A stretch of 64,000 bases of DNA, from NCBI RefSeq assembly GCF_003287275.1, contig NZ_QEVW01000006.1, forward strand, positions 496,001 to 560,000, written 5' to 3'. Each line of letters opens with the position of its first letter. Positions within the stretch are counted from its first letter, which is position 1. A program made the position numbers and the translations under genes. Below, piece by piece: positions 1-64,000 of the stretch. The notes beneath the pieces were generated by a model. The model was not told the origin of the DNA, searched no databases, and saw nothing but the letters and a program-made list of their open reading frames with translations. This DNA comes from Paenibacillus taichungensis (GTDB lineage Bacteria > Bacillota > Bacilli > Paenibacillales > Paenibacillaceae).

Positions 1-60
1 CCGATATTGTTCCAGAAGGTGTAAGGCGGAAGTTGCAGCAACCGTACCCGCTTTTGACAT
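1..60 (-). CDS. dhbC: Isochorismate synthase DhbC, N-terminal fragment (partial)
   Basis: Only the first 20 codons are inside the window; the reading frame runs off the left edge. It starts at an ATG (58-60 on the plus strand) preceded by a good AAGGAG site, and reads MSKAGTVAATSALHLLEQYR. It follows dhbA by 23 bases on the same strand. In Bacillus-type 2,3-dihydroxybenzoate clusters dhbC (isochorismate synthase, chorismate to isochorismate) directly follows dhbA, so the call rests mainly on position. Twenty residues are too few for recognition from sequence alone. Confidence 0.55.
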   Translation of the reverse strand, partial: MSKAGTVAATSALHLLEQYR

Positions 61-83
61 GATTATCATCTCCTTATCTTGAT

Positions 84-869
84 TCAGGCACCTAGCGTGG
101 CGCCTCCGTCCACACACAATTTATGCATCGTAATATGTCTAGCCTGATCCGATACCAAAAAAAGCACACTATCCGCGATATCCGATGGCAACGCCAGCCT
201 GTTCAGTGGAATGCCCAGTCGATATGCTTGTGGGGAACCGGCGATGACGGCCTCTGCTCCCTGCTCATCCGCCCACAATGCACGCTGCATATCGGTATCC
301 GTCGAACCTGGAGATACAATGTTACAGCGGATATGGTCTGAGGCATATTCAAGCGCCAAACATTTGGTGAACATGGTTGAAGCTGCTTTGGAGGCTACGT
401 AGGCAGACATGTGCATCCGGGGCACGCCAGAAGCATTTGAACCGACAGTAACAATCGCCCCCGATTGACGTTCGGCCATGTATCGCACCACAGCACGTGA
501 CATGTAAAATACACCATGTGTATTCACATCAAAAGTTCTTGTCCATTCTTCATCACGGAGCTCACTCACAGCCCCTGTGTATAGTACTCCCGCTGCATTC
601 ACCAGAATGCCAATCGGACCTAATGTCTTCTCAATACGCTGGATTGCATCTTCAACGGATTGACGGTTAGATATATCCATAGGACAGGCTGTTGCCTGAT
701 GACCCTGACTATGCAGATCTGTGACCAGTTGATTCAACTGATCCTCACGTACGTCGAAAGCTGCAACAATAGCGCCCTGTTCGGCAAGCAATCTTGCCAC
801 GGCTTCACCGATGCCTTGCGCAGCACCGGTGACTATGGCTACTTTTCCATTAACTCCTGTGTAACTCAC
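84..869 (-). CDS. dhbA: 2,3-dihydro-2,3-dihydroxybenzoate dehydrogenase (SDR family)
   Basis: This 261-residue short-chain dehydrogenase oxidises 2,3-dihydro-2,3-dihydroxybenzoate to 2,3-dihydroxybenzoate with NAD, in the cytosol, for catecholate siderophore synthesis. The glycine-rich cofactor motif TGAAQGIG lies near residues 15-22, NAAG near 91, and the catalytic YVASK near 157-161. Start and length fit DhbA/EntA proteins. It starts at GTG with an AAGGGAGGAACAG ribosome site. It lies between the esterase gene and the start of dhbC on the same strand. The assignment as DhbA rather than a generic SDR rests on the N-terminal sequence, the Fur-controlled neighbours and the following dhbC-like start. 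Confidence 0.85.
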
Positions 870-1037
870 TCCTGTTCCTCCCTTGCATTACAGCTCCCTC
901 TCCTGTCGGAGAGATATGTTGACCTGCTGAACCCGATTGGATCATCCGTAAATCCGTAACATTTCTGTCCACTTGCCTTTCGCCCAATCTCCCATACCGA
1001 CACCTCTGATTATGAAATACTGTTCGTCACTTTCCTC

Positions 1038-1898
1038 TTACGACTCCGGGCTGCAGGCAAAACGAATCGTACGACTAATCAGAAACGGCAATACGGATAC
1101 ATGATTTTCTTCTTCAAACTCGGTATATTGAATGTCCAGACCCGGCAGATTCAGCGCAGATAATCGTTCTGTAAGACTCGAAGCCTTATCATTGTTACGC
1201 GCAGGATGTGTCTTCTCCTGTTCACCCATGCCAATCCACACCTTGACGTTCACCGGATGCTGCTCCAGCCGTGCGACAAATTCCTGTTCCTCCGCCTGCA
1301 TGACGTTCTGATTCCAGTGAAGGGAAGGACTGCCGGCAATGTAATAGCGGAAAGCTTCCGGTTTCTTGAACAACGTATGCAAAACGAACAATCCACCAAG
1401 GGAATGACCAAAAATAGCCTGTCTGCTCCGGTCAATCCGGAACTGCTGTTCCATATCCGGCTTCAGCTCTTCTTCAATAAACTGCAAGAATTCATCGGCT
1501 CCACCCTGCTTCGGTAAAGGCGTTCCATCCGAATTCTGTGTATATTCTGTTGTCGCTTGCGGGGTAAAGTCATAGTAACGGTGCGGTGAAAAAGGGCCCG
1601 CCGTTGGATACCCGATGCCAACAACAATGGCCGGAAGTGCTCCGGTCTTCTCCGGTCTGCGGCCCTGTACACGAACGGCCTCCACCATGGTGCCAAACAC
1701 CGAGTTGGCATCCAGCAGGTAGATCACCGGATATCCTGATGGCGGTGGCGCTTCTGCCGGTTGGAATACCATGATCTGATAGGCATGATTGCCGCTCTGT
1801 GATTTCATGGTCCATTGTTCGGCACGTGGAATCTGTACGGTACTGCGTGCGATATGTTCAAGGGTGCCAGATGCGGGTTGATAGGGCTGAAACGTCAT
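1038..1898 (-). CDS. Alpha/beta-hydrolase esterase of the siderophore (Fes/BesA/IroE-like) type
   Basis: The likely 286-residue protein starts at the ATG at 1896-1898 (MTFQPYQPAS), which has an AGGAGGAACC ribosome site. The frame stays open upstream to 2048, but that extension has no ribosome site and would translate through the Fur box. It carries the esterase-D fold features: a YPVIYLLDAN strand, the nucleophile elbow GHSLGG and a C-terminal histidine in EENHVSV. This family includes enzymes that hydrolyse ferric trilactone siderophores such as bacillibactin to release iron in the cytosol. Its place upstream of dhbA behind a Fur box supports that role. Substrate specificity cannot be read from the sequence. 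Confidence 0.8.
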   Translation of the reverse strand: MTFQPYQPASGTLEHIARSTVQIPRAEQWTMKSQSGNHAYQIMVFQPAEAPPPSGYPVIYLLDANSVFGTMVEAVRVQGRRPEKTGALPAIVVGIGYPTAGPFSPHRYYDFTPQATTEYTQNSDGTPLPKQGGADEFLQFIEEELKPDMEQQFRIDRSRQAIFGHSLGGLFVLHTLFKKPEAFRYYIAGSPSLHWNQNVMQAEEQEFVARLEQHPVNVKVWIGMGEQEKTHPARNNDKASSLTERLSALNLPGLDIQYTEFEEENHVSVLPFLISRTIRFACSPES

Positions 1899-1962
1899 TA
1901 CGGATGGTTCCTCCTCGTTGTTCTGCGTATATAAGTTGAATACTGAACTACACATATTTGTA

Positions 1963-1989
1963 TGAGATTGATTCTCATTACCAATTATA
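1963..1989 (-). promoter_or_regulatory. Fur box and -10 element for the esterase-dhb operon
   Basis: TGAGATTGATTCTCA at 1963-1977 matches the 7-1-7 Fur consensus (TGATAAT-N-ATTATCA) at 11 of 14 positions and is itself a near-palindrome. A TATAAT on the minus strand lies at 1984-1989, so the box would cover the start of transcription. I found no convincing -35. Repression by iron-loaded Fur is inferred. Confidence 0.7.
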
Positions 1990-2087
1990 AGAGAGTCCAT
2001 CCTGCTGTCCCATGGACGATATCCAGAAATGATTTTGATTATCTCCATATTTCCACATTTCTGTAACTAGCCTGGTTACCCCTAAAA

Positions 2088-2160
2088 ATAAAAAAACTCC
2101 CTCACGAAATACCTGAAACGCTGGAATTTTTCCAGTTGTTTCTGGCACTCCGTAGGGAGC
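2088..2160 (-). terminator. Branched rho-independent terminator of the siderophore-binding protein gene
   Basis: On the minus strand, CTCCCT (2154-2159) pairs with AGGGAG (2097-2102) and a T-run follows at 2091-2096. Inside is a second hairpin of GAAAC and CTGGAA paired with TTCCAG and GTTTC. It lies about 45 bases after the stop of the 2205-3251 gene. Confidence 0.75.
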
Positions 2161-2204
2161 TACATTTCTCATATTGTGATCAATACATCAATAGATTGTC
2201 TCTA

Positions 2205-3251
2205 TTATTGCGTTAACGCCTTCAGCGTGTCGTCAATGACATGACCGTAAGCAATCAATCCGCCGCCCAGCCACGGAGCTGGCTCCACTGCGTATACATG
2301 TCCAGCTTTAACGGCTGGCATGCTATTCCATACTTTCGTATCCGTCATTTCCTTCATGCTCCCTGGACCCTGTTCCACCGTGAAAATAAAGTCGGCGTCA
2401 ATCTCAGGCAACACCTCGGTCGAGACCGTTGCGCTGTTCTCCGTTTGCACCAGTGTTGGCTTGCCAAGTCCCAATTGCTGATATACCACGTAACCGCTAA
2501 AGTAGTTACCACCCATCATACTGATCCCACGAGGTGCAAAACGAATAATCGCTGCTTTCTTGCCCTCGGTCACTTTGGCGAGCTTGGCCTTGGCATCATC
2601 TACCTTGGCATGATACGTTTCAATGGCTTTTTCGGCCTCGGCCGTTTTGCCCAGCAGATCACCAATTACCTGCAAAGACTTCTCGACATCACCCGAAGCA
2701 TTCGTAAATACGTAGGTTGGTGCAATTTTCGAATAACTCTCATATACACCGTTCTCGGCATATTGGGCCGTGTGTAGAATAATGAAATCCGGATTGTACG
2801 ACATCAGTGCTTCAGGAGAAGGCAATCCACTGGAGAAATCCAGTGTTGGCACTCCGCTTAACTGATCCTGAAGGTAAACATGGCCTTGCGTACCACTCGC
2901 CCACTGAGCTACCGGTTTAACGCCTAGTGTCAGCAGAGAGTCTTCCAGATAAGGTGCAAAAACACGCTCTGTATGCTCAGGAACGATAACATCATGTCCC
3001 AGATCGTCTTTGACAGTTCGTTCACCTTTGGTTTCTTCCGTGTTCTCTTCGGATACAGCAGTCCCTGATGAGGTCGTAGTCGAAGCCTCCGTTGTTGGTT
3101 GCTCTTTCTGTGCTTCTCCCTCATTTTCTGATTTTGAGCCACAGGCTGATAGCAGACCCGTAATCAATACCAGTACGAGCAAGGCCGAGAAACCGGCACT
3201 ACGAAATGGACGAACGGAACGGTGTCCGTTACCTTTTTTCTGTTGAAACAT
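2205..3251 (-). CDS. ABC transporter substrate-binding lipoprotein for iron-siderophore (FecB/FhuD/FeuA-like)
   Basis: This 348-residue protein has a lipoprotein signal ending in LLSAC with the lipidated cysteine at 37. A low-complexity Glu/Thr/Ser linker follows, then a type-III periplasmic-binding fold (from about residue 80: RTVKDDLGHDVIVPEHTERVFAP). It should capture a ferric siderophore outside the membrane and hand it to a permease. It starts at ATG 3249-3251 with an AAGGGGG site. No permease or ATPase genes lie beside it, so it probably shares a transport channel encoded elsewhere, as FeuA-type binders of some Bacillus relatives do. The adjacent Fur box and regulator support iron control. 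Confidence 0.88.
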   Translation of the reverse strand: MFQQKKGNGHRSVRPFRSAGFSALLVLVLITGLLSACGSKSENEGEAQKEQPTTEASTTTSSGTAVSEENTEETKGERTVKDDLGHDVIVPEHTERVFAPYLEDSLLTLGVKPVAQWASGTQGHVYLQDQLSGVPTLDFSSGLPSPEALMSYNPDFIILHTAQYAENGVYESYSKIAPTYVFTNASGDVEKSLQVIGDLLGKTAEAEKAIETYHAKVDDAKAKLAKVTEGKKAAIIRFAPRGISMMGGNYFSGYVVYQQLGLGKPTLVQTENSATVSTEVLPEIDADFIFTVEQGPGSMKEMTDTKVWNSMPAVKAGHVYAVEPAPWLGGGLIAYGHVIDDTLKALTQ

Positions 3252-3264
3252 GACATATCCCCCT

Positions 3265-3298
3265 TGATAAACATTCTCATTTAGATAGATGGATTATA
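3265..3298 (-). promoter_or_regulatory. Fur box and -10 of the binding-protein gene
   Basis: TGATAAACATTCTCA at 3265-3279 matches the Fur 7-1-7 consensus at 12 of 14 positions and overlaps the leader just before the ribosome site. A minus-strand TATAAT lies at 3293-3298. The gene therefore has its own promoter in the 49-base gap after the AraC regulator. Confidence 0.75.
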
Positions 3299-3300
3299 TG

Positions 3301-4518
3301 TCATGTAGCCTGGGAATCACCATGGACGTTATCCAGATATACATTTGGACAATATCCCGTGAAAATCAGCAGCGCTTCATCCAGCATGCGCATCACACCT
3401 ACGGCAGAGTAGTCAAACCAGGGATCACCTGTAATTAGATGAATCTGGTACTGCCTTACTGCCTTAAGCTGACGCCATACTGGCGAGTGTTGCAGACTGA
3501 GCCAGTAGGCACGTGATGCAGCTTCAGGACATACCATAACAAGAATCCGATCTGGATTTAGCGCAGCCAGTTGTTCCAAGGTTAACTGTGTGTTGGCCTG
3601 AACATCAGGGAACGTCTCCAGCTGTAATCCATTATTGTACAAGACTTCTTCAATGCCGGGATTTCGATACAGATACAGGTGCTGACCATACACTCGGACA
3701 ACGATGACCTTCTCTTGGCCCACTTTCTGCTTTACGGAATCCCGTGCCTTCTCGACTCGCTGACTGTATACGCTAATCCACTGCTCTGCCTGTTCCTCCC
3801 GTTCCAGAAAAGCAGCAATCATGCGTAACTGCGCACGCCAATCCAAGTGATACTTCTGTACAAAACAACATGGTGCAATCTCAGCCAGCTTGGCCTGATC
3901 CTGTTCACCGATCTGGTCGGTACCCACAATAGCGTCCGGCCGAATATGAACCAACCGCTCCACGTTGGCTTCAAATCTCAAGCTGGTATAAGGGTCGGTC
4001 AGTCTCAAATGAGACTGAATCTCTGTTCGGTGCACGTTATAATAATAAGCGGTCCATTTGGGATCAATCGGCGCAGCGACAGGCATGACATTAAGCGCCA
4101 GCAGCTGTCCAATGATACTGGAGGAGCAGGTGGCGATTCGTTTCCTCGCATTTTTGGCATAATCCGAAGGAGATACGCCTACTTCCTTTTTAAATTTGCG
4201 GCTAAAATAATACTCATCGCTATAGCCTACTCTCAGTGCGATTTCACGGAGTTTGTACCCTGTTTCTTTCAGGTATCGTTTCGCACGATTAATGCGAAGA
4301 TCGGTCAGATATTCCATTGCACTCTGTCCGTAGGTTTTCTTGAACAGATCCACGAAATATTTCGCACTGATATTGGCTTTGTGGGCGAGATCGGCAATAG
4401 ACAATGGTTCGTCATAGTGCTCGTCCATATATACTTTTACCTTGGCAAGATCCGTCTTGGGACTGCGGCCGGTAACGGGCAAGTGCGCAGAGGTCTGCGA
4501 ATCATTTTCCAGTAACAT
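3301..4518 (-). CDS. AraC-family regulator fused to a siderophore-binding-protein domain (Btr-like)
   Basis: This 405-residue protein has an AraC-type double helix-turn-helix at its N-terminus (about residues 22-122). It ends in the typical VGYSDEYYFSRKFKKEVGVSPSDYA. Residues about 130-395 form a FecB/TroA-like binding-protein fold without a signal peptide. Bacillus subtilis Btr, which senses Fe-bacillibactin and activates feuABC, has the same two parts but with an extra N-terminal region that is missing here. The protein is likely a cytosolic activator that senses an iron-siderophore and turns on the next gene. It starts at ATG 4516-4518 with an AAAGGAGTGG site and is preceded by a perfect Fur box. 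Confidence 0.85.
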   Translation of the reverse strand: MLLENDSQTSAHLPVTGRSPKTDLAKVKVYMDEHYDEPLSIADLAHKANISAKYFVDLFKKTYGQSAMEYLTDLRINRAKRYLKETGYKLREIALRVGYSDEYYFSRKFKKEVGVSPSDYAKNARKRIATCSSSIIGQLLALNVMPVAAPIDPKWTAYYYNVHRTEIQSHLRLTDPYTSLRFEANVERLVHIRPDAIVGTDQIGEQDQAKLAEIAPCCFVQKYHLDWRAQLRMIAAFLEREEQAEQWISVYSQRVEKARDSVKQKVGQEKVIVVRVYGQHLYLYRNPGIEEVLYNNGLQLETFPDVQANTQLTLEQLAALNPDRILVMVCPEAASRAYWLSLQHSPVWRQLKAVRQYQIHLITGDPWFDYSAVGVMRMLDEALLIFTGYCPNVYLDNVHGDSQAT

Positions 4519-4604
4519 AAGGCCACTCCTTTCGATCTGCTTGATCGGTTTGATATGAAAATGTACAGGGCATTACAGCCGGTACTATATTAGACTAACG
4601 AAAA

Positions 4605-4619
4605 TGATAATCATTATCA
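4605..4619 (-). promoter_or_regulatory. Perfect Fur box upstream of the AraC/Btr-like regulator
   Basis: TGATAATCATTATCA is an exact 7-1-7 Fur palindrome, 87 bases upstream of the regulator start codon. It is the best of the three Fur sites here, so the regulator itself should be iron-repressed. Confidence 0.85.
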
Positions 4620-4705
4620 ATTAAAATATCACATTCTTTTCCATTCAGTCAATCCATATATGGAAGAATGTACACAGTTCGATGTTATGACTATCCCGTA
4701 AAAGG

Positions 4706-4746
4706 CAAAAAAGCTAACTGCGTGTTTTGAGCACGAGTTAGCTTTT
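4706..4746 (-). terminator. Terminator of the Bax-inhibitor-1 gene
   Basis: AAAAGCTAACT pairs with AGTTAGCTTTT around a short interrupted stem and loop. A/T runs flank both sides, so it could act in both directions. It lies 44 bases after the stop codon at 4790. Confidence 0.8.
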
Positions 4747-4789
4747 GAAGAGATAATATATGATTAGGTTTGAAGAATTTTGAATTGAA

Positions 4790-5539
4790 TTAATCCCGGC
4801 TCCGCAGCTTCCCAAGCAAACGAATAATTTCAATATACAGCCATACCAGCGTAACCATTAATCCAAATGCACCGTACCACTCCATATATTTCGGAGCACC
4901 GTTGTCGGCACCACTTTCAATAAAGTCGAAATCAAGTACCAGATTCAGTGCGGCCACAATAACGATGACGACAGAAATCCCGATTCCGATCAGGCTGTTA
5001 TCATGCAGATAGGGAACGGTAATCCCGAACAAACCAAGAACAAAACTGAGGAGATACATAATCATGATGCCTCCGGTTGCTGCGACAACCCCCAGCTTGA
5101 AATTCTCCGTAGCTTTAATCAGTCTTGTCTTGTATGCCATCAGCAGAGCAATAAAGACGGCCATGGTCAGCAAAGCAGCTTGCAGCGTAATGCCGTTGTA
5201 CAAGTATTCATATGTAGCCGAGAGGGCACCGAGGAACATCCCTTCAGCCACGGCATAGATCGGCACAAGGTAAGGCGCTGCAACAGGTTTAAATGAAATA
5301 ATCAATGCGAGGATAAAACCGACGATTGCCCCTCCATATGCAAGAGGAAGCACTTCCTGCCCATTGAAAAACATCATCCAGGATGCAAATGCACTGCCCA
5401 GCAGGATTACCAGCGTAATAAACGCCTTGTTTACCGTACCGTTGATCGTCATTCTGGTCTGATACCGGTCATCTCCATAACCTCTGGAGTCTTCAAACGT
5501 ACTATCTTTGAGTGTAGGGTTACCGCTACGTCCGATCAA
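4790..5539 (-). CDS. Bax inhibitor-1/YccA family membrane protein
   Basis: This is a protein of about 249 residues with seven predicted hydrophobic helices after a polar N-terminal stretch of some 35 residues, typical of the BI-1/YccA family. Some bacterial members (YetJ) act as pH-sensitive calcium leak channels; others interact with the FtsH protease. I place the start at a TTG (5537-5539) because AGAGGTGAT sits at proper spacing before it. A GTG three codons upstream (5546-5548) overlaps that ribosome site. The C-terminal region retains acidic residues (DFDFIESGADNG) near the last helices, as in other members. It is monocistronic, between two terminator-bounded units. Confidence 0.85.
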   Translation of the reverse strand: MIGRSGNPTLKDSTFEDSRGYGDDRYQTRMTINGTVNKAFITLVILLGSAFASWMMFFNGQEVLPLAYGGAIVGFILALIISFKPVAAPYLVPIYAVAEGMFLGALSATYEYLYNGITLQAALLTMAVFIALLMAYKTRLIKATENFKLGVVAATGGIMIMYLLSFVLGLFGITVPYLHDNSLIGIGISVVIVIVAALNLVLDFDFIESGADNGAPKYMEWYGAFGLMVTLVWLYIEIIRLLGKLRSRD

Positions 5540-5576
5540 AGCAATCACCTCTTCTATGTATTTGGTTAATCCTGTA

Positions 5577-5618
5577 TTACCATCTCTACGTTCTACATTG
5601 CCATTTCTACGAACTACA
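5577..5618. repeat. Two-copy direct repeat of 21 bases upstream of the BI-1 gene
   Basis: CATCTCTACG at 5581 recurs as CATTTCTACG at 5602 within a roughly 20-base similar unit. It may be a regulator site or a chance duplication in the BI-1 promoter region. The rest of the 5540-5819 gap shows nothing I can name. Confidence 0.4.
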
Positions 5619-5819
5619 TATTAAATTGCATATTGAAAAATAAAAATTCTAATGCTTCCAAGCAGACGTGGGATGCAATCCGCAGATCACACCCTTGTCT
5701 GTTGACGCAAGGCATAGGCTATATGTCCCAAAACTTTGCGAAAAATACTTTACACTTTATTCAGTACATTCCATCATTTGATTCCCATTCTTATCGCTCT
5801 TGGGGCACATTCGAGATAC

Positions 5820-6176
5820 TTATTTGTACAACACTTTATCTACATTGTATTTCGCACGCATCGTGTTGATGATATAGGTCTCGTAAATTTCGCGATCCAC
5901 CGGATCTTCAATAACGCACACTTCAATGGTGGTTACTTCCTCGCGGTGTGACTTCATTGGTGATACGGTATCTTCAAAATGCTTCTTGATGCGCGGTCTT
6001 AATTTTCGTGCTTTCCCGACAAATAACAACTCATCATCGGCATTGTAAAACATAAAGATACCGCCCTTTTCCCGCGTAATCAGGTGGAAATCGGTGAATC
6101 CATAAATGTGGCTAAGCTGTGGATCAGCCTGCTTCGTGATAATGACATCTGGTGTTGGCACAGTAATATTAATCAA
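5820..6176 (-). CDS. Small GIY-YIG-fold nuclease (UvrC N-terminal-like)
   Basis: This protein of about 118 residues contains the GIY-YIG-like core GGIFMFYNADDELLFVGKAR followed by LRPRIKKHF, close to the first domain of UvrC. A C-terminal acidic ETYIINTMRAKYNVDK follows. Stand-alone versions are annotated as excision-repair endonucleases, but their biological role is not settled. I choose the TTG at 6174-6176 because GAGGAAGTG lies about nine bases before it. A GTG at 6183-6185 abuts the ribosome site, and an in-frame ATG at 6218 lacks one. The first tyrosine of the motif is replaced by phenylalanine (IFMFY), which is common in this subgroup. Confidence 0.78.
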   Translation of the reverse strand: MINITVPTPDVIITKQADPQLSHIYGFTDFHLITREKGGIFMFYNADDELLFVGKARKLRPRIKKHFEDTVSPMKSHREEVTTIEVCVIEDPVDREIYETYIINTMRAKYNVDKVLYK

Positions 6177-6303
6177 TAGGTTCACTTCCTCATTATCTAT
6201 AGGTTTACATCCTATCATATATTATAAAGGGAAACCATTTCATTAATAAGAAGCAAGATTCAAGCTTTTTTCAACTATTACGACAAATATTTCAAAAAAA
6301 AGG

Positions 6304-6332
6304 TTAACTTCCCTGATTCAAAGTGGTACTAT
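6304..6332 (+). promoter_or_regulatory. Putative promoter of the candidate RNA
   Basis: TTAACT (6304-6309) and TACTAT (6327-6332) are 17 bases apart, each matching sigma-A consensus at four of six positions. Transcription would start near 6338. Confidence 0.4.
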
Positions 6333-6520
6333 AGGGGTATGAGGAAGAATTTGGGCACTAAGACATATGTCTTTATATCTACTTCCGTCTATTGTACCCT
6401 ATGATTGATCATCTTTTTCATACTGAATTCTGTTACGCGCGCACGACAAGAGTACAGTTAGCAAGAACTTAGCCTTATAGCTTTAAGATTCATCATCTAA
6501 TCGACCCTTGCAGCAAGCAA

Positions 6521-6681
6521 ACGTAGAAAGATCCTAGATTTACGAAGCTAGTATAGAATTGGATTGACCTAGAAAGCCTGCAATTATAGCCGTACGAGAG
6601 TAAATAGACACACGTAGAAGGACAGACAGCTATCGATCCTAGAGAGACTAGTCATGCAACGCCAACCTAGAAAGTTATAGC
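6521..6681. repeat. Degenerate tandem repeat (2 x about 95 bases), CTAG-rich
   Basis: Motifs recur in the same order: ACGTAGAA at 6521 and 6612, GATCCTAGA at 6530 and 6635, ACCTAGAAAG at 6567 and 6665, TTATAGC at 6584 and 6675. Six CTAG tetranucleotides fall within 137 bases. Confidence 0.6.
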
Positions 6682-6716
6682 AGCAGCACTATAAAAGATG
6701 GATCACGTTTCACCCC

Positions 6717-6743
6717 AGCCCGGCATGATGCCAGGGCTTTTTT
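6717..6743 (+). terminator. Rho-independent terminator of the candidate RNA
   Basis: AGCCC (6717-6721) plus GGC pairs with GCC plus GGGCT (6734-6738) with a single bulged A, followed by six T residues. It lies upstream of the MocR gene promoter, so it cannot belong to that gene. Confidence 0.8.
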
Positions 6744-6769
6744 ACGTTTTGCCCAAACAACTAACCACT

Positions 6770-6817
6770 CCCGCAGGGAAACAGAGGTATCGTGGTTCTT
6801 TCTGCGGGGGTTATAAT
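6770..6817 (+). promoter_or_regulatory. MocR gene promoter -10 with overlapping inverted repeat
   Basis: A perfect TATAAT lies at 6812-6817, and no good -35 is visible. CCCGCAG (6770-6776) and CTGCGGG (6802-6808) form an inverted repeat reaching into the spacer. That is a plausible operator or activator site for the MocR protein itself. Confidence 0.5.
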
Positions 6818-6848
6818 ATGGCAAGATAGCAAATAAGGGAGTGATGGG

Positions 6849-8300
6849 ATGTATTCCGATCTGCAATTGACGGAGGACCGCCCTGTATATATACAAGTCA
6901 AAGATTATATGAAGCGATTGATGCTCAAAGGCGGCCTGCAAGCCAAACAAAAGCTTCCTTCTACCCGCGAACTCAGTACACTCATGAAAGTAAGCCGCAG
7001 CACGATTCTGCTGGCCTATGCTGAATTGGAGGAAGAAGGCCTGATCTACGCGGTCAAAGGAAAAGGCAATTACGTTAGTTCAACCATTGATGCACCTGAG
7101 GCAACGTCCGGGTGGCAGCTGGACTGGAACGAACGTGTCAGTGACTACGCAATTCAGGCGGAGCAATATGATCTGATGAAGCATGGCTCAGGATCGGAGC
7201 GCGGTGAGATTTCATTTACCAGCATTGCGCCCGATGAGAAGCTGTTCGACATGCACAATGTAAAAAGAGCCTTTCTCGACCGGATGTCGCTTGAAGGTGA
7301 AGTGCTGTTGAATTACGGATATGCGCAAGGCTACAGGCCTCTTATGAAGTATCTGCTGCAATATATGGAAAATAAAGGTGTTGACCTGACCGGCAAGGAT
7401 ATTCTGATTACCAACGGATTTACGGAAGGTTTTGATCTGGTACTGGGTGCACTTCGCAAAAAAAGCGGTAGGGCCCTGTGCGAAAACCCGACACACCATA
7501 CCGCTGTTAAAAATCTGAGGCTTCATCAATTCCATCTCACCGGTGTGGATATGGAATCAGATGGTCTGAATCTGCGGCAGCTGGAACGGGAACTTGAAGC
7601 AAACCCGTATGATCTGGCCTATCTCGTACCCTCTTACCACAATCCAACCGGGATCGTCACATCACCTGCCAAACGGACAGAGATCATTCGGTTGATGAAC
7701 CAGTACCATGTGCCGATTATTGAAGACGGCTTTAACGAGGAATTGCGGTATTCCGGTTCCCATGTCTCCCCTCTGATTGCCAGTGTGGGCAAAGGGAACG
7801 GACTCGTATATCTGGGTAGCTTCTCCAAGGTATTGTTTCCGGGACTGCGCGTAGGCTGGGTCATTGCGGATGCGGCGCTGATTGATTATCTGGAAAGCAT
7901 GAAACGGGCGCGCAGCATTCATACCTCGACGCTGGATCAGTCACTGCTTTATCAATATCTGAGCAACGGCAATTTCGAGAAATATTTGAAGCGTGCCCGC
8001 ACGGAGTACAAGCGAAAATATGAGCTGGTCGTTCGCTGCTTGCGGCAGTATCTGCCGATGTGTCGGGTTTCCGGTGAAGGCGGCCTTCACCTGTTCGTAC
8101 AATTTCCATCAGAATACCGCACGAGGGAGCTGCTGGCGGCTTGCAAGGTAAAAGGCGTTACCTTCATGCCCGGGGATACCTTTTATCTTGAACCGGGTCA
8201 GGGACAAAACACGATGCGTTTGGGCTTCTCCCGGGTCAGCGATGAGAACATTCGCAAAGGCATTCGCATCATTGGCGAGACGGTTGCTCAAATGAGATGA
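6849..8300 (+). CDS. MocR-subfamily GntR regulator with aminotransferase-like domain (DdlR-like)
   Basis: The 483-residue protein has a GntR winged helix at about residues 12-78 (LPSTRELSTLMKVSRSTI). A fold-type-I aminotransferase domain follows from about 120; the PLP-binding lysine is K327 in GSFSKVLFPG. MocR proteins are transcription factors that sense PLP adducts of amino compounds. One studied member, DdlR of Brevibacillus brevis, activates a D-alanyl-D-alanine ligase gene. The present gene is followed 11 bases later by ddl, which strongly suggests the same role. It starts at ATG with an AAGGGAG site. Unlike a true aminotransferase, its enzymatic activity is probably absent or marginal. 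Confidence 0.88.
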   Translation: MYSDLQLTEDRPVYIQVKDYMKRLMLKGGLQAKQKLPSTRELSTLMKVSRSTILLAYAELEEEGLIYAVKGKGNYVSSTIDAPEATSGWQLDWNERVSDYAIQAEQYDLMKHGSGSERGEISFTSIAPDEKLFDMHNVKRAFLDRMSLEGEVLLNYGYAQGYRPLMKYLLQYMENKGVDLTGKDILITNGFTEGFDLVLGALRKKSGRALCENPTHHTAVKNLRLHQFHLTGVDMESDGLNLRQLERELEANPYDLAYLVPSYHNPTGIVTSPAKRTEIIRLMNQYHVPIIEDGFNEELRYSGSHVSPLIASVGKGNGLVYLGSFSKVLFPGLRVGWVIADAALIDYLESMKRARSIHTSTLDQSLLYQYLSNGNFEKYLKRARTEYKRKYELVVRCLRQYLPMCRVSGEGGLHLFVQFPSEYRTRELLAACKVKGVTFMPGDTFYLEPGQGQNTMRLGFSRVSDENIRKGIRIIGETVAQMR

Positions 8301-8311
8301 GGAGGATTCAC

Positions 8312-9232
8312 ATGAAAGTTGGCGTTATTATGGGTGGCACATCTTCGGAGCGGGATGTTTCCCTGCTCACCGGACAGGAGATGATCAACCATCTGGATGG
8401 ACAGAAGTATGAGGTTATTCCGGTGGAAATCAACAGCAAGCGTGATCTCATCGAGAAAGCCGCAGGATTGGATGTGGCACTGCTCGCTCTGCACGGCAAA
8501 TACGGCGAGGATGGCACGATTCAAGGTACGTTAGAGTCGCTGGGCGTTCCTTATACAGGCTGTGGTGTACTCGCGAGCAGTGTATGCATGGACAAAGATA
8601 TGTCCAAACGGCTCATACAGCATGCGGGTGTACCTACTGGCGAGTGGCTTCAGGTAAGCAGTCTGAATGAATTGTCATCAACCGCTGTGCAGCAGTTAAC
8701 ATATCCCGTTGTGGTAAAGCCCAATTCAGGTGGTTCCAGCATCGGTACACAAGTGGTGCAGGAACCCTCGGCTCTTCATGCGGCTGTAGAAGCGGCTCTC
8801 GTTTGGGACGAAGTCGTCATGATCGAGCAATATATTGAGGGCGAAGAGATTACCTGCGCCGTTCTGGATGGTCAGATGCTTCCTGTTATCTCGATTCGTT
8901 CAAATGCCGATTTTTTCGATTACACCTCCAAATATAATGACGGCGGCGCTGAGGAGCAGGTCGTCCAATTGCCTGCCGATTTGCATAAACGTGTAGAAGC
9001 GGCGGCATTAACCTGTTACCGGGTGTTGAAATGCAGTGTATATGCTCGCGTGGACATGATGATTCGAGATGGCATGCCCTATGTGCTTGAGGTGAACACG
9101 TTGCCAGGTCTTACCCGAAATAGCCTGCTGCCCAAAAGTGCAGCCGCTGCTGGTATTTCCTTTGCCAGTTTGCTGGATTCCATTATTGATCTCTCGTTAA
9201 AAGAACGTCAAAAGGAGGCAACGCGATCATGA
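8312..9232 (+). CDS. ddl: D-alanine-D-alanine ligase
   Basis: This 306-residue ATP-grasp ligase joins two D-alanines for peptidoglycan precursors. Motifs align with E. coli DdlB: the N-terminal GGTSSERDVS, HGKYGEDGTIQGTLE, the PNSGGSSIG loop, FFDYTSKY with the omega-loop tyrosine typical of D-Ala rather than D-Lac ligases, and the C-terminal LEVNTLPGLT. The start is the ATG at 8312, preceded by GGAGGATTCAC; an in-frame ATG at 8297 lies inside the previous gene. It is 306 residues, like E. coli DdlB, rather than about 355 as in the main Bacillus Ddl. It may therefore be a secondary ligase under MocR control. Confidence 0.92.
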   Translation: MKVGVIMGGTSSERDVSLLTGQEMINHLDGQKYEVIPVEINSKRDLIEKAAGLDVALLALHGKYGEDGTIQGTLESLGVPYTGCGVLASSVCMDKDMSKRLIQHAGVPTGEWLQVSSLNELSSTAVQQLTYPVVVKPNSGGSSIGTQVVQEPSALHAAVEAALVWDEVVMIEQYIEGEEITCAVLDGQMLPVISIRSNADFFDYTSKYNDGGAEEQVVQLPADLHKRVEAAALTCYRVLKCSVYARVDMMIRDGMPYVLEVNTLPGLTRNSLLPKSAAAAGISFASLLDSIIDLSLKERQKEATRS

Positions 9233-9687
9233 GTCTGAATGTATCGATTCGTAACAGTACCCCTGAAGATCTGCAGGATATGGTCATTCTTATGGATCAA
9301 CTCGGTTATCCAACCACGTATGCCGAGATGAAGGAGCGTTATTCGCACATCGCTGCGGATTCAAACTTTGCAACGTTGGTTGCCGAAGTCCGTGGCCGTG
9401 TCGTTGGATTGATTGGTCTACAGACATCTTACCTATATGAAAAAAACGGAAGACACTGCCGCATCATGGCTCTCATCGTGCATGATCAGTTCAGAAGCTC
9501 CGGCATCGGTCGTCAGCTTATTCTGGAAGCAGAGCAGTGGGCAGCCACTCATGGCGTGGATTCCTTATCTCTAAACAGCGGCAATCGCCCGGATCGTGAA
9601 GCTGCGCATGAATTCTACCAACAGATGGGCTTTACCGCGGGAAGTACCGGATTTAGCAAAAAGCCTCAGGCTTTGCAGCATAGCTGA
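9229..9687 (+). CDS. GNAT-family N-acetyltransferase
   Basis: This 152-residue acetyltransferase overlaps the ddl stop by four bases (ATGA), so it is translationally coupled. The acetyl-CoA-binding motif A is visible as RIMALIVHDQFRSSGIGRQLI (about residues 79-99), and HEFYQQMGF marks the C-terminal motif B. The substrate is unknown. Operon membership with ddl suggests a small-molecule amine or cell-wall precursor, or self-protection, but this is inference only. Confidence 0.85.
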   Translation: MSLNVSIRNSTPEDLQDMVILMDQLGYPTTYAEMKERYSHIAADSNFATLVAEVRGRVVGLIGLQTSYLYEKNGRHCRIMALIVHDQFRSSGIGRQLILEAEQWAATHGVDSLSLNSGNRPDREAAHEFYQQMGFTAGSTGFSKKPQALQHS

Positions 9688-9712
9688 CTGTTTACAACGT
9701 AACATCAAAAAA

Positions 9713-9753
9713 ACGCCCATTTCCAACACAAAGGTCGGAAACGGGCGTTCTTT
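9713..9753 (+). terminator. Bidirectional terminator between the GNAT and stalk-lipoprotein genes
   Basis: ACGCCC and TTTCC pair with GGAAA and GGGCGT (9713-9748), with A-rich and T-rich flanks on both sides. The genes converge here. Confidence 0.85.
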
Positions 9754-9771
9754 ATAATATACAAATCTTAC

Positions 9772-11295
9772 TTATGGCCGGTCAATGAAAATCCAGCCTG
9801 TTTCTTTTTCCTTATCTACAGATGCCCCAAGAGACTCTGCCATAAAGCGCAGCGGGACATAGGTTTTGCCGTTTTTGCCTACATAGGCGGGTTCAACCAT
9901 CGTTACTTCCTTGCCTGCAACGGTTGCCTTCTTGGAACCTACAGTCAGGATAATCTCATCGCCAGTGATATCGTCAATAACGACGATTTTATCCGACCCT
10001 TTGGTCCATTTCACTTCAGCATCCAATTCCTCGGACAGATAACGAAGAGGAACAAATGTTGTATTTTTAACAGTGATTGCACCATAGGATTCGTCGTCCG
10101 GATACAACATGACATATTTACGGGTGATTCCTGCTTCATCCTTCAACAGCTGATACACAAGTGAATTGGAATCAAAATTGCGCAACATCTGACCTGGCGT
10201 GATATCTCCCTGCATCAGATCAATTGCACCGTCCGTTTTGTCCACGGCATCCACAGTTACTGGTCCACCAATATTCCACAGTTCACTGTCACCGTATACG
10301 GATACCGATTTGATCGGCAGATCTTCAGAAGCAGGCAACGCTACTTTGAAATCATAAATCTGTTTACGGATATTCAGCGCGCTGTCCAGATAAAAGTCCA
10401 ATTTGAGATTGGTATCTGTTCCGAATACCGTCTTCAGTTCAGGTGTTTCGGTCAACAAGCTGGCTAGTTCCTTGTCGTAATTGGCAAGAATCTCGTCAAG
10501 ACCGCCCTTAATCGTTTCGTACAATGAAGCAACTTCGGCATCCCGTGATTCGCTAATCGTAGACGGAAGGGCACTGCCGTCGCCATTATCAACTGTGTTG
10601 ATTGTAACGAGGATAGGGTAGAACACATCATACAGATCTCCAATCAGATCCTTGAGTCCTTGCTCGTCCTGAGCAACACTTGTCAGAAACGGTTTAACCA
10701 TGGCAAGAAGCTCTTCTCCACTGATCTCCACATGCAGCTTGGAGAGACTCAGCGAATCACCGTTAACCGATTCCTGTACTGGGGTTACGGAAATATTTTT
10801 CGGGTTGGACAAATGCTTCAGCGCAAAGGTCAGCAATTTCGGGGAAAGCTCCTCAATCTGCTTCTCCAACGCCTTCGTATCTAGCATAGGAAGCGTGTCA
10901 TCCTCCAAAGATATGTATAGAGGCTTTTGCGCTCCGTCTACATCAATGACCATTTCCGATTTATCCATCGACAGATGGAAAGGCAATTTCTTTCCTTGCA
11001 TACTTAGTGTCCCTTTGACAGACGCCGTGCTGGAGTCCTTCACTTTGGCATCTTCAATATCCAATGAAATGGAATTAATGAGTTCAATCATTTGAAGAGC
11101 ATCCTCATCGACGAGGTTTGCTGTCGGTTCAATTTTTATATGCATGGACTGTTTGGATTCACCGGACTTGACGGTTGTACTGTTGACAACGGCTTTGCCA
11201 ATATCTACGCCACCTACGGCTTGACATCCCGTAAGCGCAACCATCATCAAAACGAGTGGTACGGCAATCCACTTCACTAGCTTGTGATTTTTGAT
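9772..11295 (-). CDS. Surface lipoprotein with C-terminal copper-amine-oxidase-like stalk domain
   Basis: This lipoprotein of about 500 residues has a signal ending in ALTGC. Residues about 30-390 form an unnamed, largely soluble domain rich in short amphipathic segments. The last 110 residues are the two-part amine-oxidase-N-like stalk module with VPLRYLSEEL and YVPLRFMAESLGAS motifs, common on Paenibacillus surface proteins; it is not a copper enzyme. The first canonical start is GTG at 11275-11277, but it lies 25 bases from the only good ribosome site. An in-frame ATC at 11293-11295 lies seven bases from AGGAGG (11303-11308) and would give a Lys-rich signal (KNHKLVKW). I report that longer form with caution. 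Confidence 0.75.
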   Translation of the reverse strand: MKNHKLVKWIAVPLVLMMVALTGCQAVGGVDIGKAVVNSTTVKSGESKQSMHIKIEPTANLVDEDALQMIELINSISLDIEDAKVKDSSTASVKGTLSMQGKKLPFHLSMDKSEMVIDVDGAQKPLYISLEDDTLPMLDTKALEKQIEELSPKLLTFALKHLSNPKNISVTPVQESVNGDSLSLSKLHVEISGEELLAMVKPFLTSVAQDEQGLKDLIGDLYDVFYPILVTINTVDNGDGSALPSTISESRDAEVASLYETIKGGLDEILANYDKELASLLTETPELKTVFGTDTNLKLDFYLDSALNIRKQIYDFKVALPASEDLPIKSVSVYGDSELWNIGGPVTVDAVDKTDGAIDLMQGDITPGQMLRNFDSNSLVYQLLKDEAGITRKYVMLYPDDESYGAITVKNTTFVPLRYLSEELDAEVKWTKGSDKIVVIDDITGDEIILTVGSKKATVAGKEVTMVEPAYVGKNGKTYVPLRFMAESLGASVDKEKETGWIFIDRP

Positions 11296-11388
11296 ACGAT
11301 CTCCTCCTTAGGAAAAATGTGGTTCACTCCTATTATGAGGGTTATAGGTAATTGTTGTAAACCAGATCCATAAATAAATACCAAAAAA

Positions 11389-11410
11389 AGGCCGAACAAA
11401 TGTCCGACCT
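11389..11410 (-). terminator. Terminator after the small acidic protein gene
   Basis: On the minus strand AGGTCGGAC pairs with GTTCGGCCT (G-U pairs included), followed by a run of seven T residues at 11382-11388. Confidence 0.65.
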
Positions 11411-11489
11411 CGGGTACGACGTATATTTAAATATTTGATGTAATTGGCTGCTATAACACTACGCCTATTCAAATCATAAACAGTTAAGT

Positions 11490-11621
11490 TTATTCTTTTT
11501 CTCTATCCTCTGCCTCTGTATCCTCATCCGATTCTTTACCATCGGTACGTGCAGGGGTTTCAAATTGATCCGGCTCGTCGTCTTGAATGGCTTTGTTCTC
11601 TTCATTCTGGTCCTGTGTCAT
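11490..11621 (-). CDS. Small highly acidic protein, 43 residues, unknown
   Basis: ATG 11619-11621 begins MTQDQNEENKAIQDDEPDQ and the frame ends in EDREKE before TAA. About 40 per cent of residues are Asp or Glu, and there are almost no hydrophobic residues. A GAGAGGGA site lies about eight bases upstream and a terminator follows downstream on the same strand, so it looks like a real single-gene transcript. Small disordered acidic proteins of this kind are found in many Paenibacillus genomes without assigned function. No role can be stated. Confidence 0.6.
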   Translation of the reverse strand: MTQDQNEENKAIQDDEPDQFETPARTDGKESDEDTEAEDREKE

Positions 11622-11734
11622 ATCGTATTCCCTCTCTTCTACCGGATTTCAGGCACAGTCTGTGCCTTGTTTCTATCAATAACCGGAATTATGAAGAACT
11701 AAACAAACGTAGGTGCGAAATTTCAATTTAAAAT

Positions 11735-12202
11735 TTAGAAAATATAAAAGACAATCCCGTTCCCGCTTGCAGCCGTTGCCTGAAATAAAGCCTGAACATC
11801 ATTCAGTGCCTGAACGATCTCCTGGAATGTCTCCTCTGCGTCCCAATCATCCATGACAGGATACACGCCCTCAGCTACCATTTGTTCCAGGCTAAACCGT
11901 TTCTTCAATTCTTCAGGTGTCAGTTGTTCTAACGCCATGTACGCCTCAAGCACCTGTTCATTGTTCAGCAGGAACAGATCCATGTCTGAATAGTTGCCCA
12001 GATATTGTTCACCTGCCAAAGGGACCACATATCCCAGAGGAGGCTGCCCCTCTACCACTTCACCAGTCAACGTAAACTGTAGCATCTGCCACATTTTATC
12101 GATATCCAGCTCGACCGAGCAATCATGTACACTGACTTCACCTGACTTAATGGATTCAACCAATTCATTGGTGACAACAAGATATCTGCCGGACATGCCC
12201 AT
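11735..12202 (-). CDS. DUF1877 (YfbM-like) protein
   Basis: This 155-residue protein starts MGMSGRYLVVTNELVESI and contains ELDIDKMWQMLQFTLTG and the TPEELKKRFSLEQMVAEGVYP block. That order matches E. coli YfbM and the DUF1877 family. The family is cytosolic with no known biochemical role. The ATG is preceded by GGAGGGATAAGGGT. It is divergent from the DUF4385 gene, sharing a 116-base promoter region. Confidence 0.85.
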   Translation of the reverse strand: MGMSGRYLVVTNELVESIKSGEVSVHDCSVELDIDKMWQMLQFTLTGEVVEGQPPLGYVVPLAGEQYLGNYSDMDLFLLNNEQVLEAYMALEQLTPEELKKRFSLEQMVAEGVYPVMDDWDAEETFQEIVQALNDVQALFQATAASGNGIVFYIF

Positions 12203-12318
12203 ACCCTTATCCCTCCTATGTATATACTTCTCTTCCTTCCCATTAACCGTGCATGTTGTACAAGAATCGGGGTAAAGAGGTGGAAAGGAACAATAATCTT
12301 CAAGGAGGAGCGGAATCC

Positions 12319-12795
12319 ATGAAAAAGTTTGATTACAACCTCAATTACGAGGAGCTTGATCTGCGCAAGCAGCCTGAACTGTATACCATTGGCCGGGGGG
12401 AACAAGGGGTATTAATGGTGGAGCCCTACAAAAGCGAGATTCTACCGCACTGGCGGTTCAAAACACCTGAAATTGCGAAAGAATCCTCGCAGAAGATCTA
12501 CGAACTATTTTTGGAGTATAAGAAAAAGGATGACTTTGTCGGTATGGATATGGCACGCAAGTTTTTGCAAATGGGTTATACGCGGGCCCGACGGTATACG
12601 AATCATAAAGGCGGACGCAAATATTCGAAGGCGGACGGCTCCATCCTGCCTTATCAGAATGATAAGGTGAAGGCTGAATCGGCAGCCATTTTCAAAGCAC
12701 AATGGGAGATTGCCAAAACGGACCGGGATTATGTGAAAATGAAGCAGGAGCACCGGGAAAAGTACGAGTCGGAGAATACGCAGGAGCATGGGTGA
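12319..12795 (+). CDS. DUF4385 family protein
   Basis: The start is ATG 12319 (MKKFDYNLNYEELDLRKQPE) behind AAGGAGGAGC; an upstream in-frame ATG at 12253 has no ribosome site. The 158-residue protein shows the family hallmark KSEILPHWRFKTPEIA and the block VGMDMARKFLQMGYTRARRY, then NHKGGRKY. DUF4385 proteins occur in bacteria and in cyanophages and have no established function. The protein is soluble and strongly basic in its middle. It has no operon partner. Confidence 0.82.
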   Translation: MKKFDYNLNYEELDLRKQPELYTIGRGEQGVLMVEPYKSEILPHWRFKTPEIAKESSQKIYELFLEYKKKDDFVGMDMARKFLQMGYTRARRYTNHKGGRKYSKADGSILPYQNDKVKAESAAIFKAQWEIAKTDRDYVKMKQEHREKYESENTQEHG

Positions 12796-12892
12796 AAATA
12801 CATGATTCATGCAGATGTTCATTTTGATATAATGCAATACATCAAGCTTCATACACGAGATTAACGATGTACACCCATCCAAAGGAGCCCTC

Positions 12893-14656
12893 ATGAACCC
12901 ACCTAGCCACCATTTCGTTCTGACGCTTGTTTGCATCACCCTGTGTCTGTTTATTCTGCTTCCTCTGCCTGCGTCTGCAGCCAAGTCTGAACTTGCCAGA
13001 CAACATGAAATGACGGCCTTTGGTCCGCTACAAAGCGATGTTGACGGGATTCAGCCGGGATGGAACCTGGGAAATTCCCTGGATACGGTCGGACCTGATG
13101 AAACGTATTGGGGAAACCCGCGAGTTACCCGTGAGCTGATACAGCAGATCGCTGCTAAGGGATACCGAAGTATTCGCATTCCCGTCACATGGGATGGGCA
13201 TATTGGGGATGCACCAGACTACACTATTGATCCAGCCTACATGGCTCGTGTTCAGGAGGTTGTCCAATGGGCGCTGGAAGCCAATCTCTATGTCGTTGTG
13301 AACGTTCACCATGATTCCTATCTGTGGATTAGCCAACTGGAGACGGACCATGATCAGGTGCTTTCCCGTTATAAAGCAATATGGGCTCAGATTGCCACGC
13401 AGTTCAAAGATAAACCACGTAAGCTGATGTTTGAGAGTGTTAACGAACCGCGCTTTAACCGCGGAGCAACAAATGCAGGCGACATGGGCTCAGGCAGCAA
13501 TATTAATGAGGCACGACAGCTGGAGCTTTTGCATGAATTAAACACTGCATTTGTTGAGTTGGTACGAGAAACGGGTGGAAATAACAGCGAGCGCCCGTTA
13601 GTCCTGCCTACGCTGGAAAGTTCACCAACACAGGTGAGACTCGACAGTTTGAGGCAGACGATAGCCGGGCTGAAGGACCACAACCTGATTGCTACGATGC
13701 ATTATTACGGATACTGGCCGTTCAGCGTCAACATTGCAGGACATACCACCTTCGACACGGATACGAAAAATGATGCGGCCAGCACGTTCAACAATGTGTA
13801 CAACACGCTGGTTGTTCAAGGTATTCCGGTTATTCTCGGTGAATACGGCCTGCTCGGTTTTGACAAACATACCGATGTCATCGAACAGGGAGAGAAGCTG
13901 AAATATTTTGAATTCGTCGGCCATCAGTCAAAAGAAAAAAAGATCGCGTCCATGTTATGGGACAACGGTCAGCATCTGAATCGGCAAACATTCCAGTGGG
14001 CTGACCCGGATTTATTCCAGATGATCCAAGCTTCCTGGACAGGACGCTCTGCCATAGGTGAAAGCGATCTGCTCTATTTCAGACAAGGTTCGCCTGTGGG
14101 AGACAGACAATTGACGATCAAGTTAAACGGAAACAAACTGGTTGCCCTGTATGCGAGTGATCAGATGCTGCAAGCTGGCACGGATTATTCGTTCACTGGC
14201 AGCACGTTGACCGTCAAAGCCGCTGCGTTATCCCGGATGATCAGCTCAAGTCAGAAGCTTGGGAACAACGGGATACTCACAGCGAAATTCAATCAGGGGG
14301 CAGAATGGAACTGGAATGTGATTGTGTTTACGGAGCCTGAGTTGAGCGGCGCAACAGGTACGGTAGACTCCTTCTCCATTCCTACCCAGTTTCAAGGTGA
14401 TCAGCTTGCCACGATGGAGGCTGTGTATACATCTGGTGAGAATACCACGCCACAGGACTGGACAGCGTATAAGGAATTCTTGAGTACATTTGCTCCTTCT
14501 TATGAAACGAATGAAATTAAACTACAGCCCGATTGGCTCAAAGAACTGCGCGACGGACAGATCGAGCTGACATTTCACTTCTGGAGTGGTGAGCTCATTC
14601 GCTACACTCTGATTAAGAACGGAAATCTGGTGACTGGCAAGGTACAAAATAATTGA
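12893..14656 (+). CDS. Secreted GH5 endoglucanase with X2-type module
   Basis: This 587-residue protein has a signal peptide cleaved near residue 29 (LPLPASAA). The GH5 catalytic barrel covers about 45-385: GWNLGNSLD, IRIPVTW, the acid/base glutamate E185 in ESVNEP and the nucleophile E317 in ILGEYG. Residues about 392-482 resemble the immunoglobulin-like X2 module (CBM_X2), and about 105 residues more form a further beta-rich domain. It should cut internal beta-1,4-glucan links outside the cell. The ATG follows AAGGAGCCCTC. It is a single-gene unit closed by a strong terminator. Confidence 0.92.
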   Translation: MNPPSHHFVLTLVCITLCLFILLPLPASAAKSELARQHEMTAFGPLQSDVDGIQPGWNLGNSLDTVGPDETYWGNPRVTRELIQQIAAKGYRSIRIPVTWDGHIGDAPDYTIDPAYMARVQEVVQWALEANLYVVVNVHHDSYLWISQLETDHDQVLSRYKAIWAQIATQFKDKPRKLMFESVNEPRFNRGATNAGDMGSGSNINEARQLELLHELNTAFVELVRETGGNNSERPLVLPTLESSPTQVRLDSLRQTIAGLKDHNLIATMHYYGYWPFSVNIAGHTTFDTDTKNDAASTFNNVYNTLVVQGIPVILGEYGLLGFDKHTDVIEQGEKLKYFEFVGHQSKEKKIASMLWDNGQHLNRQTFQWADPDLFQMIQASWTGRSAIGESDLLYFRQGSPVGDRQLTIKLNGNKLVALYASDQMLQAGTDYSFTGSTLTVKAAALSRMISSSQKLGNNGILTAKFNQGAEWNWNVIVFTEPELSGATGTVDSFSIPTQFQGDQLATMEAVYTSGENTTPQDWTAYKEFLSTFAPSYETNEIKLQPDWLKELRDGQIELTFHFWSGELIRYTLIKNGNLVTGKVQNN

Positions 14657-14749
14657 AACTGATCGCGGGTTGGGATTGTACGACCCGTTGATTGCAATGG
14701 GCGCTGCAGGATGCAGCCTGACCTATGAAGTATTGAAGATTGTTCAAGT

Positions 14750-14790
14750 AAAGACGCTACCAGTGGGTAATCCCCGCTGGCAGCGTCTTT
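14750..14790 (+). terminator. Bidirectional terminator between the GH5 and SDR genes
   Basis: AAAGACGCT-CCAG-GGG pairs with CCC-CTGG-AGCGTCTTT around the loop TAAT. The symmetric A and T ends suit the two convergent genes. Confidence 0.9.
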
Positions 14791-14812
14791 CGGTTTGGTA
14801 AGTTTGGTATGG

Positions 14813-15628
14813 TTAAGCCTGTGCCTTTTGCGCCTTGCCGCTTTTCGAACGGGGCCGAAGCATGCCCCCTACGATGCGCAGCATTTGTCTGCGCGGCATA
14901 AGGCGAGCAAACTGGGCCGTCCAGTAATTGGAGGCACCTGGCACAGCATACGGCTTGCCTGACGCCAACGCCTTCATCGCTACTTCCACAACATGCTCGG
15001 GCGTATCCCGTTTGCCTACCGAGGCCTCTTCGGCTCCTACTACGTCAAAGAATGAGGTATCGGTCGAGCCAGGGCATAGAGCCAAAAACTGAACGCCTCG
15101 CTTCCGGTTCTCTTCATACAACGCCTCTGTAAAAGAAAGAACGAAAGATTTCGTAGCCCCATATACAGCCATGTATGGATCAGGTTGAAAAGCAGCCGTT
15201 GAAGAAACGTTGATGACGGTGCCGTTCCGTTTTTGCAGCATGCCTGGCAGGAAAAGATGGGTCATGTTCATGACTGCGAGTACATTCAGCATAATCTCTT
15301 CCTGCTGCCGTGCACCATCCACTTGTTCAAACATTCCATGCGTGGCAAATCCCGCATTGTTGATTAATACATTAACCTGTATGCCCCGATTCATACATTC
15401 CTCATAAACGTGTTGTGGTGCATCCGCCTGGGATAGATCCGCTACAATTACTTCCGTCTTCACTTGATAGGTTCGCTCAATCCGTTCTGCCAGTTGACGC
15501 AATTTGGACTCCGATCGGGCCACCAAGACCACATGTTTGCCTTTTGACGCCATCTCCAATGCAAAAGTCTGCCCAATTCCTGAAGAAGCCCCCGTAATGA
15601 GTACCCATTGATTTTGAACCTGCTTCAT
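14813..15628 (-). CDS. SDR-family oxidoreductase
   Basis: This 271-residue short-chain dehydrogenase has TGASSGIGQ (about residues 14-22), NNAG near 91 and the catalytic YGATK near 158-162. The first strand (VLVARSE) favours NADP. The C-terminal extension is basic (PRRQMLRIVGGMLRPRSKSGK), as in the DltE-like and 3-ketoacyl reductase-like groups, so a membrane or lipid substrate is possible but unproven. It is divergent from a TetR gene, and a palindrome 37 bases upstream of its start suggests control by that TetR. Confidence 0.85.
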   Translation of the reverse strand: MKQVQNQWVLITGASSGIGQTFALEMASKGKHVVLVARSESKLRQLAERIERTYQVKTEVIVADLSQADAPQHVYEECMNRGIQVNVLINNAGFATHGMFEQVDGARQQEEIMLNVLAVMNMTHLFLPGMLQKRNGTVINVSSTAAFQPDPYMAVYGATKSFVLSFTEALYEENRKRGVQFLALCPGSTDTSFFDVVGAEEASVGKRDTPEHVVEVAMKALASGKPYAVPGASNYWTAQFARLMPRRQMLRIVGGMLRPRSKSGKAQKAQA

Positions 15629-15664
15629 ATCTCATCCACCTTTTTCGAACACTCGTTTTTTATT

Positions 15665-15679
15665 GGAAACACTGTTTCC
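15665..15679. promoter_or_regulatory. Palindrome, likely TetR operator
   Basis: GGAAAC-ACT-GTTTCC is a perfect 6-3-6 inverted repeat between the divergent SDR and TetR genes, on the SDR side. A TetR dimer site is the natural reading. Confidence 0.6.
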
Positions 15680-15820
15680 TAATGAAATCATCGTACTCCC
15701 TTGTCTTCTTACTGTCAACTTCTTTTGATCATTTGACGATTTCCAACGTAAAACAGTAGAATGACGATAAGAAACATGGTTACCGTTAAACAACAATATG
15801 GATGTATGAGGATGAGATAG

Positions 15821-16480
15821 ATGAAAGATCACAATTCGGGTTCCAAAGAATCCGCTCACACGGTCACTACCTTTCAGGAAGCCAGACTTCAACACTCCGA
15901 AAACCTGCGCCAAAATATTGTGCATGCCGCCGCATCCTTGCTGCAAGAGCACGGTCCCGAAGCCGTCACGGTTCGGCGTGTAGCAGAACGAATGGAGTGC
16001 TCCACCAAAATCATATATAACCTCTTCGGCAAGAAAGAAGGGTTAGCCAAATACCTATATATGGAGGGCTGCGCCCTCCTGTCCCAATCGTTTGAATCCG
16101 TGCCTCAGCAAGCATCATTCGAGAATTATTTTCGCGATCTCGCTTATGCCTACTGGGATTTCGGAATTACACAATCCAGCTTCTATCAGCTGATGTTTGG
16201 CGGTTCATTTGCAGAATTCAAACCAGATGCAGAGAGTCTGCAAGGAACAGCAACTGCTCTCAAACAAATTACGTCCCTGGTTGCGGCCTCAATTGAGCAG
16301 GGAATGCTTAAGGAGAACGATCTCCTGCTTGCAGTCCGTATGATATGGGCCCCTCTACATGGTGTCATCCACCTGTACCTGGGAGGCCATATTGAGACTG
16401 AAGAGGCCGCGAAACGGCTATATGATCATACGTTGTCCATGGTTATTCTCTCCCTTGTTGGGGTATCTTCCAATGGCTAA
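15821..16480 (+). CDS. TetR/AcrR-family transcriptional regulator
   Basis: This 219-residue protein has a TetR helix-turn-helix at about residues 28-75 (AAASLLQEHGPEAVTVRRVAERM, then STKIIYNLFGKKEGLAKYLY). A helical ligand-binding domain follows whose layout fits the TetR_C_33/WHG group. The ATG has GAGGATGAG upstream. It is divergent from the SDR gene and probably represses it through the palindrome at 15665-15679. The ligand is unknown. Confidence 0.88.
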   Translation: MKDHNSGSKESAHTVTTFQEARLQHSENLRQNIVHAAASLLQEHGPEAVTVRRVAERMECSTKIIYNLFGKKEGLAKYLYMEGCALLSQSFESVPQQASFENYFRDLAYAYWDFGITQSSFYQLMFGGSFAEFKPDAESLQGTATALKQITSLVAASIEQGMLKENDLLLAVRMIWAPLHGVIHLYLGGHIETEEAAKRLYDHTLSMVILSLVGVSSNG

Positions 16481-16507
16481 GCCATGAATTGATAAGGAAA
16501 CGAAAGA

Positions 16508-16552
16508 AGGAGCAGGCACTTCATCGCTCGGATGAAGGACCTGCTCCTTTTT
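16508..16552 (+). terminator. Terminator after the TetR gene
   Basis: AGGAGCAGG and TTCATC pair with GATGAA and CCTGCTCCT, followed by TTTTT. It can also serve the convergent minus-strand gene. Confidence 0.85.
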
Positions 16553-16583
16553 ATCATTATATATAAGGGATTACTATCGCTAA

Positions 16584-17645
16584 TTAACGTGCGGCTTCGT
16601 TCTCAGCTTCCCAACGCGAAATTTCAGCACGTACTTTGGGAGCGACTTCTTTGCCGAGCAGTTCAATAGCTTTCATCACTTCTTCATGTGGCATCGTACC
16701 GAGGGGAGTGTGTAACATGAAACGTGTGATACCCACCTCTTTGCGCAGATAGATAATCTTCTGAGCCACGGTATCTACATCACCCACATACAATGCGCCT
16801 TCCAGACTGCGTGCCGCGTCAAAGGTTGCACGGCTGTAGTGTCCCCAGCCGCGTTCACGGCCCAGTATGTTCATTACAGCCTGAGCTGGAGGGAAGAATT
16901 TCTCCACGGCTTCATCTGTTGTATCCGCAATGAATCCATGAGAGTGGGAAGCCACAGTCAGTTTGGATGCGTCGTGTCCTGCATGTGCGGCTGCTTTTTT
17001 GTACAACTCCACCAGTGGTGCGAATTGAACGGGGCGTCCACCAATAATGGCGAGCACAAGTGGTAATCCAAGCAGACCTGCGCGGACAACCGATTCCTGG
17101 TTACCACCACTACCGATCCATACCGGAAGTTTTTCCTGTACCGGACGCGGGTAGATGCCCAGATTATTAAAGGAAGGGCGGTGTTTGCCTTCCCAAGTTA
17201 CTTTTTCCGAATCACGCAGCTTTAAGAGTAGCTCCAATTTCTCGTCAAACAACTCATCATAGTCGTTCAGATCATAACCGAACAATGGGAATGACTCAAT
17301 GAATGATCCCCGCCCTGCCATAATCTCCGCACGCCCATTCGAAATGCCGTCCAGCGTTGCGAAATCCTGAAATACCCGTACCGGATCAGCCGAAGATAGC
17401 ACCGTTACAGCGCTGGTTAGGCGAATGCGTTTGGTCTGTGAAGCTGCGGCAGCCAGAATGACAGCTGGTGATGAAGCGGCATAGTCAGCACGATGGTGTT
17501 CTCCCACGCCATACACATCCAGCCCCACCTGATCTGCCAAAACAATCTCTTCAACAACGTCGCGAATACGCTGCGCATGACTTATAAGTTCTCCTGTGTT
17601 TACATCTGGGTTCGTCTCCACAAATGTACTGATTCCGATTTCCAT
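16584..17645 (-). CDS. LLM-class flavin-dependent oxidoreductase (luciferase-like)
   Basis: This 353-residue protein begins MEIGISTFVETNPD and contains VYGVGEHHRADYAASSPAVIL near 45-65 and AEIMAGRGSFIESFPLFGYD near 105-124. These are features of the bacterial-luciferase-like monooxygenases that use FMNH2 or F420. Members act on small aliphatic or aromatic substrates; the substrate cannot be deduced. GGGAGGAATAGACA precedes the ATG. It is a single gene downstream of a 168-base gap after the methyltransferase. Confidence 0.85.
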   Translation of the reverse strand: MEIGISTFVETNPDVNTGELISHAQRIRDVVEEIVLADQVGLDVYGVGEHHRADYAASSPAVILAAAASQTKRIRLTSAVTVLSSADPVRVFQDFATLDGISNGRAEIMAGRGSFIESFPLFGYDLNDYDELFDEKLELLLKLRDSEKVTWEGKHRPSFNNLGIYPRPVQEKLPVWIGSGGNQESVVRAGLLGLPLVLAIIGGRPVQFAPLVELYKKAAAHAGHDASKLTVASHSHGFIADTTDEAVEKFFPPAQAVMNILGRERGWGHYSRATFDAARSLEGALYVGDVDTVAQKIIYLRKEVGITRFMLHTPLGTMPHEEVMKAIELLGKEVAPKVRAEISRWEAENEAAR

Positions 17646-17752
17646 TGTCTATTCCTCCCTGTTATGAAGCGATCCGTCGTTTATCTAACCTATTGTAAGT
17701 AGATCACCTTTTGTTATTTGTCTTAATATTGAACTATTTTGAGGAAAAATAC

Positions 17753-17784
17753 AAGTGCCCCCTGTTTTCCAGAGGGCACTTTCG
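17753..17784 (-). terminator. Terminator of the methyltransferase gene
   Basis: AAGTGCCC-CTG pairs with CAG-GGGCACTT; minus-strand T residues follow at 17744-17748. Confidence 0.75.
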
Positions 17785-17813
17785 TGACATATTCTTATCA
17801 AAATCCAATGATT

Positions 17814-18632
17814 TCATGATGATTTCTTTTTCCCAATGTACAGCAGATGAGACGAGATTCCCAGTATTGACGGGTCTTTGGCCGCCTCAATCATATACTG
17901 GATCAACTCATCGTATTCCCCGCGTTCTTTCCAATATTGCTGCTGCTCTTCTGTGAGCATGGCTCTCAGACTGGACGATCCAATCAGGTCTACCGTTTCG
18001 AATCCGTACTGCTCCATAAATGGGTTAATATCCTGTATATTGAAATAATACGCTCCCGTAAACCGTCCTTGATCCAGATGATCGAATGTCCCCTTTTCCA
18101 CAAAAGACCGGATAGCTTCCATGTGGTCATGTGGTTTCCATTGCTGCGGGAATTGCAAAGAGGTAATGCCCATTCGCATCCGGCTCTGCATCGCTACAAA
18201 CACAGTTCCCCCACGCTTGGTGACCCGATGCAGCTCCCGTACCGCAGCCACTCGCTCTTCTTCCGTCTGCAAATGATACAACGGTCCCAGCATCAGCGAC
18301 GCATCATATGTCTCATCTGCAATACCGTCCAGATGGGTCGCATCCAACGCATAAAATCCTTCAAACTTCCGTGTCAAATCCAATTCCTTTGCCTTCTGCT
18401 GAGCCATATCCACAGATGCAGGGGTCAGGTCTGACAGCGTGACATGGTATCCGAGCTTAGCAAGCTCCATCGCATATTTGCCTGGTCCTGCGCCATTATC
18501 AAGCACAAGTCCGGTTGCCGGAAGTGACTCTCGGATATAATGCATATTAATGATGAACTCCAGCGGTTCCCGGTCCAGCCTTCCCCACTCGTCAAATCTG
18601 GAATAATACTCAATCACACGTGATCTTTCCAT
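17814..18632 (-). CDS. Class I SAM-dependent methyltransferase under T-box control
   Basis: This 272-residue protein begins at ATG 18630-18632 (MERSRVIEYYSRFDEWGRL). The frame extends to 18668, but those codons have no ribosome site. Motif I is VLDNGAGPGKYAMELA at about residues 47-62, and LGPLYHL lies at motif IV. The family is the UbiE-like Methyltransf_11/25 group; the substrate is unknown. Its leader is a T-box riboswitch whose terminator ends about 40 bases before the start codon, so expression should rise when a tRNA, probably leucyl, is uncharged. That pairing is unusual and is the main clue to function. Confidence 0.85.
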   Translation of the reverse strand: MERSRVIEYYSRFDEWGRLDREPLEFIINMHYIRESLPATGLVLDNGAGPGKYAMELAKLGYHVTLSDLTPASVDMAQQKAKELDLTRKFEGFYALDATHLDGIADETYDASLMLGPLYHLQTEEERVAAVRELHRVTKRGGTVFVAMQSRMRMGITSLQFPQQWKPHDHMEAIRSFVEKGTFDHLDQGRFTGAYYFNIQDINPFMEQYGFETVDLIGSSSLRAMLTEEQQQYWKERGEYDELIQYMIEAAKDPSILGISSHLLYIGKKKSS

Positions 18633-18670
18633 AATTCTGCACCTGCCTTTTCTCAACATCAAGGCCATAT

Positions 18671-19030
18671 AAAAAACAAAAAACCTGCCGCCTCAACTAA
18701 GAGGCGACAGGTCTGACCTTCGCGGTACCACTCTTCTTGATCCATGACAGGATTGGATACATCATGCTCCAACCTACCCTGCCATAACATCTCAGGACCT
18801 GATGACGGAGGTTAACCGTCAGGATCTACATGAAGTCAGCGTATAGCATCATTTTTAACATCCAGCCCTTTGTGCGCTGAGCAATGATGATATTCACGTA
18901 ACTACGGTTCGATTCTGCTGCTCACAGGTGAGTTGGGGATAGGTTGGACTGCCTTGCACCATAGCGACAGTTCTCTGAACCAAACCTTGTGCCTTAATAC
19001 TCCTGGTCATTGCATGTGACTGTTAAATTT
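18671..19030 (-). promoter_or_regulatory. T-box riboswitch, probable Leu (CUC) specifier
   Basis: The minus strand carries the conserved T-box sequence AGAGTGGTACCGCG (18721-18734). The terminator pairs ACCTG and GCCTC with GAGGCG and CAGGT (18683-18712), followed by a T-run. Further upstream are the Stem I landmarks CCAGGAGTA (AGTA at 18998-19001) and CAGAGAACTG. CAGG of Stem I pairs with CCTG (18925-18928); the triplet before it, followed by A, is CTC (18930-18932), a leucine codon. The TGGT of the T-box matches an A discriminator base, as in tRNA-Leu. The specifier call is by hand alignment. Confidence 0.85.
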
Positions 19031-19035
19031 TATCC

Positions 19036-19065
19036 AGTATATTACTTCTAAATATTTCCTGTCAA
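19036..19065 (-). promoter_or_regulatory. Sigma-A promoter of the T-box/methyltransferase unit
   Basis: TTGACA (19060-19065) and TATACT (19036-19041) on the minus strand are separated by 18 bases. The -35 overlaps the last codons of the upstream anti-sigma gene. Confidence 0.75.
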
Positions 19066-20720
19066 TTCTTATTTTCCAGTTGCACAGCTACTTCACGTTC
19101 CGGTTCTTCTGTGCTGTACATCCATGGATATACGGTTGCTGTATCCGATGTGTAATTATTATACCGATCAATACCCAGGTTTTTTCCGTCACCAGCAAAT
19201 TGAGTTTTGGCCGGAGTACCATAACTTCGTTTGCCCTTTTGGATCGTATAGGTCTGATTAATTCCACCAAAATGTAGATCATCACTATATCTCTCCACGT
19301 ACAAATCACCATCCTTACGGTAATATGTCCAATGGATTGTAGAACCGCCCAGATTCGAATTAATGTATTGTGGTTTCTCCCCAATCTCGGACAACGTAAT
19401 CGGCTCAAATTCACCCTGAAAATAACTGACTTTATGGCGGGCATACAAGGTCATTGGGGTATCCTGATTAACTTCAAGACCAGAGGTCACTTCGAAGCGC
19501 AGTTCTGCTTCATGTGCCGGATCGTCCGACGGCCACACCCCTCCAATCAACTTGCTGCCATTTACATCAAGTGTGTATTGCAAATATGGTAATTGCATGA
19601 AATATTCGCTATGAGTAACGATCAGCCTGATTTGGGTGGGTGTAATTATGGCTTCCTTGATGACTGCTCCATCCGACTGCTCCTCCAGAGGTATATTTAG
19701 CACCCTTGTGCTAGTACCACTGAGCATCTCTGTTTTATCCAGACGTATACCAATATCCAGTGGTTGGTCCATTTTGCTTTCTTCTTTGCTATAAGCCAGT
19801 ACATAACTTGCTGCTTGTTGCTTCAACTTTACTAAGTTATAGAACTGTTCCGATATATATTCACCATGTTCTCCTGGCTTTCCATATATGCCTGCTGCAT
19901 TCCCTTCCAGAATCTGTCCTTTCTGATCGTATATCTTTAAATACGGAAAAGCATAGTCACGAACCTCCGGTTGATCAAAGGTTAATGATGTAGACAACAT
20001 AATCTTATTTTCCTTCTCGTTGAATGCGCTCACTACAAGTTCACCCAAACCATCCTTGTTGATATTGAACACCTGTGATTGCTGCTGTAAGGGATCTAGG
20101 GTAATTTCCTTTTCTTCCGGAACTAACACTTGGATTCCACCTACAGTGAATTCGACATTCGCTTCTTTTCCTGATGGTGTCCACTCCGTCTCAAAGTACC
20201 CTTTAAACTTCCCATCGGTCTGATCAGGAACATGGTAATACCTGCCTTCGATCAGTTTGCCACTCTCATCCCGCATGCCAATAGAAGGGAATTGTAATGT
20301 ATCACCTCTGTACTTACCAGGGTCCAATGTATACAAAATAACCGTGCGGTTATCATCGGAAAAGGCTGTATCTAAGGTTAAAGTCACCCCGTTGACCGTT
20401 ACGGACTGATTCAGTTTCTGTCCAAGCTCCTTTTGCATGGCATTCTGGATACCACTTCGGTCATTTAAAAGTTCACCCCAATTATAGTGAACTGCTGCAT
20501 ATACTGGCGTCGCCATAAGAATAACTGCAGCGGTTCCTATCAGTGCAGTCTTTTTCCATTTGATCTGTTGCGGCATATGTTCTTTACTCTCTGATATATG
20601 AAGCTCTGGGCAGCGCTCCTGATCCTGTCGAATTTGATTCCACATGGCATCAAAATCGGGATAGCGAATATCCGCATCATTTTTCAGATGACGAGACAAC
20701 AGATTTTCCGTATGCTTCAC
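19062..20720 (-). CDS. DUF4179-domain anti-sigma-like membrane protein
   Basis: This 552-residue protein has a cytosolic N-terminal region of about 55 residues, one transmembrane helix (ALIGTAAVILMATPVYAAV), and a large extracytoplasmic part. That part has the DUF4179 domain (NWGELLNDRSGIQNAM to about 160) and further beta-rich repeats resembling DUF5643. Proteins of this build are encoded next to ECF sigma factors and are taken as their anti-sigma or sensory partners. The GTG start (20718-20720) has AAAGGGGAAATG upstream. Its start overlaps the 3' end of the sigma gene by 44 bases, so the two are coupled. Confidence 0.82.
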   Translation of the reverse strand: MKHTENLLSRHLKNDADIRYPDFDAMWNQIRQDQERCPELHISESKEHMPQQIKWKKTALIGTAAVILMATPVYAAVHYNWGELLNDRSGIQNAMQKELGQKLNQSVTVNGVTLTLDTAFSDDNRTVILYTLDPGKYRGDTLQFPSIGMRDESGKLIEGRYYHVPDQTDGKFKGYFETEWTPSGKEANVEFTVGGIQVLVPEEKEITLDPLQQQSQVFNINKDGLGELVVSAFNEKENKIMLSTSLTFDQPEVRDYAFPYLKIYDQKGQILEGNAAGIYGKPGEHGEYISEQFYNLVKLKQQAASYVLAYSKEESKMDQPLDIGIRLDKTEMLSGTSTRVLNIPLEEQSDGAVIKEAIITPTQIRLIVTHSEYFMQLPYLQYTLDVNGSKLIGGVWPSDDPAHEAELRFEVTSGLEVNQDTPMTLYARHKVSYFQGEFEPITLSEIGEKPQYINSNLGGSTIHWTYYRKDGDLYVERYSDDLHFGGINQTYTIQKGKRSYGTPAKTQFAGDGKNLGIDRYNNYTSDTATVYPWMYSTEEPEREVAVQLENKN

Positions 20721-21234
20721 TATACATTTCCCCTTTCTGATGTTGCTTTCTGGCTTGATCCCATTTTTTCCTAAGCAATCGAATACCCTTATATACTCTT
20801 GACTTCACCGTTCCCAGTGGCACTTCCAGAATCTCGGCAGCTTCGGATAAACTTAATTCGTTCATATAACGCAGCAGAATCGCTGAACGTATCTTTTCAG
20901 GCAACTCATGAACCCATTTTGCCCAGACCTCGGACTCCTCCACATGTTCGATCAACGTATCAACCGGATCAGCGGTTCGTTGAGGGGTGAGAATAAACTG
21001 CCTTTTCTCCCGCTGTTTGGCTGTGCGTTCCCTCTTCAGAAAGTTAAGACAATGATTCACCGTAATTCTCATCAGCCATGTCTTCATGTATTCAACCTTC
21101 TGCCAATCCTGACGAAATACCGTAATAAAAACATCGTGGCATACATCTTCTGCATCCTGAGCATGATGGAGCATGTAATAACAAGTTCGGTACACATCCT
21201 TGTTGTACATCTCAAACAATTCCTTTTCGTTCAA
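20677..21234 (-). CDS. ECF-type RNA polymerase sigma factor (SigV/SigW-like group)
   Basis: This protein of about 185 residues has region 2 (MYNKDVYRTCYYMLHHAQDAEDVCHDVF family pattern, then TWLMRITVNHCLNFLKR) and region 4 (AILLRYMNELSLSEAAEILEVPLGTVKSRVYKG). I place the start at TTG 21232-21234, eight bases after AAAGGAGG. Upstream in-frame ATGs at 21258 and 21282 lie on or before that site. It should direct polymerase to a stress or envelope regulon, usually including its own promoter. Its partner is the overlapping DUF4179 gene. Confidence 0.88.
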   Translation of the reverse strand: MNEKELFEMYNKDVYRTCYYMLHHAQDAEDVCHDVFITVFRQDWQKVEYMKTWLMRITVNHCLNFLKRERTAKQREKRQFILTPQRTADPVDTLIEHVEESEVWAKWVHELPEKIRSAILLRYMNELSLSEAAEILEVPLGTVKSRVYKGIRLLRKKWDQARKQHQKGEMYSEAYGKSVVSSSEK

Positions 21235-21325
21235 AAGCTTTCCCTCCTTTCTCTGCATCAGCCATCTCAAATCTATAGACAAAGCCGATCCTTCAAAGGT
21301 TCATTCTTACCCTTTCTCCACTCAA

Positions 21326-21374
21326 CAAAAAAGAACCTTCACTTCCACAGCATTGCAGAAATGAACGTTCTTTA
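21326..21374 (-). terminator. Terminator of phnA
   Basis: AAAGAAC and TTCA pair with TGAA and GTTCTTT. On the minus strand a T-rich tract follows, 55 bases after the phnA stop. Confidence 0.7.
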
Positions 21375-21428
21375 TGGGTTAAGACAAGACCAGTAACATG
21401 GCATTCCAGCGATACCTAAGGGGAATTG

Positions 21429-21770
21429 CTAGATTTTTTTCACAAACTCGGACTTCAGCTTCATCGCGCCCAGGCTGTCGATTTTGCAGTCGATGTCATG
21501 GTCACCGTCAATCAGTCGGATGTTTTTGACTTTGGTTCCCTGCTTAACTACCAGCGAGCTGCCTTTCACCTTCAAATCCTTAATGACCGTAACGGTATCG
21601 CCATCATTCAGGACATTACCATTGGAATCGCGTACTACTTTCGTTTCTTCCGCATTTTCTTCTTCTGACGCTAGCGCCCATTCGTGCGCACATTCTGGAC
21701 ACACCAAAAAATTACCGTCCTCGTAAGTGTATTCGGAATTACATTTGGGGCAATTAGGCAAATTAGACAT
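21429..21770 (-). CDS. phnA: PhnA/YjdM-family zinc-ribbon protein
   Basis: This 113-residue protein aligns along its length with E. coli PhnA (YjdM). It has an N-terminal zinc ribbon [13 protein letters not shown] and CPECAHEW (four cysteines). A C-terminal KOW-like beta domain with [17 protein letters not shown] and [12 protein letters not shown] follows, ending KLKSEFVKK. Despite the name, it is not part of the C-P lyase pathway and its function is unsettled. The start is ATG 21768-21770 behind GGAGAG; a TTG six codons upstream contains that site. Confidence 0.92.
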
Positions 21771-21984
21771 ATGTACTAAACTCTCCAATCATTTTGTGGC
21801 TTCCTCGCAAGTATACGGGAATACAGTCCATTCTTCCACATAGGTACGAGTTTCATTGATTTAAACTAAATTTAAGATTACCCCGCCCCCTGATTTAAGG
21901 ATGGTTCCTTATACTGAAGCTATAATTGAAATTCTTTTCTCACTTGAAATGCTGATATACATCCTATAAAAGGAGTTACTGCTT

Positions 21985-23139
21985 ATGTCTCCCTATGTTT
22001 TTCCTGTCCAAACGGCTTTCTTTATTTTTGTCCTCATCGCCATGTTTCTGCTCGTGCCTTGGTTGATCTACGGATATCGGAAAGATGGATTTTTTAGCTG
22101 GTCACGATTTGGCGTCAGCTTTTCATTTATTTTCTACTTGCTGGCTGCATATTGTCTGGTTATTCTTCCTTTCCCGACCACTCGTAATACCTGTGCGCAG
22201 CAAGCAGCGGATACCGTATATTACAACCTTGTTCCGTTCACCTTTGTAAAAGATATTATGAAAGAAACACCAATCATCTGGTCTCAACCCTCCAGCTATA
22301 TGGGAATGATTCAGGGCAGAGCTTTTCTGCAGGTTCTGTTCAACGTAATGCTTCTCATGCCACTTGGCGTTTATATCCGGTATTTTTGGCAAAAGAGATC
22401 TTACTGGAAACAGGCCTTGTTAAGCGGATTCGGCTTATCCCTGTTCTTTGAGATTACCCAAATCACCGGTTTCTACGGTTTTTATGATTGCCCGTATCGA
22501 TTGTTTGACGTGGATGATCTCCTGCTAAATACTTCTGGAACGGTGCTTGGATTCTTCGCAGCTCCCATCCTGCTTGCCTTATTCCCGTCTCGTGCAAGTA
22601 TTCAGGCGAAGAGCGAACAGATTCTGGAACAAAATAAGGTCTATCCTGTGCCTCAGTTGCTCGCACTTATCATTGACGGTGTAGTTGTCGTATTCCTGTC
22701 CAATCTGATGTCCATTTTCAATTGGAGTAATACAAATGTGATTGTCAGTACGCTAAATACTGTGATCGCCATGCTGTTTGTATTTTTCTTTATTCCATCC
22801 TTGCGAGATGGCAAGACTCCAGGTTCTGCCCTAATGCGGTTTAGATATGTTAACCGGGAAACTGGCGAGCCTTCAAGCGCATCCCTGTTTAAAAGGTTGC
22901 TGGCACTTTACGCCCCTTGGATCTTGGTTACCGTAGCCCAATTCATAACCGATTATGCCTTTCTGAACGAAAATGCGATGCTCGAACCTTATAAAGTGTG
23001 GATCTCTGTCGGAATTTTTGGTCTGCACATGCTTATTCTCTTGGTATTGTTTGTTCATGTCATGCTGGTGCTGTTCTCCCGGGGCAAGCGATCTTTTTAC
23101 TGTGACGATGTATCCAAGACACGAGCATCCCGAAAGTAA
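21985..23139 (+). CDS. VanZ-family membrane protein with C-terminal RDD domain
   Basis: This 384-residue membrane protein has an N-terminal VanZ-like part (about 1-195). It includes the conserved NVMLLMPLG and FEITQITGF plus FDVDDLLLNTSGTVLG blocks. A C-terminal RDD domain (about 220-375: PQLLALIIDGVVV, then PGSALMRFRYVNRETGEP) follows. VanZ in the vancomycin element gives low-level teicoplanin resistance by an unclear route; chromosomal homologues are common and are not resistance markers by themselves. AAAGGAGTTACTGCTT precedes the ATG. Single gene, with TATAAT at 21921-21926 upstream but no clear -35. Confidence 0.88.
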   Translation: MSPYVFPVQTAFFIFVLIAMFLLVPWLIYGYRKDGFFSWSRFGVSFSFIFYLLAAYCLVILPFPTTRNTCAQQAADTVYYNLVPFTFVKDIMKETPIIWSQPSSYMGMIQGRAFLQVLFNVMLLMPLGVYIRYFWQKRSYWKQALLSGFGLSLFFEITQITGFYGFYDCPYRLFDVDDLLLNTSGTVLGFFAAPILLALFPSRASIQAKSEQILEQNKVYPVPQLLALIIDGVVVVFLSNLMSIFNWSNTNVIVSTLNTVIAMLFVFFFIPSLRDGKTPGSALMRFRYVNRETGEPSSASLFKRLLALYAPWILVTVAQFITDYAFLNENAMLEPYKVWISVGIFGLHMLILLVLFVHVMLVLFSRGKRSFYCDDVSKTRASRK

Positions 23140-23233
23140 ATGCTGTACTCTGGCCACTCACAACACATAGGTTCAGGTGAAAAATAGTACCGTTGTGTTT
23201 GCCATTACAGTCGGCAAGTTTGATCCATCGTAA

Positions 23234-23274
23234 AAAAGGTGTGCCTCGTCAACTAATGACGAGGCACACCTTTT
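23234..23274 (+). terminator. Bidirectional terminator between the VanZ/RDD and carboxylesterase genes
   Basis: An uninterrupted 18-base-pair stem (23234-23251 with 23257-23274) with a five-base loop begins with AAAA and ends with TTTT. It is one of the strongest terminators in the window. Confidence 0.92.
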
Positions 23275-23308
23275 AACTATGTTGAGATGAAGTCCAGAGG
23301 ACGTCGAA

Positions 23309-24781
23309 CTATAGCCCCAGCAGCTCACGTTTGGAAGCTTCCGGGTCATGAACCAACTCCACTTCATGATTGAAAATCAGCGTAGCGCGATCATCTTTGT
23401 AGGCAGGCCAGTTCACACCTGCTGTCTCAGGCTTGCCCTGTTTGGCAAACGAAATCCATGCATCCTGCACTTTACCCGCAAGTTTTACCGCAGCGGCATC
23501 CGGTTCGGCATTCATAAACTTCAATACAGGTAACGTATTAAAAGCAAAAAAGATATCGATGCTATGAATTGATTTATGTAGCAGTGGATGCTCCGGCATC
23601 ACCCAATCAAAGCGATACATCCATACAGGTGCATGTTTCTGCTGAGCTGCCGCATATTGCACAGCCGAGCGCCAGAAGAACAGATCTGTCATCACTTGGG
23701 CTTGACCATCTGCAGTTTTGGGATAACTGTCCGCAATGGCTGCCCGATTCTCCAGATCAGGTGTCATAAAATCAACAGCTTTCACCATGTTGATCTCTTC
23801 GGAGTAAGGTACCTGAGGCTGAATGAACAACGAGCCTTCATGCAAAGTGGTTCCGATCAGTACAGGGATATCCTGTGCCGCGCCCTCCTCTACTGCCTGA
23901 AGAGGCGACTTCGGAAGTGTAACTCCCTCCAGTACGGGCTGGAACAACAGGGCCATGCCTGCACCGCTTTGTTGTTTGACCGTTTCGCCAGCAGCGATGA
24001 TTTGCTCCACTGGAATGGTTTTGAGTTTATGCAGGTCATCTGGTGTTACCCCCAGAACCTTCAGCATGCCATCACGAATGGCTGAGGCCTGCTCTGCTGG
24101 CACAACTTGTGAGGCTCCACTTTGCATAATGGCACGGTGGAACAATCCTTTGGCTGCTGGCATCGCCATCAAAGCCGCAATACTCATGCTGCCCGCAGAT
24201 TCTCCGAATACAGTGACATTATGCGCATCGCCGCCAAAAGCTTCGATGTTGTCCTGCACCCATTGCAATGCAGCAATCTGATCCAGTAAACCCACATTGG
24301 ATGCAAAACCCTCTCCAAGCGGAGCCAAATGCAGGAACCCTAGCGGCCCCAGACGATAGTTGATCGTCACGACGATAACGTCTCCCCGGAGGACGAGTTG
24401 TGTTCCATCGTACATCGGCTGGCTGCCAGCGCCTGAAACAAACGATCCGCCATGAATCCATAGCATCACGGGAAGCGGCTCATGGCTTTCTTTTTCAGGT
24501 GCCCATATATTCAGGTAAAGACTATCTTCCGATTCCACCGGAGGCTGTCCGGATATGGCTTCAGTTTGAGGATTTCTTGGCTGCATATTTTCAGGACCGA
24601 ATTGTTTCGCCTCTCTGACTCCGTCCCACGACTCGGGTGGAACCGGAGCCTGAAAGCGTAATTCACCCACGGGTGGCGCAGCATAAGGAATACCTTTCCA
24701 TACGCTCGCTCCATGCAAAAGCTCTCCTTGAACCGTGCCATATCTTGTATTCACTTGAAGTTCCCTCATGCGCACATACAT
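23309..24781 (-). CDS. pnbA: Type-B carboxylesterase (PnbA-like)
   Basis: This esterase of about 490 residues is close in order and length to the p-nitrobenzyl esterase PnbA of Bacillus subtilis. Visible are WKGIPYAAPPVGELRF, the SEDSLYLNIWAP block, the oxyanion loop HGGSF, the nucleophile S195 in FGESAGS and the late HSIDIFFAF segment with the catalytic histidine. It has no signal peptide, so it is cytosolic. The start could be the ATG at 24781 (short spacing to AGAGG) or the ATG at 24769, which aligns better with PnbA. Physiological substrates are unknown. Confidence 0.9.
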   Translation of the reverse strand: MYVRMRELQVNTRYGTVQGELLHGASVWKGIPYAAPPVGELRFQAPVPPESWDGVREAKQFGPENMQPRNPQTEAISGQPPVESEDSLYLNIWAPEKESHEPLPVMLWIHGGSFVSGAGSQPMYDGTQLVLRGDVIVVTINYRLGPLGFLHLAPLGEGFASNVGLLDQIAALQWVQDNIEAFGGDAHNVTVFGESAGSMSIAALMAMPAAKGLFHRAIMQSGASQVVPAEQASAIRDGMLKVLGVTPDDLHKLKTIPVEQIIAAGETVKQQSGAGMALLFQPVLEGVTLPKSPLQAVEEGAAQDIPVLIGTTLHEGSLFIQPQVPYSEEINMVKAVDFMTPDLENRAAIADSYPKTADGQAQVMTDLFFWRSAVQYAAAQQKHAPVWMYRFDWVMPEHPLLHKSIHSIDIFFAFNTLPVLKFMNAEPDAAAVKLAGKVQDAWISFAKQGKPETAGVNWPAYKDDRATLIFNHEVELVHDPEASKRELLGL

Positions 24782-24909
24782 CCTCTCTACTGATCGATAG
24801 TTCCAGCTTACGGCTGGTGTAGCTCAGATCCGAGTGTAACTTTGAGCTGACGAAATTCTGTCTCAGGTTTATTAAATAACGTACACGATGAATAATTTTG
24901 TATTGATTC

Positions 24910-24946
24910 AACGCCCTTTCGTACGTACTGTACTGGCAAGGGTGTT
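24910..24946. other. Inverted repeat in the 24782-25047 intergenic region
   Basis: AACGCCCTT (24910-24918) pairs with AAGGGTGTT (24938-24946) around a GTAC-rich loop. It may be an operator or a leader hairpin for the esterase gene. I see no gene in this gap. Confidence 0.35.
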
Positions 24947-25047
24947 TCCACTTATTTGAGTATAGATCTACGCGATACCCATTTACAAGTTTGTCCAGAT
25001 TTAAGCGCCACTGCTACGTTTCACGTGGAACTTTTACAGCAAACATA

Positions 25048-25080
25048 AAGACCCCGCTTCAATTAACGAGCGAAGTCTTC
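25048..25080 (-). terminator. Terminator of the HAD-SMR-phosphoesterase operon
   Basis: AAGAC and CGCT pair with AGCG and GTCTT, 44 bases after the phosphoesterase stop codon. The T-run is short. Confidence 0.55.
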
Positions 25081-25123
25081 TATTGCTGTTCTGCATATTC
25101 CATCAACTTTCCCGATGTATGGA

Positions 25124-26134
25124 TTAATTACCGCCGTTTACTTTTACCGGATAATGAACCGTATATTCTGCGCCTTCAATCCAGCTCCCGGTCACATGAT
25201 TACGTCCCTTAACGACAACCCGATCACGGTATACATCCACATGCAAACTTTCACTTCCCTCCAGATGCTCATCCTCATCCGTCCAGAGATAAGCTACAGA
25301 GGAGGCATTAAACATCGTTGGCAGCTGTCCGCCACCTTCGTACATGGTATGCTGAGCCTCTAATTGCCAATGGGTGTGCCCAGAGAAGAGGATGACCTGC
25401 GGATAACGACTTAGCACAGCCTTTAATGCTGCATCCTGATTCACGCCATACCAACCTTGTTCCTTCATGGAACCCGCAACTGTATCCATCAGTGGTTGAT
25501 GGAGAAAGGCAAAAATCGGCTGCTCAGGCAATGCTTGCTCCGACAGTTTTGTTTCCAGCCATTGCAGTTGATCGGCAGACATATCACAATCTTTCGGATG
25601 AGGCTGCTCCGTACCCAGGAAGATATAATGATACCCGTCGATCCAGTGGTCGTGGTACGATCCGTTCATCCCTGTGATTGCTGTAAAATCACTCAACCGC
25701 TTATGCCACAACTCTTCAGTTGAGATGGAATTCTGGTTTTTTTCAATATCATGAGCCTCGACCTGGCCCATATCCCCTGAATACCCCAACACCTCACCCA
25801 CCTCGTGCTGGGTCATGGTGGTCAAGTTCAGCGGTGGATCTCCCCATAGAATGGCTCCAATATCATGATTGCCTACGGTATAACGTATTGGAGGCAGTGA
25901 TTCGCCGTGAGCCCGCAATATACGCTGCAACTCCTGGTATTCTTGAGGCAGTCCACGATCGGTCACATCGCCCACATGCATAATTCCGCTGCTGCCATGG
26001 CTATACGTTGCGATGTCTTCCAGCGCTTTCTCCAGATGACGGTTATGGATATGATCAGCCTGCTCTCTCACATGAGTATCTGTGATGACCTGGAAGCTGA
26101 TTATCGGCTGTTCGTGTTTATTTTCATTTCCCAT
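25124..26134 (-). CDS. Calcineurin-like metallophosphoesterase
   Basis: This 336-residue protein has the full set of metal-binding motifs in order: TDTHV, HVGDVTDRG, GNHDIGA, a FLHQP histidine, and FSGHTHW. The arrangement is that of the class III cyclic-nucleotide/ Icc-like phosphodiesterases. It lacks a signal peptide and so is cytosolic. Its ATG shares one base with the stop of the SMR gene (TGATG), so translation is coupled. The substrate is unknown. Confidence 0.88.
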   Translation of the reverse strand: MGNENKHEQPIISFQVITDTHVREQADHIHNRHLEKALEDIATYSHGSSGIMHVGDVTDRGLPQEYQELQRILRAHGESLPPIRYTVGNHDIGAILWGDPPLNLTTMTQHEVGEVLGYSGDMGQVEAHDIEKNQNSISTEELWHKRLSDFTAITGMNGSYHDHWIDGYHYIFLGTEQPHPKDCDMSADQLQWLETKLSEQALPEQPIFAFLHQPLMDTVAGSMKEQGWYGVNQDAALKAVLSRYPQVILFSGHTHWQLEAQHTMYEGGGQLPTMFNASSVAYLWTDEDEHLEGSESLHVDVYRDRVVVKGRNHVTGSWIEGAEYTVHYPVKVNGGN

Positions 26135-26469
26135 CAGGAATCACTCCATTTCAGTCCAATAATGCCAATCAGAATAAAGCCCATCCAGACGATCGACATC
26201 GCCTTCAGACGTTCACCCAGAAAGTAATGTCCCACTATCCCAATCAATGTAATGCCTACGCCCGACCAGATGGCATAAGCAACCCCCAGCGGCATATACT
26301 TCACAGCAAAATTCAACAGGGTAAAGCTCGCTCCATAACAGGCAAACATAAGAATGGAAGGCCATACGCGGGTAAAACCATCCGAGACCCTCATCAGAAT
26401 CGTACCACTGAGCTCCAATCCAATCGCCAGAGCAAGCAGTATCCATCCCGTATATGAATGACTCGTCAT
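26134..26469 (-). CDS. Small multidrug resistance (SMR) family transporter, EmrE-like
   Basis: This 111-residue, four-helix protein has the essential membrane glutamate (E19, in GLELSGT) in helix 1 and the YAIWSGVG motif in helix 3. It should exchange protons for cationic compounds across the inner membrane, as a homodimer, because no second SMR gene is adjacent. It overlaps the HAD gene by four bases and the phosphoesterase by one, so the three form a tight operon. I see no guanidine riboswitch upstream. Whether it exports quaternary ammonium compounds or guanidinium is not decidable here. Confidence 0.88.
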   Translation of the reverse strand: MTSHSYTGWILLALAIGLELSGTILMRVSDGFTRVWPSILMFACYGASFTLLNFAVKYMPLGVAYAIWSGVGITLIGIVGHYFLGERLKAMSIVWMGFILIGIIGLKWSDS

Positions 26470-27233
26470 CGGTTTACCTCAACTTCCAGCAATTCATCAA
26501 ACGAACGAACCGTAAGATCCGCAAGCTTGATATGAGCAGGTTCACCCACAGCAATCTTCCAGGCAGCTCCCGCAGCACGGGCCATCTCCATATCACCATC
26601 CGTATCGCCAATGACGACAACTCTTGCAGTAGGTACACCCAGACGCTCACACGCCAGCAACAACATGTCAGGAAACGGTTTTCCCCGTCCAACCTGATCC
26701 GTTCCTACAACTACGGTGAAAAAAGATTCTATCCCCATCCACTTTAAATGACTTAGGGCATTTTCTGTCTCATCCGCTGTGACGACACCCATTTTCAGTC
26801 CTTTGCTGCGACACTGCTCAAGAAAGGCAAGGACGCCTGGAAGGGGCTGAGCAGGGCGCTCCTTATTCATTGCGTATTCTGCCTGCAGCAAACATTCCCT
26901 CACAATAATTTTCGCTTCCGCCCAGCTTAATCCTGCACGATAGCCATGCCAAGTTAATACGGCGTAGACTTCCTCCATTGTTCCCATAGCAAGGGGGCCT
27001 CGCACATCATAACCGTTCATTCGTCCCTGCTCATCATGGAATGTTCCCCATATATGAGGAATCTCTGCTGCATTGAACTGAAGGCCACGAGCAGCAAGCT
27101 CTTCCCGGAAGTTCTCCATCACACGATCGGTCCAGAAGCCCCACATGGCTGTAAAATCAAGCAGAGTCCCATCCTTGTCAAATAAAATAGCCTCAATTGG
27201 GGTAGAAAGGCTCCCCAGCGTCAATTCGGGCAT
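26466..27233 (-). CDS. HAD-superfamily hydrolase (phosphoglycolate phosphatase-like)
   Basis: This 255-residue protein has motif I FDKDGTLLDF (about residues 19-28), motif II MGVVTADETENAL, a motif III lysine in GRGKPFPD and motif IV VIGDTDGDMEMARAA. A helical cap inserted between motifs I and II places it in the Gph-like subgroup. It should hydrolyse a small phosphomonoester. It is the first gene of the HAD-SMR-phosphoesterase operon; why these three belong together is not evident. Confidence 0.88.
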   Translation of the reverse strand: MPELTLGSLSTPIEAILFDKDGTLLDFTAMWGFWTDRVMENFREELAARGLQFNAAEIPHIWGTFHDEQGRMNGYDVRGPLAMGTMEEVYAVLTWHGYRAGLSWAEAKIIVRECLLQAEYAMNKERPAQPLPGVLAFLEQCRSKGLKMGVVTADETENALSHLKWMGIESFFTVVVGTDQVGRGKPFPDMLLLACERLGVPTARVVVIGDTDGDMEMARAAGAAWKIAVGEPAHIKLADLTVRSFDELLEVEVNR

Positions 27234-27272
27234 TGGTTACGCTCCTTGTCTGCTGAATTACTAAGTCAGAAA

Positions 27273-27294
27273 AGCGGTACAACACTGCACCGCT
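27273..27294 (-). terminator. Terminator of the sugar ABC operon
   Basis: AGCGGT pairs with ACCGCT around a ten-base loop, and the minus strand continues TTTTCT. It lies 28 bases after the binding-protein stop. Confidence 0.65.
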
Positions 27295-27321
27295 CTTCCA
27301 AGTTAAGCTTGTTTCCCCTTG

Positions 27322-28701
27322 TTATTTCACGCGATCCAATTCTTTTTGGGCCTTTTCTTTGGCTTCTTTCAGCGCTTGTGCTGCTGGAATGTTATTAATC
27401 TGTACCTGATCTGCTGCATCCTTCAGCGCAGCATTGATTTTGCCTCCAGTCGGGTCCTGGAACGGAGCCGAAGCATGGGAGGCCTGCTGCAATGGAACCT
27501 TGATTTGCGGGTTCTCTTCACTGAATGTTTTGAAAGCAGGATCTTCTTGAGCAGATTGACGAACTGCAATGTAACCTGTGTTCATGGACCAAGCTGCTGT
27601 ATTCGCTGTTTCCGAGAAATACGTCAGCCATTTATAAGCTGCTTGCTGCTGTTCCGGACTTGCTTCGGCCGGGATACCTGCCATGATCGCACTCGCCACA
27701 GGCTTGCCTTGGCCTACACCTTCCCAACCCGGTTGTTCCATGGCTGCAACGATGCTGAAATCCAGATCTCCCTGGTCACCGCTGGAACCGGTATATCCGG
27801 CTGCTTTATTTTTCATAACATCATCAATCGTTTTGTACCAGTACTCCCAGCCTTGGCCGCCAAAATGAATACCCATGGTCTTGTCCTCATTAATCCACTT
27901 GCGGAACAGCTCCCACGTCTCTACCCATTCCGGTGAATCAATCGTTACAGTCTTGCCGTCATCACTCAGAATTTTCCCGCCTTTGCCAAGCACGGCGTCA
28001 ATCATGTTATCGCTACCCCACATTGGCTCCCACCCGTAGAAGGTTGTCTTGCCATTCTCCTGCTTGCTCATCTTCGCTGCCGCTTCAGCAAGTGCCTCCC
28101 ATGTCGTCAGAGTGGCTGGATCGATATTATTCTCTTTTAGAGCATCCATACGGTAATACATGATCTGAGTTGTTCCGTACATCGGTAAGAAATACTGCTT
28201 CCCATCTACTTTTCCCTGCTCCAGGAAGGTCTGCACGTAATCTTCCTTGTTAAAGCCCTGATCGGCAGCGGTCAGCTCATCCAAGGATGCATAGTACCCT
28301 TTGCGCGCCCAGTCGATATTGGAGCTTAGTACAGCGGCGGGTACTTTTTTCGAGGCAATGGCAGCCTGGAGTTTTTGTTCGGTTTCCGTGTAATCTGCTT
28401 GTACAATTCCTTTCACAACAACTTCGCTCTGGGATGCATTGAAGGCATCAATCGTCTTCTTCATGTTATCTCCCAGGTTGCCACCCAGACCATACCAGAA
28501 CTCAATCTCGACAGGACTGCTTGATGCAGAATCAGCTCCATTCGCAGCAGCTGCATCTGAACCCGTGCCTGTACCGCTATCAGCTGAGGAACCACATGCG
28601 GTGATCAGGGCGAAACTCGCAGCCAGTACCAGCGACATGCCCCCTCTCCACCTGAGCTTTAATTTGTTCCGCCATTTCATACTCGCTTGACTCAATTTCA
28701 T
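27322..28701 (-). CDS. Carbohydrate ABC transporter substrate-binding lipoprotein (UgpB/MalE-like)
   Basis: This 459-residue lipoprotein has a signal ending LITAC (Cys36). A Ser/Gly/Ala-rich linker follows, then a cluster-1 type binding fold starting VEIEFWYGLGG. It captures a sugar or sugar phosphate outside the membrane for the two permeases encoded just upstream. The EFWYGLGGN start and the many aromatic residues resemble the glycerol-3-phosphate and oligosaccharide binders. No ATPase gene is present, so a shared MsmX-type ATPase is expected. It is the last gene of the three-gene operon. Confidence 0.9.
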   Translation of the reverse strand: MKLSQASMKWRNKLKLRWRGGMSLVLAASFALITACGSSADSGTGTGSDAAAANGADSASSSPVEIEFWYGLGGNLGDNMKKTIDAFNASQSEVVVKGIVQADYTETEQKLQAAIASKKVPAAVLSSNIDWARKGYYASLDELTAADQGFNKEDYVQTFLEQGKVDGKQYFLPMYGTTQIMYYRMDALKENNIDPATLTTWEALAEAAAKMSKQENGKTTFYGWEPMWGSDNMIDAVLGKGGKILSDDGKTVTIDSPEWVETWELFRKWINEDKTMGIHFGGQGWEYWYKTIDDVMKNKAAGYTGSSGDQGDLDFSIVAAMEQPGWEGVGQGKPVASAIMAGIPAEASPEQQQAAYKWLTYFSETANTAAWSMNTGYIAVRQSAQEDPAFKTFSEENPQIKVPLQQASHASAPFQDPTGGKINAALKDAADQVQINNIPAAQALKEAKEKAQKELDRVK

Positions 28702-28735
28702 TTTGATTCCTCCTATATAAAGTATGTTGTGAAAA

Positions 28736-29650
28736 TCAGTTCTTGTTCACGCCGGCAGTAATATTCACACTCTGCATGATCGTTTTCTGGGTAAACAGGA
28801 AAAGAATCAGCAGCGGTGCGATAGTAAAGGCACTGGCAGCCATGATCTGCGGCCATGCCAGACCGTAGGCTCCACCCTCCACGAAAAAGCTGCGCAGACC
28901 TGCGGATACCAATTGCAGATTCGGGTCTTTGGTAATGAGCATCGGCCAGAAATAGTTGTTGTACTGGTCAATGAACGTAATCAACACCATCACGGCAAAC
29001 GACGAGCGAACCAGCGGCGTCATAATGGTCCACAGAATGCGGAAGTGCGACGCCCCATCCAATTGTCCAGCTTCCACCAGTTCGTGAGACACCTGCATAA
29101 ATGCCTGACGGATCAGGAAAATGGAGAACACACTGACACAGTTGGACACAATCAGTCCGGTATAGGAGTCCAGTAATTTAAGTTCGCTGAGCACCAAATA
29201 ACTGGGCAAATAAACGGCGGTACTCGGAATCATGTAGCCTACCAGAATCAGTCCGGTGAGTACCCCTTTTATACGAAAGCGCATATGGGTGAGTGCATAG
29301 GCCATCATGCTGGAGTTAATGACCTGGATCAGACAGATCGCAGCCGCTACCCCTGTACTATTCAGAATGTAACGGGCAAATGGAGCAGCTTGCCACGCAT
29401 CCACATAATTGTTCCAACGGAACGTTTCGGGCCAGAAGGTTGGCGGGAACTGCCAGATCTCGTCATTGGTTTTGAAACCGCTAATGACCATCCAGTAGAA
29501 CGGAAATGCCATCGTCAGACTCACCAGCGCAAGCAGCAGATAGCGAAGTGCGGTAGCAAATCCTTTTCCTGCACGAGGGACCTTCCGTTTCTGCACCTCT
29601 TCACGACTATTATCTTTTCTTGTTTGGTTGGTTAAAGTGGTCATGTTCAT
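28736..29650 (-). CDS. Sugar ABC transporter permease (UgpE/MalG-like)
   Basis: This 304-residue permease has six transmembrane segments and the cytoplasmic EAA loop (ELVEAGQLDGASHFRILWTIMTPL) that contacts the ATPase. It overlaps the preceding permease gene by one base (TAATG). Together they form the heterodimeric channel for the binding protein encoded downstream. A second ATG two codons in is an alternative start. Confidence 0.92.
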   Translation of the reverse strand: MNMTTLTNQTRKDNSREEVQKRKVPRAGKGFATALRYLLLALVSLTMAFPFYWMVISGFKTNDEIWQFPPTFWPETFRWNNYVDAWQAAPFARYILNSTGVAAAICLIQVINSSMMAYALTHMRFRIKGVLTGLILVGYMIPSTAVYLPSYLVLSELKLLDSYTGLIVSNCVSVFSIFLIRQAFMQVSHELVEAGQLDGASHFRILWTIMTPLVRSSFAVMVLITFIDQYNNYFWPMLITKDPNLQLVSAGLRSFFVEGGAYGLAWPQIMAASAFTIAPLLILFLFTQKTIMQSVNITAGVNKN

Positions 29651-30534
29651 TAGTAATGCACCAGGCGTCGGCCGAGCAGGAAGGATACTCCTGACAGCAG
29701 AACGCAGATCAGAATAATAACGACGGCGATGGAAGAAGCCTCGCCCACATTGAAGGACTCAAATGCAGATTGATAATACATGTAAAGCAGTGTTCTTGTT
29801 GATCCAGCTGGTCCTCCTTGCGTCATCACGTTGATCTGGTCATAAGCCTGCAGCGACTGGATCGTCAGGATGATGGACAGGAAAAACGTGGTGGGTGAAA
29901 TCAACGGCAGTGTAATGCTTCGGAACTTGTCCCAGCTGCCTGCCCCATCAATCGATGCCGCTTCAAGCAGATCGGATGGCAGGTTACGCAATGCGACCAG
30001 GTAGAATACCATAGACCAGCCAATTGATTTCCACAGCGTGACGATGAGCACAGCTACCAATGCCCAGTTCTGATCTTTCAGCCAGCCTATCGGAGATATG
30101 CCGACCCAGTCAAGCAACAGGTTGGCCAGCCCCACTTCAGGTTCGAAAATCCAGGACCACGCAATGGAGACTGCGACAGTCGGGGTCACCCACGGGGAGA
30201 ACAGCAGCGTCCGGAACAGGCCGGAGGACTTAATCTTGCTGTTCATGAGCATGGCCAGCGCCAGTCCGCCCACAATCGTAGGCACTACACTTCCAAGACC
30301 GAACAACAGCGTAACTTTTAATGAACGGTAAAATTCAGAATTGGTTAGCAGATAGCTGTAGTTATCCAAACCGACGAATAATTTGTCAGGGCTCATGAAG
30401 TCCCAATCCGTAAAACTCAGATATACAATGTATCCCAAAGGCCCAAGCCAGAAAATGAGTAATGGGATAAGGGCAGGAAGGGTGAAGAGAACCGCTTCTG
30501 TCTCCCTCCATAATTTCACACGCAATTTGCACAC
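29650..30534 (-). CDS. Sugar ABC transporter permease (UgpA/MalF-like)
   Basis: This 294-residue six-helix permease starts the importer operon. The EAA loop is DLLEAASIDGAGSWDKFRSITLPL near residue 200. The substrate is not deducible. The promoter lies in the 191-base divergent gap shared with the GbsR-type regulator, where TGTATAATACA (30616-30626) is a short palindrome that could be an operator. Confidence 0.92.
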   Translation of the reverse strand: MCKLRVKLWRETEAVLFTLPALIPLLIFWLGPLGYIVYLSFTDWDFMSPDKLFVGLDNYSYLLTNSEFYRSLKVTLLFGLGSVVPTIVGGLALAMLMNSKIKSSGLFRTLLFSPWVTPTVAVSIAWSWIFEPEVGLANLLLDWVGISPIGWLKDQNWALVAVLIVTLWKSIGWSMVFYLVALRNLPSDLLEAASIDGAGSWDKFRSITLPLISPTTFFLSIILTIQSLQAYDQINVMTQGGPAGSTRTLLYMYYQSAFESFNVGEASSIAVVIILICVLLSGVSFLLGRRLVHY

Positions 30535-30725
30535 TCCTAATCGTCCAAATTTTATTTAATTTCTCTAAAAATCATGCCTTAAAACTCCCTTTAATCTCTT
30601 CTGTACAAAAATGATTGTATAATACATTTGAAAAAACTAATTCCGGGTTATGTTAAAATAACGCGAGGTCATGTAAAATATGAAAAGGAAACAGGGAGTC
30701 CCATCCATATACTAGAGGTGAGATT

Positions 30726-31292
30726 GTGGGAAAAGAAGCTGCCGAGGACCAGAACCATTCGTCGTTGTCCTATCGGCCCGAGCTGAGGGAGAAAGTCATT
30801 GACGCCATTGCCAATACCATGGATCTGTATGGAGTCAATCATTCATTTGGTCAACTGTATGGCATTATGTATTTTGAGGATCGCCCGATGACGCTGGAAG
30901 AGATGAAAACGTCCATGAACATGAGCAAAAGTAATATGAGTTATGCTGTACGTTCGCTTACCGAATCTCAGATGATCTATAAATTGGAGGAAAAGCGGGA
31001 ACGCCAGGATCAATATCTGGCGGAAACCAACTTTTTCCGTACGTTTCAAAACTTCTTCGGGGCCAAGCTTCAACGGGAAATCGACGTGATGCAGGAAAGC
31101 CTTCGGGAGGTGATTCCGCAGTTATCGGAGATTATTCTTGCCAGAACAACTCCTCCGGAAGAACGGGAAGACGCATTGCGAGATTTGCATAAACTTCAGC
31201 ATGCCGGGCAGTATTATGATTGGTTGCAGGGATTTGTAGACCAACTGCGGGATGGTGTTTTTTACAAAGATGCCCCACATGAAAGTGATTAA
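30726..31292 (+). CDS. GbsR/MarR-type transcriptional regulator
   Basis: This 188-residue protein starts at GTG behind GAGGTGAGATT. The winged helix at about 30-100 contains GQLYGIMYFEDRPMTLEEM and MSKSNMSYAVRSL, the GbsR signature. GbsR in Bacillus represses choline and betaine genes. Here the divergent partner is a sugar-type importer, so the importer may carry an osmolyte precursor, or the regulator has been recruited to another signal. The C-terminal half is a long helical region for dimerisation. Confidence 0.85.
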   Translation: MGKEAAEDQNHSSLSYRPELREKVIDAIANTMDLYGVNHSFGQLYGIMYFEDRPMTLEEMKTSMNMSKSNMSYAVRSLTESQMIYKLEEKRERQDQYLAETNFFRTFQNFFGAKLQREIDVMQESLREVIPQLSEIILARTTPPEEREDALRDLHKLQHAGQYYDWLQGFVDQLRDGVFYKDAPHESD

Positions 31293-31410
31293 ACACGCTA
31301 AGGAATCATATACGCTTTATTATGAATAGCATTCACTCGGTCCGTTAAACTAAAAAAGTCAGCTCAACAAGCGCCGATGGTTGCAGGACTTGTACTGGCT
31401 TTCAATAATT

Positions 31411-31455
31411 AAAAGGGGAGCCCCACCATTCTTTCATGGTTGGGGCTCCCCTTTT
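31411..31455 (+). terminator. Bidirectional terminator between the GbsR-type and SLH protein genes
   Basis: A stem of about 20 base pairs with a six-base loop starts AAAAGGGGAGCCCCA and ends CTCCCCTTTT. It serves both convergent genes. Confidence 0.92.
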
Positions 31456-31470
31456 ATAAATATGGTTATC

Positions 31471-34400
31471 TTATTTCTGTGCCGCAGCCTCAATGTCTGC
31501 ATAAGCCCAGTGTGTTGCAGGTACGTCTGTAAAAGATGGCGTAGTTACACCTGTTACCGGCGTCCGTTTGAACAGTACGTTTAATACTTTCACCGCTTCA
31601 GCGCGGGTCAGTTTGCTGTCCGGTTTAAATGTACCATCGTTATACCCTGTCATCAGGCCAGCCGATTGTACGTAGGCAATCGCATCGGAAGCCCAAAGGT
31701 TAGCAGACACATCTGTGAATCCAGCACCATCCGTTGCTTGCGATGTGCTGCTTGTTGCATCTGCGCTTTGTTGCTGCATCCAGCGGTACGCAATGGTCGC
31801 CATTTGTGCACGTGTAATTGAACCCTCTGGCGCAAATTGAGTGGCGTTCATACCGTTCATGATACCTGCGGATTGCGCTTTTTCAATATCACTCGCTGCC
31901 CAATGGGTTGCAGATACATCGGTGTAGTTTACAACGTTCGCAGATGCAGTTCCCGCATCATCAGACAGATTACGAGCCAGCATTGCTGCCATTTGCGCAC
32001 GGGTTACGAATGCATCCGGGCGGAAATCAGTACCAAATCCGTTGATATACGGGTTGTGCGAGCCTTGGGAAGCTTTCAGTCCATCCACCACAACGAGCGT
32101 GAACGTGCTGAATTTGTTAACTGTAAATTCGATACCTTCACTGGAATCGCTGAGACTCACCAGTTTGCCTTGAATCAACTCTTTCGTACCGTCACTGTGT
32201 TCAATGTACACAGCCAGGTTGTCCAAAGCTTGCTGGCGGGCAGCAGGGTCAGTTGGCAGACTGTCGCGCAGCGGCAATGTCAGTGTTACTTCATGGCTTT
32301 GCATATTTGTTTCGATTTCAACTGGACGAGCCAGTACTTTCACGTTTGAATTTGGAGTAATCTGTTGAATCAATCGCTCTTTCTTCGCACGCTCTTCCAC
32401 ATCCTTACGCTCGGATTCCTTTTTCAACGGAACGACGCGGAAGTACAGATCTTGGTCAAATCCGGCAATCGACTTCGTTGGAACCGAGATAATAGCGTTC
32501 TCTGTGGAAATCTCAAGATTAAGCCCACCATCATTCAGCTGTTTCACCGCTGCTTTTGGCAGTTCAATGCGTGTCTCAGACACAGCATCTTTGGCGTCAG
32601 GGATGACAATGCGTGCCGTGTTCATGTTCAATTGCTTCGCTTTTTCCACCGATTCCTTAGCAATCGCCTCAGACATTTTCACGAGGTCCTTGATCGTGCC
32701 GTCTGCCTCGGTTGTACGTGTAATTGGCGTTTTAGTAAGGTTGGTGCCATTCGCTCCGTTCACGTCCACGACGATTTGTTCCTGCTTGGTCGTCGGTGTA
32801 GTCGTTACAGGTGTAGTCACTGACGATCCACCACCTGTGCTTGAGCCAGGGTTGGTCGAACCATTGCCGTTATTGCTATCGCCATTTGCCGTGAAGACAA
32901 TCTTCACCGCACGTCCTGGCAATAAGTCACTGATGGCTTTGTAACGAACCCATACCGTTTTGTCACCACTAAAATCAAATTTCTGAATAGAAGCAACATC
33001 AATCCAGGTCTGTTTGCCATTGAGGGAAATCTCCATCGTGTCATTCAAGCCCGTTATGGTGTTGGTGATATCATTTCCCGTTACATTAGGAGCCGTAAAG
33101 AATCGGTTGAAGACATACTGTAGATTCCCAACATCCTCGTAGCGGTCTTGTTCATTAAGCACCCATTCGGCCAGTTCTTTTCGGCCTTCCGTGCTGAGTT
33201 CAGCTCTTTTGGACAAATCAAGGGCACCTGTGCGTCTAAATTTATAGTTATCGAAGAATGCTTCCCCTGCAATCCATTCGTTCATGGCATGATCAAGCCA
33301 CTCATCCATTAGCGGAATAGAAGTAGCATTCTCAAAGGATTCCAAATGCATAGAAAAGAGACTCAGTACAATCTCCGGATTAACAATATTCCCTTTAAAT
33401 TCTCCTTCCAACCTTTCAAAAGCCACCTGATGCAAGTATTTATAAGCAAAAACACCTTTATCTACTTGGCTACGGTCCAAATGTTGTTGCCCCAGGCTGC
33501 GCAGCACATATGTTTGTTGGTCATTAAAATAATCGGGTCCATCCACCAACTTTTGTGCAAATAAATCCAGTTTGTTTTTAAGAACGTCGAATTCCTTCTG
33601 CCCCCAGATGGATTGTGCCAGAACAGCGAGTTCAATCATATATTGAACCTGATCTTTATTTCTATAATCGTTCTTCACATAATCAATCAGGAAACCAGCA
33701 ATGAATTTCTTAACTTGCAAGGATTCATAGTATCCATTCGGTAAATTAATTTCCAGATCAGGATTTTCCACGGCCAGAATCATACCATCAATATCGTTGC
33801 TACTCTTTGCAGCATTTACAGCAGCCAACGCATCAATTTCATTACCAGGGAAAAATTCGTTAAATGTAGTCTGAATGGATTCAAAACTTGCATATCCATT
33901 AGTCGGTCTTTCAGTAAGCATATGATCAGCCAACTGTTCCTTCTGTTCTGGCGTCAGGTTATCCATTTTGCTTGTATCCAAAGCGAAGCTCATTAACGGA
34001 GTTCCTGGATTCGCTTCGTTATACGTCAGAATATTCTCATGCATTTTTTTGAATTTATCCAGTGACGTTACCATTTCCTCAGTCGTATTTGCACGATTAA
34101 TGAAAGGTGTTTCTTCCACAACTGTGTCTATATATCTCAAAACACGTGAAATGGAAGCTGTTGTTTTGAGTTTGAGCTCGTATATATAAGCCGTTGTGAG
34201 TTTATCTACCTCGGAGGCATTGCTATAAGCAGCAATGAGTGGATAGAAATTATCTTCAGCACTCGGATATTCAAAATGAATTATTCCTTCTGCTTGCTTC
34301 ATATACAGCTCATCAAGTGCAGCTACTGCGGTCGGCCCACCGATTTGGCGAGTCACTTCAAGGGCGTTCAGAGCCAGTTGCACCAAGAACTCAACTTGCC

Positions 34401-35490
34401 CCTTGTTCTCATATCCATCGCTTGTTGGCGCCTCGATATCTAATAAGTATTTTGCAACAGCCTCCTGATCTACTACAGGTAAAGATTCGAAATCAGTTGC
34501 GCCAATGAATTGCTTATTACGAAGCAACAAAATAACATCCTGGATAAAGTCATTGCTGTTACCCCGGTCTGCTTTCTTTTTGAGCTCGTTATACTGATCC
34601 AACAAAGAATCACCTTCAGGCTCAAAGAACGCATCAAAGGCTGCCTGAACTTCCGATACCGTTTCATAACCGTTTTGCGATTTGTGATCAATCATCCATT
34701 GAGCCAGCTCGCTTTTCTTTTCACCACTAATATTGGACATTTTATCCATATTAACTGGAAAAGGCTGAACGGTAACTGAGGGATCCATGCCGAACATCAT
34801 AGTCATGAAATAGTGCCCAAACATGCTATCTAGCGTAGCTTCCATGTCCGAAATATTACTTGGAACATTAATCGGAAGATATCTTGACATCAAATCCATT
34901 AATAATTCGATTTGCCCATTATAATAGATTGGCGTCTCATATTTTCCTAAAGCAGCTTCAAACATCACGATATTTGTATACATCGCCTTATCAGCGCCTC
35001 TCAACGTGCTGTAAGTAGCACTCTCCTCAACCATGGGTTCTGCTTGGTCAGAAGGGAGAAAACCACCAGCATGGCTATACAAACCATATATCTCATTTAA
35101 AATATACTGTACAGTTTCTGGACTAGTTTCTTTAGGCAGTTTGACCAAGTTATATAAGAGTGCAAAAACATACTCTACTTGGCTTTGATTCTCATACTCT
35201 ATCTCACGTGGCAGCAAAAGAATCATTCCTCGCGCCAGTTCATTCTTTTGCTCTTGAGTCAGCAGGTTATAGGTAGTCATTATATCGGTAATATCTATTA
35301 AACTGCCGCTTGTCAGGATACTTTGGACACTTGAAATTGCTCCTTCAATATCCTCATATGAATTCCTTATTTCATTAAGCTGCTCCAATGCGGTAGGAGC
35401 TGGACCCGCACTTGCAACCCCTCCCACACTAACTACCTGTAATATCAAAACCACAGCTAATAAACAACTTATAAGCTTCTTGTAATACAT
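31471..35490 (-). CDS. Giant S-layer-homology surface protein with repeated helical N-terminal modules
   Basis: This 1339-residue secreted protein has a signal peptide (cleavage after about residue 28, VASAGP). The last 205 or so residues hold three SLH domains (PYINGFGTDFRPDAFVTRAQ, then FTDVSATHWA and FTDVSANLWA units) plus a half unit ending WAYADIEAAAQK, which anchor it to the cell wall. The first 850 residues contain at least three divergent helical repeats marked by LTPEQKEQLADHML, NGYASFESIQTTFNEFF and an LVQLALNAL-type stretch. After a Gly/Ser/Thr linker comes a beta-rich region. I do not recognise the repeat family. GTG/TTG alternatives aside, the ATG at 35488-35490 fits the signal peptide. 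Confidence 0.85.
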   Translation of the reverse strand: MYYKKLISCLLAVVLILQVVSVGGVASAGPAPTALEQLNEIRNSYEDIEGAISSVQSILTSGSLIDITDIMTTYNLLTQEQKNELARGMILLLPREIEYENQSQVEYVFALLYNLVKLPKETSPETVQYILNEIYGLYSHAGGFLPSDQAEPMVEESATYSTLRGADKAMYTNIVMFEAALGKYETPIYYNGQIELLMDLMSRYLPINVPSNISDMEATLDSMFGHYFMTMMFGMDPSVTVQPFPVNMDKMSNISGEKKSELAQWMIDHKSQNGYETVSEVQAAFDAFFEPEGDSLLDQYNELKKKADRGNSNDFIQDVILLLRNKQFIGATDFESLPVVDQEAVAKYLLDIEAPTSDGYENKGQVEFLVQLALNALEVTRQIGGPTAVAALDELYMKQAEGIIHFEYPSAEDNFYPLIAAYSNASEVDKLTTAYIYELKLKTTASISRVLRYIDTVVEETPFINRANTTEEMVTSLDKFKKMHENILTYNEANPGTPLMSFALDTSKMDNLTPEQKEQLADHMLTERPTNGYASFESIQTTFNEFFPGNEIDALAAVNAAKSSNDIDGMILAVENPDLEINLPNGYYESLQVKKFIAGFLIDYVKNDYRNKDQVQYMIELAVLAQSIWGQKEFDVLKNKLDLFAQKLVDGPDYFNDQQTYVLRSLGQQHLDRSQVDKGVFAYKYLHQVAFERLEGEFKGNIVNPEIVLSLFSMHLESFENATSIPLMDEWLDHAMNEWIAGEAFFDNYKFRRTGALDLSKRAELSTEGRKELAEWVLNEQDRYEDVGNLQYVFNRFFTAPNVTGNDITNTITGLNDTMEISLNGKQTWIDVASIQKFDFSGDKTVWVRYKAISDLLPGRAVKIVFTANGDSNNGNGSTNPGSSTGGGSSVTTPVTTTPTTKQEQIVVDVNGANGTNLTKTPITRTTEADGTIKDLVKMSEAIAKESVEKAKQLNMNTARIVIPDAKDAVSETRIELPKAAVKQLNDGGLNLEISTENAIISVPTKSIAGFDQDLYFRVVPLKKESERKDVEERAKKERLIQQITPNSNVKVLARPVEIETNMQSHEVTLTLPLRDSLPTDPAARQQALDNLAVYIEHSDGTKELIQGKLVSLSDSSEGIEFTVNKFSTFTLVVVDGLKASQGSHNPYINGFGTDFRPDAFVTRAQMAAMLARNLSDDAGTASANVVNYTDVSATHWAASDIEKAQSAGIMNGMNATQFAPEGSITRAQMATIAYRWMQQQSADATSSTSQATDGAGFTDVSANLWASDAIAYVQSAGLMTGYNDGTFKPDSKLTRAEAVKVLNVLFKRTPVTGVTTPSFTDVPATHWAYADIEAAAQK

Positions 35491-35611
35491 TTAACGTTGT
35501 CCTCCTTGTCTCATGTTTTTTAGGCTTCATGTCTAATTGCCTATCAATCTAGGTCTAGTGTAGTACGCAACTCTGAACGGATTCTGAACATTCACTCCAA
35601 TAAACGGAAAA

Positions 35612-35646
35612 AAATCCGGCCAGTAGGTGAAAAACAGGCCGGATTT
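35612..35646 (-). terminator. Terminator downstream of the SDR gene 35781-36524
   Basis: AAATCCGGCC pairs with GGCCGGATTT, and on the minus strand T residues follow. It lies about 135 bases after the stop. The rest of the 35491-35780 gap is AT-rich with no gene visible. Confidence 0.7.
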
Positions 35647-35780
35647 CAAATATTTTTCGTCATTATTCATCATTTTTATTTCTGCATTTAATTATAGAGT
35701 CCTAAATTTCATAAATTTAAGAGAGTTCTCAAGCCCCTGTACACATACACCGCTCCTTGCACAACAAACAAGTAGGCGCA

Positions 35781-36524
35781 TCAAATCATCGTATATCCAC
35801 CATCCACAAACAATGTGCTTCCTGTCGTAAATGTATTTGTCATGAGATACGTAACCGTATGCGCAATCTCCTCATTGTAGCCCACACGCTTGAGCACAGA
35901 CAGCTTCTCATAGTCTTTGAAATGTTCGCCGCGAGGTGTACCCTCCTGCCCCTCTCGCCAGATGGTTCCGGGGGATACGGCATTCACACGAACAGGCGCC
36001 AGCTCCACTGCAAGTGCTTTTCCCAGACTTTCAATTGCCCCGTTACATGCAGCGTAAGAGGCACCGCCATCCAGCGGGCGCTGACTGAATCCGCCCGACA
36101 TTAACGTGATCGAACCCGAATCCGATAGATATGCAGCAGCATATTTGGCAGCAAAATATTGAGGCCAGAACTTGCCCTTGAAGCAGCTTTCGGCCGTCTC
36201 CCGATCTGAAGTTAACGGACCACGAGTGTATGCAGCTCCAGGGGTGAACAGGTGATCGAATGCGCCAACCTGATTGAAAAATTGTTCGATTTGCTGTTCA
36301 TCCTGGTTATCCAACACATAAACTTCGATGGACACCGCGCCAATCTTACCTTTGCCTCCGACATGAGCAATCTGCTTCCTCGCTTCCTCTAGCCTGGTCT
36401 CCGATCGTCCCGCGATAACCACATGTGCGCCAGCCTCAGCAGCCTGCACAGCTGTTGCAAGTCCAATTCCAGAGCTTCCTCCGATAATCACGACACGTTT
36501 ATTCTCCAGTGTAAATGGACTCAT
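35781..36524 (-). CDS. SDR-family oxidoreductase
   Basis: This 247-residue short-chain dehydrogenase starts at ATG 36522-36524 (MSPFTLENKRVVIIGG) behind GAGGAAGATGCAG. The frame continues up to 36542 without a ribosome site. The cofactor motif is GGSSGIGLAT, and the catalytic YAACNGA carries tyrosine but lacks the usual lysine spacing (YxxxN). Activity may therefore be altered. The C-terminus GSTLFVDGGYTMI is typical. It is divergent from the HxlR gene, which very likely controls it through the GTACGA half-sites between them. Confidence 0.85.
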   Translation of the reverse strand: MSPFTLENKRVVIIGGSSGIGLATAVQAAEAGAHVVIAGRSETRLEEARKQIAHVGGKGKIGAVSIEVYVLDNQDEQQIEQFFNQVGAFDHLFTPGAAYTRGPLTSDRETAESCFKGKFWPQYFAAKYAAAYLSDSGSITLMSGGFSQRPLDGGASYAACNGAIESLGKALAVELAPVRVNAVSPGTIWREGQEGTPRGEHFKDYEKLSVLKRVGYNEEIAHTVTYLMTNTFTTGSTLFVDGGYTMI

Positions 36525-36605
36525 TCTGCATCTTCCTCTCATAGCGCCAGAACTTTCGTTGTACCAGCGTTTTGTTCATTATTATTGAAATCAACAACGC
36601 TGAAC

Positions 36606-36644
36606 AGTACGCAATTCGATCGTACCAGGTACGAAAATTCGTAC
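36606..36644. promoter_or_regulatory. Array of GTACGA half-sites, probable HxlR operator
   Basis: TCGTACCAGGTACGA (36620-36634) is a perfect 7-1-7 palindrome. The overlapping GTACGAAAATTCGTAC (36629-36644) is a second perfect palindrome, and AGTACG at 36606 adds a further half-site. Both divergent genes could be controlled. Confidence 0.7.
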
Positions 36645-36759
36645 TATTGGAACCAGATGACACAGTTATTACTGCCCAATTCACACAGACAAAACAAGCG
36701 GAAAGTGAAAAAATCAGGTATGATGAAGTTATATAGTTGTTTAAATCGAGGTGAATACT

Positions 36760-37167
36760 ATGGATTTACAGGAACCACGGTTACAAGGTGTACTCGTTAC
36801 GCTGGAAGCCATTAATGGAAAATGGAAACCGCTCATCCTGTTTATTTTATTGAAGGAAGGCACGAAGCGATTTGGTGAGCTAAGACGCATGATTCCCGAT
36901 GTAGCGCAGGGCACGTTAACGAAACAGCTGCGCGAGCTGGAACAGGACCAGATTATTGTGCGCACTCTCTATGGCGATGTTCCACCAAAGGTGGAATACA
37001 GCCTGTCCGCACACGGGCAGACGATTGGTACGCTGTTGGATGGCATGTGTGGCTGGGGCAAAGCGCATCTGGAATATTTGAATGAAACCCAGCAGAGATT
37101 TAATGCGGAGAAATTAGCCGGGACCTCCAACATGAAGCAAAAGCGGAATAAAAACAACAAGGTTTAG
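36760..37167 (+). CDS. HxlR-family transcriptional regulator
   Basis: This 135-residue winged-helix protein starts at ATG 36760 behind GAGGTGAATACT; the GTG at 36751 is part of that site. HxlR marks are [38 protein letters not shown] and [17 protein letters not shown]. Unlike many HxlR redox and aldehyde sensors, it lacks the conserved N-terminal cysteine, so it probably senses a ligand in another way. It is divergent from an SDR gene with a strong palindromic operator between. Confidence 0.9.
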
Positions 37168-37256
37168 CCTTTTACCGTTTAGGAAACAAACTTGTTTAAG
37201 ACAAGCACGTCAGCTATACTTTCGTTCAGATGCACAACGGGCGAGGGGGATATGTA

Positions 37257-38303
37257 ATGTTGCAGCTTTCGGAAAAACAGGCACAGGATATTGTCGATAA
37301 AATGATGCAAGACATTCCGTACAACATCAACATCATGAATGAGCAGGGCATTATCATTGGAAGCGGACAGAAGGAACGCGTAGGCACGATTCACCAGGGA
37401 GCGGTCCGTGCCCTGACCACCGGTGACCGCGTCGAGGTCTGGCAGGATGGCAAACTGGAGAAAATGGGCACCAACGAACCGATTCGGATCAATCATCAGC
37501 ATGTCGGTGTCATCGGCATATCCGGCCATCCGGATGAAGTCCGGCCGTTCTGCAACATTGTGCGTACAACCGTAGCTCTCCTGATCGAACAACGTAATCA
37601 ATTGGAAAGTCTGGCCCATGAAGCTTCTCGGAAAAAAGCCTTTCTGGAACGGCTGCTTGCCCACTCCGGTTCCTATTCACAGAAGATCAGGCGGGAAGCG
37701 GCGCAATACCATATCGATCTGCAGCTCCCGACGGTTCTATTATACATTCGCTTTCCCCATGAAGCCCCTGAGTTTGGCACGGAGACAAGCCGGGCATTAC
37801 TACAGCTTCCCTCGTTCTCAATCGAGGAGAATGGTCACGTGCAGATTATTCTGATCCAGAGCGAATCGGACGTTGACTCCATAATCCAGCTTGTACATCA
37901 GGAACAACCTCAAGCCTTCATCTCTGTTAGCAGACGGGATGCCAGTATATCCGCCAGTTATGAACAGGCAAGATCTGCGATGAATATTTTGCTCGCGCTT
38001 CGACCTGTGGCACCATTGATCCGTTATGATGATGTACAGTTTCTGGTGCGCTTCAGCAAAGCCAACCTGGCCCGCCATAACAATGTCGTCAGTAAGCTGG
38101 AGGACACAGCCGATCTGCTGGACACACTTCGCAGTTTCATTCATCACAATGGCAGCATGTCAACGACTGCAGAGGATCTCAACATCCATCGCAATACACT
38201 ACAATATCGGCTCAAACGGATCCAGACCCTTACAGGCAAAGATCCGCGCAATTGGCTGGAGCTCATTGAACTTACCCACGGTCTACTCGCGTCTTATCAG
38301 TAG
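37257..38303 (+). CDS. CdaR/SdaR-family sugar-diacid and glycerate regulator
   Basis: This 348-residue protein starts at ATG 37257 behind GAGGGGG. Residues 1-135 form the sugar-diacid-recognition domain (LSEKQAQDIVDKMM, NINIMNEQGIIIGSG, HQHVGVIGISGHP). A middle GGDEF-like region follows, and the C-terminal PucR-type helix-turn-helix is near 295-345 (TAEDLNIHRNTLQYRLKRIQTLTG). E. coli CdaR activates glucarate, galactarate and glycerate genes. The convergent neighbours are glycerate kinase and a GntP permease, so the same role is likely here. Confidence 0.9.
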   Translation: MLQLSEKQAQDIVDKMMQDIPYNINIMNEQGIIIGSGQKERVGTIHQGAVRALTTGDRVEVWQDGKLEKMGTNEPIRINHQHVGVIGISGHPDEVRPFCNIVRTTVALLIEQRNQLESLAHEASRKKAFLERLLAHSGSYSQKIRREAAQYHIDLQLPTVLLYIRFPHEAPEFGTETSRALLQLPSFSIEENGHVQIILIQSESDVDSIIQLVHQEQPQAFISVSRRDASISASYEQARSAMNILLALRPVAPLIRYDDVQFLVRFSKANLARHNNVVSKLEDTADLLDTLRSFIHHNGSMSTTAEDLNIHRNTLQYRLKRIQTLTGKDPRNWLELIELTHGLLASYQ

Positions 38304-38316
38304 ATCCCACAACAAA

Positions 38317-38374
38317 AAGAGACTGAACCGGAATGCCCCGTTACTTGTGGACGTCCCTACGTTCAGTCTCTTTA
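38317..38374 (+). terminator. Bidirectional terminator between the CdaR-type and glycerate kinase genes
   Basis: AAAGAGACTGAAC pairs with GTTCAGTCTCTTT across a 31-base loop that can itself fold. Confidence 0.85.
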
Positions 38375-38410
38375 TACTCTTGGAACCCCTCATAACCGAA
38401 CCACAGAATG

Positions 38411-39559
38411 TTAAGAAATCAGTCCCAATCTCAGCACCCTCGCAATATTCTCGGTTGTGCGCTCCACATTCTCCGGGCCTTCGCGCAGAAGTTGTTCCAG
38501 ATCAGCCGCACCTGGCACAATACCAAACACCGCGTCAATACCTTCAGTGTACAACGTATCTATCCCTTCACCAACGTAACCTGCAATGGCGATAACTGGC
38601 TTGCCTGCTTCCTTGGCTGCCCGTGCCACACCGTAAGGGGTCTTTCCAAATTTCGTTTGAAAATCAATGCCGCCTTCGCCCGTAAATACCACATCCGCAT
38701 GTACCAGCTTATCACGCAATCCAGTGTATTCAATGACAATTTCAATGCCTTTGCGCAACACAGCCTGTGTAAAAATCAAAAGTCCTGCGCCCAAACCACC
38801 TGCTGCACCAGCACCCGGCACATCACGTATATCCTTGTGCAGCTGCTGTTTGACCACGTCCGCATAATGGGATAGATTCGCATCCAGCACCTGCACCATC
38901 TCCGGTGTAGCTCCCTTCTGCGGTCCAAACACCCGCGAGGCCCCATACTCCCCACATAACGGATTGGTTACGTCACAGGCGACAATGAACTCCACATCCT
39001 GCAATCGTTCATCCAGTCCAGTCACATCGATATGCGCCAACTGATCAAGTGCCCCACCTCCACGCGCAAGCGGCTGGCCGGCCGCATCCAGGAATTTTGC
39101 GCCAAGCGCTTCGGCCATACCTGTACCACCATCGTTAGTCGCACTGCCGCCGATTCCAATAATGATTTTGCGAATCCCCTGATCCAGACACGCCCGAATC
39201 AGCTCTCCAGTACCATAGGTTGTCGTGCGAAGCGGGTCCCGGGTTTCCTTGTTCACTAGATGTATACCGCTCGCCGATGCCATCTCAATCGCTGCCGTTA
39301 ACCCATCGCCCAGTATGCCATACTGTGCCAGTACAGGCTGTCCCAGCGGCCCGCTCACCTCTCTTTGGTGAATTACACCGCCAGAAGCATCCACCAGCGA
39401 CTGCACGGTGCCTTCGCCTCCGTCAGCCATCGGTACATGAATATAGTTGGCGGTTGGATAGATTTTACGCAATCCTTTTTCCATGGACACACATACTTCT
39501 TTCGCTGTCATGCTCTCTTTAAATGAATCCGGTGCCAGTACAAATGTCGTCTCTCTCAT
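38411..39559 (-). CDS. Glycerate kinase (GarK/GlxK type)
   Basis: This 382-residue kinase of the two-domain GlxK/GarK family phosphorylates D-glycerate, probably at C2. It begins APDSFKESMTAKEVC and contains MADGGEGTVQSLVDA, the IGIGGSATNDGGTGMAEALGA nucleotide loop and CDVTNPLCGEYGA. It lies 23 bases downstream of the GntP permease gene on the same strand, forming a glycerate uptake and use operon. Confidence 0.93.
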   Translation of the reverse strand: MRETTFVLAPDSFKESMTAKEVCVSMEKGLRKIYPTANYIHVPMADGGEGTVQSLVDASGGVIHQREVSGPLGQPVLAQYGILGDGLTAAIEMASASGIHLVNKETRDPLRTTTYGTGELIRACLDQGIRKIIIGIGGSATNDGGTGMAEALGAKFLDAAGQPLARGGGALDQLAHIDVTGLDERLQDVEFIVACDVTNPLCGEYGASRVFGPQKGATPEMVQVLDANLSHYADVVKQQLHKDIRDVPGAGAAGGLGAGLLIFTQAVLRKGIEIVIEYTGLRDKLVHADVVFTGEGGIDFQTKFGKTPYGVARAAKEAGKPVIAIAGYVGEGIDTLYTEGIDAVFGIVPGAADLEQLLREGPENVERTTENIARVLRLGLIS

Positions 39560-39582
39560 CTTCTCCCACCCCCTCCGTGTTA

Positions 39583-40878
39583 TTAAAGAATAAATCCGTA
39601 GATTAACGTCGCTACAATCGCCATCGTTCCACCCACGATCGCCTCATAAGGAATAACGCCCATCCGCTGCTTGATTGTCATCTTCATGCTGTCAGCCGAG
39701 ACGTGGAAGTAATTGCCCTGTGGCAAGGAATCGATAACTGTCGCACCCGTGTGTACCATAACCGCCGCTGCGAGCGGAGCGGTCCCCATGTTCAGAATTG
39801 CATCTCCGAATGAACCGGTGGCAAGGATAACTCCTGTCGAGGTGGAAGCCGTCGCTGCCGCCATCAGAATACCAGCAATCGGCGCCAGGAAAGTACCAGA
39901 TATCCCGGATGCTTCAATAAGACTAACCACCTGACCTGACAGGTCGGATGCAGAGATCAGTCCCGCAATGCCACCGGCTCCGACCAGAATAAGCACGGTG
40001 GCAGTCATTTTATTCAACCCAGAAGTCGTGTATTTCACAATGTTTTTGCTCTGCCCCATCGCCAGCATACCGATAATACCCGCAATCGGGAGAATGTACA
40101 TCGCATCCACTTTGAATGTAGATAGTGCTGTTATACCTGTAATGGAGCCGATCGGATTAATCATCAGAAGAATGATGGCAACTAATGGTGCCACAATCGC
40201 TTTTTTCAGTGGTGGGTACTGTGATGTATCCACATCACCCTGCTCCGCTTCCTGATCGGTTACCATTACACCCTTGTTTTTAAGCATTGAAGCTACGATA
40301 ACAGTTACAATTAATCCGCAGATGGCTGGAATCACACCTGCCAGCATGACATTGCTGAGATCCAGATCGAATCCCCGCGCCGCAGCAATCGTATTGGGAT
40401 TTGGGGAGATAATATTCCCCGCCTTGCCTCCACCGGATAAAGCCAGCAAAAGCGCCAGCTTGGATATGCCCATTTTGTTACCGACGGATAGCGCAATTGG
40501 CGCTACAATCAGTACGGCCACGGGAATAAATACCCCAACGGCTGTAATAATCATCGTTGCCAGCGCCAAAGCCAGAATGGCCTTGCTGCCGCCAAATTTT
40601 CGCACGATGGCCTGGGCGATTGTCTCAGCTGCCCCCGACTCCATCATGACACCAGCCAGCACCCCGGCTGCCAAAACGCGGAGCACGGTACCCATGACAC
40701 TTTGTGTGCCGTTCACCAGTATATTTACGGTCTCTTCCAGATTGGCTCCGCCAATTAAAGCGCCTACAATTGCGCCCAGAAATAAAGAGTAGACCGGATT
40801 CAGCTTCTTCAGAATCAGTATAATCGCAATCGCAAGTCCTGCCAGCGCGCCGATCCAGCTAATTGTTAAAGGTTCCAT
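39583..40878 (-). CDS. GntP-family permease, probable glycerate or gluconate importer
   Basis: The start is ATG 40876-40878 (MEPLTISWIGALAG) behind GGGGGGCAATGG; the frame is open to 40899. The 431-residue protein has 12 or more hydrophobic helices and the GntP-family blocks SGGGKAGNIISPNPNTIAAA and LPQGNYFHVSADSM. It should import a sugar acid with protons. Pairing with glycerate kinase and CdaR points to glycerate. Confidence 0.9.
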   Translation of the reverse strand: MEPLTISWIGALAGLAIAIILILKKLNPVYSLFLGAIVGALIGGANLEETVNILVNGTQSVMGTVLRVLAAGVLAGVMMESGAAETIAQAIVRKFGGSKAILALALATMIITAVGVFIPVAVLIVAPIALSVGNKMGISKLALLLALSGGGKAGNIISPNPNTIAAARGFDLDLSNVMLAGVIPAICGLIVTVIVASMLKNKGVMVTDQEAEQGDVDTSQYPPLKKAIVAPLVAIILLMINPIGSITGITALSTFKVDAMYILPIAGIIGMLAMGQSKNIVKYTTSGLNKMTATVLILVGAGGIAGLISASDLSGQVVSLIEASGISGTFLAPIAGILMAAATASTSTGVILATGSFGDAILNMGTAPLAAAVMVHTGATVIDSLPQGNYFHVSADSMKMTIKQRMGVIPYEAIVGGTMAIVATLIYGFIL

Positions 40879-40961
40879 TGTCCATTGCCCCCCATGCACT
40901 TGTTGAACACGCTTTCATTATAGTTGCTGGTGAGCCAAATAAATATTGATGAACAGACGAA

Positions 40962-40987
40962 ATTCATTGTGCACATGCACAATGAAT
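40962..40987. promoter_or_regulatory. 26-base palindrome upstream of the GntP gene, likely CdaR operator
   Basis: ATTCATTGTGCA and TGCACAATGAAT flank a CA centre without mismatch, 84 bases upstream of the permease start. No T-run follows on either strand, so an operator is more likely than a terminator. Confidence 0.55.
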
Positions 40988-40988
40988 A

Positions 40989-41013
40989 GTGGCAGGACCG
41001 AATATCCTGCCAC
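40989..41013 (-). terminator. Hairpin after the Lrp gene, weak terminator
   Basis: GTGGCAGGA pairs with TCCTGCCAC 28 bases after the Lrp stop. The tract after it is not T-rich. Confidence 0.4.
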
Positions 41014-41040
41014 CATTACACTAACGTGCTTGGCCACTTC

Positions 41041-41475
41041 CTAGAGTAGCACACGGTGTTCCATTATATTTTTCATACTGATATGGGATTTGGATGGCCC
41101 TAGCTTCACAAGGGAGTCCTGGAACTCAGCAAGTTCTTCAATGGTTGCCGTCTGTACCTTGATCAGATAGTTGTACTCACCGCTAATCCGATATAAATCC
41201 GTGACCTCAACAGCCTGTTCACAGAAGCGAACGAATTCCTCACAATGCTCTGTTTTGAGCAAAATAAAAGTCGTTGTTCCACGGTTTAGTTTGGCCAGAT
41301 CATAGATGGTTGAATATCCCGATATGACCCCATTTTCCTCCAGTTTGAGAATTCTCTCCTTGACCGAAGGTTGGGACATGTTCACCTCTTTGCTAATCTG
41401 TACAATCGGCAGGCGTGCATGGTGCTGCAGCAAACGCATAATCTGCTGGTCGATCTCATCTATAACATAACCCAT
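41041..41475 (-). CDS. Lrp/AsnC-family transcriptional regulator
   Basis: This 144-residue protein has the AsnC helix-turn-helix (DEIDQQIMRLLQHHARLPIVQISKEV, then SQPSVKERILKLEENGVISGY). A C-terminal RAM ligand-binding domain follows (TTFILLKTEHCEEF, VQTATIEELAEFQDSL). It is probably autoregulated and senses an amino acid. It is divergent from the VOC gene, whose control is a reasonable guess. Confidence 0.92.
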   Translation of the reverse strand: MGYVIDEIDQQIMRLLQHHARLPIVQISKEVNMSQPSVKERILKLEENGVISGYSTIYDLAKLNRGTTTFILLKTEHCEEFVRFCEQAVEVTDLYRISGEYNYLIKVQTATIEELAEFQDSLVKLGPSKSHISMKNIMEHRVLL

Positions 41476-41636
41476 TTGTAGACCCTCCTGAGTATCAGGC
41501 TAATTTAATAAGTTTTTTGGGATAAAAGAACTCATAAATTACAACTCTTACTCCATTATATCCTTTGATATCGCATGGTTCCAATGCACCGTTCCCTTTA
41601 TACTTTAGAAAACAATCTGAAGAAGGAGTGATGAGC

Positions 41637-42098
41637 ATGAGTGTAAACGGACTTGCTCACGTAGCCATTCAAGCACGTAATTATAAGGATACCCTCTCAT
41701 TTTATATCGATGTATTAGGATTTAAAGTTGGCCACTCCTGGAGTCTGCCCGTCTTTCAAATTACCGAGGCGTGCATGCTGATCTCACCGGATCAACGCAC
41801 CTGCATTGAACTGTTTGACCCCGGAGCCGTAATCGCGGCCGAAGGCGAACCAGCAGACTCTCCCGAAGCAGTAAAACATGGGGCCTTGCTGCATTTCGCC
41901 TTTTACGTAGACCATGTGGAAGAGATATACGAGCGAGCGCTTGCTCATGGTGCCAAGCCTTATGTTCAACCCGATTGGATCTCACTTGGTGAACCTCCAC
42001 TTCAAGTTCGAAATGCGGTTGTGCATAGTCCAAATGGTGAAGTAATCGAATTCCTCGAAGAGGTTGATTTTGACAGTTCCTCTACACCATCGATTTAA
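41637..42098 (+). CDS. VOC-family (glyoxalase-like) protein
   Basis: This 153-residue protein starts at ATG 41637 (MSVNGLAHVAIQARNYKDTL) with AAGGAG eight bases before. The ATG at 41631 is too close to that site. The two beta-alpha-beta-beta-beta units of the vicinal-oxygen-chelate fold are visible, with metal-ligand candidates His in LAHVAIQ, Glu in CIELFD, His in LLHFAFYVDH and Glu in GEVIEFLE. That is the full set expected of a glyoxalase-type metal site. The substrate is unknown. Confidence 0.85.
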   Translation: MSVNGLAHVAIQARNYKDTLSFYIDVLGFKVGHSWSLPVFQITEACMLISPDQRTCIELFDPGAVIAAEGEPADSPEAVKHGALLHFAFYVDHVEEIYERALAHGAKPYVQPDWISLGEPPLQVRNAVVHSPNGEVIEFLEEVDFDSSSTPSI

Positions 42099-42112
42099 GG
42101 TTATGCAAACCG

Positions 42113-42153
42113 AACAGCCTGTTGCCCGAAAATCCGTGGCGGCAGGCTGTTTT
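42113..42153 (+). terminator. Terminator after the VOC gene
   Basis: ACAGCCTG and TTGCC pair with GGCGG and CAGGCTGT, followed by TTTTA. Confidence 0.85.
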
Positions 42154-42218
42154 ATACTATGTTATTTGAGCAATAGGACAGCGAGCGTATGGGCACTCCT
42201 TGCCCTCATTCCCTCTCT

Positions 42219-42758
42219 TCAATCCGGCGTATAATCGCTTAACTTCCCTTCATACACCAGCTGCAGTTGTTCACTTTGGCGAAAATCATCCGGGGTCACC
42301 AGCGCAGGCAGCTTGTTCCACAGTTTGATGCCTGAACGTTGCAGAATCTCGGCAACAAATTGCGAGCAAAAGTAGGAGTTGCTGAACTCTACTGGCTCCT
42401 TCAACGTAATGCCAATCACACCAAGCAGATTGTACATATATTTCTGGCGGCTGCGAATGAAGATGTGCAGCACCCGTTTCATTTTTTCCACCTCACGCTC
42501 CGTCACCTGAAGCTCATAAATGACACATGTGGTATTTGGATACTTGCTGTATGTACCTGTCTGAATATCTTCCTTCACGAACCCGCCGTTCAGCGGATTG
42601 CTCGGATGCTTGCGACCAAAGCTGTACAGCTCGGATAATTCCCGGTCAAATGAGATGGAGGCATGGTTGTATGGTGCTCTCGTGTAACTTTGAATGACTT
42701 TGGTAAACAACGTTCCCGTATTCGTAAGCAGGATATAGATGGAGCGTGGTTCTGTCAT
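42219..42758 (-). CDS. YiiX-like permuted NlpC/P60 (papain-fold) protein
   Basis: This 179-residue protein starts at ATG 42756-42758 behind AAGGGGAAATTTCG. The N-terminal H32 in YNHASISFD and the C-terminal C131 in YFCSQFVAEIL are in the circularly permuted order of the YiiX/YebB group of NlpC/P60 proteins. Such members are thought to cut amide or ester bonds in lipids or peptides rather than classic peptidoglycan links. No signal peptide is present. Confidence 0.75.
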   Translation of the reverse strand: MTEPRSIYILLTNTGTLFTKVIQSYTRAPYNHASISFDRELSELYSFGRKHPSNPLNGGFVKEDIQTGTYSKYPNTTCVIYELQVTEREVEKMKRVLHIFIRSRQKYMYNLLGVIGITLKEPVEFSNSYFCSQFVAEILQRSGIKLWNKLPALVTPDDFRQSEQLQLVYEGKLSDYTPD

Positions 42759-42854
42759 AACGAAATTTCCCCTTATCAAGTTGGTACTATTCCTTCATAA
42801 TAACATAGGTACCCTATATTGGAATCTTACTTCTGGATAAGCAGGTGATTGTAC

Positions 42855-43772
42855 TTGAGCAGTTCACTCTTTACCTTAACACTGATTTTTATTGCTTTAC
42901 TGGTCATACATATCGTGTACAAAATCATTACGAAGCTTCAGCCGGACAAGGATTATTCGGGCATTGGCAACAAAATCAAAACCTGGTGGGGCATGTTGGT
43001 CATCTTCTGCCTCGCCACCCTCTTCAATCCGATTGTCTCCTTGATCTCTCTTATGGTACTCACCTTTTTCGCGCTGAAGGAGTACTTCTCCATGATCCGC
43101 AGCACCCGCAAAGCTGATCGTAGGTTGTTTCTATGGGCGTATCTGGCGATTCCGGTACAGTTCTACTGGATCTATATTGGATGGTATGGGATGTTTATCG
43201 TGTTTATTCCGCTATATGTCTTCCTGGTGTTGCCCCTGCCACGTCTGATTAATAAGGGCACAGTTGGCTTCCTTCGCAGTGTCAGCTCGACGCAATGGGG
43301 TTTGATGCTGATGGTATTTGGACTTAGTCATCTGGCCTACTTCCCGTTCGCAACACCGGAATATGGTTCAAAGCTTGTCCTGTTCCTGGTCGTGTTAACC
43401 CAGCTGAATGATGTGGTGCATTATCTGGCCTCGCTCTATCTGGGCAAACGTAAAGTGGTGCCCACGGCCAATCCTTTTTTGACATGGGAAGGGTTCGCCT
43501 GTGCATTCGTTATAACCACCGCTGCCTCTTATTTCATTCATCCTTACCTGACTCCGTTTGATGCACGTTTCGCGCTTTTCATCGGTGTGTTAATCGCTCT
43601 GGCTGGGTTCTTCGGAAGTCTGACGGTTTCTGTTCTGAAGCGGGATTTGTTAATCGGAGATGACAATAAGTTCGATGCGCTGAAAAAAAGCTACCTGAGC
43701 CGGGTCGACAGCCTGACGTACACCTCTCCGGTCATGTTCCACGTGGTGCGTTATTTCTTCGACTTTATGTAG
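42855..43772 (+). CDS. CdsA-like phosphatidate cytidylyltransferase family protein
   Basis: This 305-residue membrane protein of about eight helices starts at TTG 42855, six bases after AGGTGA. The C-terminal part GSLTVSVLKRDLLIGDDNK followed by YLSRVDSLTYTSPVMFH corresponds to the CdsA signature (S, P/LKR, KD, then DR and S). Some of the usual acidic and glycine residues are replaced. It resembles the YnbB branch, so it may be a second, specialised CDP-diacylglycerol synthase or an inactive relative. Confidence 0.75.
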   Translation: MSSSLFTLTLIFIALLVIHIVYKIITKLQPDKDYSGIGNKIKTWWGMLVIFCLATLFNPIVSLISLMVLTFFALKEYFSMIRSTRKADRRLFLWAYLAIPVQFYWIYIGWYGMFIVFIPLYVFLVLPLPRLINKGTVGFLRSVSSTQWGLMLMVFGLSHLAYFPFATPEYGSKLVLFLVVLTQLNDVVHYLASLYLGKRKVVPTANPFLTWEGFACAFVITTAASYFIHPYLTPFDARFALFIGVLIALAGFFGSLTVSVLKRDLLIGDDNKFDALKKSYLSRVDSLTYTSPVMFHVVRYFFDFM

Positions 43773-43845
43773 GAGCAGCAGTATCTGTTACAGATATGAG
43801 GTGCGGAAACGCTCAGTCGATAGAATAAAGTGAGAGCTCATAATA

Positions 43846-43870
43846 AAAAGCAGCCTTTACGGCTGCTTTT
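43846..43870 (+). terminator. Terminator after the CdsA-like gene
   Basis: AAAAGCAGCC pairs with GGCTGCTTTT around a five-base loop. It is usable in both directions. Confidence 0.88.
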
Positions 43871-43971
43871 ACTCATTTATGGGCGAAATGAAGGCGCATG
43901 TATAATGTGCCTATTTCATTTTCCATTTTTGAATCCACAGAAAAGACGGCACATAACTATGATTTGCCTGA

Positions 43972-44553
43972 TTATTTTAATTTAATTTCCTTCTCCGAGG
44001 TCACTTCTTTCCCCTCTTCATTGGTAAACACAAACGTCGCTTTGCCACGTTCACCCTTCATCTCATCCGAATAGATAAATCCGGAGAATTGCCCGTCACC
44101 ACTGATATAAAACCCTTCTTTTCCATTTGCGCCATGCTCGATCGCTTCTTTGTAGGAATTTACAATCGTTACCGTGTTGGACGTCCAGCGCATCTCGGAT
44201 AAAGCGTAGCCCTCAGGAATTTGTTTTATCGCAAAATCAAAGCTATTGCCCTCGGACGGCTTATCCGTCTGGTCAATGACGATCATGACCTGTCCTTCCG
44301 CATCAGCGGAGGATTCCGATTGGACCGAAGGTTTGCCTTCATTCACATTTTCGCTCGCCTGATTATTGTTATTCTTCGCCTCTATATTGGGAACGGAACT
44401 ATTTCCCGCTTCCTCTATGGGCTGCTTCGATTGTGGATAGGCGTGTTCCTGTACGGATTCGTTGTTGTTTTTCGCCCCACATGCACTGGTCAACAGCAAA
44501 ATACATAGCGCAGACACCCAGAGTATAGAATTATTTTTATTATTTTTCATCAT
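43972..44553 (-). CDS. Lipoprotein of unknown function
   Basis: This 193-residue protein has ATG 44551-44553 behind GGAGGGAGTTCCA. The lipoprotein signal ends LLLTSACG. A linker rich in Asn, Ser and Glu follows, then about 90 residues that look like a beta-sandwich (MIVIDQTDKPSEGNSFDFAI to EIKLK). I do not recognise the domain. It sits at the left edge of the accessory patch. Confidence 0.7.
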   Translation of the reverse strand: MMKNNKNNSILWVSALCILLLTSACGAKNNNESVQEHAYPQSKQPIEEAGNSSVPNIEAKNNNNQASENVNEGKPSVQSESSADAEGQVMIVIDQTDKPSEGNSFDFAIKQIPEGYALSEMRWTSNTVTIVNSYKEAIEHGANGKEGFYISGDGQFSGFIYSDEMKGERGKATFVFTNEEGKEVTSEKEIKLK

Positions 44554-44701
44554 TGGAACTCCCTCCATTGATCTAAAGTAACAAGCACGATGCATTCACC
44601 CAAAGAGAACTTTCCATTCAGCACTTCTATAGTAATTACTACACCATATCGTCTCACATTAAGCTCCATATTATGTAAATGAGTTATAAAACAGCTCGAT
44701 T

Positions 44702-44850
44702 ATTTCATCAATTGTGCGTGTTCACCAGAATGGATCAGGCGTAAAAAGGGGGCAAAGCAAGCGATCGGACGTTCCCGCGGAGTACGAAGCACCAAAATTC
44801 ATGCCGTAGTTGATGCACTTGGAAAACGGATGTTGAAGTTCCTGACTCTG
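44702..44850 (+). pseudogene. IS5-type transposase remnant, frameshifted
   Basis: From 44702 one frame reads IVRVHQNGSGVK. At the AAAAAGGGGG run (44743-44752) the match shifts to the next frame, which reads KKGAKQAIGRSRGVRSTKIH and then AVVDALGK. This is the conserved DDE-region block of IS5-family transposases (VHQDGAGAKK...QAIGRSRGG...TKIHAVVDALG in typical members). Only some 50 codons survive; the ends and inverted repeats are gone. The remaining 44860-45205 stretch is AT-rich with no gene I can support. Confidence 0.75.
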
Positions 44851-45205
44851 TCCAGGACTTTATTGGAAATTGTTGATTGTGATTTAGATAACATAAAGTT
44901 AACCATATTCATAAATAATGTTAATTTTATGTCATTCATCACTTAAATTGCTCTGATATAATTTCTGCTAGGTAGATAAAAGGGGAATAAATTGTTGAAA
45001 AATGAGCGACATCGAAAAATAAAGTAACAGCATCCCCCCCCATTTGATATACAGCAGGGAAGGATTACTCGCTGCATGGAAATAGCTTTTAGCACATGGT
45101 GATATAAAAAACGATGGAACAGGAGATTTTAATCCATACGGGGATTAACTCAGTTATCAAGCGAGTAACTTGCGAAAACATAATTTTATAGTAGGAGTGT
45201 GAGAT

Positions 45206-45808
45206 ATGAAAAAAACATTATTGGCTTGTATGATGATAATGCTGATGTTAGCATCAGCTTGTGGAAAGGTTGAAACGATTTCAAGTTCAAATACATCTAG
45301 TGAGCCAAAACCTGAAGCAAAGGAGTCTACCAGTCCAGCTAGTACCTCCGAGTATTGTTCGCAAGGACGTGAAAAATTGGATAGTGAAACTGAAAAATTT
45401 ATTTACGGAACTTGGAAAGTCAAGAAGCACCTTGGGTTTGCAAATTCTTATAATGATGCTTCTGAATATCCAACAGGGCAAAAATTTATTGGAGATGAAA
45501 TTGTAATCAAAAAAGACTTTTTTTCATCAAAAGGATTAAAAAACTATAGTAATTATCAATATGAGCTGAAGAATCCATTATATGAAATTACATCAACATG
45601 CGATAACGCTGACGCATTTTATAGACTATATAAAATAGATATGCCGGATCTGAATGCTAATGATTTAGTAAAAGCCATCGATATAAGTGATCCATCAACA
45701 AAGCTCAGTATACCTGTTAGCGTAAGTTTCTTTGTTGTTAATAACGATAGGCTGATCTTATTATCAGAGGCGACTATTTTTGAGCTTGAAAAACAGATGA
45801 CTAAATGA
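45206..45808 (+). CDS. Lipoprotein of unknown function, low GC
   Basis: This 200-residue protein has a signal ending MLASAC (Cys19). A Ser/Pro/Glu linker follows, then a soluble domain with two cysteines that may form a disulphide (EYCSQGR and TSTCDNADAF). It contains FIYGTWKVKKHLGFAN, a pattern also seen in small secreted proteins of unknown function in Firmicutes. Base use is clearly more AT-rich than that of its neighbours, suggesting acquisition. AGGAGTGTGAG precedes the ATG. Confidence 0.72.
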   Translation: MKKTLLACMMIMLMLASACGKVETISSSNTSSEPKPEAKESTSPASTSEYCSQGREKLDSETEKFIYGTWKVKKHLGFANSYNDASEYPTGQKFIGDEIVIKKDFFSSKGLKNYSNYQYELKNPLYEITSTCDNADAFYRLYKIDMPDLNANDLVKAIDISDPSTKLSIPVSVSFFVVNNDRLILLSEATIFELEKQMTK

Positions 45809-45842
45809 GTTTGCTTGTGGTAATAAATTCTGTGATAAAAGA

Positions 45843-45875
45843 AAGAAAGGTCAGCCATAAAGGCTGACCTTTCTT
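45843..45875 (+). terminator. Bidirectional terminator between the lipoprotein and lysozyme genes
   Basis: A 14-base-pair stem (AAGAAAGGTCAGCC with GGCTGACCTTTCTT) with a five-base loop. Confidence 0.9.
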
Positions 45876-45898
45876 GTTTGTGTTGTAAGACGATTGAA

Positions 45899-46474
45899 CT
45901 ATAGTGTATATACTGGATATTTATGAGTATAACCCGAGCCTTTACAGAATAATTCAGCTTCTTCATTTCTACGTCTTTGCAAACTTCTATCATATGAAAA
46001 TGCTTTACTTACTAGTTTAGAACAATTGTCAAGTTCCTGAGTTGAACGTGGCCCTTGGAAAGATGGGTAGATTAGCTTGTATGCAAGCAGAGCTACTACA
46101 TCATCGGTACTAAGTACCCCAGAGCCTGCATTAAAAGTAAGCGAAACAAGTGCATCAAACTGATTTTGTGAAAGGGACATACCTGCAGGAAGTGACACTT
46201 TATTTACGGATGATACAGCACTTGCAGTATCATTGGTGAAAAATGTATTTGCCTGAGACTGAGTAATTGGAGAAGTATAACTGAGTCCCAAAGATTTTGA
46301 TAGAGCGTCAGCTTGAGCTTGGGTTAAAGTTGTATTCGCTGTGTATGTTTTAGACTTTGTTATCAGATGTCCATATCCAACTGTTGGAAAGCCTTTTGGA
46401 TCGGCATAGAATTTTAAGTTAAGTCCCTCATGCCCTTTCATAAAAGTTGCTCCATTAGCGCTTAGATTTGCCAT
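45899..46474 (-). CDS. Phage-type lysozyme, GH24
   Basis: This 191-residue protein starts at ATG 46472-46474 behind AGGAG. Catalytic residues E16 (GHEG), D25 (FYADPKG) and T31 (TVGYGH) have exactly the spacing of the E-D-T triad of T4 lysozyme. The FDALVSLTFNAGSG block follows. It should cleave the MurNAc-GlcNAc bond of peptidoglycan. There is no signal peptide, no holin and no phage structural gene nearby. A lone endolysin next to an IS scrap and a broken sigma-like gene points to a decayed mobile element or a domesticated gene. Confidence 0.85.
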   Translation of the reverse strand: MANLSANGATFMKGHEGLNLKFYADPKGFPTVGYGHLITKSKTYTANTTLTQAQADALSKSLGLSYTSPITQSQANTFFTNDTASAVSSVNKVSLPAGMSLSQNQFDALVSLTFNAGSGVLSTDDVVALLAYKLIYPSFQGPRSTQELDNCSKLVSKAFSYDRSLQRRRNEEAELFCKGSGYTHKYPVYTL

Positions 46475-46625
46475 AATAATCACTCCTGAAATTATTTTTA
46501 ATAGAAGAACAATAAGGAGGAATCATAGCAAGAACAACCATTCCCAAGTTTTCTGCAATGCCGTATTGCCTTCACATATATATAAAGAGAAATGAGTCTC
46601 TTTTTTTACAACCACGCTCCAAATT

Positions 46626-46822
46626 TTATTTCAATTCACTAGTATCGAAAGTCTGTATCACCTCAATCATTTTGACATAGAGTTCCTGTCTTAAATCCTC
46701 TCGATGATCGGGGGCACTCGTCGCAAGGAAGCTTTGATCTTTGATATAAAAGATTCTAGGATATGTAATGTTGCCTCCTGATCGTGGTGTTGCTGTGCTT
46801 GTACTAAAAGTTCGACCAACAT
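46626..46822 (-). pseudogene. Frameshifted sigma-like helix-turn-helix-domain protein
   Basis: ATG 46820-46822 opens a frame MLVELLVQAQQHHDQEATLH that continues to FISKIKASLRR and then stops. In the next frame, HREDLRQELYVKMIEVIQTF continues the same pattern to a stop at 46626. Together they match the small region-2-like helical proteins of conjugative elements and sigma-O/RsoA-like systems. The shift lies near the GGGGG run (46710-46714). It is either a decayed gene or one read by frameshifting. Confidence 0.6.
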
Positions 46823-46826
46823 AAAA

Positions 46827-46907
46827 TCACCGCTTTACGTTTTTTTGTATTTCATTCTTCAAGGCATTAATGGCATCATCGCTTAGATAAGATATTTTTT
46901 TCGCCAT
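46827..46907 (-). CDS. Possible 26-residue protein upstream of the sigma-like pseudogene
   Basis: ATG 46905-46907 to TGA 46827-46829 reads MAKKISYLSDDAINALKNEI plus a short basic tail, and ends four bases before the sigma-like frame. The gene-like spacing suggests a short operon partner. No ribosome site precedes it, and its start coincides with the breakpoint against the DMT remnant. It could be a truncated gene. Confidence 0.3.
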   Translation of the reverse strand: MAKKISYLSDDAINALKNEIQKNVKR

Positions 46908-46911
46908 GTCA

Positions 46912-47100
46912 AATAGTGAACATTATCCGTTAAAAAGTTGTTTTGCCGCAGGTGGGGCAATCGGTGTTTTATCCGGCTGGCTACTTCTGGGCGAAGTCAT
47001 TCGGGATTACGCCTATATGGGCGGGCTATGCATATTCCTGGGGATCTTTCTGGTAAACTGGACTGGACGAGCAAATAATAAGGAAGTATTGATAAAATAA
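46912..47100 (+). pseudogene. 3' remnant of an EamA/DMT-family permease
   Basis: The frame through 47100 reads GGAIGVLSGWLLLGEVIRDY and then MGGLCIFLGIFLVNWTG. This is the last two helices of an EamA (drug/metabolite) transporter, where LLLGE and the GG-IF-G-FLV pattern are diagnostic. The first eight helices are absent; homology begins around 46920. A terminator follows, as expected for the original gene end. Confidence 0.7.
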
Positions 47101-47122
47101 AATATTCATGCCTGATTTTCGG

Positions 47123-47147
47123 CGATGCCCTGTGCATCGTTTTTTTA
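47123..47147 (+). terminator. Terminator of the former DMT permease gene
   Basis: CGATGC pairs with GCATCG around a five-base loop, followed by eight T residues. Confidence 0.85.
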
Positions 47148-47193
47148 TAATATCAACAAGGATAAACTTTACTGATATAAGGACGTGCGCCCA

Positions 47194-48240
47194 ATGATTT
47201 CTGCTGAACTGAAAGAACAATACTATCAGGCTCTGGTTGCCAAGGATTCGGAATACGAAGGTTTATTCTATGTAGGCGTCAAGACGACGGGTGTATTCTG
47301 CCGGCCTACATGCCCCGCGCGAAAGCCAAAGTTCGAAAACTGCGAATTCTATGAGACGGCGCAGCAGGCTTTGCTTGCTTCGTATCGCCCTTGCCAGCGC
47401 TGCCGCCCGTTATCTCATCCCAATCAGGTATCTGATGTGGTCCGCGTATTGGTGGAAGCCGTGGAGAACCATCCGGAGAAACGCTGGAAAGGCCAGGATT
47501 TCAAGGCATTATCCATCGACGAATCCACGGCCAGACGTCAGTTTAAGAAGCGATTTGGCATGACCTTTGTGGAGTATGCCCGTGCCCGTCGCATGGGACT
47601 GGCGCTGAAAAATATTCGCTCCGGTCGCACGGTCATTGATACCCAGCTGTCCACCGGTTACGAGTCCGGCAGCGGGTTCCGAGATGCCTTCTCGCGTATC
47701 ATGGGCGCAGCACCTACACAAGTAGATGAAGAACATGTCTTGAAGGCGTCCTGGATCGACACACGTCTCGGACCCATGATGGCTGTAGCGGATGAGAAAG
47801 CATTATATCTGCTTGAATTCGTGGATCGCAGAGGTCTGGAGCGTGAGGTGGAACGATTGCGCAAACGGACGAAGTCAGCCATTGTACCTGGAGTAACAGA
47901 GCCGATTCGTTCCATTGAACGGGAACTTGCGCAGTATTTTGAAGGCACGTTAACTGTATTCCATACCCCGTTGTTCTGGTTAGGAACACCATTCCAAAAG
48001 AGTGTATGGGAGCAATTGATTGCGATCCCGCCGGGCGAGACGAGGTCCTATCAGGATATCGCGAATGCACTGGGTAAACCCACAGCATGTCGAGCGGTAG
48101 CACAGGCCAACGGAGCCAATCAGCTGGCCATTGTTATTCCTTGTCACCGTGTGATCAATGCCAGTGGTGAACTGGGTGGATACGGAGGTGGCCTAACACG
48201 CAAAAACTGGCTTTTAACTCATGAGAAACAGGGGATCTGA
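47194..48240 (+). CDS. ada: Ada: methylphosphotriester sensor, AraC regulator and O6-methylguanine-DNA methyltransferase
   Basis: This 348-residue fusion has an N-terminal zinc domain with CRPTCPAR (acceptor Cys36) and CQRC. An AraC helix-turn-helix follows (about 85-180: FGMTFVEYARARRMGLAL). The C-terminal methyltransferase has the acceptor cysteine in IPCHRV. It repairs alkylated DNA irreversibly and, when methylated at Cys36, activates its regulon. The ATG at 47194 has AAGGA ten bases upstream; a GTG at 47185 abuts that site. Bacillus splits these functions into AdaA and AdaB, so the single-chain form is worth noting. Confidence 0.93.
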   Translation: MISAELKEQYYQALVAKDSEYEGLFYVGVKTTGVFCRPTCPARKPKFENCEFYETAQQALLASYRPCQRCRPLSHPNQVSDVVRVLVEAVENHPEKRWKGQDFKALSIDESTARRQFKKRFGMTFVEYARARRMGLALKNIRSGRTVIDTQLSTGYESGSGFRDAFSRIMGAAPTQVDEEHVLKASWIDTRLGPMMAVADEKALYLLEFVDRRGLEREVERLRKRTKSAIVPGVTEPIRSIERELAQYFEGTLTVFHTPLFWLGTPFQKSVWEQLIAIPPGETRSYQDIANALGKPTACRAVAQANGANQLAIVIPCHRVINASGELGGYGGGLTRKNWLLTHEKQGI

Positions 48241-48316
48241 GTAACCCAAGAGAGAAGAAAAGAACGGCAAGTGGTATGAAGAGGATTACAGCTATGTATC
48301 GGAGGAGATAAGTTTT

Positions 48317-49090
48317 ATGAGTACCCTACAAGAAAAGGCGTCGTTGTTCCACCAATTCCATGTCAAAGGCAATCCATTGATTCTGGTCAATGTATGGGAT
48401 GCCGGGAGTGCGCTGGCCATCCAATCTGCTGGAGCAACGGCAATCGCTACGGGCAGCTGGTCAGTCGCTGCTGCCCACGGTGAACAAGATGGCGAAGCGA
48501 TGCCATTCCGGCTGGTATTGGACAATCTGGCCCGGATTACAGCGAGCGTGAATTTGCCTGTAACGATCGATATTGAGGGAGGGTATGGCAGGTTTGCATC
48601 AGAAGTGAAGGAAACTGTGAGCCAAGTGATCCATCACGGTGCCGTGGGAATTAATATTGAGGATCAGCTCCCTTCTGGCGCAGGACTGTACGAAGTGGAG
48701 GATCAATGTCTGAGACTGTCGGCTGCCCGGGAAGCTGCGGATCAGTCAGGCATTCCATTATTTATTAACGCCCGCACAGATATCTTTTTGCAAAATGCAC
48801 CTGAACGCCACAATCACGCTCTCCTGGAAGAAGTACTGACTCGTTCCAAGGCTTATGCAGAAGCAGGGGCCAGTGGTCTGTTCGTTCCGGGTTTACAGAA
48901 TCAACAACTGATTCAGCAATTGTGTGAACGTTCGTCGCTTCCGGTCAACGTGATGGTCACATCCCATGAGCCTTCACCAAAACAACTTGCCGGGCTGGGT
49001 GTGGCACGCGTAAGCTATGGGCCTTATCCTTATCTGCAAGCGATGGAACACCTGAAAGAACTGGGGCAAAGTATTCTATCTGGAAACTAA
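48317..49090 (+). CDS. Isocitrate lyase/PEP-mutase family protein
   Basis: This 257-residue barrel has the family blocks NVWDAGSALAIQSAGATAIATGS, VTIDIEGGYG (metal-binding acidic residues) and INIEDQ, then INARTD. The KKCGH-type loop of true isocitrate lyases is absent. It belongs to the broad PEP mutase/oxaloacetate hydrolase-like group, making or breaking C-C or C-P bonds in small acids. GGAGGAGATAAG precedes the ATG. It lies 76 bases after ada, possibly on the same transcript. Confidence 0.85.
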   Translation: MSTLQEKASLFHQFHVKGNPLILVNVWDAGSALAIQSAGATAIATGSWSVAAAHGEQDGEAMPFRLVLDNLARITASVNLPVTIDIEGGYGRFASEVKETVSQVIHHGAVGINIEDQLPSGAGLYEVEDQCLRLSAAREAADQSGIPLFINARTDIFLQNAPERHNHALLEEVLTRSKAYAEAGASGLFVPGLQNQQLIQQLCERSSLPVNVMVTSHEPSPKQLAGLGVARVSYGPYPYLQAMEHLKELGQSILSGN

Positions 49091-49205
49091 CAAAAAGACG
49101 CACTTCTCATTTTTCATCAGAGGTAGGCATACTTTCTCATGATTTCGATAAAAGTGATTAATGTAAAGCGGTTATAAAATGATCATCAATGATGTGAATC
49201 CTCAA

Positions 49206-49232
49206 ACAGGTGCTAGAGTGCGCCTGTTTTTT
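49206..49232 (+). terminator. Terminator after the PEP-mutase-like gene
   Basis: ACAGGTGC pairs with GCGCCTGT (one wobble), followed by a run of T residues. Confidence 0.8.
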
Positions 49233-49296
49233 GATGCTTATCTTTTCACCTATGTATGTTATAATCACCACTACCCAACACTAACAGGAGGAAAAT

Positions 49297-49812
49297 ATGC
49301 TTAACGTTGAACAAAAGCTTGAAGTGCTGCAATCGTATCCCCAACTGCAACGCAAAGATGTTTCTCTCGGCCGTGTTAATTTTCACTACGAAGAAAGTGC
49401 GTACGAGAAAAAGATTGTTGCTCTCCATATTCATCCTAACGGTAACGGTTATATCTATGCAGGGCTGCTGCCCAACTATGAGACCGATGATAAAGGGTTC
49501 GTCAATATTCGTGATTATTCCGAAGCAGATCTACGCACACTGTTAGATGAAACAATTAAAGCGATGTCTCACAATCCCAATGCGGTAGAATCAAAAGAGC
49601 CAGAACAACAAGCAAAAGCTGCTCCTACATTAGCAACCTCTACTAGTGGCGGAACATGGATCGATGAGGATGGACATACACTTACTTTAAAATATGAAGA
49701 TGACATGTGGTATGTGTATTCCGGTGTTAATCTGGATATGGCTTTTGAATCTCGCAGCGAAGCTGGAGAGTATCTCAAAGAAGAAGGATTCAAACCACAA
49801 GCTCAGGCTTAA
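49297..49812 (+). CDS. Conserved unknown protein, two small domains
   Basis: This 171-residue cytosolic protein has an N-terminal part of about 95 residues (LNVEQKLEVLQSYPQLQRKD to LLDETIKAM). A Glu/Ala-rich hinge and a C-terminal part of about 55 residues (WIDEDGHTLTLKYEDDMWYV) follow. I do not recognise either domain. The C-terminal part has a YSGVNLDMAFESRSEAGEYL pattern that looks like a nucleic-acid or ligand-binding small fold, but this is a guess. GGAGGAAAAT precedes the ATG. Confidence 0.7.
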   Translation: MLNVEQKLEVLQSYPQLQRKDVSLGRVNFHYEESAYEKKIVALHIHPNGNGYIYAGLLPNYETDDKGFVNIRDYSEADLRTLLDETIKAMSHNPNAVESKEPEQQAKAAPTLATSTSGGTWIDEDGHTLTLKYEDDMWYVYSGVNLDMAFESRSEAGEYLKEEGFKPQAQA

Positions 49813-49824
49813 CTCATACAATAA

Positions 49825-49859
49825 AACACGAGGCGTGTATGTACGCACTCGTGTTTTTC
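49825..49859 (+). terminator. Bidirectional terminator between the unknown-protein and ABC permease genes
   Basis: AAACACGAG pairs with CTCGTGTTT with an inner CG pair, followed by T residues. Confidence 0.8.
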
Positions 49860-49867
49860 TGATCTGA

Positions 49868-50566
49868 TCAGTCTTTTCTGCCTTTCATTGTAAGCGGCGC
49901 ATTCTTCATCATGGGGTACGTGCTCAGAAGCAAAGCACCTCCAAGGACCCCCAGAGTGGTGAACAATGCGATGAGATTGACATTCGTAAACCACTGGACC
50001 CACATGCTCATGTCTGATAGAACAATTACCAGCGTGACGATTAAGCTAACCCCAAAAAACAGGACGAAAAAATTGCGCATCCCCAATCTAATCCAACAAA
50101 CAGTTGAGAAGATGGATAACCCCAGCACCAGAAAACCAATCATCAGATCGATCCACAAATAGGAGAAAAATTGATATTGGCTTGAGTACAGCATGCCTGG
50201 TTGATAAAAGGTTACGCCAAGCGTTCCATATTCATGGAGAAGATGCATAATGAAATAGATGACATTCAGTATCGTAATTGTTCCTACGACCATCCATACT
50301 GAAACGATATAGAAGGATTTCATAAACTGTATTCGTGTACTACCCATACCTATCGCAACCGGAAACAATGTGATGATGCCCGCGACCGCAAAAGCACAGA
50401 TTCCTCCGTACATTGGACCAAATAGTTGAGTCGTATACGTCACATCGAAGATGAATCCAATGGCCAAATAAACAACTGTAAGCATGAGTGTAATTGACGA
50501 GAAAATCATTAAATACCAGCGCATATCGTCCAGAATCAGCCGATTCGTACCTTTCACCGAGTTCAT
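49868..50566 (-). CDS. ABC-2-type transporter membrane subunit
   Basis: This 232-residue protein with six predicted helices is the last gene of a GntR-ATPase-permease operon. It overlaps the ATPase gene by four bases. The layout matches the YtrA-YtrB-YtrC kind of operon, which responds to cell-wall antibiotics in Bacillus. The transported substrate is unknown. Confidence 0.8.
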   Translation of the reverse strand: MNSVKGTNRLILDDMRWYLMIFSSITLMLTVVYLAIGFIFDVTYTTQLFGPMYGGICAFAVAGIITLFPVAIGMGSTRIQFMKSFYIVSVWMVVGTITILNVIYFIMHLLHEYGTLGVTFYQPGMLYSSQYQFFSYLWIDLMIGFLVLGLSIFSTVCWIRLGMRNFFVLFFGVSLIVTLVIVLSDMSMWVQWFTNVNLIALFTTLGVLGGALLLSTYPMMKNAPLTMKGRKD

Positions 50567-51438
50567 CGCTTAATCCCCTCCTGATTACGCGTCCTGTTGA
50601 CCAAATAATCCTGTAATGTTGCCTTTTCAATGGAAAGCCCCTGTGTATGAGCGATGTCCTTCCACGTTTTCGAGTATGGCTCATCAATCATCACTTTCAA
50701 GGTAGATCCCATCTGGGAAGATTCTATGACCTTCACATCTGCAGTGACTCGATTAATATCTTCCATTCTCCCTGTTAGAAGAACTCCTTTTTCGCGCATC
50801 TCTTCCATCGGTTGGTTAAACAACACTTCCCCGGCTTGCAGAACGATGAGGGACTCACATAAAGGCTGAATCTCCTCAATATGATGGCTTGATATTAGAA
50901 TTAGACGCGGATTATCTTCATAAGTCTCCAATAAAGTATTGTAGAAATATTTACGTTTCTCAGCATCAAGTCCATTGGTGGGCTCATCAAGAATCGTTAC
51001 TCTTGCGTTACTGGCAAGACCCAATATCATCTGAGCGGCAGTCTTCATGCCTTTTGAGAATTTGGTGATCTTCTTTTTCACTGGTAGTTCGAACATGTCG
51101 ATTAGTTGCTCAGCGAGAGCCTGATTCCACTGAGGATGGAAGTATTGACCGAATCGAACCATGTCGTTGATCGTCCAATTTCTACCCAGGGGATGGTTCT
51201 CCTGGATATAACACAGGTTCTCTTGTGCGGCCAAATTATTGTATGGATCCTGGCCCATCACTTGGATGGTTCCAGCATCAGGTCGGTTATGGCCCGCGAG
51301 TAGACTCATCAAAGTCGTTTTGCCGGCACCGTTTCTTCCCCACATTGCACTAATGATCGGCTCACTCTCATGTAAAGTCACGTTTTTTAGCACCGGCGTC
51401 TGTTGATAGCTGTAGGTCACCTGCTCGATCTGAATCAT
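50563..51438 (-). CDS. ABC transporter ATP-binding protein (YtrB-like)
   Basis: This 291-residue ATPase has Walker A GRNGAGKTT (about residues 34-42), the Q-loop YIQENHP, the signature FSKGMKTAAQ (a variant of LSGGQ with FSKGM, normal for this subfamily), Walker B VTILDEPTNGLD and the switch histidine in ISSHHIEE. It pairs with the downstream permease. It overlaps the GntR gene by four bases (ATGA). Confidence 0.92.
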   Translation of the reverse strand: MIQIEQVTYSYQQTPVLKNVTLHESEPIISAMWGRNGAGKTTLMSLLAGHNRPDAGTIQVMGQDPYNNLAAQENLCYIQENHPLGRNWTINDMVRFGQYFHPQWNQALAEQLIDMFELPVKKKITKFSKGMKTAAQMILGLASNARVTILDEPTNGLDAEKRKYFYNTLLETYEDNPRLILISSHHIEEIQPLCESLIVLQAGEVLFNQPMEEMREKGVLLTGRMEDINRVTADVKVIESSQMGSTLKVMIDEPYSKTWKDIAHTQGLSIEKATLQDYLVNRTRNQEGIKR

Positions 51439-51836
51439 AACTCACTCTCCTTATCCTTCTTGCCGCGGATCAAATCGATAATCATGTCCTCATTCATGTG
51501 AATGCGTCTGGCCTCTTCAAGTAACGGCTTAATATATTCCTCGTAGAAATGCTGTTTTCGCTCAACAAGCAACGCTTCCCTGGCTCCCTTTGCAACAAAC
51601 ATGCCAACACCTCGCTGTTTGTATATGATACCTTTGTCCACTAGCGTTTGAAGCCCTTTGCGTGCAGTGGCTGGATTAATATTATAAAAGCGAGAAAGTT
51701 CATTGGTTGAAGGAACCTGTTCCTCCACCTTCAGTCTGCCATCTACAATGTCATCCATAATCATCATGGATATCTGATGAAAAATAGGCTGAGATTCATC
51801 CAAATTCGATTTCATGCGATTCCAACTTTCATCCAT
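51435..51836 (-). CDS. GntR-family regulator (YtrA subfamily)
   Basis: This 133-residue protein has a winged helix at about 12-80 (LKVEEQVPSTNELSRFYNINPATARKGLQTLVDKG) and a short YtrA-type C-terminal dimerisation tail. It probably represses its own operon (ATPase and permease) through the GTTAGT repeats in the promoter. The ATG is at 51834-51836, and the upstream promoter is clear. Confidence 0.92.
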   Translation of the reverse strand: MDESWNRMKSNLDESQPIFHQISMMIMDDIVDGRLKVEEQVPSTNELSRFYNINPATARKGLQTLVDKGIIYKQRGVGMFVAKGAREALLVERKQHFYEEYIKPLLEEARRIHMNEDMIIDLIRGKKDKESEL

Positions 51837-51845
51837 CGTTAATTA

Positions 51846-51902
51846 GTTAGTCGGTTAGTTACTCATGTGACTAACTATAGTACACGGATACCAATATGTA
51901 AA
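51846..51902 (-). promoter_or_regulatory. Promoter and operator repeats of the YtrA-like operon
   Basis: On the minus strand TTTACA (51897-51902), 17 bases and TATAGT (51874-51879) form a sigma-A promoter. Just downstream GTTAGT occurs at 51846-51851 and 51854-51859, with its complement ACTAAC at 51870-51875. This gives a 6-10-6 inverted repeat plus a direct repeat, as expected for a YtrA-type operator. Confidence 0.75.
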
Positions 51903-51913
51903 TAGGCGAAGCA

Positions 51914-52084
51914 CTAATTAATCAACTTTTTCATTTTGGCTCGATTGTATTGATTAATAAGACCGTCCAGAACTAAAGATTGCTGGATGACTTCAGGATG
52001 AAGCAGACTGCCGTATTCCGACTGCAAGCGGTGAAGCTGTTGTCTGGCTTCTTCGATCTGTGACATTAACTCCAGGCAATCCAT
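51914..52084 (-). CDS. Spo0E-like aspartyl-phosphate phosphatase
   Basis: This 56-residue protein starts at ATG 52082-52084 behind AAGGAGGGG. It is a two-helix protein with the Spo0E signature as SLVLDGLINQY (the SxxLDxLIxxY pattern). Such proteins remove phosphate from Spo0A-P and delay sporulation. It sits between the quorum-sensing-type regulator/peptide unit and the YtrA-like operon, all on the same strand. Confidence 0.88.
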   Translation of the reverse strand: MDCLELMSQIEEARQQLHRLQSEYGSLLHPEVIQQSLVLDGLINQYNRAKMKKLIN

Positions 52085-52178
52085 AGTACCCCTCCTTTTT
52101 GTCATATTTTAGTTTATTATGCCAATCGATAGGCCGCAAGGGGTACGACATACTTATTCTTCCACCAGACGCAAAAAA

Positions 52179-52208
52179 GACGCCTCTGAATGTATATTCA
52201 GAAGCGTC
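52179..52208 (-). terminator. Terminator closing the regulator/peptide operon
   Basis: GACGC and TCTGAAT pair with ATTCAGA and GCGTC; on the minus strand six T residues follow. It lies 14 bases after the peptide stop codon. Confidence 0.88.
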
Positions 52209-52212
52209 CCTT

Positions 52213-52236
52213 GGTTTAGGCTTATGTCCCTAAACC
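52213..52236. repeat. Inverted repeat over the peptide gene's 3' end
   Basis: GGTTTAGG (52213-52220) pairs with CCTAAACC (52229-52236). It covers the last codons of the peptide gene and could be a second stem in front of the terminator. Confidence 0.55.
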
Positions 52237-52320
52237 GTGGTCATTAGTTCGGTAAATTGAAGGGTTCGGAACTTCCTCAGTGGGGACAGGTCCAATAACA
52301 GGTGCAACGATGTTCACCAC
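52222..52320 (-). CDS. Candidate quorum-sensing peptide precursor, 32 residues (AloP/Phr-like position)
   Basis: The frame opens with tandem GTG codons four bases after the regulator stop and ends 14 bases before a strong terminator, so it fills the space exactly. It begins VVNIVAPVIGPVP (hydrophobic) and ends IYRTNDHGLGT. There is no strong ribosome site; translation is likely coupled to the regulator. Its position directly after a TPR regulator is the standard arrangement of RNPP-type signalling peptides. The C-terminal DHGLGT resembles in pattern the SHGRGG signal I recall for the Alo system of Paenibacillus polymyxa. The N-terminus lacks the charged region of a classical signal peptide. 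Confidence 0.6.
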   Translation of the reverse strand: MVNIVAPVIGPVPTEEVPNPSIYRTNDHGLGT

Positions 52321-52324
52321 TATA

Positions 52325-53707
52325 CTACATGTAACTATCAGCAAAGCCAGCTTTCTCTTCATTGAGTTTCTGCACCTCACTAATCAAATTTTTGTACTGC
52401 TGTATAGCTGTGTCAGACGCATAATCCCTATATTGCTCAAATAGCCCGACACCTCTAAGCATACCTCGTCCGTCACTAATTTCAAGTGAAAACCTCAAAC
52501 TATTTAGAACAAAATCTATTCCCTTGGCAAATTCATCTTTTTTAAGGTAATAGGTTCCCAATCCTGCCAAGAGGCGAACATATCGATCATCCGTTACCCG
52601 TTTACTAACTTTCCCAATTCGATTACTTTGTTCTTGATAAGTGAAGTAGGATTCGTATTCCTTTAGTACATAGTCAATATTCATATCATAGCGGTTTGCA
52701 GCAGTCACAATGTCACACAGTGCAGGGAAAATCTCATTTTCTTTCGTTGAGATGTAATCGAGATAGTCAGGCAATATCTCAAACTGACCAGCCATTAATT
52801 GATATATATAGCGATTTCCCTCAGCCCATTCCTGAAATTGATTAATGACAACCATCTCATCCGAATCAGGCTCTTTTACCCAACTGTAGTCCGTATATAA
52901 AGAAACGTATTTCAGTGCAATTTCATAATTATTTAGATGAAAGTTAGCACTTCCAGATGCCAAATAGGCATACATAATATAAAAGATAATCGGTCGTTTC
53001 GTTTCTTCCTGTTTCCTTCTCCCATTCAACTCATAATGAATGGTCGCTTTTACTTTTAACTTTTCAGAGAGCTCCTGAACCTTGCTCCACCTGTGAAGAG
53101 ATGCAAAGGCATTGATCAGTTCGTTGAGCGCATCCAGCTGATAACGCTCATCCAGCCGATCCACGTAGTATTCGAATTGGGCCGCGATGATTAGATTTCG
53201 TTGCTGATCATTGGTCAGCCCCAATCTGAATAGTCGATACTGACATAGTGCAAGCCGTTCAGAGTGTTGCATTTTCTCACTTTCGGCTATCGTTTCATAT
53301 AGTAGAACGGCCGGTTTGAATTTACCAGCATGATAGAATTCTTCAGCCAGATCAAATAACAAAGGAATATAAGATAGATTATCCATCATCAGCCGGATAA
53401 CATCTTCAATACAATTCAATTTATCCAATTCTGCACATCGATGAAGGAATGGTCCCAGTCTTCGCCAGTCAGGGGCAGCATGGACAAAACACTCATCTAT
53501 ATACAATTCATAGAAGTAACCTTCCTCAAGGTTCATAGCTGAAGTGATTCGGTCCAGCTGCTGCATCGCAATCGGACGATTCTTGTTCAAAATATTGCTC
53601 AGCGTACCCGAGTTAATTCCTGACGTTTCCGAAAAAAGACTAATGGACATCTGCTCACGCTTCAGATAACTCTCTAAATGATCGCGTATCGTGGTTGTCG
53701 GCTCCAA
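52325..53707 (-). CDS. XRE/TPR regulator of the RNPP (AloR/Rap/AimR-like) type
   Basis: This protein of about 460 residues starts at TTG 53705-53707 behind GGAGGG; the frame is open to 53761 without a ribosome site. A Cro/C1-type helix-turn-helix (about 5-65: LESYLKREQMSISLFSETSG, NSGTLSNILNKNRPIA) is followed by some 380 residues of helical repeats. These contain TPR-like units such as LAEEFYHAGKFKPAVLLYETI and LGTYYLKKDEFAKGIDFVLNSL. That is the build of peptide-sensing regulators (PlcR, NprR, AimR, AloR). The downstream mini-gene is its likely signal. Targets are unknown; the adjacent Spo0E-like gene is a candidate. Confidence 0.82.
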   Translation of the reverse strand: MEPTTTIRDHLESYLKREQMSISLFSETSGINSGTLSNILNKNRPIAMQQLDRITSAMNLEEGYFYELYIDECFVHAAPDWRRLGPFLHRCAELDKLNCIEDVIRLMMDNLSYIPLLFDLAEEFYHAGKFKPAVLLYETIAESEKMQHSERLALCQYRLFRLGLTNDQQRNLIIAAQFEYYVDRLDERYQLDALNELINAFASLHRWSKVQELSEKLKVKATIHYELNGRRKQEETKRPIIFYIMYAYLASGSANFHLNNYEIALKYVSLYTDYSWVKEPDSDEMVVINQFQEWAEGNRYIYQLMAGQFEILPDYLDYISTKENEIFPALCDIVTAANRYDMNIDYVLKEYESYFTYQEQSNRIGKVSKRVTDDRYVRLLAGLGTYYLKKDEFAKGIDFVLNSLRFSLEISDGRGMLRGVGLFEQYRDYASDTAIQQYKNLISEVQKLNEEKAGFADSYM

Positions 53708-53766
53708 ACTAACACCACCCTCCAAAATAAAAAAACCATAAACAGGATTAACGGTATGCAAAAGTA

Positions 53767-53795
53767 ATTATATGTAATAATTAAGCAAGGGTCAA
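53767..53795 (-). promoter_or_regulatory. Strong sigma-A promoter of the regulator/peptide unit
   Basis: TTGACC (53790-53795), 17 bases, TATAAT (53767-53772) on the minus strand. Confidence 0.8.
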
Positions 53796-53908
53796 TAAGA
53801 TAAATTCAACTAATTTGTATTAATTACAAAATAATCCTTTTGTTAAAATAGAGGCCCTACTCTTATTTTATACCGGGAACGAATAAGCATCAAATAAAGG
53901 ATAAAATA

Positions 53909-53940
53909 AAAACACGAGCGGTATATACGCTCGTGTTTTA
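53909..53940 (-). terminator. Terminator of the aldo/keto reductase gene
   Basis: AAAACACGAGCG pairs with CGCTCGTGTTTT around a six-base loop. Confidence 0.88.
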
Positions 53941-53983
53941 CATGCAATACAGCAGATCATTCTGCTATGTAGTGATTTGGGTT

Positions 53984-54901
53984 TTAAGGCAGAATATTGC
54001 CAGCTGCACGATAGATTTCGTACCACTCTTGGCGTGTAAGGTGAACATCGCCAGCTTTGATGCAATCCTGCAAACGCTGGATATTCATTGTACCTGTCAC
54101 AGGCTGCATTTGCGCCGGGTGACGCAGCAACCAAGCAATTGCGATAGTCGTGTTGCTCACTTCATATTTAGCAGCAATCTCGTCGATCTTCGCATTCAAT
54201 TCCGGGAACTTATCGCTGCCCAGGAATACGCCTTCGAAGAATCCGTATTGGAACGGGGACCATGGTTGAATCGTGATATCGTGCAGGCGACAGTAATCAA
54301 GAATACCGCCATCACGGTTAACCGCAGCATCGTTCTCCATATTTACATTGATTCCACTGTCAATCATCGTGGTGTTAGTAATACTCAACTGCAACTGGTT
54401 GGCTACCAGTGGCTGTTTAACGTATTTGTTCAACAGTTCGATCTGGTTCGGATTCTGGTTGGATACCCCGAAGTGACGCACTTTGCCTTCGCGCTCCAGC
54501 TGATCAAAGGCTTCAGCCACTTCTTCCGGTTCAACCAAGGTGTCCGGGCGATGCAGCAACAGAACATCCAGGTAATCGGTTTTCAAGCGTTGCAGGATGC
54601 CATCCACCGAATTCAAGATGTGCTCTTTCGAGAAATCAAACATGCCTTTACGGATACCGCATTTGGATTGAAGAATCATATTTTCACGAACCTGGGGATT
54701 CATCTGCACAGCCTCTGCAAAGATCTCCTCACACGCCCCGTTTCCGTAAATATCAGCATGATCGAAGAAGTTCGCGCCTGCTTCCATGGCGGAATGAACA
54801 AAATGTTCAGCTTCTTTGCTGCTTAATGAATTAATTCTCATGCAGCCAACGGCTACAACCGGTATTTCGAGTGCGCTGCTGCCAAGTTTAATTGTTCTCA
54901 A
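53984..54901 (-). CDS. Aldo/keto reductase (YdhF-like)
   Basis: This 305-residue barrel starts at TTG 54899-54901 (MRTIKLGSSALEIPVVAVGC) behind GGAGGG. The catalytic aspartate and tyrosine are in FFDHADIYGNG, the lysine in LQSKCGI and the histidine in LLLHRPD. GTMNIQRL near the end is the NADPH-binding part. It reduces aldehydes or ketones; the natural substrate is unknown. Single gene. Confidence 0.9.
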   Translation of the reverse strand: MRTIKLGSSALEIPVVAVGCMRINSLSSKEAEHFVHSAMEAGANFFDHADIYGNGACEEIFAEAVQMNPQVRENMILQSKCGIRKGMFDFSKEHILNSVDGILQRLKTDYLDVLLLHRPDTLVEPEEVAEAFDQLEREGKVRHFGVSNQNPNQIELLNKYVKQPLVANQLQLSITNTTMIDSGINVNMENDAAVNRDGGILDYCRLHDITIQPWSPFQYGFFEGVFLGSDKFPELNAKIDEIAAKYEVSNTTIAIAWLLRHPAQMQPVTGTMNIQRLQDCIKAGDVHLTRQEWYEIYRAAGNILP

Positions 54902-55075
54902 GATGATTTCCCTCCATATTCGAATAGTATCGTACATTCATTCTTGTGATCTTTGCCAACTAGTATATACTTGTCTTCCGTCTATGATTGTGACACAGAA
55001 CTGCAATCGGTTTCAATGGAATTTTAGAATTCTTATATGGAATAATGGAGGTTTTTTTCTGCATAATCCACTCAC

Positions 55076-55966
55076 CTATACTTCTTCCGGGACGATCACT
55101 TCAATATGTCGAGGCAGTACACTAATTCGAATGGGCAGAGAAGGCCCTTCTTCCCCATCCACATTTGTACGAATCGCTTCTGTAGTACGGACGTGAACTT
55201 CTTTTGCCGTAAAATAATCAACATCCTTATGATTCTTCAGGTTGCCAAACAATAGGGACGTTCCAAGTGTTACCGTATTAAAGACATTCATGCTACGGAT
55301 CACAAAACAATGTATTAATCCATCATCCACCGCTGCTTCTGGGGACAATTTCTCGAAACCTCCAACCGAATTGGTCAGTGCCGCGAGAAAAAGTGGAGAC
55401 TCCCCTTCCCAGAACTGCCCGTCATACTCAATAGTGAGTGGCTTGGCCGGTGTGTTCATCAGGTCTTTCAATCCTTCTTTCAAATATGCGAATGAACCCA
55501 GCTTCGATTTCTCTTCCGACGATACCGAGAACAACGCCTCTGCCAACGAACCGGCTGCCACCACGTTGGCAAACAGACGATCATTGATTTTACCGAGATC
55601 CACCCTATGAATCTGCTCCGAACGCAACTGACGAATGGCTTCCTCCGGATCAAGCGAGATATTCAATGCACGCGCAAAATCATTTACCGTACCCAGTGGC
55701 ACCACACCCAGTCTGGGACGATGCTCCTGATCCATCATGCCGTTAATCGTCTCATGCAGCGTCCCATCCCCTCCGATGGAAATGACGAGATCACAGCCAT
55801 CTTTGCAGGCACTCAGACAGTAGTTGGTCGCATCGCCCTCCCCGGCCGTCTCATTAACCACCACTTCATACTGCTGTGATTCAAGAATTTCTTGTACCTG
55901 GGACACATATTGCTGAGCCTCTTCTTTACCCGACGATGGATTACTAATGATCATGGCTTGGCGCAT
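55076..55966 (-). CDS. Diacylglycerol/lipid kinase (DgkB/YegS-like)
   Basis: This 296-residue protein starts at ATG 55964-55966 behind GGAGGAG. The catalytic domain has IISNPSSGKEEA and the nucleotide motif SIGGDGTLHETINGM, then PLGTVNDFARAL. The C-terminal beta-sandwich ends with NVDGEEGPSLPIRI. It should phosphorylate diacylglycerol or a related lipid at the membrane. DgkB of Bacillus is essential for lipid recycling; this could be that gene or one of its BmrU/YegS-like paralogues. Confidence 0.87.
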   Translation of the reverse strand: MRQAMIISNPSSGKEEAQQYVSQVQEILESQQYEVVVNETAGEGDATNYCLSACKDGCDLVISIGGDGTLHETINGMMDQEHRPRLGVVPLGTVNDFARALNISLDPEEAIRQLRSEQIHRVDLGKINDRLFANVVAAGSLAEALFSVSSEEKSKLGSFAYLKEGLKDLMNTPAKPLTIEYDGQFWEGESPLFLAALTNSVGGFEKLSPEAAVDDGLIHCFVIRSMNVFNTVTLGTSLLFGNLKNHKDVDYFTAKEVHVRTTEAIRTNVDGEEGPSLPIRISVLPRHIEVIVPEEV

Positions 55967-56310
55967 ACCTGCATCTTCTCCTCCAAATGGCATTCTTTAC
56001 TTCATCTATACCCTTTCTACCGTGGCGTTGAATAACATCTGGGGGAGTTGTACAATTTTTTTTGAAAAAGATGGCTGGAAGAGTGCAGTATGGGGTTTGT
56101 ATCATATAGAATAGAAGGAGATGTTCTGCCTGTCATGAATTTCTTGTTCCTTTTGCCCCATGATGGGTTAATAACTATAGATGTGTTTATCTATTCTATC
56201 TGTCCATACCGTAACAATACTATTTTATCGACATAAATTGGTGCTCACCAAGTACATAAGAACAGTACACTTATCTATCATCAAAATCGGAATCGGAGGG
56301 AATTCATGCA
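55967..56310. other. Intergenic region between the lipid kinase and LRR protein genes
   Basis: The 344 bases separate divergent genes. I see AT-rich promoter-like DNA. There is also one possible 33-codon frame (ATG 56136) with a distant AAGGAG, which I do not call. No RNA gene or repeat is evident. Confidence 0.5.
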
Positions 56311-57831
56311 ATGAGAAGAATGACTCTACTATTTCTAGTCTTCATCCTGAGTCTTGGGGCGGCTGGGCAAGCGATGGCCTACACTACGGCAGACTTGGGC
56401 GAGGGAATCATCAAAGATCCTGCACTGGAGAACGGACTGAAACTGATTCTGAACAAACCGGTAGATTCCCCGCTAACCTCCTCCGATCTGGAGCAGTTGA
56501 ACGTAGTGGATCTGAGCAATGCAGGCATTCAAAGCCTGTCCGGTCTGGAATACGCCACGAATCTGACTCACCTCCGGTTATATGGCAATGAGATTGATGA
56601 CCTGACACCGCTAGCGCAACTGACTCAGCTTCGCGAGGTTGACGTTCGCAATAACTACATTACATCGATTGATGCACTGGCTGATTTGAAAGACCTGGGA
56701 CGGCTGTATATCAGCAACAATTCCATTTCTTCCATAGAAGTTGTACGTGGATTCACCCGATTACATACGTTTCACGCCAGCGGTAATCAGATTACCAGTC
56801 TCTCCGCACTGGTGGATGCAGATGATCTTCAATGGCTTGAAATCTCGAACAATGCGATAACGGACCTGACACCACTGGCGGATAAGAGAAAACTGAAACA
56901 GCTCAATGTGGCCAACAACCACATTCATACACTGGATGTATTGGCTGATCTGCCGAATACACTTCAGAAGCTGAATGTGGCAGGCAACGAGATCTCCGAT
57001 CTGATGCCCTTGGAACATATGACACGTCTGCAGGCGCTAGACTTCTCCGGAAATCAGGTTCAGCATCTGGCACCCTTGGAAGACCTGGTAGGATTGAGAG
57101 AACTGAATGCGGAGTCCAATCAGATCTATGATTTGGAGCCGTTACACCAGCTGTCCAAGCTGGAAGTACTCAAACTGTCCAATAACCGGGTGTGGGATCT
57201 GACACCGATTGCCGGTTTTACTTTTACAAGAAACAGCTCTGCAAATACAAGTACAATAACGGATATCTCGGCTTCCACTTCCTTGTCCTCCGGTACGCAG
57301 ACCTCGGTCTCTGAACCGGAACCTGCCGGACTCACGGTGCAGAATAATTATCTGGATGTTGCGAGCGGCAGTGACACGATGCGCCTGCTAAACCAGATGA
57401 ATGTGCGGGAGCAGAAACGTACTCCCCAGGGCAATTTTCAGCGGCTTATTGAAGGATCTGCCACGGCCTATGTCGGGGATCGTGCTTACGCACTGGAGGC
57501 TGCACCTTTTATCGATGAAGGACGGACCTATGTGCCGCTCCGTTTTATCTCCGAGCAATTGAATGCCAGCGTGAACTGGAATCCGGATACACAGGAGGTT
57601 CAGATTGCGCAGAATGGTACAGTGGTTCGGTGGACCGTGGGCAACAAACAGGTGATTGTAGACGATACCCTTGCGATAAACGATGCCCCCCTGCTGATGA
57701 AGGATGGACAGGCGTTTGTTCCGGTACGTTTTATTTCAGAGCAATTTAATACGACGGTTGCGTATATCGGAAACAGCAAAACGATTCTAATCTTCGAAAA
57801 CAAAGCGCAGAACGAGAATGTACAACCTTAA
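56311..57831 (+). CDS. Secreted leucine-rich-repeat protein with copper-amine-oxidase-like stalk domain
   Basis: This 506-residue protein has a signal peptide (cleaved near AMA-YTT, residue 23). An internalin-like cap leads into about eleven SDS22-type leucine-rich repeats of 22 residues (LTHLRLYGNEIDDLTPLAQL and similar, about 60-300). A Ser/Thr-rich linker and a C-terminal stalk module with YVPLRFISEQLNAS and FVPVRFISEQFNTT follow. It should be exposed on the cell surface and bind protein or polysaccharide partners. The stalk domain is shared with the lipoprotein at 9772-11295. Confidence 0.88.
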   Translation: MRRMTLLFLVFILSLGAAGQAMAYTTADLGEGIIKDPALENGLKLILNKPVDSPLTSSDLEQLNVVDLSNAGIQSLSGLEYATNLTHLRLYGNEIDDLTPLAQLTQLREVDVRNNYITSIDALADLKDLGRLYISNNSISSIEVVRGFTRLHTFHASGNQITSLSALVDADDLQWLEISNNAITDLTPLADKRKLKQLNVANNHIHTLDVLADLPNTLQKLNVAGNEISDLMPLEHMTRLQALDFSGNQVQHLAPLEDLVGLRELNAESNQIYDLEPLHQLSKLEVLKLSNNRVWDLTPIAGFTFTRNSSANTSTITDISASTSLSSGTQTSVSEPEPAGLTVQNNYLDVASGSDTMRLLNQMNVREQKRTPQGNFQRLIEGSATAYVGDRAYALEAAPFIDEGRTYVPLRFISEQLNASVNWNPDTQEVQIAQNGTVVRWTVGNKQVIVDDTLAINDAPLLMKDGQAFVPVRFISEQFNTTVAYIGNSKTILIFENKAQNENVQP

Positions 57832-57935
57832 TTATGCCAAGCATAATTCAAGCACCAGGCACTTATCTCGACTTATCTCAATGCAAAATACCATTCATAT
57901 GCTACCCATGCAGATTACTGCATAACACAGCGAAG

Positions 57936-57964
57936 TCCCCGTCTGAACATCAGCGGGGATTTTT
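57936..57964 (+). terminator. Terminator after the LRR protein gene
   Basis: TCCCC and CTGA pair with TCAG and GGGGA, followed by TTTTTGTT. Confidence 0.85.
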
Positions 57965-58006
57965 GTTGAGTATTAAGCTGGATACGAGCACGCGGAATGC
58001 AATTAT

Positions 58007-58921
58007 TTAATCGAAAAAACGGATGCTGCCCATGGTCTGTCTGTACTCACTGGGACTCATGCCAGTCCATCTTCTGAACTGACGACTGAAGTGCGCAAGA
58101 CTCGAATATCCAAGCATGGTGGCAACCCGAGTAAGATTAAGATCCGGCTGGTGTATCAGCTGCTTGGCCTCGTGAAGCTTCAGTTCGGACAAATATCTGC
58201 GCGGAGAGATGCCGTATACTTTCTGAAACGTCTCCAGTGCATATCCAGGGCTGATTTGAAGCGAGGCCGCAATCTCTTCAATCCGAATCTCCTTATCCCC
58301 CAGCCCCTCCCGCTGGATATTCTCGACATTGAACCGACTTTTGATTGCCTCGGCAATCAGTGATGCATAGTGCGCCACAGTAGGCGATACGGCTTCTTGG
58401 GAACGGGAGGAGCTTTGCTCTGCCAATATCGCCAAAATCTCCAACAAACCAGCCTGCATACGGAACAGATCTGATGTAGAATACTCTTCTTTGTGCTGAA
58501 GAAGATCCACCCATTTCATCATGACTTCCGTTAATCGCTGATTATCCTCGCCGCCACATGGGAACAACATCTGCACATGTCTACTCATCTCCTGGCGAAA
58601 CAGAACCTCATCCACATTGAAATGGGCAATAAAGTAGGTCAGCCCCTGCTCCTGATTGCATTCATTGGTATGTTTGCATCCAGGCGGGATAAGCAATATA
58701 TCTCCTGCTTGGAGATCATAACGGATATTCTCCAGTATCGTCGTCTGCGAACCTTCCAGAATCAATATCAATTCAAAGGCCAAATGCGATTCCAGCGGTA
58801 CTTGCCAGCCCTGTTTCACCTTCTGCATATGAGCACCAAACAGCTTGACGTTCCAGTCCGTTGCGGGCAGCCACCGGCTCTCCGGAGATAGATAAGAACG
58901 GTATGGTTCAGGAATGATCAT
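58007..58921 (-). CDS. AraC-family regulator with cupin sensor domain
   Basis: This 304-residue protein has an N-terminal cupin (about 40-120: LEGSQTTILENIRYDLQAGDILLIPPGCKH). The C-terminal AraC double helix-turn-helix (about 205-300) ends LGYSSLAHFSRQFRRWTGMSPSEYR. It is divergent from the GH30 gene and probably activates it in response to a sugar. The ATG is at 58919-58921. Confidence 0.9.
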   Translation of the reverse strand: MIIPEPYRSYLSPESRWLPATDWNVKLFGAHMQKVKQGWQVPLESHLAFELILILEGSQTTILENIRYDLQAGDILLIPPGCKHTNECNQEQGLTYFIAHFNVDEVLFRQEMSRHVQMLFPCGGEDNQRLTEVMMKWVDLLQHKEEYSTSDLFRMQAGLLEILAILAEQSSSRSQEAVSPTVAHYASLIAEAIKSRFNVENIQREGLGDKEIRIEEIAASLQISPGYALETFQKVYGISPRRYLSELKLHEAKQLIHQPDLNLTRVATMLGYSSLAHFSRQFRRWTGMSPSEYRQTMGSIRFFD

Positions 58922-59041
58922 GGATTGTCACCACCTTGGATTAGGGCAAATTTTACGTGGTTCAGCGTATCTTCTTTTGTAATGCGACTTGATATACTGA
59001 CTGTACATCATACCTGAGATTCAAGCGAGGAGGAAATTCCA

Positions 59042-60373
59042 ATGTCCCTGACATTACATGGTTATTCCACTACACCAGATCATGCGTGGAAAGAGATTTC
59101 TTATACATCTACAAATGAAAACGCTAACTTAAAGCTCACAGGTGAACAGCATCAGCTTGTAGAAGGATTTGGCGGTTGCTTTAACGAGCTTGGTTATATT
59201 GCCCTGTCCCACTTGAATGAGGAGCAGCGTCATGACGTATTTCATTCCCTCTTTCACCCGGAAGGTGAACATAAATTCAACATCTGTCGGCTGCCCATCG
59301 GCGCGAGTGATTATGCAGAGCAATGGTATAGTCACAATGAGGTGGACGGCGATGTGGCCATGGAACATTTTTCGATCGAACGCGATTTCAAATATCTGAT
59401 TCCATATATCAAAGAGGCCCTGACCTATAATCCGAATTTGCAATTTTTCGCCTCACCGTGGAGCCCGCCTACGTGGATGAAGTCACCGAAAGCCTATAAC
59501 TATGGAACGCTGCGCTGGGAGAAGGATATCCTGGAAGCTTATGCGCTGTATTTCGTCAAATTCGTACAAGCGTACAAGGATGCTGGCATCACCATCCATC
59601 AGGTCCATGTACAAAACGAAGTCATCGCGGATCAGAAATTCCCTTCCTGCATGTGGACAGGCGAGCAGCTGCGTGAGTTTATCGCCGACTATCTGGGTCC
59701 TGCTTTTGACAAGCATGGTCTGGATACGGAAATCTGGCTGGGAACGATCAACGCACCTGATCCATGGGAAGAATTGATCAAAAAGAAAACAAATGATTTT
59801 GACGAATATGCCGGACTGGTGCTTAGTGATCCCAAAGCGTACGCCTATATCAAGGGAGTAGGTTATCAGTGGGCAGGCAAAAATGCCATCCAACGTACAG
59901 CCGCGAGCTACCCGGAGCTTCGTTACATGCAGACCGAGAATGAGTGCGGTGACGGCAACAATTCGTGGAACTACGCCAAGTATGTATTTAACCTGTACCA
60001 GCACTATTTCAGCAATGGCGTGAATGCGTACATTTACTGGAACATGGTTCTGGAGCCGAAAGGCCGCAGCACATGGGGTTGGGAGCAAAACTCCATGATT
60101 ACGGTAGACCCGGATGGCAAGGAAATCATGCGGAATCCCGAGTATTATGTGATGAAGCATTTTGCTCATAATGTCGTGCCTGGTGCACGAAGAGTAGGAC
60201 TGTCTGGAGCCTGGAGTGGCAAAGCCGTGGCTTTCCGCAACCCGGACAATAGTCTCGTCATTGTCATCAACAACCCGTTCAAGGATAACCGTGATCTGCA
60301 TCTGGTGTATGAAGGGCAGACACTCCGGTTCGAGCTGGAGGCAGATTCTTTCAACAGTATCGTTATTTCCTAA
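59042..60373 (+). CDS. Glycoside hydrolase family 30 enzyme, cytosolic
   Basis: This 443-residue protein of the glucosylceramidase-like GH30 family has VEGFGGCFNELGYIAL, ICRLPIGASDYA and ASPWSPPTWMKSP. The acid/base is E193 in VHVQNEV and the nucleophile E299 in MQTENECG. A small C-terminal beta domain closes the fold. There is no signal peptide, so it acts on imported beta-linked oligosaccharides, probably beta-glucosides or beta-xylosides. GAGGAGGAAATTCC precedes the ATG. A divergent AraC regulator is its likely activator. Confidence 0.92.
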   Translation: MSLTLHGYSTTPDHAWKEISYTSTNENANLKLTGEQHQLVEGFGGCFNELGYIALSHLNEEQRHDVFHSLFHPEGEHKFNICRLPIGASDYAEQWYSHNEVDGDVAMEHFSIERDFKYLIPYIKEALTYNPNLQFFASPWSPPTWMKSPKAYNYGTLRWEKDILEAYALYFVKFVQAYKDAGITIHQVHVQNEVIADQKFPSCMWTGEQLREFIADYLGPAFDKHGLDTEIWLGTINAPDPWEELIKKKTNDFDEYAGLVLSDPKAYAYIKGVGYQWAGKNAIQRTAASYPELRYMQTENECGDGNNSWNYAKYVFNLYQHYFSNGVNAYIYWNMVLEPKGRSTWGWEQNSMITVDPDGKEIMRNPEYYVMKHFAHNVVPGARRVGLSGAWSGKAVAFRNPDNSLVIVINNPFKDNRDLHLVYEGQTLRFELEADSFNSIVIS

Positions 60374-60398
60374 TCTTAGACAGTACATTATGAGAAAG

Positions 60399-60448
60399 AA
60401 ATAGCGCTCTGCTCCGCTACCAAATCTGCGGAACAGGCGCTATTTTTT
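60399..60448 (+). terminator. Bidirectional terminator between the GH30 and GH10 genes
   Basis: AAATAGCGC and TCCGC pair with GCGGA and GCGCTATTT, followed by T residues. Confidence 0.88.
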
Positions 60449-60489
60449 GGTGGATACAAGTGATGGATAAAGAAACTGACTATTCCAGC

Positions 60490-61452
60490 TTAAGGATTAT
60501 TGGCGAGATAATTCCTCAGCCATTGCAGTGCTGGACGCTCTGTACCATTGGTATTCACCAAATGAGAACCAGATACCCAGGTTTGATTCTGGTTGTAGCC
60601 CCATAATGTTACACCTTTAACGGCGGAGTGCTGCCAGAGTACAGGGAATTTCTGCTGATAGCGCTGCAATTGGGTATTGTCGTCGCCCGTCATGTCCAGT
60701 TCTGACACATAGATGGGCAGTCCCGTTGCTGCCAGCTTATTCAGGACGGTGTTCATGGTGCTCACCGAAACCGTATCCATATTAAAGTAATGGGCCTGAA
60801 TACCAATACCATCGACCAGGCCTCTGCTCTTCAAGATATTGATGATCTGAACGTATTGATCAGCTGCGTTGGGGTCACCGATAATGCCATATTCATTGAT
60901 TAACAATTTAGAATTTGGAAAGGCTTGTCTTGCCTGTTGGAAAGACCAGATTACCCAATCCCATCCTGTCGCCCCGTCCCCACCAATGGCGTTGCGATAG
61001 GAAGGCTTGGCATGCAGCGGCTCATTGGCCACATCGACAAAAGCCGCTTTGGGATAACGCTGGCCTGCCGCCTGAATCCATTGTGTCACTTCAGCTTTCT
61101 GATCTGCAGCAGATAGACTGTTAATCCATCCAGGCTGCTGACTTCCCCATACAAGCGTATGAAATTTAAATGGAAAACCATTGTTAACTGCATAGTTGTA
61201 CGCCATGTCTGCCTGAGACCAATTCATTACGTTACGCGTGCCTTCAACGGCATCCCATTTGGTTGAGTTCTCCGGGGTCACCTGATTCCAATATGGACTA
61301 AAATTCGAGGGGACACTGCTGGCTATAATATTGCCCAGAAACTTGCTACCTTTCGCCAAACCTGCACTCACACTGCCGACCGCAACTGATGTAGCCAGTA
61401 CACCTATTAACGCCAGTGAACCGACGGTCTTAAACCATTTGGACTTGAACAT
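60490..61452 (-). CDS. Secreted endo-1,4-beta-xylanase, GH10
   Basis: This 320-residue protein has a signal peptide (cleaved near residue 30, GSVSA). It is a single GH10 barrel with WNQVTPENSTKWD, HTLVWGSQQPGW, acid/base E144 in VDVANEPLH and nucleophile E251 in YVSELDMTG. No carbohydrate-binding module is attached. It cuts xylan outside the cell; the nearby GH30 and GH5 enzymes suit plant cell-wall use. AAAGGAGG precedes the ATG. A cre-like site upstream implies glucose repression. Confidence 0.95.
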   Translation of the reverse strand: MFKSKWFKTVGSLALIGVLATSVAVGSVSAGLAKGSKFLGNIIASSVPSNFSPYWNQVTPENSTKWDAVEGTRNVMNWSQADMAYNYAVNNGFPFKFHTLVWGSQQPGWINSLSAADQKAEVTQWIQAAGQRYPKAAFVDVANEPLHAKPSYRNAIGGDGATGWDWVIWSFQQARQAFPNSKLLINEYGIIGDPNAADQYVQIINILKSRGLVDGIGIQAHYFNMDTVSVSTMNTVLNKLAATGLPIYVSELDMTGDDNTQLQRYQQKFPVLWQHSAVKGVTLWGYNQNQTWVSGSHLVNTNGTERPALQWLRNYLANNP

Positions 61453-61493
61453 GACATGATCATCCTCCTTTGAATTGTAATATTCGATTTAAT

Positions 61494-61507
61494 AGCAAGC
61501 GCTTACA
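61494..61507 (-). promoter_or_regulatory. cre-like catabolite-repression site upstream of the xylanase gene
   Basis: AGCAAGCGCTTACA on the plus strand matches the CcpA consensus TGWAANCGNTNWCA at 12 of 14 positions, 42 bases upstream of the start codon. Confidence 0.7.
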
Positions 61508-61628
61508 AATTTCATCTTACTGGATAAATTTGTAATTATCCATGTAATAAGTATAGCTTGTCCCTCAGAAAGTATAGATGTTGCGGACTAGCACGATGAC
61601 TTAAGCAACTGAGTTATACTTTATTATA

Positions 61629-61656
61629 TTTACAAATCTATAAATATAGATATAAT
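61629..61656 (+). promoter_or_regulatory. MFS gene promoter with palindrome in the spacer
   Basis: TTTACA (61629-61634), 16 bases, TATAAT (61651-61656). The spacer contains the perfect palindrome TCTATAAATATAGA (61637-61650), a likely repressor site. The rest of the 61453-61776 gap holds the cre site and AT-rich DNA. Confidence 0.6.
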
Positions 61657-61776
61657 GTAATTCTGAGAACTTATTATATCGCCCATATATTTTTATACAG
61701 GTAAGGAGGCATTTTTTCATTCCGTTATATCTATTTTTCTATATATATAAATAAATTTGGAGGTTTACACTTTAAC

Positions 61777-62967
61777 ATGAAATCGAAATCACAACAGGTT
61801 AATCCGTTACTCATCCTCATTCTGGCGCTGGGTGTATTCGCCATCATCACTACAGAAGTAGGCATTATCGGAGTGCTTCCGCTGATCACACAGAAATTCA
61901 ACATCACCGCTGCACAGGCTGGGTGGCTGGTAAGTATTTTCGCTCTCGTCGTTGCCGTGTCTGGCCCGTTCTTGACCCTACTCGTATCTGGTATCAATCG
62001 TAAAACCATTTTGTTAACTGCTGTGCTGTTATTTGCCATTTCCAACGTAGTATACGCCTACACAACCAGGTTCGACACGATGCTAATTTTCCGGATTATC
62101 CCGGCCATTTTCCATCCGGTCTTCTTCTCTGTTGCTCTCGTCACGGGTGCCAAGCTGGTCCCACCGGAAAAAAGCAGTCAGGCCGTTGCCAAAGTCTTTA
62201 CCGGAATCACTGCCGGCTTTGCATTTGGCGTGCCCTTAACCTCCTATCTTGCGGAAAACTTCTCGTTGGAGGCTGCGTTCTGGTTCGGAGCGGTTGTCAG
62301 TCTCATTGCGTTCATCGGTATATGGATTTGGCTGCCCTCGATGCCTGTGCAAGAGAAGATGTCTTATGGCAAACAAATCGGCATTCTGCGTAAACCTGCG
62401 CTGTGGCTAAATATTGCTACTGTCATTTTCATTTTTGCAGCGATGTTCTCCGTATACAGTTATTTCGCCGAATATCTTGGGCAAGTCACCCGTATGAGCG
62501 GTTCATGGATTAGTGTGATGCTCTTGGCCTTTGGTGTTATTATGATCGCCGGCAATTTGGTATTCGGCCAGCTTCTGCATCGGAATATTCCGAGGACCGT
62601 TCTCCTCTTCCCGGTGCTATACATGGCGGCATATTTACTCGTTTTCTATGCAGGTTCCTATTTCATTCCGATGATTATCATGGTATTTGTCTGGGGTGCG
62701 ATTCACTCTGGCGGTCTGATTGTCAGCCAAACTTGGCTTACGACGGAAGCTCAAGAAGCACCTGAATTCGGGAATAGCCTCTTTGTCTCTTTCTCTAATC
62801 TGGGGATTACCCTCGGTACCTCCATTGGTGGCTGGTTCATTGCCCAACTCGGCATCCATCAGGTCATCTGGAGCGGAATCATCTTTGGTCTGCTTGCTTT
62901 GGTATCCATCGTTGTCAAAATAAAATTATCCACCTCTCGTAGTCGTAGTTCAATGGAGACGGTATAA
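61777..62967 (+). CDS. MFS transporter of the DHA1 (AraJ/YdhP-like) exporter group
   Basis: This 396-residue protein has twelve hydrophobic helices. It starts with the AraJ-group block TTEVGIIGVLPLITQKFNIT, then AGWLVSIFALVVAVSGPFLT. It lacks the long central loop of sugar porters. These proteins export drugs, sugars or small metabolites in exchange for protons. GGAGG lies 13 bases before the ATG, a long spacing. No regulator gene is adjacent, although the promoter carries a palindrome. Confidence 0.88.
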   Translation: MKSKSQQVNPLLILILALGVFAIITTEVGIIGVLPLITQKFNITAAQAGWLVSIFALVVAVSGPFLTLLVSGINRKTILLTAVLLFAISNVVYAYTTRFDTMLIFRIIPAIFHPVFFSVALVTGAKLVPPEKSSQAVAKVFTGITAGFAFGVPLTSYLAENFSLEAAFWFGAVVSLIAFIGIWIWLPSMPVQEKMSYGKQIGILRKPALWLNIATVIFIFAAMFSVYSYFAEYLGQVTRMSGSWISVMLLAFGVIMIAGNLVFGQLLHRNIPRTVLLFPVLYMAAYLLVFYAGSYFIPMIIMVFVWGAIHSGGLIVSQTWLTTEAQEAPEFGNSLFVSFSNLGITLGTSIGGWFIAQLGIHQVIWSGIIFGLLALVSIVVKIKLSTSRSRSSMETV

Positions 62968-63052
62968 GAGTTAAGGGTCCCGTATACAATCAAATATGAT
63001 TTGGGTGTTGTTGAGGAAGAAGTTAAACATATAAAGATATAAAGATACGTGT

Positions 63053-63117
63053 AGAGACTACTCTGATCATTTTCCAGTGAATTCCCATGGAACGATCCAG
63101 AGTGGTCTCTTTTATTT
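63053..63117 (+). terminator. Terminator after the MFS gene
   Basis: AGAGAC and ACTCTG pair with CAGAGT and GTCTCT, followed by TTTTATTT. Confidence 0.8.
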
Positions 63118-63213
63118 GTCATTTTGTGGTTTACATTTACCAAATGTTTATCTAGTATTAACTCCAATGATACATATCTTTACATAACACTAGATAACAA
63201 GGGAGATTACAAC

Positions 63214-64000
63214 ATGCGCAAATTTTCGCCGAAACGTTACGCCGGATGGCCCTTATCATTCCTCTTATGTGCTTCCATCCTCTTCGCACCTTTTGCCTCC
63301 ACTCCGGCTCAGGCTGCTGAAGCAAACAAGGAAACCAAGATTACGTTGCTGGGAACATCGGATATTCATGGCCGATTTATGCCGTGGGACTATGCTCTGG
63401 ACGGTCCGAATCCGACAGGCAGCATGACGCAGTTGTACACGATCGTGAAAAAAGTACGTGCTGAGAATCCAAATACGATTCTGTTGGACGCAGGCGACAT
63501 GATTCAGGACAACTCGGCTGAACTGTTCAACGATCAACCTCAATCTCCCATGATGGTCGCAATGAACGAAATGAAATATGACGCATGGGTTATGGGAAAT
63601 CATGAATTTAACTTTGGATTGGACGTATTAGAGAAGATTTCCTCACAGTTCAAGGGACAACCCTTGGTAGGTAACATTTTCAAAGAAAACGGCGACCGCT
63701 ACATGCCTGCCTATACGATTATTGAGAAAGACGGTATCAAGGTTGGTGTCATCGGAATGAACACACCTATGATTACCGAGTTCGAGAAAGGTACGGATCA
63801 CCTTGACGGCATCATTGTCAAAGATCCTGTAGAAGAGACCAAGAAGGCCATCGCTGAGCTGAAAGGCAAAGTGGACGTTATGGTTGGACTCATGCATATG
63901 GGACTGGATAACGAGAACGGGAACCCGGGCACCGGGGTTACGGATATCGCCAATGCCAACCCGGAGCTGGCTGCCATTTTTGCCGGACACATGCATACGC
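63214..64000 (+). CDS. Secreted 5'-nucleotidase/2',3'-cyclic phosphodiesterase, N-terminal part (partial)
   Basis: The frame starts at ATG 63214 (MRKFSPKRYAGWPLSFLL) behind AAGGGAGATTACAAC and runs past the right edge; 262 codons are present. A signal peptide ends near AQA-AEA (residue 34). The metallophosphatase motifs are GTSDIHGRF, LLDAGDMIQD, VMGNHEFNFG, LMHMG and the final AGHMHT. The protein should dephosphorylate nucleotides or cyclic nucleotides outside the cell for phosphate or nucleoside salvage. Relatives such as YfkN carry further domains and wall anchors that would lie outside this window. Confidence 0.9.
   Translation, partial: MRKFSPKRYAGWPLSFLLCASILFAPFASTPAQAAEANKETKITLLGTSDIHGRFMPWDYALDGPNPTGSMTQLYTIVKKVRAENPNTILLDAGDMIQDNSAELFNDQPQSPMMVAMNEMKYDAWVMGNHEFNFGLDVLEKISSQFKGQPLVGNIFKENGDRYMPAYTIIEKDGIKVGVIGMNTPMITEFEKGTDHLDGIIVKDPVEETKKAIAELKGKVDVMVGLMHMGLDNENGNPGTGVTDIANANPELAAIFAGHMHT

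Follow-up and report, generated by a model that had tools for sequence, protein, structure and literature searches.

Voichek and others described the Alo family of Paenibacillus, in which an HTH-TPR receptor stands together with an adjacent or overlapping gene for a short secreted precursor (PMC7425212). In the Alo13 system of P. polymyxa, the AloP13 signal was found to be SHGRGG, which is active as a hexapeptide, and the AloR13 receptor was reported to activate the neighbouring spo0E-like gene by direct control, with SHGRGG shutting spo0E off and also lowering the expression of other aloP genes of P. polymyxa (PMC7425212). The same paper, which worked with P. polymyxa strain ATCC 842, gives 1,050 AloR-like hits in 149 bacteria and at least 16 Alo systems in P. 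polymyxa (PMC7425212), and the family was included in later RRNPP surveys (PMC10075063, PMC9765709).

Here, we describe a locus of Paenibacillus taichungensis found in a window of 64,000 nucleotides, this being the whole stretch of DNA that was analysed. We consider that this locus encodes an Alo-type (RRNPP) peptide quorum-sensing receptor–signal pair, with a probability of about 0.9, and, by its homology, gene order and codon-level constraint, it is an additional member of the already described Alo family having DHGLGT as its signal variant. Our literature search found no paper on a DHGLGT signal, and the locus may already stand in published supplementary tables. The features of the locus are the following:

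53810..53829, minus strand: candidate operator block TTGTAATTAATACAAATTAG upstream of the aloR promoter, conserved, a full palindrome in 4/16 loci checked.
53767..53795, minus strand: aloR promoter TTGACC-17-TATAAT, from consensus match and orthologue alignment.
52325..53707, minus strand: aloR-type receptor/regulator of 460 aa, read from a TTG, with an HTH at the N-terminus and a TPR superhelix.
52373..52378, minus strand: GAGGTG, presumed aloP ribosome-binding site inside aloR; GAGGTGCA is identical in 48/48 orthologues, a stretch also constrained by the aloR reading frame.
52222..52362, minus strand: aloP-type signal precursor gene of 46 aa, ATG start, in another frame than aloR and overlapping it by 38 nt.
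52297..52362, minus strand: presumed signal-peptide region MKRKLALLIVTCSIVVNIVAPV, read from the sequence, its extent judged by eye.
52225..52242, minus strand: codons of the presumed mature signal DHGLGT, pS 0.716 and pN 0.046, with D, H, G and G invariant in 48/48.
52213..52236, minus strand: inverted repeat GGTTTAGG-N8-CCTAAACC, a possible RNA hairpin spanning the last aloP codons and the stop (suggestive only).
52173..52209, minus strand: intrinsic terminator in the aloP/spo0E gap, 14-bp stem, -20.4 kcal/mol, followed by a T run.
52100..52127, minus strand: candidate promoter/operator block GATTGGCATAATnnnCTAAAATATGACA upstream of spo0E, conserved, without a clear -35, its role putative.
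51914..52084, minus strand: Spo0E-like gene of 56 aa, ATG after GGAGGGG, Pfam PF09388 with E 5.9e-13, above the cut-off.

The start of the spo0E-like gene was taken as the ATG after GGAGGGG, the automatic ORF call beginning at 52105. Further along, a near-palindromic TTAGTCACATGAGTAACTAAC (window 51854-51874) lies before the gene of a GntR-like regulator and has a similar copy in related loci; it is perhaps the own operator of this regulator.

The regulator frame given in an earlier note on this DNA was confirmed at its full 460 codons from the TTG, and so was a promoter-like sequence upstream of it, which has 11/12 consensus matches and sits in a conserved part of the orthologue alignment, some orthologues having TTGAAA instead of TTGACC; the promoter scan as a whole gave 7 such sites vs. 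6.7 in shuffles. A receptor match was found in 75/75 genomes of the genus (E <= 1e-10), and full-length orthologues with 78.7-100% identity are present in 48/75, counting the own genome; the nearest named match is the receptor of P. taichungensis DSM 19942 (98%, in a scan that may omit records lying very close to the window), and other named orthologues come from P. amylolyticus, P. xylanexedens, P. pabuli, P. illinoisensis and relatives. The receptor profile was matched by 145/295 genomes belonging to 5/19 genera of Paenibacillaceae. The own genome holds five receptor matches, namely this gene, an intact paralogue, a broken receptor in two pieces and a weak 26% match, and each P. polymyxa-like genome whose best hit is at 45-48% has from 17 to at least 22. 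In these comparisons, 14 of the 15 best hits listed for the P. polymyxa-like group were used, leaving out G018 because of its internal stops, together with six of the paralogue rows at 58-64%; alignment A1 took 26/46 named loci, L126 and L127 being excluded for internal stops and the others as near copies, as partial or by choice.

The relationship to Alo is best seen in four receptors (L076-L079) located ahead of SHGRGG precursors, which are 33-34% identical to ours over ~460 aa (E 2e-90 to 8e-93) and, in 4/4 cases, precede a Spo0E-like gene. These full-length homologues give good support to the reading of the earlier note, i.e., an RNPP-type receptor followed by its signal gene, related to Alo and with an xHGxGx tail like SHGRGG; the SHGRGG named there as an Alo signal is indeed the published AloP13 peptide (PMC7425212). 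From the SHGRGG tail and the Spo0E neighbour, we infer that these four loci correspond to Alo13. They were chosen by the receptor gene in front and not by the SHGRGG pattern alone, and the SHGRGG-stop pattern by itself occurs at 18 places in 13/75 genomes vs. 38 for the reversed control, thus without any excess. In addition, a plasmid receptor of P. polymyxa ATCC 842 is 42% identical to ours and is overlapped by 35 nt by an annotated 43-residue CDS whose start is signal-like and whose tail is GYIGGA, so that not every Alo-like precursor ends in HGxG; tails of the xHGxG type are found at many further receptor loci (e.g., NSHGLGS, NGHGMGS and VHGGGSL). The scripted precursor search found none at L121, L127, L133 and several tandem receptors.

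Pfam gave no significant TPR on the receptor and only a sub-threshold HTH (HTH_26, E 0.0017, below the cut-off), and PHROG 2439 “transcriptional regulator” matches residues 5-71 with E 1.1e-6. The AlphaFold2 model made with 27 sequences (pLDDT 90.4, pTM 0.81) is all-helical, with a predicted TPR superhelix preceded by an N-terminal helical domain that fits an HTH. In VIA-align, this model matched NprR (Z 14.9, rmsd 7.1, 314 aligned) and RapI (Z 14.7, rmsd 7.4, 315 aligned), and structural comparison with AimR gave Z 12.6 and rmsd 19; since generic eukaryotic TPR proteins come out on top (LGN, Z 18.2) and outscore NprR and RapI, the predicted fold argues for a TPR receptor but does not establish RRNPP membership. 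PDB sequence searches with the single receptor sequence or the 27-row profile returned no solved RRNPP receptor at E up to 1, but only marginal matches that were unrelated or HTH. A Foldseek search against viral models gave one strong match, S5MC02.

What we observe here are the genes, their homology, the codon-level constraint and the conserved order, and from these we infer a joint transcription of the pair, the path of the signal from export and cleavage to uptake and binding, and the sign of its regulation, as follows. The TTGACC/TATAAT promoter would co-transcribe aloR and aloP, with aloP being translated from a start within aloR; the 46-residue precursor would be exported and cut before its last six residues, and the resulting DHGLGT would be re-imported, by an oligopeptide permease as in RRNPP systems in general, to bind the TPR groove of AloR. 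By analogy with Alo13, free AloR would activate the spo0E-like gene, which lies past the terminator, from a weak promoter, and the bound signal would turn it off, so that at high density the Spo0E-type phosphatase would fall and the phosphorylation of Spo0A could rise. Taken alone, this spo0E regulatory step is, by that analogy, reasonably likely.

The Spo0E-like gene lies downstream in 43/48 orthologues (41 by the motif scan, plus L053 and L054 by a looser scan). Neither scan found spo0E in the other five (L028, L029, L036, L037 and L039), where a short stretch leads to the next, GntR-like, gene and where L029 and L039 retain the leader remnant ATGACAAAGGAGGGG; on the receptor tree the five fall together (support 89/93), and they keep both the receptor and the signal tail. 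The pair is also kept without spo0E in the named loci L103 (P. illinoisensis), L108 (P. xylanilyticus) and L109, of which L103 and L108 are named equivalents of this group. Because the five spo0E-less orthologues preserve the pair, spo0E cannot be the sole target there, and this leads to a variant within the main reading in which the pair is a true Alo system with its main output elsewhere, in its own promoter, in other alo genes or in unlinked genes, spo0E being just a frequent neighbour. The reported lowering of other aloP genes by SHGRGG (PMC7425212) also speaks for this variant, and so does the strong terminator between aloP and spo0E. The latter is a hairpin with a T run starting 12 nt past the aloP stop, where 14 had been noted before; it is found by the criteria used in 44/48 orthologues, being missing in L046-L049, and 52173..52209 is absent from the output of a simple consensus scan. 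With this terminator ahead of spo0E in 44/48, spo0E probably needs its own promoter, and the conserved promoter-like block in front of it, which lacks a clear -35 hexamer, would suit an activator, although it does not prove one. Given this block, the frequency of the downstream spo0E and the direct spo0E control demonstrated for Alo13 (PMC7425212), we regard a main output elsewhere as possible but rather doubtful.

A shared AloR operator, TTGTA-N5-TACAA, was considered and rejected, given that it occurs in 4/16 loci checked, always upstream of aloR and never before spo0E, and that with one mismatch it appears 3 times in the window vs. 2.08 by chance, without excess. No operator common to the aloR and spo0E upstream regions was found in the orthologue alignment, the 16 loci checked or the window.

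Turning to the precursor, the two in-frame GTG codons four bases past the receptor stop and the frame end YRTNDHGLGT were as first noted, but this frame extends upstream into the receptor gene, and the 32-codon gene proposed there is only the 3' part of it. The start of aloP is the ATG at 52362, which lies 38 nt before the receptor stop codon ends and is preceded by GAGGTG, and the full precursor is MKRKLALLIVTCSIVVNIVAPVIGPVPTEEVPNPSIYRTNDHGLGT, of 46 aa. Its N-terminus MKRKLALLIV, judged by eye, is a charged, hydrophobic and ordinary signal-like start, so that the earlier suggestion of a missing charged start, with possibly unusual export, finds no support. The ATG at -38, the GAGGTG, the open frame and the signal-like start are all kept in 48/48 orthologues, so the short GTG-start precursor without a signal start is ruled out. 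The precursor is of the short signal type (MKRKLALLIVTCSIVV, its helix judged by eye) in 48/48 orthologues with 46-51 aa, its length being 46 codons in 43 genomes, 49 in three and 51 in two; length changes are only of +9 nt (3 genomes) or +15 nt (2 genomes), never out of frame. In the part that does not overlap aloR, the aloP frame is open in 48/48 and the other two frames in 0/48, which indicates more than chance. Pfam and NCBIfam have no family for the AloP precursor. The earlier note had named the lack of a conserved frame or of codon constraint as what would refute the pair; we found the frame in 48/48 and a pS of 0.716 vs. a pN of 0.046 in the signal codons, and, as judged from this conservation, the short frame is a real, conserved signal gene paired with the receptor.

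The constraint is concentrated at the C-terminal end. In 41 distinct nucleotide sequences, the last six aloP codons have a pN/pS ratio of 0.064, vs. 0.63 in the linker and 0.50 in codons 14-22, and the codon just before the last six has a pN of 0.467. The tail pattern [N/A/F/T]DHG[LF]G[TS] is present in 48/48 orthologues (ADHGFGT 21, NDHGLGT 19, ADHGFGS 4, NDHGFGT 2, FDHGLGT 1 and TDHGFGT 1), and the L/F residue requires a single change on the receptor tree. The residue before the last six varies (N, A, F or T) while the last six are near-fixed, as expected at a cleavage point, and the codon pattern corresponds to the footprint that a C-terminal hexapeptide signal should leave. Within the main reading, it could also be that the mature signal is longer than six residues, e.g., RTNDHGLGT, or is cut elsewhere, given that an R or K stands three residues ahead of D in 48/48 (R 45, K 3), that the longer AloP4, P9, P15 and P16 pieces may undergo further processing (PMC7425212), and that the P. 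polymyxa-like L055-L068 have SHG[LM]GG internally with a tail behind. However, replacement sites become near-fixed exactly where the last six codons begin, and AloP13 acts as a hexapeptide (PMC7425212), so that we find a longer or differently cut signal unlikely. The third explanation, in which the short frame has no function and simply results from the overlap and the terminator, the regulator sensing something else, can use the fact that the first aloP codons overlap aloR, their conservation thus saying little, but it is extremely improbable in view of the open non-overlapping frame, the low ratio in the last six codons and indels solely in multiples of three.

In the best P. polymyxa-like relatives, L055-L068, SHG[LM]GGW stands inside the precursor with ~9 further residues, and the signal may be internal or longer there.

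A separate observation concerns the signal codons and the hairpin over the aloP stop. The element GGTTTAGG-N8-CCTAAACC or a variant, with all eight positions pairable, is present in 20/20 L-signal orthologues; all eight pairs form in 9/9 distinct sequences, and the pairing drops when slid, whereas covariation analysis found no pair with a counted two-sided change, and the pair count is not significant, 317/500 shuffles scoring as high. An identical element occurs in L052, 22 nt behind the stop of an F-type gene, and a variant lies 16 nt behind the stop in L050 and L051. Within the L clade, GGT, GGG and ACA keep their silent positions in 17/17 distinct sequences, while the neighbouring I, T, D and H codons vary, and the codons just upstream of the hairpin are near-fixed too (R as CGA and N as AAT, 16/17 each). 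A hairpin spanning the signal codons and the stop is therefore suggestive only. Tentatively, the signal codons of the DHGLGT clade might also serve as one arm plus the loop of an RNA hairpin over the stop and before the terminator, locking the signal sequence to the transcript end or to read-through into spo0E, with the L/F switch maybe arising from capture of the hairpin by the gene; we would hold this to be improbable as it stands.

Related loci were observed elsewhere. In the own genome, contig C7 carries a second Alo locus (L006:860-3560) with an intact receptor (42%) and a precursor ending VHGGGGL at -38, and the intact pair is followed by a broken second receptor and then by a Spo0E-like gene; L129, L131 and L132 have several tandem receptors with a Spo0E-like gene behind one of them. 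Brevibacillus phage Emery (KC595516.1, L141:1896-3379, gp60-gp61) has an AloR-like gene (24% over 68% of the query, E 8e-11) and, behind it with 74 nt between, a signal-like ORF of 43 residues containing HGGIGW twice (...SAHGGIGWISGDIKPFHGGIGW). This ORF resembles an Alo-type signal carried by a phage, with its ligand duplicated, and a gene with an agrB family annotation is nearby. Brevibacillus phage SecTim467 (KT151957.1, L140:2161-3984, gp68-gp70) has an AloR-like gene (27%, E 8e-41) closely preceded by a Spo0E-like gene, and its overlapping short ORF gp68 is not signal-precursor-like. Spo0E and DNA-binding homologues in B. laterosporus are noted in the phage paper (PMC4909266).

We suggest that the locus offers a testable candidate signal, DHGLGT (DHGFGT in sister species), together with its receptor for the P. 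amylolyticus/pabuli/taichungensis group, in which an Alo-type locus is a conserved core gene pair beside a sporulation phosphatase. With five receptor matches, the own genome may be a simpler case for the study of Alo than P. polymyxa with at least 16 systems, and the spo0E-less sister clade provides a natural experiment on the Alo target.

Compared with the known systems, the locus resembles Rap-Phr, NprR-NprX, PlcR-PapR and AimR-AimP in its predicted TPR receptor, an adjacent precursor presumed to be exported and a putative short C-terminal signal; NprR and RapI score about Z 15 against the predicted fold, below unrelated TPR proteins. The difference is that neither the receptor sequence nor its profile matches a solved RRNPP receptor at E up to 1. 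With Alo in general, it has in common the family-wide gene order, a short ORF overlapping the receptor gene and a restricted range (5/19 genera of Paenibacillaceae), and it differs in the DHGLGT variant and in the five receptor matches of its genome, in contrast to the 17 to at least 22 of P. polymyxa-like genomes. With regard to Alo13, the signal is SHGRGG there and DHGLGT here, the overlap is 50 nt at L076-L079 and 38 nt here, and Alo13 was experimentally tested, whereas ours is a core locus of the P. amylolyticus/pabuli/taichungensis group known from sequence. Both share an HTH-TPR receptor, a short precursor of the secreted type directly after it, a C-terminal xHGxGx hexapeptide and a Spo0E-like gene next to the pair.
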